Shown here: one piece after another, positions 1 to 35,677 of the stretch
Position numbering within the stretch: position 1 is the first letter of the stretch
Layout of the letters: each line of letters begins with the position of its first letter
Assembly: GCA_903916325.1 (NCBI GenBank)
Contig: CAIWWK010000107.1
Span: forward strand, 1-35,677
Source: Candidatus Firestoneibacteriota bacterium
Lineage (GTDB): Bacteria; Oederibacteriota; D2-FULL-39-29; CAIOVX01
Direction: 5' to 3'
Length of the DNA: 35,677 nucleotides
Position numbers and translations under genes: made by a program
Notes under the pieces: model-generated
Told to the model about the DNA's origin: nothing
What the model saw: only the letters and a program-made list of their open reading frames with translations
The model's database searches: none

Positions 1-25
1 AAACAGCGGCAGGATTAATTTAAAG

Positions 26-2116
26 TTATTTAGGGTCATTATTCTTTAAGAGTTCTTCTATCTTCTCAAAATAAATGTCGCGCGGTTTAGAACCCTGGGA
101 CGGCCCTATCAATCCGTGCGTCTCCATAATACTTATGAGATTAGCGGCCTTGCCGTCGCTGACATGGAGGGCGCCTTTTAAGAGCGTAGCCGAGGCCCTT
201 TTTCTCTCTTTCACCACGATCAAGGCGTTTCTTAGCAGTCCGTCATCATCCCCTGATTCACCCAGTCCGGTGGCGGAAGGCGCTGTTTCTATCTGTGAGT
301 ACTCCGGTTTTGCCTGGCTCTTCCAGCAATCCATTACCTTTTTAACTTCTCCGGAAGATACATAAGGGCATTGTACTCTTAAGGGTTCAGGGAACGACGC
401 CAGCGAGAAGAGCATATCTCCCTTGCCCAGAAGGTTTTCCGCGCCGCCGGTATCAAGAATGACGCGCGAGTCAGTCATGGAGAATACCTGTAACGCTATC
501 CTTGAGGGGAAGTTTGCTTTAATTACCCCGGTGATAATGTCAGCGGAAGGGCGCTGCGTGGCGAATACTAGATGTATTCCGACAGCGCGCGAAAGCTGGG
601 CCAAGCGAGTTATAACCTCCTCGACCTGCCTCGCTTCGAGGAGCATCAAATCGGCGAGTTCGTCTATGATAACAACAATGTAAGGCATTTTGACATCCGA
701 AGCCGCGTTATAAGACGCGATGTCGCGGGCGCCTATTTCGGAAAGCCTTGTGTACCTGTTGTGCATTTCGTAACTTACGGCTTTTAGGGCCTGTGTGGCT
801 TTTTTTGTTTCCGTTATTATAGGTGTGTAAAGATGAGGTATGTCACGGTAGAGACTGAATTCAACGCGCTTTGGGTCTATCAGCAGGATCTTGAGTTCTT
901 CAGGATTGAACCTGTAGAGCAGGCTCATGATGATAGTGTTAAGACACACGCTTTTCCCTGAGCCTGTCGCTCCCGCAACCAGCAGATGCGGCATTTCTGC
1001 CAGGTCTGCGATAACTGCTTTCCCGTCGACGGTTTTGCCGATAACCACAGGCATTCTGCCGTTGGAATTTGTGAACTCAGCATCTTCAAGCATTTCACGG
1101 AGACTGACAATTACGGGCTTTTTGTTTGGCACTTCTATGCCTACCGCGCCGACTCCCGGTAGCGGCGCGATTATTCTGATTCTGGTAGCCTTCAGGTTTA
1201 GCGCGAGGTCGTTTTGCAGCGCCGAGATTTTGCTAACTTTTGTTCCTGCGTCCGGTTTAAGCTCGAACCTGGTTATGACAGGCCCTGAAACCGCATTGAT
1301 AACTTTTACTTTTATGTCAAAGGTGGCAAGGGTTTTTTCAATTATCTCCGAGTAGAGTTTTATGTCATCTTCAGAATTAACCGGTTTAGGCTTTTCATTC
1401 AGCAAATCTATCGCCGGAAGCTCGTATGAGATCTCCCCGGGGGCCTTTATTCCTGCGGGCTCCTTCTTCTTCTCAGGTTTTGCTTCTTTCGGTGGTTTTT
1501 CCTGTCGAGAGGGTGAAGCGTCGGGTATCTTTGGTATGACTATTGCGCCTTTGTCAGTCTTGCCGAGAGGTTTTTCTTCTCTTTTTTGGCGCTCAGGAGC
1601 AGCAGCGGTTGAAGGATGCCTGAACAATTCCAAAAGCCAGGCGTAACAGCGGGCAAGAATTCCTTTAGCGTGATTGTCAAATTCAAGCAAGTAGATACCG
1701 AGCACAAGCGAAAGGAAAGCGATAAAACCGGCGCCAAGAGACCCTGTGTAATTTACAAGGAAGCCGCCGAGCAAAAGGCCGAATTGGTCATTATCACTAA
1801 GATCGCTTATACAATTTACGTTCATTATCCTGTCAATCCCGAAGAGATACTGGAAGACACAAAGGCCGGCAAGGATGACAAAAAAACCTGCTCCTTTCAG
1901 CTCGCGCTTTTCTATTTTTTCGGCCTTAAAGGCGTAAATGCCGATAACCGCGAACAGGACCGGAAATAGGAAGGAAACATAGCCGAAAAGAAGGTAAAAA
2001 GCTGATCGCAGATACTTGCCGAAGACTCCAAGGATATCTAAAGGCACAAGCGCTGTAAAAAGAAAGAGCGCAGAAGCGACCCAGATTATTCCCTGAAACT
2101 CATTCTTTTTCTTCAT
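26..2116 (-). CDS. ftsK: DNA translocase FtsK/SpoIIIE
   Basis: N-terminal TM segments, Walker A 'VAGATGSGKSVCLN', 'VIIDELADLM', 'ATQRPSADIITGVIKANFPSRIA' and a C-terminal winged-helix gamma-like domain. The start is more likely the internal ATG (MKKKNEF, 2116), preceded by GAGGAA, than 2161. Confidence 0.95.
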   Translation of the reverse strand: MKKKNEFQGIIWVASALFLFTALVPLDILGVFGKYLRSAFYLLFGYVSFLFPVLFAVIGIYAFKAEKIEKRELKGAGFFVILAGLCVFQYLFGIDRIMNVNCISDLSDNDQFGLLLGGFLVNYTGSLGAGFIAFLSLVLGIYLLEFDNHAKGILARCYAWLLELFRHPSTAAAPERQKREEKPLGKTDKGAIVIPKIPDASPSRQEKPPKEAKPEKKKEPAGIKAPGEISYELPAIDLLNEKPKPVNSEDDIKLYSEIIEKTLATFDIKVKVINAVSGPVITRFELKPDAGTKVSKISALQNDLALNLKATRIRIIAPLPGVGAVGIEVPNKKPVIVSLREMLEDAEFTNSNGRMPVVIGKTVDGKAVIADLAEMPHLLVAGATGSGKSVCLNTIIMSLLYRFNPEELKILLIDPKRVEFSLYRDIPHLYTPIITETKKATQALKAVSYEMHNRYTRLSEIGARDIASYNAASDVKMPYIVVIIDELADLMLLEARQVEEVITRLAQLSRAVGIHLVFATQRPSADIITGVIKANFPSRIALQVFSMTDSRVILDTGGAENLLGKGDMLFSLASFPEPLRVQCPYVSSGEVKKVMDCWKSQAKPEYSQIETAPSATGLGESGDDDGLLRNALIVVKERKRASATLLKGALHVSDGKAANLISIMETHGLIGPSQGSKPRDIYFEKIEELLKNNDPK

Positions 2117-2242
2117 TATTCCTCGAATTACGCAAATATATCCCGAAACTATAAAAAGCATTGAAATATTGGAGATTTTTCAGTTCCATAATATCAAAGG
2201 AGGGCATAGTTGTCAACAAGCACATGGTAATTCCGGCAGGTT

Positions 2243-3436
2243 TTACCTGTAAAGAACGGTATACATAATCTTTCCTGAGCGTTTTATAACTATTAGCACT
2301 CCATTATCCTGATTGGCTTTTGCGGTAATCTTGGCAAAATCATCCGAGTTCTTCACTTGCTGTTTTTCGGCTTCTATGACAAGGTCTCCTTCGTTAAGCC
2401 CGCTGGAAATAGCCCTGCCGTTCTGGTCAATGCCCGTAATTACAGCCCCGGCGCGTTCCGAAATGTCATATTTTGCTATCAGGTCAGGAGTAAGGTCGGC
2501 TACATGCACTCCCAGGAAAACGGCTCCGTTCTGCTTTCTTTCCCTGCCGGAAGGCCTGGCTGACTTTTCAGCCAAGGCAAGCTCCCGGTCGCTCTTCATC
2601 ATTTCATCAATTGCTGCCCTGGCGTCATTTACAGGGATCGCAAAACCTATGCCGGCATATGAACCGGATGTAGAAACAATAGCGACATTTATCCCGATGA
2701 CCTCGCCAAAAATATTTGCCAGCGGCCCGCCGGAATTTCCGGGATTAATTGCAGCGTCAGTCTGTATTAAATTGGGAAGCTTGCGCACTCCGGTTTCGTC
2801 GCTGTCCTCAAAGACCCTGCCTATAGCGCTCACAATACCCGCGGTGACGGTATGGTCGTAACCAAAGGGATTTCCGACGGCAACCGCCCATTGTCCAACC
2901 CTGACCTTTGAGGAGTCGCCCAGCACGGCCTTGACTAGCTTTCTGCCCGGATCAATCTTTACAAGCGCGAGGTCCCTGGCCTTATTGACTCCGGTGACTC
3001 TTCCAGTATAACTGGTTTTATCGGAAAGGATAACTGTAATTTTGGTCATCTCTTTGATTACATGGAAATTCGTGAGGATGTATCCGTCTTCTGAAACAAT
3101 TAATCCAGTGCCGAGACCGGTACGCTTGTATTGTTTTTCTCGCGGGCGCTGGAGCGCGTCATCGAAATTGAAGAAACGGTCAAAAAGGTCGTTGAAGTTA
3201 TAGCCGTAGTAGCGGTACTTGAGCACTTGTTCAGTGCTGATATTTACCACGCTCGGGGCAAGTGTTTCGGAAACAGAGACAAAAGCATCCTGCAAACTCT
3301 CTGCCTGGCGCACGCCGGGATTAACCTTTCCCGAAGAGGAAAGGCCCAGTCCGGCAGCAATCGCCAAACCTGTGATTATTCCCACGGCTCCAAGTATTGC
3401 CGCGCCTTTTTTCGACCTTTTAGAAGTATTTTTCAC
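2243..3436 (-). CDS. HtrA/DegP-like trypsin serine protease with one PDZ domain
   Basis: Signal/anchor segment, 'TNFHVIKE', 'DLALVKID', 'QTDAAINPGNSGGPL' catalytic motifs and a C-terminal PDZ domain; GTG start. Confidence 0.93.
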   Translation of the reverse strand: MKNTSKRSKKGAAILGAVGIITGLAIAAGLGLSSSGKVNPGVRQAESLQDAFVSVSETLAPSVVNISTEQVLKYRYYGYNFNDLFDRFFNFDDALQRPREKQYKRTGLGTGLIVSEDGYILTNFHVIKEMTKITVILSDKTSYTGRVTGVNKARDLALVKIDPGRKLVKAVLGDSSKVRVGQWAVAVGNPFGYDHTVTAGIVSAIGRVFEDSDETGVRKLPNLIQTDAAINPGNSGGPLANIFGEVIGINVAIVSTSGSYAGIGFAIPVNDARAAIDEMMKSDRELALAEKSARPSGRERKQNGAVFLGVHVADLTPDLIAKYDISERAGAVITGIDQNGRAISSGLNEGDLVIEAEKQQVKNSDDFAKITAKANQDNGVLIVIKRSGKIMYTVLYR

Positions 3437-3437
3437 G

Positions 3438-4787
3438 CTATTTGAAGTACCTCGGAAGATATCTCTTCTGCTTCACGAGCATTTCCTCAAGCAGGACTTC
3501 GGCGTTCTTAAAATCCTTAAGGAGCGGGTCAAGCATCAGGGCTTTCATTGCAAGTTTTCTGTCGCCTGTCATTGCCGAATCAGCCGTAAGTTTATGAATC
3601 GCGCCCATCTTTCCGACAACTTCTGCGACGGGTACCGTCAAGGCGCCCAGAGTCAACGCTTTGAAGCCGAACTGGCCGAAAACCGCAGGAATTTCAAGGC
3701 AATAGTCAGCCGGCAGGTTGCTGATGCTTCCGTTATTCAAGATGTTTACCGCGGGATTTATGTCTCCTTTGTTCCTGATTATGGACATCATTATGTTATG
3801 GGCTTCTTCTCCTGAAGGTTTGTCCATATCCCAGGGATCTTCTTCTCTAGCTATCCATTTTTTAAGAAGTTTTTTCGAATCTTGTTTTTGTTTTATGGCT
3901 TTCCTGAAATCTCTCTGGTTCAGCCCGTAGTCTTTGCCGTTCTTTGAATTCGGGTCAAGGAAATACGGGAAAAATTCCACGATGTGAGCGTCACCGGCTA
4001 CAGGCATCATCCCGTACCATTTGAAGAGCTTTCCTGTTATTTCCCAATGTTCGTGCAACCGTTCCTGTTCCAGCCAGTCCTTGCTGTTCTTCTTTCCTGC
4101 TTTTGGTTTTGTGGTGTAGTTGATGAAATCTTTGTACCAGGACTCGGTCTTGTTCTCCCCTTTGACCCAGACTTCTTTTACCCACGTGAAATGATTGGTG
4201 CCGGCGGCAAAAACATCTATTTCTTTCTTCTTCGCGCCGTAAACCTTGCAAACCATCTCTTCAACTCCGCCGATGGCGTGGCACAATCCGACGCATTTTA
4301 TTTTGCTGTAACGCTGAACTACAGATGTCAGCTGGCTCATGGGATTGGTGAAGTTTATGAGCCACGCGTCCGGGCAGAGTTTTTCCATGTCTTTGACGAT
4401 GACCATCAGAGCTTCTATGTTTCTGAAGGATCTGACCAGGGCGGACGGGCCCATTGTGTCGCCGACTGTGTTGCTGATGCGGTGCTTAACGCAGATCTTT
4501 CCAATCTCCATATCCGCAAGCTCGCCGCCGACATTGATGCAGAGCATAACATAATCCGCGCCCGAGAGCGCCTTCTTACGGTCCGTGGTTCCTTCAACTT
4601 TTATATTAGTCCCGGAGAGCTCATTCATTATTTTACAGACGGCAGATATGTATTTAATCGGTTCAGGGTTAATATCGAACAGCACAACCGTTGATTCTCT
4701 CAACTCTTCAATCTTTACCAAATCCTTGAAAACTCTGTGACAAAAAAGGTAACTCGCTCCGACAAAGACTATCCTGTACTTTTTCAT
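3438..4787 (-). CDS. Glycoside hydrolase family 4 (alpha-galactosidase/alpha-glucosidase-like)
   Basis: Rossmann N-terminus 'IVFVGASYLF', 'NFTNPMSQLTSVVQRYS', 'VGLCHAIGG', 'AAGTNHFTWV' typical of GH4. Confidence 0.85.
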   Translation of the reverse strand: MKKYRIVFVGASYLFCHRVFKDLVKIEELRESTVVLFDINPEPIKYISAVCKIMNELSGTNIKVEGTTDRKKALSGADYVMLCINVGGELADMEIGKICVKHRISNTVGDTMGPSALVRSFRNIEALMVIVKDMEKLCPDAWLINFTNPMSQLTSVVQRYSKIKCVGLCHAIGGVEEMVCKVYGAKKKEIDVFAAGTNHFTWVKEVWVKGENKTESWYKDFINYTTKPKAGKKNSKDWLEQERLHEHWEITGKLFKWYGMMPVAGDAHIVEFFPYFLDPNSKNGKDYGLNQRDFRKAIKQKQDSKKLLKKWIAREEDPWDMDKPSGEEAHNIMMSIIRNKGDINPAVNILNNGSISNLPADYCLEIPAVFGQFGFKALTLGALTVPVAEVVGKMGAIHKLTADSAMTGDRKLAMKALMLDPLLKDFKNAEVLLEEMLVKQKRYLPRYFK

Positions 4788-4814
4788 TAACTCTCCTTGG
4801 ATTATCCCGCCTGT

Positions 4815-5300
4815 CTACATATTCCGGGAGCTTAGTTCTTCGTCCAGCATCCTTAAGAAATACTCTTTTCTTGCCATTTCCAGCGCTTCCTGAGGCGTCA
4901 TATTTGACCTTACAGAGTAGCGCAGCTTCTGTCTTATCATTCCCTGGAGAACTTCATCGCTTTCAGTCGCCACATGAAGAAACCTGACGGCTGCCCCTTC
5001 TACTCCGGCCCGGGTAACTTCGGCTAAAATATTGACGGCAGTCTCAGAGCTTTGCAAACGCAAACTGATCTCAATCCGGTCGCCGGGTTTTAGAGCTTCG
5101 CCGGTTAAAAGCAATGCCCCCCCGCCGGAAATATTCCTGGTCACGGCCTTTACCGTTCTCGCCAGCAATTTCTTTAGAACGCCGCTTCCGTCGTCCCTTA
5201 TAACCTTGAAGGTCAATTCGAGATCTATCACCCACCTCGGATATGCTCTTCGTTCTATTTGAATATCTCCGTCAGCCAAAAGGTTCTCCTGTTCTGACAA
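4815..5300 (-). CDS. PilZ domain protein
   Basis: 'ERRAYPRW' (RxxxR-like) and 'NISGGGALLL' (D/NxSxxG-like) PilZ motifs; TTG start inferred. Confidence 0.75.
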   Translation of the reverse strand: MSEQENLLADGDIQIERRAYPRWVIDLELTFKVIRDDGSGVLKKLLARTVKAVTRNISGGGALLLTGEALKPGDRIEISLRLQSSETAVNILAEVTRAGVEGAAVRFLHVATESDEVLQGMIRQKLRYSVRSNMTPQEALEMARKEYFLRMLDEELSSRNM

Positions 5301-5309
5301 AGTTTGCGT

Positions 5310-6086
5310 CTATTTCGAAAGCTTTCTTACAAGCTCCGCGTGTATTTTTCCGTTTGTTGCCAAAGTTTCATTTCCGAAAATATCAAATTTCCCGCCGGAA
5401 TAGTCAGAGAGCTTGCCTCCGGATTCTTCAACGAGCAGCGCAGCAGCTGCCGTATCCCAGGGTTTCAGACCCTGCTCGAAGAAACCGGCAAAGACCCCGG
5501 CCGCGACATAGCAGATATCCAGCGCTGCAGCACCGCCGCGCCTTACCGGGCCTGTTGAGGCTATATTTTTAAACCAGTCGAACTGTTTGCCCTGCCTAAA
5601 GTAAATCGAGTAAGGAAAGCCGGTGCCGGTAAGCGACTTTTTTAGTGATCTCTCGGATGAAACAGCAAGCCTCTTATTGTTTAAAAACGCGCCGCCTCCT
5701 TTAACCGCCGTGAAAAGTTCGTCTATATAGGCGGCGTATACTGCTCCGGTAACCGTGACGCCGTTATGTTGGACGGCGACTGAAGAACAAAATAGCGGGA
5801 ACCCGTGCGCGTAATTGACCGTTCCGTCAAGCGGGTCAATTATCCAGCGGTACTCTCCGGAACTGTTTTCTTCTCCTGATTCCTCCGCAAGGAATCCGTG
5901 TTTTGGAAACTCCTTGCGAATAATATCCTTAATGACTTTCTCGGACTCTACATCGGCCTTCGTTACTATATTTGTGACGTATTCCTTGAAGCCGTAGCTT
6001 TTTAGCTTTCTGAAATACTTCAGGTGTATCTTTCCGGCTTCTTTCGCGGCTTTTACCGCAGTTTTTTGCAGTTTATCTCCGGTCAT
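5310..6086 (-). CDS. Inositol monophosphatase family protein
   Basis: 'LAEESGEE', 'WIIDPLDGTVNYAHGFP', 'KPWDTAAAALLVEESGG'. Start placed at the ATG at 6086 (MTGDKLQK) because the longer ORF (to 6428) only reads through the low-complexity tail of the overlapping gene. Confidence 0.9.
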   Translation of the reverse strand: MTGDKLQKTAVKAAKEAGKIHLKYFRKLKSYGFKEYVTNIVTKADVESEKVIKDIIRKEFPKHGFLAEESGEENSSGEYRWIIDPLDGTVNYAHGFPLFCSSVAVQHNGVTVTGAVYAAYIDELFTAVKGGGAFLNNKRLAVSSERSLKKSLTGTGFPYSIYFRQGKQFDWFKNIASTGPVRRGGAAALDICYVAAGVFAGFFEQGLKPWDTAAAALLVEESGGKLSDYSGGKFDIFGNETLATNGKIHAELVRKLSK

Positions 6087-7992
6087 CTTTTCTGCCTTTG
6101 TACCCGCCGCTTCGGCCGTTTCCTTTATTCCGCGTTTTTGACGGTATGTTCCCCTTAAAATCCTTGCTCTTCCCTTTCTCGGATCTTCCTTTGTAGTTCC
6201 CGCCGCGCTCAGAGAGCGTTTTTCCGGAGAAAGTTGAACCGGAAGTCCTGCTGCCGTGAGAGGGACCTTTGGAATAGGGGCTTTTCGAAGCCTGCCATTT
6301 CCTGACGGGCGCACCTGACGGTCTATCGGAACGCTCCGCTCTCCTCGCGCTATTTTCCGAAGGTCTTGCTGAAGAGACATATTTTCTGTCTCTTTGGGAA
6401 GTTCCGGAGTCATACGGCCTCTTTTCACGCGTTCTATCGCCGGAATCCTGCCGCGACGAAGGACGCCTGTCAGACTCGGTTCTTCTTTCTACCCTGTTAG
6501 CGCTCGGCCGTTTTCTCTTTACTTTTTCTGGTCTTGGAGCAAAGGGTTTTTTAATCTTTACAGCGGCAGGTTTCGCATCTGCGACAACCGTCTGTTGCTG
6601 TCTTTCCTTTATAATTAACGGTTCAACAGCAGGCAATTCAGGCAGGGGTTCAGCTGCTTTGAATTTCTCGTCCTGAACCAACTTTACAATAATTTCGACG
6701 TGAAAAGTATTCGGGAACATGTCAAGGGGCTGGATAAAGACAGGTTTATAACCATCTTCTTTAAGGACCAGCAAGTCCCTTGCAAGGGTCATAACGTCGC
6801 AGGAAACATAGATTATTTCCTTGGCCCCGAGTTTCTTGATGTTCAAGAGCACGCTCTTTTCACAACCTTTCCTGGGAGGGTCAAGCACAACCGTTTTTGG
6901 ACTGTAGCCGGTTGTCAGTGAATTCGTTGTTATGTCTTCCACCCTGCCGTTCAGGAATTCGCAGTTTTCAATGTTGTTCAGTGCCGCGTTTGTTTTTGCG
7001 TCGGCGATGGCCGGTTTGACCTCGTCAATGCCTATTACTTTTCTGAACTTTTTCGCAATCAGCAGCGATATGGTGCCTGCCCCGCAGTAGAGATCGCAGG
7101 CCTCCGCAGTCAAATCTTCCGTAACCAAACTGCTGACAAGATCGTACATTTTACGCATCTGGGTCGTGTTGGTCTGGAAGAACGAGATGGGGGAAATTTT
7201 GTATTTAATATCCGGCCATTCTTCGGTAAGGGAACCGTCCCCGAACATCATTATGGTTTGGCTTCCCATAATAATATTGGTCTCGGTGTTATTCAGGTTA
7301 AACAGAACTGAAATATCTTTAAATTCTTCACGAAGCAGGTTGGCAAGTTTTGTGGCTTCGTCAAGGCTGCCGTCACGGAGCACCAGAACAATCGCCGTGT
7401 CATCTTTTGTTTCACTTCCCCTTACAACAATGTGCCTGAGGTTTGTTATCGGATAGCTGTTCTTTACCAGGTATCTCTTAACGAAACCGTAGATGTCGTT
7501 CAGCTTGCGCAATATCAGAGGGCAATTCTCAATATCTACCACGTAGTGGCTCTTTAAGGCAAAGAGGCCCGCCTTTTTTCCCGGGACATCCACGGGAAAC
7601 TGGCTCTTGTTGCGGTAATAGTAATGTTCATCCGCGGAGAGCGTTTTTTCTATAGGCACTTCCTGGAACGCTCTCAACGCGTTCCGCACGATCCTTTCTT
7701 TATACTCCAGCTGTTTTGGATATTTAATATGCTGCCAGTGACAGCCGCCGCACTCGCCGAAGACCGGGCAGGGAGTGTCTATCCTGTCAGGCGAAGGTTT
7801 TAGGACTTTTTCTATCTTCCCTCTGGCAAAATTCTTGCGGACTTCAGTGACCAGCACTTCAAGCTCATCGCCCGGCGCGGAATAGGGCACAAAAACTATG
7901 AAGTTCTCGTACCTGCCTATGCCATCCGGAGAAAACGCGAGTTCGTCGATCTTAAGGATTATTCTCTGACCTACTCTTACCGGTTGATTCAT
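6073..7992 (-). CDS. rlmD: 23S rRNA (uracil-5-)-methyltransferase RlmD/RumA-like, with long basic low-complexity C-terminal tail
   Basis: TRAM domain, Fe-S cysteines 'CPVFGECGGCHWQH', 'ACDLYCGAGTISLLIA', 'LDPPRKGCEKSVL', 'VSCDVMTLARDL'; ~190 aa K/R/S/G-rich tail. Confidence 0.9.
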   Translation of the reverse strand: MNQPVRVGQRIILKIDELAFSPDGIGRYENFIVFVPYSAPGDELEVLVTEVRKNFARGKIEKVLKPSPDRIDTPCPVFGECGGCHWQHIKYPKQLEYKERIVRNALRAFQEVPIEKTLSADEHYYYRNKSQFPVDVPGKKAGLFALKSHYVVDIENCPLILRKLNDIYGFVKRYLVKNSYPITNLRHIVVRGSETKDDTAIVLVLRDGSLDEATKLANLLREEFKDISVLFNLNNTETNIIMGSQTIMMFGDGSLTEEWPDIKYKISPISFFQTNTTQMRKMYDLVSSLVTEDLTAEACDLYCGAGTISLLIAKKFRKVIGIDEVKPAIADAKTNAALNNIENCEFLNGRVEDITTNSLTTGYSPKTVVLDPPRKGCEKSVLLNIKKLGAKEIIYVSCDVMTLARDLLVLKEDGYKPVFIQPLDMFPNTFHVEIIVKLVQDEKFKAAEPLPELPAVEPLIIKERQQQTVVADAKPAAVKIKKPFAPRPEKVKRKRPSANRVERRTESDRRPSSRQDSGDRTREKRPYDSGTSQRDRKYVSSARPSENSARRAERSDRPSGAPVRKWQASKSPYSKGPSHGSRTSGSTFSGKTLSERGGNYKGRSEKGKSKDFKGNIPSKTRNKGNGRSGGYKGRKDDRR

Positions 7993-9443
7993 TTGGATAG
8001 TTTCTCCTTTAGAAGCTTGTTTACTACTGCCGGGTTTGCCTTGCCTCCGGTTGCCTTCATTACCTGTCCTACAAGGCTGCCAATCGCGCGCTCGTTACCG
8101 CTCTTGAAATCCTGTACCGCTTTTGCATTTTCAGCAAGGACTTTGTCAACCACCAGAGCTATTGCCCCTTCATCAGAAATCTGCACCAGTCCGTTTTTCT
8201 TAACTATGGTTTCAGGGTCATCGCCTGACGCGAACATTTCGGCAAATACGGATTTGGCCATCTTGCTGCTGATCGTCCCGCCGTCTACCAGTTTCACGAG
8301 CTTGACGAGGTTTTCCGGGGAAACCGGCGAATCTTTAATTTCTAATTTCTTTTCGTTAAGCATGCCGCCAAGTTCGGTCATTACAAAGTTGCTGATAGCT
8401 TTCGGCTTGTTAAGAAGCTTAACGCATTTTTCGAAATAGTCTGCAGTGTCCTTTGAAGCCGTAAGCACGCCCGCGTCGTATTCAGGAAGCCCGTACCCGG
8501 CGATGAATCTCCCGGCGCGCGCCGAAGGCAGCTCAACCAGCTGCTTCCGTATGTTTTCAATCATCTCCTCCGTGAATTCAAAGGCCACGAGGTCCGGCTC
8601 GGGGAAATACCTGTAATCGTGCGCTTCTTCCTTCGAGCGCATGGGCACGGTCTCTCCGAGATCGGCGTTGAAGAGCCGTGTTTCCTGCCTCAGCTTCTCG
8701 CTGCTCTCAAGCGCGAGCGTCTGTCTAGCGACCTCGAACTCAAGAGCTTTCTGGACATTCTTGAAGGAATTGAGATTCTTTATCTCTATCTTCTCTCCGA
8801 ACTTGTCCGCGCCTTTTTCCATAAGTGAGACATTTGCATCGCAGCGAAGAGTCCCCTTCTCCATATCGCAGTCTGAAGCGCCGATGTACTGTATGAGGCT
8901 CTTAAGCGCCAGCAAATACTCGTAAGCTTCCAGCGGAGAACGCATGTCAGGCTCGGAGACTATTTCCAGAAGAGGTATCCCCGTGCGGTTAAGATCCACC
9001 AAAGATTCTTCGGCCGCCCCTATCTGCCCGCCGGCTCCGACGTGCACCAGTTTTCCGGCGTCCTCTTCAAGGTGCGCCCGTGTCACTCCGATTACTTTCT
9101 TGACGCCGCCGACTGTTATTTCAAGCCGCCCGTTCTTAGAAAAAGGTTTGTCAAACTGGGAGGTCTGGAAATTCTTCGGAAGGTCGGGATAAAAATAATT
9201 CTTCCTGTCAAATTTACTGTACTTTTGTATCTCGCAGTTTAACGCGAGAGCCGTGAGGACAGTCAGCTCGACGGCTTTTTTGTTCGCTACCGGAAGAACG
9301 CCGGGCAGGCCGAGACACACCGGGCAGGTATGCGTGTTCTGTTCCGCCCCAAATCCCGTGGAGCAGCCGCAAAACAATTTCGACTCAGTCTTTAACTGTA
9401 CATGCACTTCCAATCCTATTACTGTGGTGTATTCCTTCGACAT
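7989..9443 (-). CDS. gatB: Asp-tRNA(Asn)/Glu-tRNA(Gln) amidotransferase subunit B
   Basis: 'IGLEVHVQLKTESKLFCGC', 'CPVCLGLPGVLPV', 'RKNYFYPDLPKNFQTSQ' and C-terminal YqeY-like domain. Confidence 0.97.
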   Translation of the reverse strand: MSKEYTTVIGLEVHVQLKTESKLFCGCSTGFGAEQNTHTCPVCLGLPGVLPVANKKAVELTVLTALALNCEIQKYSKFDRKNYFYPDLPKNFQTSQFDKPFSKNGRLEITVGGVKKVIGVTRAHLEEDAGKLVHVGAGGQIGAAEESLVDLNRTGIPLLEIVSEPDMRSPLEAYEYLLALKSLIQYIGASDCDMEKGTLRCDANVSLMEKGADKFGEKIEIKNLNSFKNVQKALEFEVARQTLALESSEKLRQETRLFNADLGETVPMRSKEEAHDYRYFPEPDLVAFEFTEEMIENIRKQLVELPSARAGRFIAGYGLPEYDAGVLTASKDTADYFEKCVKLLNKPKAISNFVMTELGGMLNEKKLEIKDSPVSPENLVKLVKLVDGGTISSKMAKSVFAEMFASGDDPETIVKKNGLVQISDEGAIALVVDKVLAENAKAVQDFKSGNERAIGSLVGQVMKATGGKANPAVVNKLLKEKLSK

Positions 9444-9445
9444 AT

Positions 9446-10909
9446 TTACCCCTTTTCCTCAAGCTTCGTTATTTCCAAGCTTATCTTATCAAAGTACTGC
9501 AGAATGTCCAACATTAGATTGTATCTTCCGGTTTCGTCAAGCACCCCGTCATTCAGCTTTATGTGAGCGGCATCGGCAGGCGCTTCGTCAAAAGTCGGAT
9601 CAAGCGCCATCCACCTGCCTACATAGGCCTCAACCCACATATGATAATAGAATTTCGAACCCAGCGGGAAGAGCCCCGCGCTTGCTCTCGCGGGGATGCC
9701 TGCCGCTCTAAGCATTGCTATGGCAAGAACCGAGTGGTCTTTGCAGTCGCCCTGTCTGCCTGAGAGCGCTTCCACGGCAGAATCAAAACCGGTGTTGAAA
9801 TTCTTTTTATTAAGATACCGGTTAACCCAATGAATTATTCTTTTTGCCGCGCGGGAGGAGTTTTTCTCGTCTCCCGCCGCATCTACTGCCGCGGCTATTA
9901 TCCCGCTATCAGCCGATTGTTCATAGGTGCTGGGAATAAGATAGCGCGTAAGTTCGATGGTTCTTACTGGCCTTTGAAGAGCATCCTCTTCCCTGAAGCG
10001 GTCTGTCTTGTTAGAAAAAAGAATGCTCAGGCCGTCCCGGGAGAGTCTCGCGTCCGCCGGAATATGTTTTTTGAGCCGTTCCGGGACAGCGTCCTTGAAA
10101 GTCATTCTTGCTTCCAGCAGCGTTACAGCGGAATTGTTTTTAATATCAACGTTTGAGGGAACGCAGGTTTCTTTCATTATGTCTATTTCAGACGGCCTAA
10201 AAGCAAGCGCGTCCTTCTCATCGGTCTTTACCGTCTCGGCTCCGAGCGCCGGAACTGTCGAGCGGAGAGTATTACCGTCCTTGTCCAGATAATGCACCGT
10301 GTCAACGCCGAGAATCTCAGTATGGAGCAAAAACCCGCCTTTGTTTTCTTTGTCGGAATAAATCGCGCACTTAAGATCTTCGAATGTTAGAGAGTCCGGA
10401 TTAAAAACCCTTATCGTAAAGTTTTCTCCGTCTTTTAGTCCCTTGCGCCGTGCGAAGAAATCTCCCGCGTCGGCAAAAATAGCGTTCTTCTCATAGGCAA
10501 TTTTCTTGTGAGTTTCCTGTCCGGCAATATTTATTGTCAGTGACAGGCTGCCGTTGACAAGTATTCCTTCTACAGTCTTTTCTTTCTCTGCCTGGTGTTC
10601 GGTTAGCTTAAAGTAGAGGGGTAAAAAATCCTTTGTCATGAAGGCCGTCCCTCCGGCATCCATCTCAACCGGAGCCCCCATACGAAGCAGGCCGAATTTC
10701 ATATAAGTTGAGAATTTCAGGCAGGCTTTGCCTTCGTATTCGGAGGGCTCATAAACAGCGAAAGAATAACCTACTTTAGAGTTTTTAAGGTTAATATTGA
10801 ACCATTCTTTGCGGGTTTCAAAGTCTGGAGTGTCTGAGCTTACTGCCTGTTTCGCGGAAATGCCTAAAAGGAGTACTGCCGCGGCTATAAAAAGAATTAA
10901 CCTTTTCAT
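9446..10909 (-). CDS. Transglutaminase-like (papain-fold) domain protein, secreted
   Basis: Signal peptide; 'GDCKDHSVLAIAMLRAAGIPARASAG', 'YYHMWVEAYVGRWMALDPTFDE' Cys-His-Asp triad. Confidence 0.85.
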   Translation of the reverse strand: MKRLILFIAAAVLLLGISAKQAVSSDTPDFETRKEWFNINLKNSKVGYSFAVYEPSEYEGKACLKFSTYMKFGLLRMGAPVEMDAGGTAFMTKDFLPLYFKLTEHQAEKEKTVEGILVNGSLSLTINIAGQETHKKIAYEKNAIFADAGDFFARRKGLKDGENFTIRVFNPDSLTFEDLKCAIYSDKENKGGFLLHTEILGVDTVHYLDKDGNTLRSTVPALGAETVKTDEKDALAFRPSEIDIMKETCVPSNVDIKNNSAVTLLEARMTFKDAVPERLKKHIPADARLSRDGLSILFSNKTDRFREEDALQRPVRTIELTRYLIPSTYEQSADSGIIAAAVDAAGDEKNSSRAAKRIIHWVNRYLNKKNFNTGFDSAVEALSGRQGDCKDHSVLAIAMLRAAGIPARASAGLFPLGSKFYYHMWVEAYVGRWMALDPTFDEAPADAAHIKLNDGVLDETGRYNLMLDILQYFDKISLEITKLEEKG

Positions 10910-10928
10910 TCATTAGCCTCAATAGCAA

Positions 10929-11034
10929 CAATTGCTAATTTCTTATTACTGATTGCTGATTTCCTGAAAATTCACGGAAAAAACTAAAACTAATCACCAT
11001 AATCAGTAATTAGTAATTAGCAATCAGCAATTGT
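10929..11034. repeat. Imperfect inverted repeat made of degenerate heptamers, between tRNA-Thr and the transglutaminase-like gene
   Basis: Arm 1 (10929-10963): CAATTGC TAATTTC TTATTAC TGATTGC TGATTTC. Arm 2 (11000-11034): TAATCAG TAATTAG TAATTAG CAATCAG CAATTGT, related by reverse complement. Confidence 0.8.
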
Positions 11035-11040
11035 CTTTAA

Positions 11041-11116
<76 letters not shown>

Positions 11117-11125
11117 ATTTCTGGT

Positions 11126-11154
11126 ATTTTAGCAAAAACGGCAGGTTTTAGCAA
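11126..11154 (-). promoter_or_regulatory. Putative sigma-70-type promoter for tRNA-Thr
   Basis: Minus strand TTGCTA-N17-TAAAAT ending ~10 nt before the tRNA 5' end. Confidence 0.55.
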
Positions 11155-11170
11155 ATCAATTTGACTCTTG

Positions 11171-13054
11171 CTATTTCTCAACAGGCAGTATTATTCCCTG
11201 CATAATGATTCTTTGGGCGAATATGAAGACCAGAAGCACCGGCAAGGCAGCAAATGTCAGCGCCGCCATAACCAGATGCTGGCCGTTCGCGCCGCTTGAC
11301 TGCTGGAACTGGTAAAGCGAGACCATAATGGTCCACATCTTGGGGTCCTGGCAGATGATAAAGGCCCACATAAAACCTCCGTAAGTTCCTACAAAGGTCC
11401 AGAGGGCTATGACAGCAAAAACGGGTTTGCTCAAAGGGAGCGTGATGTGCCAGAACATTTGAGCTTCGCTTGCTCCGTCAAGATCCGCGGATTCATAGAG
11501 GTCTTTCGGCAAACTGTCAAAGAATCCTTTTAGAATGAATATATTATACCCGCTTGCCATGCCGGGAAGAATTAGCGCCCAGAAAGTATTAAGGAACCCC
11601 AGCTGTTTTAGAAGAAGAAACCCTGGGATCATTCCCACTTCCGCGGGAAAAGCCATAGTGGCCAGAAGAAACAACAGTATTCTGTAGGCGTACGGCAGGC
11701 TGTACCTTGAAAGAGCATAAGCGCAGAGAGGGTTAACAGTGAGACTGGTAAGTAGCATCGCAAGCACCAGAATCACCGTGTTCACGCTGGCCCTGCCGTT
11801 CAGCAGCATATAGCTAAGGACGTCCGAATAGTTGTTTATGATGAACCCGAAGCGGAGTCCTTTTTTGTGCGAAAGAAAGTATGAGCGGTCTTCTTCTCTT
11901 ACGGGCATGGGCGCATCGGAGAAAGATTTGCAGGATGTTCCATACGCGCGGTTCATGTTTTCAGGTCGCCCGTACAATGAGGAAAGAAACTCGGCGTATT
12001 TCTGTGACGCGTCGAAAATATGAATTGAACCGACCGGCGCGTCTGTATCGCAGTAATTTCTCCAGTCAAGTTTCGGCTGGCCGTCCTCTGCCGGTTCATA
12101 TTCTGGAAGTTTGACTTCGCCGAGACGGGAATACGCGGTTTTGTAATAACGGTTAAGCCGTTCAACATTTCCGTATTTATTCTTTAAGTATGATGTATAA
12201 GCAGGACTATTCCCTGAGAATTTTATATAACGGTAAGGTATCTTGCTCCTGACATAGGTTGTCCAGCAGGCTGCCTCTTTAGGGTTCTTAGGCAGGGTTT
12301 CAGCGAGTTTTATCCCGTCGAAGTTTTTGTATTCCGTTCCCCATTCCGAATTGAGTTTGCTAATCTCAAGATAGAGGCTCAATTTCAGGTATTCGGTGTA
12401 TCTTTTTTCCAGCAAAGCCGGAATCCTGTGGCTCGCAGGAAGTTTATTTTTGAAATCGAGATAATCCTTCCACTTCGCGCTCTCGCGGCTCGGTTTCCAG
12501 GATCTGACAAGCGGCTCGTCAACAGGGAAGAGCAGGAATTCAAAGCTTGAAAGTGTTTCTGCGTAGCCGTTATTGAGGTGTTCAATATCAAAAAACTTGA
12601 CTTTTGTCTGCTTCCTGTAGTCTTTCAAGACCTCGTAATTGAAACCGCGCGTCCAGTACTCTGAAGGCAGTTTTGCAAGAAACTCTTCGTAGTCTGCAAG
12701 ACGTTCTCTTACCTGCTTTCCGGAAACACCCGGGTATTCCGCAGTTATTTCCTTGTAGGATGGAAAATCCGTTTTGTAAAGGCTGTTAAGCGGCAGAATG
12801 TTCTTCTCGCCCCCGCGGTACCGGTCCGTATATTTAAGATTGAGGTACTTGCGGTAAAGGGCGTCATCGTCAAGATAGAATCTTGGAATAAGCCTGAACT
12901 CATCATAATCAACGGAGTTTGTAGTAGAGCTTGAGAGCATAAGCAGGAAAGGATAAGTAAAGATTACCGCGCCGAGAACGCAGAAAAGATAAAGCAAAGT
13001 AAACAAAAGCCTGCTCTTTTTACTCTTTCTTCCCACCATTGCTATTATCGGCAT
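11171..13054 (-). CDS. MalG-like carbohydrate ABC transporter permease with large extracytoplasmic insertion
   Basis: N-terminal TM; C-terminal permease core with EAA motif 'LYESADLDGASEAQMFWHITLPLSKP'. 627 aa, with ~350 aa between TM1 and the core. Confidence 0.88.
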   Translation of the reverse strand: MPIIAMVGRKSKKSRLLFTLLYLFCVLGAVIFTYPFLLMLSSSTTNSVDYDEFRLIPRFYLDDDALYRKYLNLKYTDRYRGGEKNILPLNSLYKTDFPSYKEITAEYPGVSGKQVRERLADYEEFLAKLPSEYWTRGFNYEVLKDYRKQTKVKFFDIEHLNNGYAETLSSFEFLLFPVDEPLVRSWKPSRESAKWKDYLDFKNKLPASHRIPALLEKRYTEYLKLSLYLEISKLNSEWGTEYKNFDGIKLAETLPKNPKEAACWTTYVRSKIPYRYIKFSGNSPAYTSYLKNKYGNVERLNRYYKTAYSRLGEVKLPEYEPAEDGQPKLDWRNYCDTDAPVGSIHIFDASQKYAEFLSSLYGRPENMNRAYGTSCKSFSDAPMPVREEDRSYFLSHKKGLRFGFIINNYSDVLSYMLLNGRASVNTVILVLAMLLTSLTVNPLCAYALSRYSLPYAYRILLFLLATMAFPAEVGMIPGFLLLKQLGFLNTFWALILPGMASGYNIFILKGFFDSLPKDLYESADLDGASEAQMFWHITLPLSKPVFAVIALWTFVGTYGGFMWAFIICQDPKMWTIMVSLYQFQQSSGANGQHLVMAALTFAALPVLLVFIFAQRIIMQGIILPVEK

Positions 13055-13073
13055 TTTAATCCCGCCTTTCCGT

Positions 13074-13139
13074 TTTTAATATTTGATGTTTAATCCAGCG
13101 TCCACCCCAGCGTCCAAACCTCCGAGCCTCTGAGCATCC
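13074..13139. repeat. Degenerate short tandem repeat: heptamer run followed by octamer run
   Basis: Plus strand TTTTAAT ATTTGAT GTTTAAT (13074-13094). Then, read on the minus strand, GGATGCTC AGAGGCTC GGAGGTTT GGACGCTG gggt GGACGCTG (13139-13096). Confidence 0.65.
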
Positions 13140-13142
13140 AAA

Positions 13143-15692
13143 TCATCTTGCGACTTTGAAGGTGACCCGCTTAAGGATTCTCAGCTGATAAATAGTGAAA
13201 CCAATCAACATCATTCCCATTATCCAGGCTATTGCCGTTGCGTAGCCGAAACGGAGAAACAGGAACGCGTCCATCCAGATTTCGAGCCCGAGCACGTGTG
13301 TCGCGTGACTCGGACCTCCTCCTGTCATTACGAGGATATTCCCCATCCCCTGGAAAGCGCCGATGAACGCTCCGACAAAGTTTATAATTATCAGCGGCCG
13401 AAGCTGAGGCACCGTAACGAACCATATTTTCTGCCACGCAGACGCTCCGTCAACATCGGCGGCTTCATAAAGATCATCGGGAATTCCCTGCAGAGCCGCG
13501 AGGTAAATAATACTGCCGGGACCGGCTCCCGCCCAGATGTTGGGTATGATAACGCAGAGCATTGGAATAAGCGGATGCTGAGCGTCCTGCAGCCATTTTT
13601 GCGCGCCGATGCCGAAAAGTCCTGCCACTTTGTTTAGCAGCCCTGCCGGCGAAGGGTCATAAAAACTCATCCAGAGAATCAAAAGGACAAGCGAAGTTGT
13701 AAGAGCGGGAGTATAAAAAAGAGTCCTGAAAAAAACCTTGCCCTTAGGAATCTCGGAAAGCACGAGCGCCACGATTATGGGAAGGAAGAAACCCAGCCCA
13801 AGAGTCAGCGACACAAAAACCAGAGTATTTGTAATCGATTTCCAGAAAAGCGGCGAAGAGAAAACATCAATAAAGTTGTCAAGCCAGATGAATGTGCTGG
13901 CCCCGACTATTTTGTAATCAAGAAAGGCCAGCCTGACGCCGTTCAGCAGCGGATAATATTGCCAGACCGCTACCGACAAAAGGGCAGGAAGCATAAAGAG
14001 CCAGGCTATTGCAGTGGTCCTGTATTTTCCTTTAAGGCCGCCCGGTCCCTCATGGACATTGGTCTTCCGGTCTGCAGAGAAGATCCCGACGAGGTTCTTC
14101 CCGATGATTATCATAAGCCAGATAAAAAGAGCGGCGATAAAGAAAAAAATAGCGTTTGCCAGAGAACGTTTCTTTTTCATCTCAACAGGGTCTTTGACGC
14201 CGAGCAAGACTTTGTTTGATTTTTCAACAACCTTGTCAAGCTCGGAGGGAATATCGCTCTCTTCTTCAGTAAGGGCCTTGTCAACCGCCATCGGAAGTTC
14301 CACAGTGGCTACGGATTTGTAACCCGTAGCGTAGGGTTCAGGCCGCGCGTTCTGAATCTGCCGCTTGTAGGAACTCACCCAGGAAGCCGGTATCTGGTCG
14401 CAATATTCGTCGTAGCCGAATTTCTTCAAAAGTTCCGGGTTAGCATATTGAGCCTGCCCGGATTCAACTATTGATTTTATCCTGAGTCTCGCGGCCTCGT
14501 CGGACGCCTGGAACTTAATGTATTCCCAGGCTGCGTCCCTCTTCTTCCTGTCCCTTATCTGCGAATTTATGCACCAGGTAATAGTCTGCATATTGTTCGC
14601 TTCAATTCCGGTGGGGCCCGCCGGCAGGGTAGAAATTCCAACTTCAGAAGCCGAGAAGCCTGAGTTGGCGGCAATCATATCGCCGCCGGCATAGCTGAAG
14701 ATCATGGCGACGCTTCCTTTAAGGAATTCTTTCATGGCGTAATCATAGTCAACGATGACTTTCGCGCATCCTTGATTGATCTTGCCGCCGCGGGTATATT
14801 TGCCAAACCTGAATTTCTTAAGGTACTCCAGGGCTTCAATTCCGGGCTTCTCGTTGAAAGTTACCCTCCAGACATATTTGCCGGAATTAGATATGTCCGC
14901 GCCGCACTTCGCGCACTTATCCGGATATATCGCCCAGCCGCCGTCGAACTTTCCTTCAAGCTGCCTGTTTGCTTCCTTGCAGGCAGGGCATTCTTTGTAT
15001 TCGCGCGCCATCTCGCCGCCGGCCTGCCACACAAAATTCGGAAAGAGCCATCCTCCCCAGATCCCGAGGCCCAGTCCAAGGCCGTACTGGCCTTTGTTTT
15101 CATCGGTGAGCTTTTGGGCGTATTCATAGAGTTCATCCCAGTTTTTTGGCGGTTTCTCCGGGTCTAAGCCTGCTTTTTTGAAGAGATCTTTTCTGTAGTA
15201 CAGGCCGAAAGCTTCGCTGAAACTAACCGGTATTCCGTAGATATTGCCGCCGCGCCTGTCGTAGTAGATGGGTTTAAATTTATTTAACATGAAAGGTTTG
15301 AAGAGTGCTTTGTCCTTCTCGTAGTATTCGTTTAGCGGATAGAGGAACCCCTGGTCCATGTAGAGCTTGAGCCCGCGGAAACTTACCTCAAAGATATCGG
15401 GCGCCGTGCCGGCGGCCATTGCCATCATAAACCCTGACTCGGCCGCGTTTCCCGTGACTGAGATTCCTCTGGTTTTGACAATGTTGATTTCAGGATGTTG
15501 TTTAACGAAAGCGTCGAAGACGACTCTACCCTGGATGTTCCAGGCTTCCGGTACATCCCACATGTTTAGAGTCACTGATTCCGGGCAGGCGCAGAACGGA
15601 CGGGCAAGCAGTAAAGAGAATAAAACGGCGCGGAATAGATTTCTCATAGGTGAGCTGTTTTTAACAGAATTGACTGCAGGTGTCAACTTCAA
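13143..15692 (-). CDS. Fusion of extracellular sugar-binding protein with MalF-like ABC permease
   Basis: N-terminal family-1 SBP-like region ('VTLNMWDVPEAW', 'AAGTAPDIFEVSF', 'YGIPVSFSEAFGLYYRKDLFKKAG'), then TMs and EAA motif 'DLYEAADVDGASAWQKIWFVTVPQLRP'. An alternative start at 15647 gives a more typical signal peptide. Confidence 0.9.
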   Translation of the reverse strand: MKLTPAVNSVKNSSPMRNLFRAVLFSLLLARPFCACPESVTLNMWDVPEAWNIQGRVVFDAFVKQHPEINIVKTRGISVTGNAAESGFMMAMAAGTAPDIFEVSFRGLKLYMDQGFLYPLNEYYEKDKALFKPFMLNKFKPIYYDRRGGNIYGIPVSFSEAFGLYYRKDLFKKAGLDPEKPPKNWDELYEYAQKLTDENKGQYGLGLGLGIWGGWLFPNFVWQAGGEMAREYKECPACKEANRQLEGKFDGGWAIYPDKCAKCGADISNSGKYVWRVTFNEKPGIEALEYLKKFRFGKYTRGGKINQGCAKVIVDYDYAMKEFLKGSVAMIFSYAGGDMIAANSGFSASEVGISTLPAGPTGIEANNMQTITWCINSQIRDRKKRDAAWEYIKFQASDEAARLRIKSIVESGQAQYANPELLKKFGYDEYCDQIPASWVSSYKRQIQNARPEPYATGYKSVATVELPMAVDKALTEEESDIPSELDKVVEKSNKVLLGVKDPVEMKKKRSLANAIFFFIAALFIWLMIIIGKNLVGIFSADRKTNVHEGPGGLKGKYRTTAIAWLFMLPALLSVAVWQYYPLLNGVRLAFLDYKIVGASTFIWLDNFIDVFSSPLFWKSITNTLVFVSLTLGLGFFLPIIVALVLSEIPKGKVFFRTLFYTPALTTSLVLLILWMSFYDPSPAGLLNKVAGLFGIGAQKWLQDAQHPLIPMLCVIIPNIWAGAGPGSIIYLAALQGIPDDLYEAADVDGASAWQKIWFVTVPQLRPLIIINFVGAFIGAFQGMGNILVMTGGGPSHATHVLGLEIWMDAFLFLRFGYATAIAWIMGMMLIGFTIYQLRILKRVTFKVAR

Positions 15693-15701
15693 AAAACGGG
15701 T

Positions 15702-16175
15702 TTATACCATGAGTCTGAAGATATAAAGCCCGAGTGAAAAAGCGCCGTACCAGCAAGTGGCGGAAATTCCGGCGCCGATAGCTCCAAACAGAAGGGCTTT
15801 GCGGTATTCAGGGGTTTTTTCGAAATTGGGAAGTTCCACGGCCTTGTCCATCATTGGATTGACTATGATATTCAGGAAGAGGCCGTTTATGGTGAGTAAA
15901 GTCACGAAGACCATTTTCATGAAAAAGAGTTTCGAATGTATAGCGTCTCCGTAGGTTGCGGCCGATGTAAAATAGAGGGCAACACCGGATGAAATCAGCA
16001 GGAAAAGACCGGCCCAAATTAAGAGCGACAATATCTTAAAAACGGCGACTGCTTTAGGCATTATCTTCGGATTCAGCATGCCGTACGCGCCTAGCACGTA
16101 AGTGACCGTGCAGGTGCCGATACCCACATCCAGGCCGAACACATGAAGTGCAACGAGCATAAAGTACAAAGACAT
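15702..16175 (-). CDS. Small integral membrane protein (about 4 TM), function unknown
   Basis: ORF dominated by hydrophobic segments; no family recognised with confidence. Confidence 0.65.
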   Translation of the reverse strand: MSLYFMLVALHVFGLDVGIGTCTVTYVLGAYGMLNPKIMPKAVAVFKILSLLIWAGLFLLISSGVALYFTSAATYGDAIHSKLFFMKMVFVTLLTINGLFLNIIVNPMMDKAVELPNFEKTPEYRKALLFGAIGAGISATCWYGAFSLGLYIFRLMV

Positions 16176-16226
16176 AAACCCTCCGGAACGCTACCTTAGT
16201 AAATTAGCATATCTGTTTTCAAAAAA

Positions 16227-16733
16227 CTACTTCTTTTTCCACCCCGCCCACTTGCTGACTTTCTTTTCGAGTAGAGTTTTTACTTTTAACACCAGCTCGT
16301 CCGGTTCGGCGGGTTTGTTGATAAACCCGTCTACCGGCAGAAAGGACGGAACATTAAGAGTAAACAACTCATCCTTGCCTGAACTTTTTCCCTGACCGGC
16401 TTCCGTCGAAACCGGCATGCCGTCCATATCCGGCAGGCTGTCAAAAACAGGAAGTTTTAGGTTAACAGAAGTAATCATAAGGATTAATGTTCCGGAAAGG
16501 GCAGGGTCCTGACGTATCTTTGACACAAGCTCAAGCCCGTTCGTTTTCCCGCCAGGACCAAACATTACATCCAGGATCATTATGTCTGGTTTCTCGGTTT
16601 TTAGTTTCTCAAAGGCGGAAAGCGTATCGTAAGCGGGTATTATCTCAAACCCCGCTGCCTCCAGCACAATCTTCATCGTCTCAACAAGGTCGATATCATC
16701 ATCTGCGAGCAGAACCGTTTTTTTGTTTCCCAT
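16227..16733 (-). CDS. Response regulator receiver-domain protein (no output domain)
   Basis: 'TVLLADDDIDLVETMK', 'DIMILDVMFGPGG', 'LMITS', 'DGFINKP'. Confidence 0.88.
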   Translation of the reverse strand: MGNKKTVLLADDDIDLVETMKIVLEAAGFEIIPAYDTLSAFEKLKTEKPDIMILDVMFGPGGKTNGLELVSKIRQDPALSGTLILMITSVNLKLPVFDSLPDMDGMPVSTEAGQGKSSGKDELFTLNVPSFLPVDGFINKPAEPDELVLKVKTLLEKKVSKWAGWKKK

Positions 16734-16736
16734 ATC

Positions 16737-18104
16737 CTAAACCTCCCCGGTAGAACCGGAAGCAACAGGCAGTGAGAAGATGAACCTGCTGCCCTGTCCA
16801 AGCCTGCTTTCAAGCCAGATCCTGCCATTATGTGAATCCATGATCTGTTTGACTATTGAAAGTCCGAGTCCAGTGCCGTCCTTTTCTATCATGCGGGCGT
16901 TCTCAGCCCGGTAAAAGTCCTTGAAGAGCGATTGCTGGTCATCCTCTGCAATCCCGATGCCGGTGTCTCTTACCGATACCTCTATGTTACCGTCTTTATT
17001 CCTTAATTCCAGCGATATTTTGCCTCCGGAGGGAGTATATCTGACTGCATTTTCAAGAAGATTTATAAAAACTCTTTCTATGGAGTCTTCATTTGCGAGA
17101 ATCATGGCCTCTTCAAGCTCATCGCGGAACTCAAATTTGATTTTTTTGGCCTGAAATCTCTGGCTGAAATTATCAACCGTGCGCTCCGCGATTCTTGAAA
17201 CCGAAACCTGGCTCTTTCGTAGGTTCTTGTCCGCCCTTATGCTTGAAAGGTTCAACAGGTCGCTTATGAAATCAAGCATGTAGACGCTGCGCCTCTCCGC
17301 TCTCGATAACATTTCGGTGGTTTTTTGCCCTATGCTTCCTGTCAGTCCTTTCAGCACAACCTTTAGGCAGCTTTGAATAGTGGACACCGAGGACTTGAGG
17401 TCATGGGAAACAGTGAGCACGTACTGCGACTTGAGCCGGTCTTGCTCTGCAAGCAGTTTGTTCGCCGCGTCGAGTTTTTCTTCCCTGTCTCTTAGCTTAT
17501 TCACGATTGTCGCCGCCATGAAGATGGTAATGAAGAGAGTTGATGAAAGAACTCCGAGAGAACCTGCGAGGTATTTGAAGTTATAGATCATCTCTGAATC
17601 CGGAAATCCAGAGACATGGTAATGAGGAATAACGCCCGCGTATTCAAGGAAAGAAGTTGACCCTATCAATAAAACTGCAAAAGCTCCGTGAGCGTAGGCG
17701 GCTCTGTTGGAAAGCAGAATACCCGCAATTACCATGTGAAAGATAAAATAGTAAACGAATGGATTTTCTATACTTCCGCCGAAGTGCAGGAAGTAGGTCA
17801 GCATAAGCAGGTCGGTAGCGACTTGTATATTGGCAAAAAGATTCTGTTTTTTATTGTCTTTTCCGGGGCTTGCCGAGAGCCTTTTCCAATATAAAAGAAA
17901 AACTGCGTTATAGCACGCCAGTATTGCCGCGCCGGCGTAAAGAAAGCGCAGAGGCAAGGTGACCTTGAATATTAACGATGCCGCGGTTACAACTCCGGCT
18001 ACGCCTATAACCGCAAGCCAGCGGAGATCGATGAACCATCTGGCGCGTTCATCGACCTCGCTGCCTGCAAGAATATTTATTGGAAAAGCGTCCCGGAGTT
18101 CCAT
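16737..18104 (-). CDS. Membrane sensor histidine kinase
   Basis: Multiple N-terminal TMs; 'VSHDLKSSVSTIQ' H-box, 'NLLENAVRYTPSGG' N-box, 'DTGIGIAEDDQQSLF', 'GTGLGLSIVKQIM'. Confidence 0.93.
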   Translation of the reverse strand: MELRDAFPINILAGSEVDERARWFIDLRWLAVIGVAGVVTAASLIFKVTLPLRFLYAGAAILACYNAVFLLYWKRLSASPGKDNKKQNLFANIQVATDLLMLTYFLHFGGSIENPFVYYFIFHMVIAGILLSNRAAYAHGAFAVLLIGSTSFLEYAGVIPHYHVSGFPDSEMIYNFKYLAGSLGVLSSTLFITIFMAATIVNKLRDREEKLDAANKLLAEQDRLKSQYVLTVSHDLKSSVSTIQSCLKVVLKGLTGSIGQKTTEMLSRAERRSVYMLDFISDLLNLSSIRADKNLRKSQVSVSRIAERTVDNFSQRFQAKKIKFEFRDELEEAMILANEDSIERVFINLLENAVRYTPSGGKISLELRNKDGNIEVSVRDTGIGIAEDDQQSLFKDFYRAENARMIEKDGTGLGLSIVKQIMDSHNGRIWLESRLGQGSRFIFSLPVASGSTGEV

Positions 18105-18109
18105 TTAAA

Positions 18110-18685
18110 TTATTTTAATAGCTCCTGGTAAATCGCGATGACTTTGTTAACCGAGAAGCAGGTACATTCTGAAGAAATGGTAGCTCCCGATACGCCTGTT
18201 ATGCCCTTGCCGAGCCCGACTCCGTCGCCCTTGCCGTTAAACTGCGACAAAAAGTTCTTTGTCGCGATGGGGCGTCCCCTCTTTTCGGACAGGGACATTA
18301 CGGCCATGTTTTTTACTTTTGCCGTTTTCGGGTCAAGCATTACTATGTACTTTACCGGACCCCACTTTCCCGGCTCTTCTTCCATTATCGCCACGCCGGT
18401 CTTCTCGCCACCCTTAATTCCATAGTAAAGCGTATATTCTGTTTCCGGTTTCCACGTGTTGCCTTTTCCGGACCCCTTATATACAAGCGTGCCCCCCAGT
18501 TTTTCTTTAATACCTGCTAGTTGTTTAGCATCAAGAACTTTCTTTACTGTATCAACCTTGTCGGCATCTGGGAACATCTCCTTTACCGCCTGGTCGCTTG
18601 TTAAAAGTTCTACCGCCAGGCAGGTGCCGCTTAACGCGAGAAAACAAACAAGTCCCATAACCACTGCAGATATTCTGTTCTTCAT
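18110..18685 (-). CDS. FMN-binding domain protein (RnfG/NqrC-like flavinylation substrate), secreted
   Basis: Signal peptide; C-terminal 'GITGVSGATISSE' matching the ApbE-recognised SGATxS motif. Confidence 0.87.
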   Translation of the reverse strand: MKNRISAVVMGLVCFLALSGTCLAVELLTSDQAVKEMFPDADKVDTVKKVLDAKQLAGIKEKLGGTLVYKGSGKGNTWKPETEYTLYYGIKGGEKTGVAIMEEEPGKWGPVKYIVMLDPKTAKVKNMAVMSLSEKRGRPIATKNFLSQFNGKGDGVGLGKGITGVSGATISSECTCFSVNKVIAIYQELLK

Positions 18686-19698
18686 TTCTTTCCTCCTTTC
18701 TCTTTTAGAGAAAATAGTTTTTTTAGCCCGTCAGTGAGAGTTATCTCGCCTTTCGCGCTTATGATAATTGCTTCCGTGCCGGGATATTTTTCAATAAGTT
18801 TGAGGCCCTTATCTCTTCCGAGCACGAATACAGAAGTAGAAAGAAGGTTAGCCATAGTAGCATCCGGGGTGATTATCGCCACAGTCATGAGTTCAGAAGC
18901 TGGGACGCCTTTCATCGGATCAATTATGTGACAGTATCTCCTTCCGGCTATTTCATAATATCTTTCGTAATCTCCTGAAGTTGACATTGAAAGTTCTGTC
19001 ATCCCGAGGACACCGAGAGCTCCTTCTCCTCTGGGATTTTTAATTCCGGCTTTCCAGGGTTTTCCGTTATACAGCCCAATCGCGTAAAGATCCCCTCCGA
19101 GGTCGACCATGGCGCTTTTAACGCCGGATTTCTTGAGGGATTTCATTGCCTCGCCGACCGCATATGCTTTTGCTCCCGCCCCGAGGTCAATTTCCGCTGA
19201 AGAGCGGAGTTTTACAAGCTTGCCGTCTTTCAGTTCTATGCTGCCGGGTCCAATTTGCTTCATGGCGGCAAGGATTTCTTCTTTTCCGGGAATCTTGGGG
19301 TTTTTAGGAATTTCTCCATAGAATCCCCAGAGTTTCACCAGAGGAGTAACAGTGATATCAAATGCGCCGCCGCTCTTTTCATTAATATCAAGGCATCTCT
19401 TTACAAGTTCAAGCGTCTCCGGATCCGTTATCGGAATTGCATGTTTATTAAACTCATAGACCGGACCGCCCGGCCTAAAAGCGCTGAACTTCTTGTCAAG
19501 TTCCTCAACTCTGTCCAGAGCAACGTCAAGCGCCGCCTCAATTTTCTTGTCTCCTTTGACCGGAGCCAGGACTGAACAGTAGGTGTCCATCAGGTAGCGC
19601 GTCTTTTTGGTCAACTCACCGTCCGGGCCGGTTGACGCGAATAGAGGTATAGCCGCGCAAAAGATGATTATGTTGAGCAACTTTACAGTCAATTTCAT
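18682..19698 (-). CDS. apbE: FAD:protein FMN transferase ApbE
   Basis: 'MDTYCSV', 'GGAFDITVTPLVKLWGF', 'VDLGGDLYAIG', 'STSGDYERYYEIAGRRYCHIIDPMKG', 'ATMANLLSTSVFVLG'. Confidence 0.93.
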   Translation of the reverse strand: MKLTVKLLNIIIFCAAIPLFASTGPDGELTKKTRYLMDTYCSVLAPVKGDKKIEAALDVALDRVEELDKKFSAFRPGGPVYEFNKHAIPITDPETLELVKRCLDINEKSGGAFDITVTPLVKLWGFYGEIPKNPKIPGKEEILAAMKQIGPGSIELKDGKLVKLRSSAEIDLGAGAKAYAVGEAMKSLKKSGVKSAMVDLGGDLYAIGLYNGKPWKAGIKNPRGEGALGVLGMTELSMSTSGDYERYYEIAGRRYCHIIDPMKGVPASELMTVAIITPDATMANLLSTSVFVLGRDKGLKLIEKYPGTEAIIISAKGEITLTDGLKKLFSLKEKGGKK

Positions 19699-19719
19699 AT
19701 CACCCTCTTTGGTTCGGAA

Positions 19720-19743
19720 GGCGGCCGGGTTTATCCGGCCGCC
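19720..19743. other. Strong intergenic hairpin between barrel-protein gene and apbE
   Basis: Perfect 9-bp GC stem GGCGGCCGG-GTTTAT-CCGGCCGCC; no U-tract in the minus-strand transcript. Confidence 0.8.
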
Positions 19744-19759
19744 CGCCTTTTAGCGACCT

Positions 19760-21061
19760 TTAGAACGTGGTTCTCCAGCCTACTACCAGCCTGTTATAGT
19801 TCAGCTCAGCGGTGCTGTAAGCAGAGCTTGGCAAAAGACTTATGCTCGAATTTTCCACATTTATCACCTGAAGGTAGATAATAGAATCAGGCGTTACGTA
19901 GAAATTCAAAATAGGCGATAGTTCAGTGTATGTTTCATAAGCAAAAGCTTGCTTATTCGCGGCTGCTGTCGCACCGCCGCCAATTACCGCGGCCGACTTC
20001 TGCAGGCTGCTGAAATCCTGGTCATAGTGCGCGTATACCATCAAGAACCTGACCCACGGGAATATTTTGTAACCAGCTTTCATATAGTATGAGTGGGGAG
20101 TGAGGTTTCTAGTTACTTGAGAAGCGTCATTGATATCAGTATTAGCATACATCTTAACATTAGTCCAGGTTCCGCCCATATACTCGGTCCTGAACATAAA
20201 CTGGTCATAGTTAAACGCTACGCCTGCAGAATACCTATAAATCGGGTTATTGCCTGTAGCGTCCATGGTCGAGAAGTAAGAACCCATAAACTTGAAAGGG
20301 CCTATCTCGGGAGTAATGTGCGCGAGTACGCCTCTCGAATTTGTGCTGCTGACGAGCATATTCATACCGCCGCCAAGGATATACAAATAGGACGGCAGAG
20401 AGACCGGTCCTAGTTCGAAATTCTTATAGAATTCCAGTCCCGTGTCATCCAGTGTTCCATAATATCCCCCGCATACTGCGTAGTTACCGAAGAATTCATC
20501 CTCGTACCAGAGCATGTTTCCGTAATCTTCAGTGAAGAGGGTGCGGAGAGATCCCGCGGTGAGTTCGACATTTTCCGGGAGTTTTACGGTGATCTGGGCT
20601 TTAAGTAATCCGAGACTGAGCGTCGGGCTTGTTGAGGGAGTCGGAAATGCCGCCCCTAATTTAGGAGTTGCTCCTCCGCTGACGGAGATCTCGGGATCTA
20701 TCTCCAGGGAAACATTTTCAGACAAATCTTTGTTTATGAACATGTAGAAACTGGTCATGCCTGTAAGGGCTCTCTCGCTTGATGCCGCCCCGTTGCTGAC
20801 TCCTTCGGATTTATCATAGAGATAGAACTTGAAGTTCCCGCCTACCGTTCCGCCGCTATTTCCGGAGTTTGCAGAAGCCTTAGTCTCTGCTTTCTCGGGC
20901 GCCGGCGCTGTTTTTACTTCTGTGTTTAGGGTCGATGGCGCTGTCTTTGTGTCAGCCTGTGCGTCGTTTTTTAAGGGAGCCGCGGTTTCCTGCGCGTTAA
21001 CCGCAGAAAAAACAGCTAGAACCGCCGCGCACAAGATCAATTTCAAGAATTTGTTGTTCAT
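19760..21061 (-). CDS. Putative outer-membrane beta-barrel (porin-like) protein
   Basis: Signal peptide, Ala/Pro/Lys-rich linker, alternating aromatic/hydrophobic strands, C-terminal Phe (VGWRTTF). Confidence 0.75.
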   Translation of the reverse strand: MNNKFLKLILCAAVLAVFSAVNAQETAAPLKNDAQADTKTAPSTLNTEVKTAPAPEKAETKASANSGNSGGTVGGNFKFYLYDKSEGVSNGAASSERALTGMTSFYMFINKDLSENVSLEIDPEISVSGGATPKLGAAFPTPSTSPTLSLGLLKAQITVKLPENVELTAGSLRTLFTEDYGNMLWYEDEFFGNYAVCGGYYGTLDDTGLEFYKNFELGPVSLPSYLYILGGGMNMLVSSTNSRGVLAHITPEIGPFKFMGSYFSTMDATGNNPIYRYSAGVAFNYDQFMFRTEYMGGTWTNVKMYANTDINDASQVTRNLTPHSYYMKAGYKIFPWVRFLMVYAHYDQDFSSLQKSAAVIGGGATAAANKQAFAYETYTELSPILNFYVTPDSIIYLQVINVENSSISLLPSSAYSTAELNYNRLVVGWRTTF

Positions 21062-21117
21062 CCTGCCTCCTTGTTTTTGATGCTTCGTTTTATAAGTTGC
21101 GGAATTCTCATCCTCCT

Positions 21118-22221
21118 TTATCGGGCTTTCTCTGTCTCCGCGTAGAGTAAAGCCACGAGATTTATCGCTACCGGCAATGCCTTTTTAAATATAGTGCGGT
21201 CAAACTTATGCTGTTTGATATAGAGGCGTGATCTTTCCCAGAAGACAGGGATATTCTCCCACGCAATCATTACTATCAGGGAGAGCCTTTCCCCAATAAT
21301 CGTCTTGAGGCTTCCCGCAAGTTCTTCCGCCGGAGTTGAAGCAGAAAGCAGGGTAGTTGCCGTCATTAAAAGAATAAGCCTGAACGCGAAGAGCAATCCG
21401 GTCAATAGCCCTGATTGCGTCACTTTAAGCAGCCAGAAAGTAAATAGCTCCGGTCCGCCGCGGTTGAAAAATACAGGAATGACAAGTGAAAAAACAAGGA
21501 ACATTCGCAGCCTTTTAACTCCGGAGAACATTATTGCCAGAGGAGTTTTTAGGCCTATTGAGGCGGCAAGGAGTAAAAATAACACAAGCGCGTAAAGTCT
21601 AAGGTCGCTGATCAGAAGGACTAAAGAGCAGAATACTGCCGTGAGAATTATCTTTATCATCGCAGGCCGGGAAAAAGCCGCGTTGCGAGCGATCTTCTTT
21701 ATGCCCTGTGCTTCCGGCAGCGTGTCGGCGATTCCTCCTTCTTTTATCCTGGCGAATACATTCATAGCGACAGCCCCGGTAAGCCAGCCCATTACCACAG
21801 CGCTTGCCCCAAGCCAAGGAATCAGCATAAAAACGCCCGGATGGTGAATCACAAGGGCATAAACCACTAACATCTGGGTAATGACATGCGTGACCGAACC
21901 GAGCACGCTAGCGCTGATAAACCCGAGATATCTGAAAGCAAGTCCCATAAAAACAGTGCTGGTAACCGCGCCGGCAAAACTCATCACAAAAGTCGGCGAG
22001 AGGAAAGTGCCTAAGAAGAGTGAACTGACGACTGTCCTGAGTATCGCGACCTCAAGCGCCGGAATAAATCCCATGTCTGCAAGGACTATGAGGATAATTA
22101 TATTAGCCAGCCCGAGCTTAACACCGGGCAAAGGGCTCGGCATTAAAAACTCGGCCGCCTGAAGTACCGAGGCGCAGGAAACCAGGAGCGCTATTTTTTG
22201 TATTTTCTTTTCGTTTTGCAT
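21118..22221 (-). CDS. Gx-transporter / HepT-I-like membrane domain fused to EcfT/CbiQ-like domain
   Basis: N-terminal half 'SVLQAAEFLMPSPLPGVKLGLANIIILIVL...RTVVSSLFLGTFLSPTFVMSFAGAV' is Gx-like; C-terminal half 'FAFRLILLMTATTLLSASTPAEELAGSL' is EcfT-like. Confidence 0.8.
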   Translation of the reverse strand: MQNEKKIQKIALLVSCASVLQAAEFLMPSPLPGVKLGLANIIILIVLADMGFIPALEVAILRTVVSSLFLGTFLSPTFVMSFAGAVTSTVFMGLAFRYLGFISASVLGSVTHVITQMLVVYALVIHHPGVFMLIPWLGASAVVMGWLTGAVAMNVFARIKEGGIADTLPEAQGIKKIARNAAFSRPAMIKIILTAVFCSLVLLISDLRLYALVLFLLLAASIGLKTPLAIMFSGVKRLRMFLVFSLVIPVFFNRGGPELFTFWLLKVTQSGLLTGLLFAFRLILLMTATTLLSASTPAEELAGSLKTIIGERLSLIVMIAWENIPVFWERSRLYIKQHKFDRTIFKKALPVAINLVALLYAETEKAR

Positions 22222-22222
22222 T

Positions 22223-22600
22223 TTAGTAGCTCATTGCGACATAATCTTCATCGCCGCTCTTCCCGGTTACTTCAACAATGACCTTGTTTGCCACGCACAC
22301 TATTGATTCACCGGGTGAAGAGACCCATCCGAAGGCAACGCAGAGGCCTTTTGGACAGTCCGAATCAAGTACCCTGACTCTGCCGTCCTTAACTTGTATG
22401 TGCATGCGTCCGGCGCTAATTATCCGGTCAGTTTCAAGAGGCCACTCGGCTATAAGCTTGTTGTCTTTGAAAATATTGACCTCTTTCTGTCCGGAGGCGT
22501 CACGGTGTAAATACCAGTAGGGGACTGCAACCACTAAAATGAGCATGATTAGTGAAAACGCGGCATCGAACATCCTTATTTTGAATTTAGTCTCTGCCAC
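22223..22600 (-). CDS. NusG domain II-containing membrane-anchored protein
   Basis: One TM, then 'VKDGRVRVLDSDCPKGLCVAFGWVSSPGESIVCVANKVIVEV'. Start set to GTG at 22600 with AGGAGG 5 nt upstream, because the ATG at 22627 lies inside the sigma-54 promoter region. Confidence 0.82.
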   Translation of the reverse strand: MAETKFKIRMFDAAFSLIMLILVVAVPYWYLHRDASGQKEVNIFKDNKLIAEWPLETDRIISAGRMHIQVKDGRVRVLDSDCPKGLCVAFGWVSSPGESIVCVANKVIVEVTGKSGDEDYVAMSY

Positions 22601-22630
22601 ATTTCCCTCCTGCAACTGTCTATACATTAA

Positions 22631-22645
22631 GCAAGAAGCGTGCCA
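22631..22645 (-). promoter_or_regulatory. Sigma-54 (RpoN) -24/-12 promoter
   Basis: Minus strand TGGCACG-CTTC-TTGC, matching TGGCACG-N4-TTGC. Predicted TSS ~22620, just upstream of the AGGAGG/GTG start at 22600. Confidence 0.85.
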
Positions 22646-22813
22646 GATTGAATTTGAGGTGAATTAATGGGTAAATATACAGGAAACGTGTTTTTGGCAT
22701 TACGAAAAGGTAATATTGGCTCAAAAGGTAATGGCTGGAACGGCTAATAATTCAAATTACTGAAAACGGGCCTTATCTGAAAGGTAAAGAGTGTACTTAG
22801 AAAGAGTTAAATC

Positions 22814-24160
22814 CTAATCTATTCCGTATTCTTTTGACTTTTCCCAGAGGGTTTTGGCAGATATACCCAGCATTTCCGCCGCCTTTTTCTTTACCCCCCC
22901 GGAGTGTTCGAGAGTCAGCAGTATGTGCGCTTTTTCTGCCTGCCTGACTACGGTATCCAGGCTTGATTCCTTCCATTCATTTTTTTCAAGAAAATATGAG
23001 GGCAGAGCGGAAACCGTTATCTCCCTGGAAGAAGCAAGGCTTACCAGTCGTTCAATGAGATTTTCAAGCTCGCGGATGTTCCCGGGCCAGTAGTAGCGCG
23101 CCATTGCCTGCAGTACTGCGGGATTAAGTTCGGTATCCTTTTGCATGGCGGTATTAAACTTGTTCAGGAAATGCGCCGCGAGAGCAGGTATATCATCGCT
23201 TCTTTCCCTTAGAGGCGGCAGGTTAACCGGGACAACGTTGAGCCTGTAGTAGAGATCTTCCCTGAAGGATCCATCTTTTACTTTTTCACGGAGATCCGCC
23301 TTCGTTGCCGAGATAACCCGCACATCAGTTTTTATTGTTTCAGTGCCGCCGACCCGTTCGAACTCCCTCTGCTGCAGCACTCTTAAAAGTTTTACCTGAG
23401 CCGAGGGCTGCATATCGTCAATATCATCAAGAAAAATTGTACCGCCGTCCGCAAGTTCAAACCTTCCTATCTTCCTTCTTATTGCATCAGTGAAGGCTCC
23501 TTTCTCGTGCCCGAATAATTCGCTTTCCAGCAGGGCCTCCGGCAGCGCGCTGCAGTTTAACTTGATAAGAGGCCCATCCCTGCGCGGGCTCAGTTTGTGT
23601 ATCGCTTCGGCTGCCAGTTCCTTCCCTGTCCCATTTTCGCCCTGAACCAGAACTGTGGTGTTATATTGCGCGACAGACTCTATTAGCCTGAAAACGTTTT
23701 CCATAAGACGGCTTTTTCCTATTATGTTCACCAGCGAGCCGGAAGGTCCAATCCTGTTCTTTAGGATCATATTCTCTTTTTTAAGGGACTGAAGTTCCAG
23801 CCCGTTCTTAACTATAAGTATCATTTCCTCGGCGAGGAAAGGTTTGGTCAGGTAATCAAAGGCGCCTATCTTCATTGCCTGCACCGCGGTTTCCACAGTG
23901 CCGTAGCCTGTCATAATAACGCAGACCGCTTCAGGGGAGGTTTCTTTAATACGCTTCAGCACCGAGATACCGTCAAGTTTCGGCAGTTTAAGGTCCAGTA
24001 TCACCAGTTCAAAATCGTTCTTTCTGAATTTCTCGATGCCTTCCAGCCCGTCAACCGCTGAAGACGTGGAATAGCCGGACCGTCCCAGGTTGTCCTCGAG
24101 CATATTGAGCATCAGATCGTCGTCTTCGATTATGAGTATTCTCGGTTTACCGTTTGTCAT
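22814..24160 (-). CDS. Sigma-54-dependent response regulator (NtrC/AtoC family)
   Basis: Receiver 'ILIIEDDDLML...VILDLKLPKLDG'; AAA+ 'GENGTGKELAAEAIH', GAFTGA-type loop 'GAFTDA', 'GGTIFLDDID'; Fis-type HTH C-terminus. Confidence 0.95.
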   Translation of the reverse strand: MTNGKPRILIIEDDDLMLNMLEDNLGRSGYSTSSAVDGLEGIEKFRKNDFELVILDLKLPKLDGISVLKRIKETSPEAVCVIMTGYGTVETAVQAMKIGAFDYLTKPFLAEEMILIVKNGLELQSLKKENMILKNRIGPSGSLVNIIGKSRLMENVFRLIESVAQYNTTVLVQGENGTGKELAAEAIHKLSPRRDGPLIKLNCSALPEALLESELFGHEKGAFTDAIRRKIGRFELADGGTIFLDDIDDMQPSAQVKLLRVLQQREFERVGGTETIKTDVRVISATKADLREKVKDGSFREDLYYRLNVVPVNLPPLRERSDDIPALAAHFLNKFNTAMQKDTELNPAVLQAMARYYWPGNIRELENLIERLVSLASSREITVSALPSYFLEKNEWKESSLDTVVRQAEKAHILLTLEHSGGVKKKAAEMLGISAKTLWEKSKEYGID

Positions 24161-24162
24161 TA

Positions 24163-25251
24163 TTATAGTTCTCCTTTAAAGACAGGAAGAGTGATCACTA
24201 CCGCTGTTCCGCCTTCAGGGATTCCCTGAATTTCAAGGGTTCCGCGCAGGACCTGGATTATATTGTAACTGATAAAGAGCCCGAGTCCGGTTCCTTCGCC
24301 CACTTCTTTTGTGGTAAAAAACGGCGTGAAGATTTTGTCTCTGTGTTCGGCGCTGATTCCCTTGCCACTGTCCTTGAAAATTATGCTTATTGATTCTGTT
24401 TCTGCCGAAGTTGTTATTGAGAGGTCTTTCCTTTCGGTCTTTTCCATGGCGTCTGTGGAATTCTTGATTACATTTGTAAAAACCTGGTTGAGTTGCGAAG
24501 GGTCGGCGTAAGTTCTGGGGAGTGAAGCGGAAAGTTTAAGCGACAGCTGAATAGATTTCTCCTTTAGCCGGAATTTGTTAAACTCCGACAGTTCAAGGAT
24601 AAGCTTGTTTATGTCTACGGGTTCAAGGTTCTGCCTTCCGGAATAGCTAAGTATCTGCTTTACCACATTATCAATCCTAAAAAGTCCTTTTAAACTCTGC
24701 TCAAGATAATTCCTCGCATCGGGTTTAAGCTCAGGGTCAGCTAAAGTTGTCCTGATGTAGTTAATCACAGCACCGAGAGGATTATTTATTTCGTGGGCAA
24801 TGCCGGCGGAAAACCTGCTCAGCGCGGCTACCTTTGCCGCTTGAGAAAGGCGGGATTCCGCTTCTTTCAGTTCGGCTGTGCGGGTTTTAATGGTTTCACT
24901 AACCTCACGGTTCTTTTTATCCAGTTCTTTTAGCAGGTACACGCTGGTAGTTTTGAATTCCGAGAGTTTTGTTTGCGCAGTCTTCATATCATTCTGCTCG
25001 GCAAGAAGTTGTTTTGTCACCGATTTGAACTGCCCGGACATGACTTCAAGTGTTTTCAAGCAGTCGGCGGGATCATAGTTGGTTTTGAAGACGCTGCAGT
25101 CCAGGCAGGCAGCCATCTTCTCTACGCATTTTCCGCTGATCTCATCATTGCAGTAAGTTCCTCCGATGAGCCAGCATTTGTTGTCCGCTTTCCCGTAGGC
25201 AGGGCATTCCTTCTTCCCGCACTCAAGTATTTCCCAGCAGTTTGTCTTCAT
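24163..25251 (-). CDS. Sensor histidine kinase with N-terminal Cys-rich (two-CW-like) domain
   Basis: 'CWEILECGKKECPAYGKADNKCWLIGGTYCNDEISGKCVEKMAACLDC' then coiled coil, 'GIAHEINNPLGAVINYI', 'GTGLGLFISYNII'. Confidence 0.92.
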   Translation of the reverse strand: MKTNCWEILECGKKECPAYGKADNKCWLIGGTYCNDEISGKCVEKMAACLDCSVFKTNYDPADCLKTLEVMSGQFKSVTKQLLAEQNDMKTAQTKLSEFKTTSVYLLKELDKKNREVSETIKTRTAELKEAESRLSQAAKVAALSRFSAGIAHEINNPLGAVINYIRTTLADPELKPDARNYLEQSLKGLFRIDNVVKQILSYSGRQNLEPVDINKLILELSEFNKFRLKEKSIQLSLKLSASLPRTYADPSQLNQVFTNVIKNSTDAMEKTERKDLSITTSAETESISIIFKDSGKGISAEHRDKIFTPFFTTKEVGEGTGLGLFISYNIIQVLRGTLEIQGIPEGGTAVVITLPVFKGEL

Positions 25252-25712
25252 TAAAATTCAATCACCGTCGGAGGTTCGTTATTGAGAGCTTCACTGTAAA
25301 CGCGGAAACGCAGTATAGTAGGGGAGAGTTTTAGAAAGGCAAAATGTCCGGCGGTAAGTCCGGCTTCAAGGGCTACATCCGCGAATGGGTTTCTTCCTTT
25401 TAGTTCCTCGAGCGCGCGCGCCTGCTCCTGTTCGGAGTTAAGCAAACTGACAAAGCCGTTCAGTTCGCATTCCCAGGAAAGGTCGAAAGGGTTCTCAAGG
25501 CTATAAATCAGCACGCTGACTTTACCGGCTCCCGCAAGATGAGATAATTTGGGACTATCCTTCAGCGTCATCAGGTAGCATTCGAACTTGTCGGTGACGC
25601 CATAGTACATAACCCGAAGCCTTACATACCCGCTTTTGCTGTCATCAGTGGCAATTACCGCTACTTGGCGTTCTTTCAAGCGTTCAAAAATATCCCTGGC
25701 TGAGTATTGCAT
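25251..25712 (-). CDS. Pyridoxamine 5'-phosphate oxidase-like flavin split-barrel protein
   Basis: 'QVAVIATDDSKSGYVRLRVMYYGVTDKFECYLMT' followed by 'KVSVLIY', typical of the PNPOx-like fold. Confidence 0.7.
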   Translation of the reverse strand: MQYSARDIFERLKERQVAVIATDDSKSGYVRLRVMYYGVTDKFECYLMTLKDSPKLSHLAGAGKVSVLIYSLENPFDLSWECELNGFVSLLNSEQEQARALEELKGRNPFADVALEAGLTAGHFAFLKLSPTILRFRVYSEALNNEPPTVIEF

Positions 25713-25743
25713 CCTTAATCCTCCGCGCTTTAGTTCCTTAACT

Positions 25744-25772
25744 ATATTATATCAATATCGCGCCGCGTTCAA
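25744..25772 (-). promoter_or_regulatory. Putative sigma-70-type promoter for PNPOx-HK-RR operon
   Basis: Minus strand TTGAAC-N17-TAATAT (or N15-TATAAT) upstream of the 25712 start. Confidence 0.5.
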
Positions 25773-25800
25773 GGACTATACCTGCCGTTATTCCTGGCGG

Positions 25801-27285
25801 TTACCTCATCAACGGGTCTCTTCCCGCCTCTTCAACAATGGCATCAATTGCTTTTATTTGTGATTGATTGAGCGGCGATTCAGACTCCCCGGCAAGCAGT
25901 TCTTCCGCTCTGGATGCAGCCAGTTTTTCAAATCTCTTCGAGTCAAGCGAATTTCCTGTTCCCCAGGAAAGAGCGTCAAAGAAAGGCGAAAGCAACTCTT
26001 CATCTTTGAAGCGCTCCATCGTGGAATCGCTGCTGACGGTGTTACCGCCAATCCCGGCTGCCTTTATTGTTTCAAAGTCAAGCGTGCTGCCCGAAACTTC
26101 CACGCCTTTTACTGCGCGCCGTACATACCGGGCAATCTCATTGTCAATCACAAGCTGTAGAGGTGAAAATGTTATGGCGTTTTCCAGATGCCCGACTGTG
26201 CCGAATCCGATTGCTCCGGCAAGGACAGGCCCCAGCATTGAAACCGCTTTCTCCGCTCCCGCCTGAATCCCGGGAACGCAGGCGTTTGTCTTGCCGCCGT
26301 GCACGCCTGAAGGACAGCCGTAGAACTCGCTGATGAGCTGTATTCTTGCAGCCAGGAGAGGTATTCTCTCCGCTCCGGCGTAACCGAACAACATTGACCT
26401 CATATCGCAATAGCCCGGATTAATATCCACTCCCATTGTGGCGTTCGCGTCTACGGCGAACCCGAGCACCAGACCGCCGAGCGTTTCCGCAGCCCCGAGA
26501 GAGAGCGTGCCGGCCGCAGACATGGGCGCAGTCGCTCCCGCGTTAGGCATTGACTCAAGTGTTTGCGGCAGGCCTTTCTCAAGATGAGATATAAGCACAT
26601 CGGCCATGACTTCATCAAGGCAAAGAGGAGTTCTGACTTCGGCGTAACCGGTAAGTATCGGGTTCTTTCTGTGTTCTTCCTTCCCGCCGCACACCACCTC
26701 TCCAATCCTGGAAATATATTCAATATCGCGCGCTTTGAATGTTTCTATGCCTCCGAATTTTTTTGTGGCTTTAGCAAGTTCCGCGGCCATAACTACCGTC
26801 CGGACACCGACAGGCACATCTTGCGCAGCAACCGGAAGCCCTGTGTAGGCAATTTGATCGAGCTTATCGGCAAGCTTAAGGGAAGATCTTACATCGGAAA
26901 TATTAGCGGAACGCCTCTTTCCGTCCAGCCCGAGGATGAAACAGCAGAAACCTCCCGTTGAAACGGAAAAATCTTCGTGCACGCAAAAAGGTTTTTTGTC
27001 GAATCTAACCTGAGAATACCTGACAGACATTCTTTTAGTAGACCTGTTTTTGTCTGCAAAGTTAGTCTTCATTTTAGAAATAGCTTTCTCAACAACCTGC
27101 CTGGGAAATTTTGCGCGTCTTTTTTCAAAATCAACTTTGCACCCAGCGGAATCCAGGTATTCAAGGGCCTTTTTGTGATCAACCATCATGCCTAACTCCT
27201 CAAGTATTCTGCAGGCGTTTTCATGAATTTTTTGCAGTTCTTCTCCTGAAAGGTACCTGACCGGTTCCATGTTTGCCGTCTTCAT
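25801..27285 (-). CDS. MttB-family (trimethylamine methyltransferase-like) protein without pyrrolysine
   Basis: 'CRILEELGMMVDH', 'GYAEVRTPLCLDEVMADVLI', 'MPNAGATAPMSAAGTLSLGAAETLGGLVL', 'GVHGGKTNACVPGIQAGAE'. Uninterrupted ORF; start at ATG 27285 preceded by AAGGAGG. Confidence 0.88.
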   Translation of the reverse strand: MKTANMEPVRYLSGEELQKIHENACRILEELGMMVDHKKALEYLDSAGCKVDFEKRRAKFPRQVVEKAISKMKTNFADKNRSTKRMSVRYSQVRFDKKPFCVHEDFSVSTGGFCCFILGLDGKRRSANISDVRSSLKLADKLDQIAYTGLPVAAQDVPVGVRTVVMAAELAKATKKFGGIETFKARDIEYISRIGEVVCGGKEEHRKNPILTGYAEVRTPLCLDEVMADVLISHLEKGLPQTLESMPNAGATAPMSAAGTLSLGAAETLGGLVLGFAVDANATMGVDINPGYCDMRSMLFGYAGAERIPLLAARIQLISEFYGCPSGVHGGKTNACVPGIQAGAEKAVSMLGPVLAGAIGFGTVGHLENAITFSPLQLVIDNEIARYVRRAVKGVEVSGSTLDFETIKAAGIGGNTVSSDSTMERFKDEELLSPFFDALSWGTGNSLDSKRFEKLAASRAEELLAGESESPLNQSQIKAIDAIVEEAGRDPLMR

Positions 27286-27409
27286 ACTTCCTCCTTTTTC
27301 AGTCATTATATTCATAGCATACTATGAGAAAGGCACCATTGCGATAATCATCTATTGGAGTTTATACCTTAGAGTCGGGGAAAACAACGATACCGGGAAA
27401 AGACCGCAA

Positions 27410-27438
27410 TTGACTTATTTTTCTTTATAGAATATAAT
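27410..27438 (+). promoter_or_regulatory. Sigma-70-type promoter
   Basis: TTGACT-N17-TATAAT about 60 nt upstream of the plus-strand ORF at 27499. Confidence 0.8.
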
Positions 27439-27498
27439 CATTTACATGAGAAACTTTTATTCGGTCAGCAGGCGAAATGTCCTGCGCGGGAGACTTCA

Positions 27499-27990
27499 AT
27501 GATAAAGAAAGTATTCCTCTCTCTGCTCTTCCTGTTTATCTTCGTGTTTGTCCTTTCAGCGGAAGTCGTGCTTCTTGAAAAAGAAGAAGCCCAGAACAGC
27601 AACCTCTTCCGCGGGAAAATAGGGGTCGGATTTAACTGGACCGGAGCCCAGGCCAGAATGGATATCGGCAGCAACTTCCTTGCTGAAATCCGCGGGCAGT
27701 ATTCGGCAAACAATCTTTTGCTCGCGCTCCGCGGCTATTATGTGCTCCCGAAATTGACCGGACAGCCGCCCGTACAGCCGTATTTTGGCGTTGAATTCGG
27801 AATACCTTTCTCAACCGTTCTGACCTCCGGGTTTGAAGCCGGCGCGTTCTTCGGCGGAGAGGTCTTTGTCACAAAGAATATTGGCGTTGGGCTGGATCTT
27901 GGCCCATATTTCATCTCTATCTCAAGCGATCTTGGCAGTGTCAGCGACATAGGCTTGATAATTAATCTCGGTGTAACTTATTACTTCTAA
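27499..27990 (+). CDS. Hypothetical secreted / outer-membrane-like small protein
   Basis: Signal peptide and short beta-barrel-like pattern ending 'LGVTYYF'; GGAG upstream of ATG. Confidence 0.65.
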   Translation: MIKKVFLSLLFLFIFVFVLSAEVVLLEKEEAQNSNLFRGKIGVGFNWTGAQARMDIGSNFLAEIRGQYSANNLLLALRGYYVLPKLTGQPPVQPYFGVEFGIPFSTVLTSGFEAGAFFGGEVFVTKNIGVGLDLGPYFISISSDLGSVSDIGLIINLGVTYYF

Positions 27991-28006
27991 AAAGGCGGGT
28001 GGCAGA

Positions 28007-29854
28007 ATGAAAAAAGCATTATTAGTCGCGATGTTTTTTGTCTTTCTTCTGGCTCTTATAATTTCAACCGGAGAGAAAGCGTATTCATTTTTTATTGGTT
28101 TTGGTTCCGGCGGAGCCGTAAGTAATACAATCAAAGACGGTCAGTCAAAAGGACTTATACCGATTGATGCCCCTCCTCCGGGAAATCTCGTTGCTTCACT
28201 TGCAGGCTGGACCGAGATAGACCTCTCCTGGCAGAACAACACTCCTGGGCAGACGAGCGTTCTCATCCAACGGCAACTCATGGGCGGCAGTTACACTACT
28301 ATAGCAACCGCCGCGCCGTCGGCAACCGCATACGCCGATAGTTCTGTCACGGCGAACAACACGTACATATACAGGCTTCGCGCAACAACTGCGGCAGGCC
28401 TTACAAGAGTCTCAAACGAAGACACAAACATGACAGCGCCGCCGACGGCTCCTGCAAGCCTTACCGGAGTACCTGCAGGCGCCAGTTCAATAGCGCTTAA
28501 CTGGACTGTAAATTCTGTAAATGAATCGGGGTTCTACATTGAAATGGCAGTAGGCACCGGCACATACGGCAGCACGGTTACTGTCGCAAGAAAAGCCGCC
28601 AATTACACCTGGACGGGGCTTCTGCAAAACTCACCTTACTCATTCCGCATAAGGTCTTTTAACGTGCTGGGGACTTCGTCCTATTCAAATACAACCACGG
28701 TAACCACTTCCCTTTACACCTGGAACATTGTCACGGTAGGAAGCAGCACGACAGCCTTCTACAAAATGGCCTTCGGGAACGGCAGGAATGACGGAACCAA
28801 CAGAATCTACTGCGGGTCGAACGCGCCCGTATATTCCGTGAAGGAATTTACGTATAGCGGCGGCTGGACCTCGACAGACGCCACTCCCGCGTCAATAAAC
28901 GCCACCCAAATAACAACCTGGAGTTCTGTAGTACGGACTATAGCCATTGGAAACACCAAGAATGACGGAAACAGCAAGCTGGTATACAGCTTAGGCGCAA
29001 GCTCTACACCGGGTATTTCCGCGGCATCAGCAGCAGAAGTGAACTATAATGCTTCAACACAGAAATTCATTTGGAACACAACGCAGCAGCTGGTTTCCCC
29101 TTCTCACGGAGGCCTTGGTGCCGGGAACAACGATGTTATAGTCGCAAGCCCTGATGCCACTGACGCTGTCAGCCCGACAATAATAAACAAGGTCTATTCA
29201 GTTGATGATAATATGAAGGTATACCAATCGAACTATACAACCGGAGTTTATGGAGAAGTTTCCATCAGCACCACTGCAATGTCCTATAAGAACTACAGCG
29301 TAATCTGCGACAGCCTAAAGACATCGGATACCAAAAAGCGTATCTATTCAGCTGCCTACTCCGGTCAGATTTATGAGTATACCTGGACATCATCCGCTGT
29401 AGTAACGAATTTTACGGAATCAACAGTTTCTACCACAGCCGTAGTTACCTCGCCCTCTACTACATTGAAACTGCTTACTTCCGGGACAGGCAGAAATGAC
29501 GGCACAAACAGGTTGTACTATGGCGGGGGCGACGGACATGTTTATGAATTCACTTCAACATCACCGACTGCCTGGACCAATACGGACACCGGAAGCCTGA
29601 CAAACGCCATAACTGCTATAGTAGCCGGCAATGTTACACCGGATGGCAATGTCAACATTTACGCCGCAACCACAAACCGGGAGATCTATCAGTTGTCCTG
29701 GTTGAGCGGAACGTCAAGTTACTCTGCTACGCGAATCGGCCTAACCACGGCCTATGTTAACGATATGCAGATTTTCAAAGGCAGGAATGACGGAGTGTCC
29801 AGGCTCTACTTGTCAACAGAAGACGGATATTTGTTAGAATACACTCCGCAATAG
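28007..29854 (+). CDS. Secreted protein: two fibronectin type III domains plus predicted repeat beta-propeller
   Basis: Signal peptide; FN3-like 'PPPGNLVASLAGWTEIDLSWQNN' and 'APASLTGVPAGASSIALNWTVNS'; recurrent 'GRNDGxxRxY...VYEFT' units. Confidence 0.8.
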   Translation: MKKALLVAMFFVFLLALIISTGEKAYSFFIGFGSGGAVSNTIKDGQSKGLIPIDAPPPGNLVASLAGWTEIDLSWQNNTPGQTSVLIQRQLMGGSYTTIATAAPSATAYADSSVTANNTYIYRLRATTAAGLTRVSNEDTNMTAPPTAPASLTGVPAGASSIALNWTVNSVNESGFYIEMAVGTGTYGSTVTVARKAANYTWTGLLQNSPYSFRIRSFNVLGTSSYSNTTTVTTSLYTWNIVTVGSSTTAFYKMAFGNGRNDGTNRIYCGSNAPVYSVKEFTYSGGWTSTDATPASINATQITTWSSVVRTIAIGNTKNDGNSKLVYSLGASSTPGISAASAAEVNYNASTQKFIWNTTQQLVSPSHGGLGAGNNDVIVASPDATDAVSPTIINKVYSVDDNMKVYQSNYTTGVYGEVSISTTAMSYKNYSVICDSLKTSDTKKRIYSAAYSGQIYEYTWTSSAVVTNFTESTVSTTAVVTSPSTTLKLLTSGTGRNDGTNRLYYGGGDGHVYEFTSTSPTAWTNTDTGSLTNAITAIVAGNVTPDGNVNIYAATTNREIYQLSWLSGTSSYSATRIGLTTAYVNDMQIFKGRNDGVSRLYLSTEDGYLLEYTPQ

Positions 29855-29869
29855 CTTTATCACCTGAAT

Positions 29870-29899
29870 AAAAAAGGGGCCGTAAGCGGCTCCTTTTTT
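29870..29899. terminator. Bidirectional intrinsic terminator between convergent genes
   Basis: AAAAAAGGGGCCG-TAAG-CGGCTCCTTTTTT hairpin with A-tract/T-tract flanks. Confidence 0.88.
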
Positions 29900-29913
29900 A
29901 TTGACCAGGGATT

Positions 29914-30582
29914 TTATTCTTTATTCTCGAGCATGTGATGCCTGATGTCTTTCCCGGAAACCATAAAAATAACATCCTCTGCTATATTTGTCGCGTGATC
30001 CCCTATCCTTTCCAGGTTTCTTGATACCAGTATAAGGTCCATTGCGCGTGAGATGTTATTGGCGTCCTGGTTCATATATACCAGCAGTTCTTTGAAGATA
30101 TCATCTTTAAACTTATCAACTTGATCATCCGTCTGAAGGACCTTTCCGGCAAGTTCAGGGTCTTTGCCGACAAACGCGTCCAGGCAATCCTTTACCATAT
30201 TCTTTACTATTTCAGCCATTTTGGGAAGATCTATGAGCGGCTTTAGCGGCGGTTCCTTGAGAAGATCCAGCGAGTTCTCGGCGATGTTTACTGCCTGGTC
30301 GCCCATCCTTTCAAGGTCGGAGTTAATCTTCATGGCTGAAGTGATAAACCTCAAATCTCCCGCGGTCGGCTGGTAAAGGGCCAGCAGTTTTAAACAAATC
30401 TCGTCTATCTCAACCTGGATATGGTTTACATCCTCTTCGTGCTTTTTAATATCCTTCGCGAGGTCTTCTTTTCTCTCGACCAATATCTTAATGGAGTACT
30501 GAATCATTGCCTCAACGAGGCTGCCCATATAAAGCAGTCTTTCTTTTAACTCGTTCAACTCTTCTTCAAAATGCCTTGTCAT
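29914..30582 (-). CDS. phoU: Phosphate transport system regulator PhoU (canonical motifs)
   Basis: 'NSDLERMGDQAVNIAE' and 'RNLERIGDHATNIAEDVIFM'. Confidence 0.95.
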   Translation of the reverse strand: MTRHFEEELNELKERLLYMGSLVEAMIQYSIKILVERKEDLAKDIKKHEEDVNHIQVEIDEICLKLLALYQPTAGDLRFITSAMKINSDLERMGDQAVNIAENSLDLLKEPPLKPLIDLPKMAEIVKNMVKDCLDAFVGKDPELAGKVLQTDDQVDKFKDDIFKELLVYMNQDANNISRAMDLILVSRNLERIGDHATNIAEDVIFMVSGKDIRHHMLENKE

Positions 30583-30594
30583 TTATCCTCCGCC

Positions 30595-31359
30595 TCAGCC
30601 GAAACGGCCGGTAATATAGTCCTCGGTCTCCTTCTTTCCAGGAGAAGTAAAAATTGCCGAGGTCTTTCCAAACTCAATAAGCTCCCCAAGCAGCATAAAT
30701 CCGGTATCGTCGGAAACGCGCGCCGCCTGCTGCATATTGTGAGTGACTATTATTATAGTGTATTTTTTCTTTAGTTCAACCATTAATTCTTCTATCTTCA
30801 TAGTCGCCATCGGGTCCAGCGTGGAGCAGGGTTCGTCTAGAAGTATGACATCAGGTTTTACCGCGACCAGACGAGCGACGCAGAGCCGCTGTTTTTGTTC
30901 GAGCGAAAGGTTAAGCGCGGATTCGTCCAATCTGTTTTTCAGCTCATTCCATAGAAGAACGGAGCGCAAGCTCTCTTCAACAATGCTGTCAAGCTCGTTG
31001 CCTACCGCCTGGTTGTGTACCCTGAGTCCAAATGCAACGTTTTCGTAGACGGAAAGCGGAAAAGGATTCGGCCTTTGAAAGACCATTCCTACTTTTCTGC
31101 GCAAAAGATCGATGTCGCACGAGTGATGGTAAATGTCGGTACCTTCAAAATACGCCTTTCCTTTAACCGTGACGCCTTCTATCGTGTCGTTTATCCTGTT
31201 GAAGACCCGAAGCAGAGTTGATTTTCCGCAGCCGGACGGGCCTATTATGGAGGTTATTCTGTTGCCGGTGAATTCTATGTTTACATTTTTCAGCGCGTGG
31301 AAATCTCCGTAATATAGGTTTAGGTCTGTTGTTTTGATAACGGGTTTAGTCGTGTTCAT
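30595..31359 (-). CDS. pstB: Phosphate ABC transporter ATPase PstB paralog 1 (degenerate C-loop LSLEQ)
   Basis: Walker A 'GPSGCGKST', Q-loop 'MVFQRPNPFP', C-loop 'LSLEQKQR', Walker B 'ILLDEP', H-loop 'VTHNM'. Confidence 0.93.
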   Translation of the reverse strand: MNTTKPVIKTTDLNLYYGDFHALKNVNIEFTGNRITSIIGPSGCGKSTLLRVFNRINDTIEGVTVKGKAYFEGTDIYHHSCDIDLLRRKVGMVFQRPNPFPLSVYENVAFGLRVHNQAVGNELDSIVEESLRSVLLWNELKNRLDESALNLSLEQKQRLCVARLVAVKPDVILLDEPCSTLDPMATMKIEELMVELKKKYTIIIVTHNMQQAARVSDDTGFMLLGELIEFGKTSAIFTSPGKKETEDYITGRFG

Positions 31360-31371
31360 GAAAGAGCTTCC

Positions 31372-32121
31372 TCATCCGAACCGCCCGGTCACATAATCTT
31401 CCGTGCGTTTGTCTTTCGGAGAAACAAAAATGTTCTGCGTAATATCAAGTTCAACTAGTTCGCCCATAAGGAAGAAAGCGGTTCTGTCGCTGACCCTTGA
31501 GGCCTGTTTGACATTGTTAGTAACAAGCACTATCGTGTACTTCTTCTTGAGCTCCAGCATAGTCTCTTCTACCTTTGCGGTAGAGATAGGGTCCAAGCCG
31601 GAACAGGGCTCGTCAAAAAGGATTATCTCCGGCTCTACGGCAAGGGTCCTGGCCATACAGAGTCTCTGCTGCTGTCCTCCAGAAAGCTTTAGCGCGGAGG
31701 CGTCAAGCCTGTCTTTGACCTCGTCCCAGAGTGAAGCTGATCTAAGGGATTTTTCGACTGTCTCGTCGAGCTTTTTCTTGTCCCTTTTTCCGTGTCTTTT
31801 CGGCCCGTATGCCACATTGTCATAAACGGACATTGGCAGTGAAAGCGGTAGAGCAAATACCATACCGCATCTTTTCCTCAAAGTTTCCGGGTCTATTGAG
31901 TTTATATCTTGCGAATCTATTTTTATGGAACCTTCCATCCTGAATCCATCATTTAGGTCATTAAGCCTGTTGACGCAGCGCAGGAATGTGGTCTTTCCGC
32001 TGTTAGCCGGCCCGATTATACCGAGTATTTCGTTTTCTCGTACTTCAAAAGAGAGATTCTTTACGCTGTGCGCATCTCCAAACCAGCAGTTAAGATTCTG
32101 TATTTGTATTTTGTCTACCAT
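31372..32121 (-). CDS. pstB: Phosphate ABC transporter ATPase PstB paralog 2 (degenerate Q-loop and H-loop)
   Basis: Walker A 'GPANSGKTT', Q-loop position 'MVFALPLSLP', C-loop 'LSGGQQQR', Walker B 'ILFDEP', H-loop position 'VTNNV'. Confidence 0.93.
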   Translation of the reverse strand: MVDKIQIQNLNCWFGDAHSVKNLSFEVRENEILGIIGPANSGKTTFLRCVNRLNDLNDGFRMEGSIKIDSQDINSIDPETLRKRCGMVFALPLSLPMSVYDNVAYGPKRHGKRDKKKLDETVEKSLRSASLWDEVKDRLDASALKLSGGQQQRLCMARTLAVEPEIILFDEPCSGLDPISTAKVEETMLELKKKYTIVLVTNNVKQASRVSDRTAFFLMGELVELDITQNIFVSPKDKRTEDYVTGRFG

Positions 32122-32969
32122 CTCTTCCTCTTCCTAAAATAAAACCTGGTAACGATTGCAGTCAGGCTCATGGTAAGTACCATAACGAGCAAGACAAGCG
32201 CAGTGCCGTAGGTGATATTCTTCGGCATGTTAGGTATCTGCGTCGAGATAATGTACAGGTGGTAAGGCAGCGCCATAACTTGATCGAAGACAGAGTGCGG
32301 CAGCCGCGGTACATAGAAAGCGGCCGCGGTAAAGAGTATAGGGGCAGTCTCTCCCGAGATTCTGGCAATGCTTAGAATAGCGCCGGTCATAATACCCGGA
32401 AGCGCGTTTGGCAGCACTACATGAGCTATTGTCTGCCATCTTGAGACTCCCAGGGAAAGGCTGGCCTCTCTGAATGAATATGGCACGCTGTTTAATGCCT
32501 GGCGCGAAGTTGTAATTATAACCGGCAACTCCATTATTGAGAGCGTCAGCGCTCCGGCAATTATTGAAACACCGAATTTAAGGAGCATTACGAAAAGCCC
32601 GAGTCCAAACAGGCCGTATACAACGGACGGTACGCCGGCAAGATTAACTATGGAAAGCTTGATTATTCTGGTCAGAAGATTATCTTTCGCGTATTCGTTA
32701 AGGTAGATGGCCGCAAGGACTCCGATTGGAAGCGTGATGCAAATAGCGCAGGTAACTATCGACAGCGTACCGACTATAGCAGGCAATATTCCTCCGCCGC
32801 GCATACCGTCTTTAGGCATACCGGTGAGAAATTCCCAGGTAATAGCCGAATAGCCTTCTTTTACAATTACGCCTATTATCATCAATACAGGTACAATTAT
32901 GAGTATTGTTACTATCAAGAGAAGCGCAAATGCAATATTTTGTGATTTTTTTGGGTCGAGCCTTATCAT
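32115..32969 (-). CDS. pstA: Phosphate ABC transporter permease PstA
   Basis: 'GILPAIVGTLSIVTCAICITLPIGVLAAIYLNEYA', 'FREASLSLGVSRWQTIAHVVLPNALPGIMTG'. Confidence 0.95.
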   Translation of the reverse strand: MIRLDPKKSQNIAFALLLIVTILIIVPVLMIIGVIVKEGYSAITWEFLTGMPKDGMRGGGILPAIVGTLSIVTCAICITLPIGVLAAIYLNEYAKDNLLTRIIKLSIVNLAGVPSVVYGLFGLGLFVMLLKFGVSIIAGALTLSIMELPVIITTSRQALNSVPYSFREASLSLGVSRWQTIAHVVLPNALPGIMTGAILSIARISGETAPILFTAAAFYVPRLPHSVFDQVMALPYHLYIISTQIPNMPKNITYGTALVLLVMVLTMSLTAIVTRFYFRKRKRW

Positions 32970-33832
32970 TTCTTCACCTTCCGTAAATAGGTGTCGGCTA
33001 TAAAGTTAATAGTGAAAGTTATAATAAAGAGAACCAGGCCTATGGCGAAGAGCGCGTGGTAGTGGGAAGATTCTTTTACGGTCTCTCCCATCTCAGCAGC
33101 TATGGTCGCGGTCATAGTTCTTACGGGGTCAAAGAGAGACTGTGGAATCGCGGCAGCATTTCCCGTTATCATCATTACCGCCATGGTTTCGCCAATGACA
33201 CGTCCTATACCTAGCATAACAGCCGCTATGATTCCAGGCAGCGCGGCGGGGATAACAATCCTGTACATGGTTTGCCATTTGGTCGCACCCAAGGCAAGAG
33301 CTCCTTCTTTGTAGGCCCAAGGAACGGCCCGTATTGCGTCCTCTGATATTGAAACAATGGTAGGCATCGCCATAAAGGCAAGCATGAGCGCCCCGGAAAA
33401 TGCTGAGAGTCCGGTTGACAGGTTGAAAGTTGTCCTGATTAGCGGAACTATTGTCACCATGCCTATAAAACCGATAACAACACTTGGTATTGCAGCAAGC
33501 AATTCAACGCCGGATTTTAATATGTCCTTTATTCCTGCAGGAGCTACTTCTGCGATATAGAGAGCTGCCATCACACCAAGCGGCACGGCAACAACGGTAG
33601 CGCCGAGCGTGACAACAAGCGAGCCGGCTACAAGCGCGAGTATGCCGAACTGCGCGGGATTGGAGGTAGGATACCAGAACTTGCCGCTTAGGAAATTCAA
33701 AACGTTGTATTCTTTAAAAAAACTGCCGCCTTCAATCAGCAAAAAAATAAATATAAGAGCGACAAAAACTATTGCGAGCAGGCCGCAGGCCAGGATGATC
33801 TTTTCTATGAACTTATCAAAACTCTTACGCAT
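32966..33832 (-). CDS. pstC: Phosphate ABC transporter permease PstC
   Basis: 'GILALVAGSLVVTLGATVVAVPLGVMAALYIAE', 'YKEGALALGATKWQTMYRIVIPAALPGIIAAVMLGIGRVIGETMAV'. Confidence 0.95.
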   Translation of the reverse strand: MRKSFDKFIEKIILACGLLAIVFVALIFIFLLIEGGSFFKEYNVLNFLSGKFWYPTSNPAQFGILALVAGSLVVTLGATVVAVPLGVMAALYIAEVAPAGIKDILKSGVELLAAIPSVVIGFIGMVTIVPLIRTTFNLSTGLSAFSGALMLAFMAMPTIVSISEDAIRAVPWAYKEGALALGATKWQTMYRIVIPAALPGIIAAVMLGIGRVIGETMAVMMITGNAAAIPQSLFDPVRTMTATIAAEMGETVKESSHYHALFAIGLVLFIITFTINFIADTYLRKVKK

Positions 33833-34764
33833 TATTTGTCCGCCTTTCTTATTGGAACAAAATCTGTCTTCCTTACAATAATCTGCCCATTTGCTGATAG
33901 CGCGTAATCGATGAAACTTCTTGCGATCCCTGACGGCTCTCCGTTTGTGTAAAGAAAAAGCGGTCTTGAGATAGGGTAGGAATCATTGATTACGTTTTCA
34001 ATGACAGGCGCCACAAAAGGTGTTGCCGCATTTTTTGCTATGGCAACAGCCTTAAGGCGCGGATTTATATAGCCCATGCCCACGTAGCCCACAGCATGAG
34101 GGTTCTGCTCGAGTTCGTTGACAATTGTCTGCGAAGAAGGCATGAGCAGCGCTCTAGTCGAGAATTCCTCTTTCCCCTTTTTATTTCCTCTCCTTAGGAC
34201 ATGTTCTTTAAAGAACATATGCGTACCGGAGTTGCTTTCCCTGGAGAGGATTACTATTTTAAGGTCATTGCCGGCAAAATCCTTCCAGTTTGTTTTATTT
34301 CCCATAAAAATATCCCGGACTTGATCCAGCGTAAGTTGTGAGACCGGATTTTCAGGATGAACAATCACTACGAGCCCGTCAAGGCCTATCTTGAACTCTT
34401 TGAGCACTTTCTTCTTTTCTGTTGCTATTTTAATCTCTTTCTCTTCTGCGAGCCTTGAAGACATTGCAATATCACAAGTTGAATTCAAGAGTGCCGCGAA
34501 TCCTGTTCCGGAACCTCCCCCCGTAATACCTATATTCACGCTGGAGTTAGCTTTTGAATACTCTTCTGCCCAGGCTTGGACAAGGTTTACGATTGTATCT
34601 GAACCTTTTATCTGCAGAGATTGTGATTTAGAGGATTCTTTTTCGTTGCTTCTGGAGCAACCTGCGGGGATAATAAGCAAACAAAAGAGCAGAATTATTA
34701 TTAAGAAAATACTAGTTTTAGGATCGGTTTCGTGTGAATTGCTCTGAAAAGTATTGTAAATCAT
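33832..34764 (-). CDS. pstS: Phosphate-binding lipoprotein PstS
   Basis: Lipobox 'LIIPAGC'; 'IKGSDTIVNLVQAWAEEY', 'GGGSGTGFAALL', 'ILSRESNSGTHMFFKE'. Confidence 0.93.
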   Translation of the reverse strand: MIYNTFQSNSHETDPKTSIFLIIILLFCLLIIPAGCSRSNEKESSKSQSLQIKGSDTIVNLVQAWAEEYSKANSSVNIGITGGGSGTGFAALLNSTCDIAMSSRLAEEKEIKIATEKKKVLKEFKIGLDGLVVIVHPENPVSQLTLDQVRDIFMGNKTNWKDFAGNDLKIVILSRESNSGTHMFFKEHVLRRGNKKGKEEFSTRALLMPSSQTIVNELEQNPHAVGYVGMGYINPRLKAVAIAKNAATPFVAPVIENVINDSYPISRPLFLYTNGEPSGIARSFIDYALSANGQIIVRKTDFVPIRKADK

Positions 34765-34770
34765 AGGAAA

Positions 34771-34776
34771 ACTATA
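34771..34776 (-). promoter_or_regulatory. Putative pstS -10 element
   Basis: Minus strand TATAGT located 10 bp downstream of the Pho-box-like repeats. Confidence 0.6.
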
Positions 34777-34786
34777 CAGGGCAATT

Positions 34787-34825
34787 GTTAAGATTGTGTT
34801 AAGATATGGTTAAGGTTGTATTAGC
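34787..34825 (-). promoter_or_regulatory. Pho-box-like 11-bp direct repeats upstream of pstS
   Basis: Three exact CTTAAC hexamers (plus strand GTTAAG at 34787, 34798, 34809) with exact 11-bp period and a fourth degenerate copy at 34820. Confidence 0.75.
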
Positions 34826-34895
34826 ATATCTGGTAAGTCGAATCAGTTATTACGCGGTATGCTCCCTGTCTCGACCGGCTGTTTCCGAAAGGGTA

Positions 34896-35582
34896 TCAAT
34901 TATTAAAGGAAAAGACAACAGGAGAAGATTCGGGGTTTGGGGAAACCGTTTTACTGATATTTAACATAAACAGTACGTCCTCGGCGACATTCACGGCATT
35001 CCAGGCGGCCATTTCGAGGTAACAAGCAATAAGCAGAAGTTCTGCTGACTGAGCAACACTCTTCTTTTCTGTTTCCATTATTGCGAGCAGTTGCTTGAGT
35101 ATCTTTTCTTTCAATATTGCGGCTCGTGTTCCTCCGGCAAGCACCGAAAACGCCAGATTTTCATCTTTTTTAACGAAAGCGTCAAGGCACTCACGCAGCA
35201 TTGTTTTAGCGGTATATGCCAGTTCAGGGATATCAGCAATGTGGAATGGCGCGCCTGAGGAAAGAATCTTAATAGAAGAAATCGATAAGTTGTGAGTCTG
35301 GCGGGCTGTTTTTTCAAGCTCTCCGGCTATTTTCATGGCAGACGTCAGGAACCTGAGGCCGTTTGCCGCGGGCTGGTGCGTGGCAATAAGCGAGATGCAT
35401 TTCTCATCAAGTTCTTTGCGGACTTTTTCGGCTTCCGCTCTTTGAGACTCAACCGCACTAACAAGAACTTCTCTTCTTTCTACAAGGGCCTTGACCGAAC
35501 TGATTATCATTGTTTCTATGATGCTGCCGAGGTAAAGAAGTCTGTCCTTAACGCCAAGAAAATCTTCGAAGTTGCGTATCAA
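34896..35582 (-). CDS. Divergent PhoU-like protein
   Basis: Aligns along its length with the PhoU at 29914-30582 ('KDRLLYLGSIIETMIISSVKALVERRE', 'THQPAANGLRFLTSAMKIAGELE', 'VNVAEDVLFML') but lacks the acidic metal-site residues; TTG start. Confidence 0.85.
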   Translation of the reverse strand: MIRNFEDFLGVKDRLLYLGSIIETMIISSVKALVERREVLVSAVESQRAEAEKVRKELDEKCISLIATHQPAANGLRFLTSAMKIAGELEKTARQTHNLSISSIKILSSGAPFHIADIPELAYTAKTMLRECLDAFVKKDENLAFSVLAGGTRAAILKEKILKQLLAIMETEKKSVAQSAELLLIACYLEMAAWNAVNVAEDVLFMLNISKTVSPNPESSPVVFSFNN

Positions 35583-35618
35583 GAATCCCCCGCGTAAGCT
35601 GATAAAATGTTTTTCAAA

Positions 35619-35677
35619 CTATAGGTTTTTATTGTGTTTGATGGATGTGCCTTCTGCTATAAAGATAACATCTTCAC
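35619..35677 (-). CDS. 3' end of a further PhoU-like gene, truncated by the window edge
   Basis: Minus strand reads ...EDVIFIAEGTSIKHNKNL*, closely matching PhoU C-termini such as 'EDVIFMVSGKDIRHH' in this window. Confidence 0.65.
   Translation of the reverse strand, partial: EDVIFIAEGTSIKHNKNL

Follow-up and report, generated by a model that had tools for sequence, protein, structure and literature searches.

The 35,677-nt DNA stretch analyzed here (the window) comes from a lake bacterium of the uncultured Firestonebacteria and carries a set of flavin-related genes behind a promoter-like element, raising the question of whether this element is a working sigma-54 promoter and, if so, which regulator opens it. 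As read from the sequence, positions 22645-22630 on the minus strand form TGGCACGCTTCTTGCT, a full-consensus -24/-12 element. From 22645 onwards the strand gives TGGCACGCTTCTTGCTTAATGTATAGACAGTTGCAGGAGGGAAATGTGGCA, which agrees at every position with the sigma-54 consensus TGGCACN5TTGCT (PMC12316311), with GG at -24, GC at -12 and the TGGCAC-N5-TTGC spacing all in place, and a search of the window for TGGCACGNNNNTTGCW without mismatches returned this element as its single match. The promoter claimed in an earlier sequence-only reading is present on the minus strand as described, as are the AGGAGG (22611-22606) and the GTG start (22600) that it had placed behind it. The region comprises the following features:

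22727-22732, minus strand: additional ATTACC half-site, 18 bp upstream of the palindrome
22699-22714, minus strand: putative activator-binding palindrome (UAS), ATTACCTTTTCGTAAT, centered near -87, found in six genomes
22630-22645, minus strand: sigma-54 -24/-12 promoter, TGGCACG-CTTC-TTGCT, at the same position in six genomes
22619, minus strand: expected transcription start, placed by promoter geometry from the -12 C at 22631
22606-22611, minus strand: Shine-Dalgarno AGGAGG ahead of the GTG start at 22600, in the predicted leader

The program-called ATG at 22627 is 4 nt past the -12 C (22631) and some 8 nt short of the expected transcription start (~22619), which excludes it as start codon of this transcript. 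In the three congeners (G001, G002 and G003, all Candidatus Firestonebacteria MAGs), a GTG or TTG start with its Shine-Dalgarno sequence is kept and the equivalent of this ATG is not. The earlier reading had placed this ATG inside the promoter; it is outside the -24/-12 elements.

The genes that would be transcribed from this element fit EetA, EetB, FmnA, ApbE and FMN-binding functions, in line with the flavinylation/redox operon proposed before:

22223-22600, minus strand: NusG_II-domain protein, EetA-like (PF07009, 87.7 bits), start corrected to GTG 22600
21118-22221, minus strand: EetB-like (PF07456) and EcfT/FmnA-like (PF02361) domains fused in one protein, a probable flavin exporter
19760-21061, minus strand: probable outer-membrane barrel; a signal peptide and a C-terminal Phe were read from the sequence
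18682-19698, minus strand: ApbE, FAD:protein FMN transferase (PF02424, 255 bits)
18110-18685, minus strand: FMN-binding-domain protein (PF04205) with the flavinylation motif VSGATIS
16737-18104, minus strand: second histidine kinase with a PilS-like membrane domain, possibly on the same transcript (5-nt gap to the previous gene)
16227-16733, minus strand: receiver-only response regulator, possibly on the same transcript
15702-16175, minus strand: small membrane protein with no Pfam family; a homologue lies within the flavin operon of G009 (L072:1783-2250, 46% identity)

We take the NusG_II domain to identify EetA. A PF07456 exporter subunit, an EcfT-type partner and ApbE are all found in the window, as expected of an EetAB/FmnA/ApbE system, and the VSGATIS motif, which is of the [ST]GA[ST] type, is shared by the FMN-binding proteins of the window and the three congeners. 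In G008, a genome of the same order, the flavin operon has the same gene order up to the contig end at the barrel. No ECF ATPase subunits and no electron-donating membrane enzyme were seen within the window; the small membrane protein at 15702-16175 is a candidate membrane electron carrier. The barrel matched no Pfam family, and its AlphaFold model, based on four near-identical sequences, was discarded (pLDDT 27). Extracellular electron transfer in Listeria relies on EetB and FmnA to export the flavin used in ApbE-type flavinylation, and the genes eetA, eetB and apbE co-localize widely (PMC9973259). Elsewhere in the window, 13143-15692 encodes an 849-residue protein that appears to be a sugar-type ABC solute-binding protein fused to a permease, and the next gene, 11171-13054, a permease with a large extra-membrane insert, both by inspection of the sequence only.

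Upstream of the flavin operon, three genes run in the same direction, in the order PNPOx-like protein, kinase, activator:

25251-25712, minus strand: PNPOx-like split-barrel (flavin-binding-type) protein, first gene of the cassette (PF01243)
24163-25251, minus strand: histidine kinase with an N-terminal cysteine-rich two-CW domain (NF045718) and no apparent membrane span
22814-24160, minus strand: sigma-54 activator with receiver, AAA+ domain and Fis-type HTH; GAFTDA loop

The activator carries the receiver motif LDLKLPK with the phospho-acceptor Asp, the Walker A motif GENGTGKE and a Fis-type HTH (PF02954), and thus matches the earlier description of an upstream sigma-54 activator with its kinase: a receiver/sigma-54 activation/Fis-type HTH regulator is paired with a histidine kinase. 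Both partners scored above their cut-offs, with 40.6 bits for the two-CW domain of the kinase (cut-off 35) and 31.1 bits for the PNPOx-like protein (cut-off 28.1). Across 383 genomes, the kinase N-terminal region was high-scoring in only six (219-266 bits, compared to 62-70 for the next best), and the promoter was present each time. We found no paper on the two-CW domain.

These six genomes are the window's own (G000), the three congeners, G008 and G005, the last two from the same order. In each, the -24/-12 element stands at the same place behind the PNPOx-kinase-activator cassette, and so does a feature overlooked in the earlier note, a palindrome of the general form ATTACY-N4-SGTAAT (ATTACCAATTGGTAAT in G008, ATTACTTTTATGTAAT in G005), which together with its half-site constitutes a putative activator-binding site. 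Palindrome end and promoter are separated by 52 or 53 bp in 6/6 genomes, and an ATTAC half-site lies exactly 18 bp upstream of the palindrome, again in 6/6. The center of the palindrome, near -87, is a common location for an enhancer-binding-protein site. Promoter and palindrome are kept in all six genomes, while the non-coding DNA around them has diverged. The palindrome pattern occurs once each in G000, G001 and G003, and G002 has a GTTAC form at the same place, suggesting that the activator has few or no other targets in the genus. Further matches in G008 (C46, C167) look like chance, with no -24/-12 site in the adjoining sequence examined.

With cassette, putative site and promoter found together in six genomes, the proposal that the kinase-regulator pair activates the flavin operon gains support, and we consider it very probable that 22645-22630 is a working sigma-54 promoter, opened by the adjacent pair, that turns on these genes. 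The element recurs upstream of the orthologous operons in the congeners and G008, a check that the earlier note had proposed. The phylum-level flavin-operon homologues (G009, G018, G030, G036, G042) lack the activator cassette and show no convincing -24/-12 site in front, so that the wiring is, as far as sampled, restricted to the order. Within that order, G004, G006 and G007 have neither the two-CW kinase nor an EetB/EcfT protein.

Full-length sigma-54 activators number only two in the genus, the cassette gene and a PspF-like one (C45) that lacks a receiver and has the canonical GAFTGA loop. As the sigma-54-contact loop of the cassette gene is non-standard and differs among orthologues (GAFTDA in the genus, GSFTGA in G008, GAFSDA in G005), the promoter could be real but opened by C45, the adjacent GAFTDA protein acting as a repressor or modulator. 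In NorR, the same Gly-to-Asp change (G266D) frees the protein from repression and renders it constitutive, with sigma-54 transcription still activated (PMC2941729), and for a GAFTDA regulator of Dickeya no pull-down of sigma-54 was observed (PMC10714721). We nevertheless regard opening by C45 as very unlikely. GAFTDA and GSFTGA are listed among the variants expected to keep activity, and a natural GAFTDA regulator has assigned target operons (PMC4641369), so that the loop, though non-standard, is compatible with activity; moreover, the G008 orthologue has the GSFTGA form, and the adjacent activator accompanies palindrome and promoter in all six genomes, including G005, where the output has changed. 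Separately, three genomes of the genus have a second sigma-54-like promoter (TGGCACGCATCTTGCT or TGGCACGTATTTTGCT), without the palindrome, immediately ahead of groES-groEL (L074:1149-1164 in G000:C288, L085 in G002:C2, L075 in G003:C165); the PspF-like activator may act on it.

The 213-bp gap between activator and flavin operon yielded no terminator, so read-through could supply basal expression, and the promoter types of this phylum are poorly known. Most transcription of the flavin operon might come from read-through of the PNPOx-kinase-activator operon, or start at a sigma-70-type promoter that escaped detection, leaving the sigma-54 site a minor role. This account is very unlikely, given that 22550-22900 contains no sigma-70-like promoter and that the -24/-12 element and the palindrome are strongly and selectively conserved compared to their diverged surroundings.

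The short motif carries little weight alone: TGGCACN5TTGC occurs three times in the whole genome and four times in the reversed control, and is thus not significant by itself. The longer form, TGGCAYGN4TTGCW, gave 15 matches versus one for the control (five genomes), and first-order Markov simulation of each intergenic region put the probability of a chance promoter at 0 to 1.8e-4 and that of a chance palindrome at 0.5 to 1.5e-4. Within the 1.33 Mb examined (both strands counted, loci overlapping heavily), the palindrome-promoter pair was found at these six loci only. It is the order-wide conservation at fixed spacing that provides real evidence for the promoter.

The sequence-only reading had held that a genome without rpoN would speak against it. 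No rpoN gene is found in this assembly (87.7% complete, 295 contigs), so the objection formally arises; it fails, since all three congeners (G001, G002, G003) have rpoN and the whole rpoN neighborhood is missing here, pointing to an assembly gap. A 9.5-kb rpoN block of G001 matched this assembly only at a short dispersed repeat. Loss of rpoN by this species was considered and rejected, as the neighbors of the gene are absent from the assembly too. The gene is also present in G005 and G008, and in 37/40 genomes searched overall. As a separate observation, a dispersed short repeat containing ACGTTATAAACGTTACAAACGTTATAAAC (L099:8454-8527) has 44 matches in G000, on many contigs. That the element arose by chance, or is conserved as a site for some factor other than sigma-54, is extremely unlikely: the short-motif counts and the rpoN-less assembly would fit such a reading, but not the fixed-spacing conservation in six genomes behind a sigma-54 activator, nor rpoN in the relatives.

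The favored circuit, a sigma-54 promoter opened by the adjacent pair, would operate as follows. RNA polymerase with sigma-54 would wait at 22645-22630 in a closed complex, while the kinase (24163-25251) would sense the cytoplasmic redox, metal or flavin state via its two-CW domain, perhaps assisted by the PNPOx-like protein. The kinase would then phosphorylate the activator (22814-24160), which would bind the ATTACY-N4-SGTAAT palindrome and the half-site 18 bp upstream and open the promoter with ATP, switching on the EetA, EetB-FmnA, barrel, ApbE and FMN-binding genes. Their products would move flavin out of the cell and couple it to an exported protein, and would probably serve to pass electrons through the envelope. 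The parts in cis with their conservation and fixed spacing, the protein domains, and the change of output in G005 described below are read directly from the DNA; from phosphorylation and palindrome binding to activation, signal and electron route, the steps are ones that we infer.

A clue to what this switch serves comes from G005 (98% complete), in which the EetB/EcfT protein has no match. G005 carries orthologues of the PNPOx-like protein (50% identity to its window counterpart), the kinase (53%) and the activator (60%), together with palindrome, half-site and promoter at identical spacing. The first intact genes beyond the promoter code for a DmsE-family decahaem cytochrome (10 CxxCH; TIGR03508, 259 bits, cut-off 192), an MtrB/PioB-type barrel (PF11854, a weak match at 30.2 bits, cut-off 23), CcsB, ResB, a second CcsB-like protein and HemA, beyond which more genes resemble tetrapyrrole synthesis on reading the sequence. 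As the same cassette and switch precede a decahaem cytochrome/barrel operon, the cassette appears dedicated to trans-envelope electron export. A truncated receiver fragment lies between the G005 promoter and the cytochrome (L127, G005:C124, minus strand, reverse-complement 3900-4140), with 30% identity to the response regulator at 16227-16733 over 79 residues; it may be the scar of a flavin operon lost by deletion, which is only suggestive, the receiver family being common. The G005 and G008 cassettes are nearer to each other than to those of the genus, as expected from descent, and the most economical history has an ancestral flavin output that the G005 line exchanged for the cytochrome one.

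Whether the PNPOx/two-CW-kinase/sigma-54-activator cassette is, more generally, a dedicated electron-export regulator with interchangeable output, flavin-based in most cassette-bearing members of the order and a decahaem porin-cytochrome conduit in another, is a question on which we see the chances as evenly balanced. If true, the flavin operon, barrel included, would serve as the functional counterpart of the Mtr conduit, with the two-CW domain sensing the electron-acceptor or redox state. The exchange of outputs behind one conserved switch provides independent genetic evidence that the flavin operon has the same task as the cytochrome conduit, moving electrons outward. In the open-access papers searched, we found neither such a flavin-to-cytochrome exchange behind one switch nor a sigma-54 link to ApbE/EetB flavinylation operons (ApbE with RpoN; EetB/FmnA with two-component regulation). 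An uncultured phylum thereby gains a concrete, testable regulatory circuit, with the two-CW domain as a possible redox or acceptor sensor.

The two-component, enhancer-dependent sigma-54 circuit is a textbook type. With NtrC/AtoC-type systems it shares the receiver-AAA+-Fis HTH order, the partner kinase, an upstream palindrome near -87 and a TGGCAC-N5-TTGCT promoter. Peculiar to the present case are the GAFTDA/GAFSDA loop, the ATTACY-N4-SGTAAT palindrome, the two-CW sensor kinase and the PNPOx-like partner, and the activator does not reach the curated cut-off of any of the 25 named families that match it best (476 of 714 bits for AtoC, 434 of 558.6 for NtrC). Natural GAFTDA and GSFTGA variants are likewise assigned to sigma-54 regulons in Desulfovibrio vulgaris, although its GAFTDA case, DVU2106, differs in being a single-component regulator assigned to cell-division genes (PMC4641369). 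On the output side, the Listeria flavin EET locus (EetA, EetB, FmnA, FmnB/ApbE, PplA; PMC9973259) shares the NusG_II, EetB-family, EcfT-family and ApbE proteins and an FMN-binding protein with flavinylation motif, whereas here EetB and FmnA are fused, a probable outer-membrane barrel and sigma-54 control are added, and the cluster is without an NADH dehydrogenase. Finally, the porin-cytochrome conduits, composed of a DmsE/MtrA decahaem cytochrome and an MtrB/PioB barrel, are absent from the window and resemble the G005 output, with its haem and cytochrome maturation genes, as an alternative output of the same cassette.
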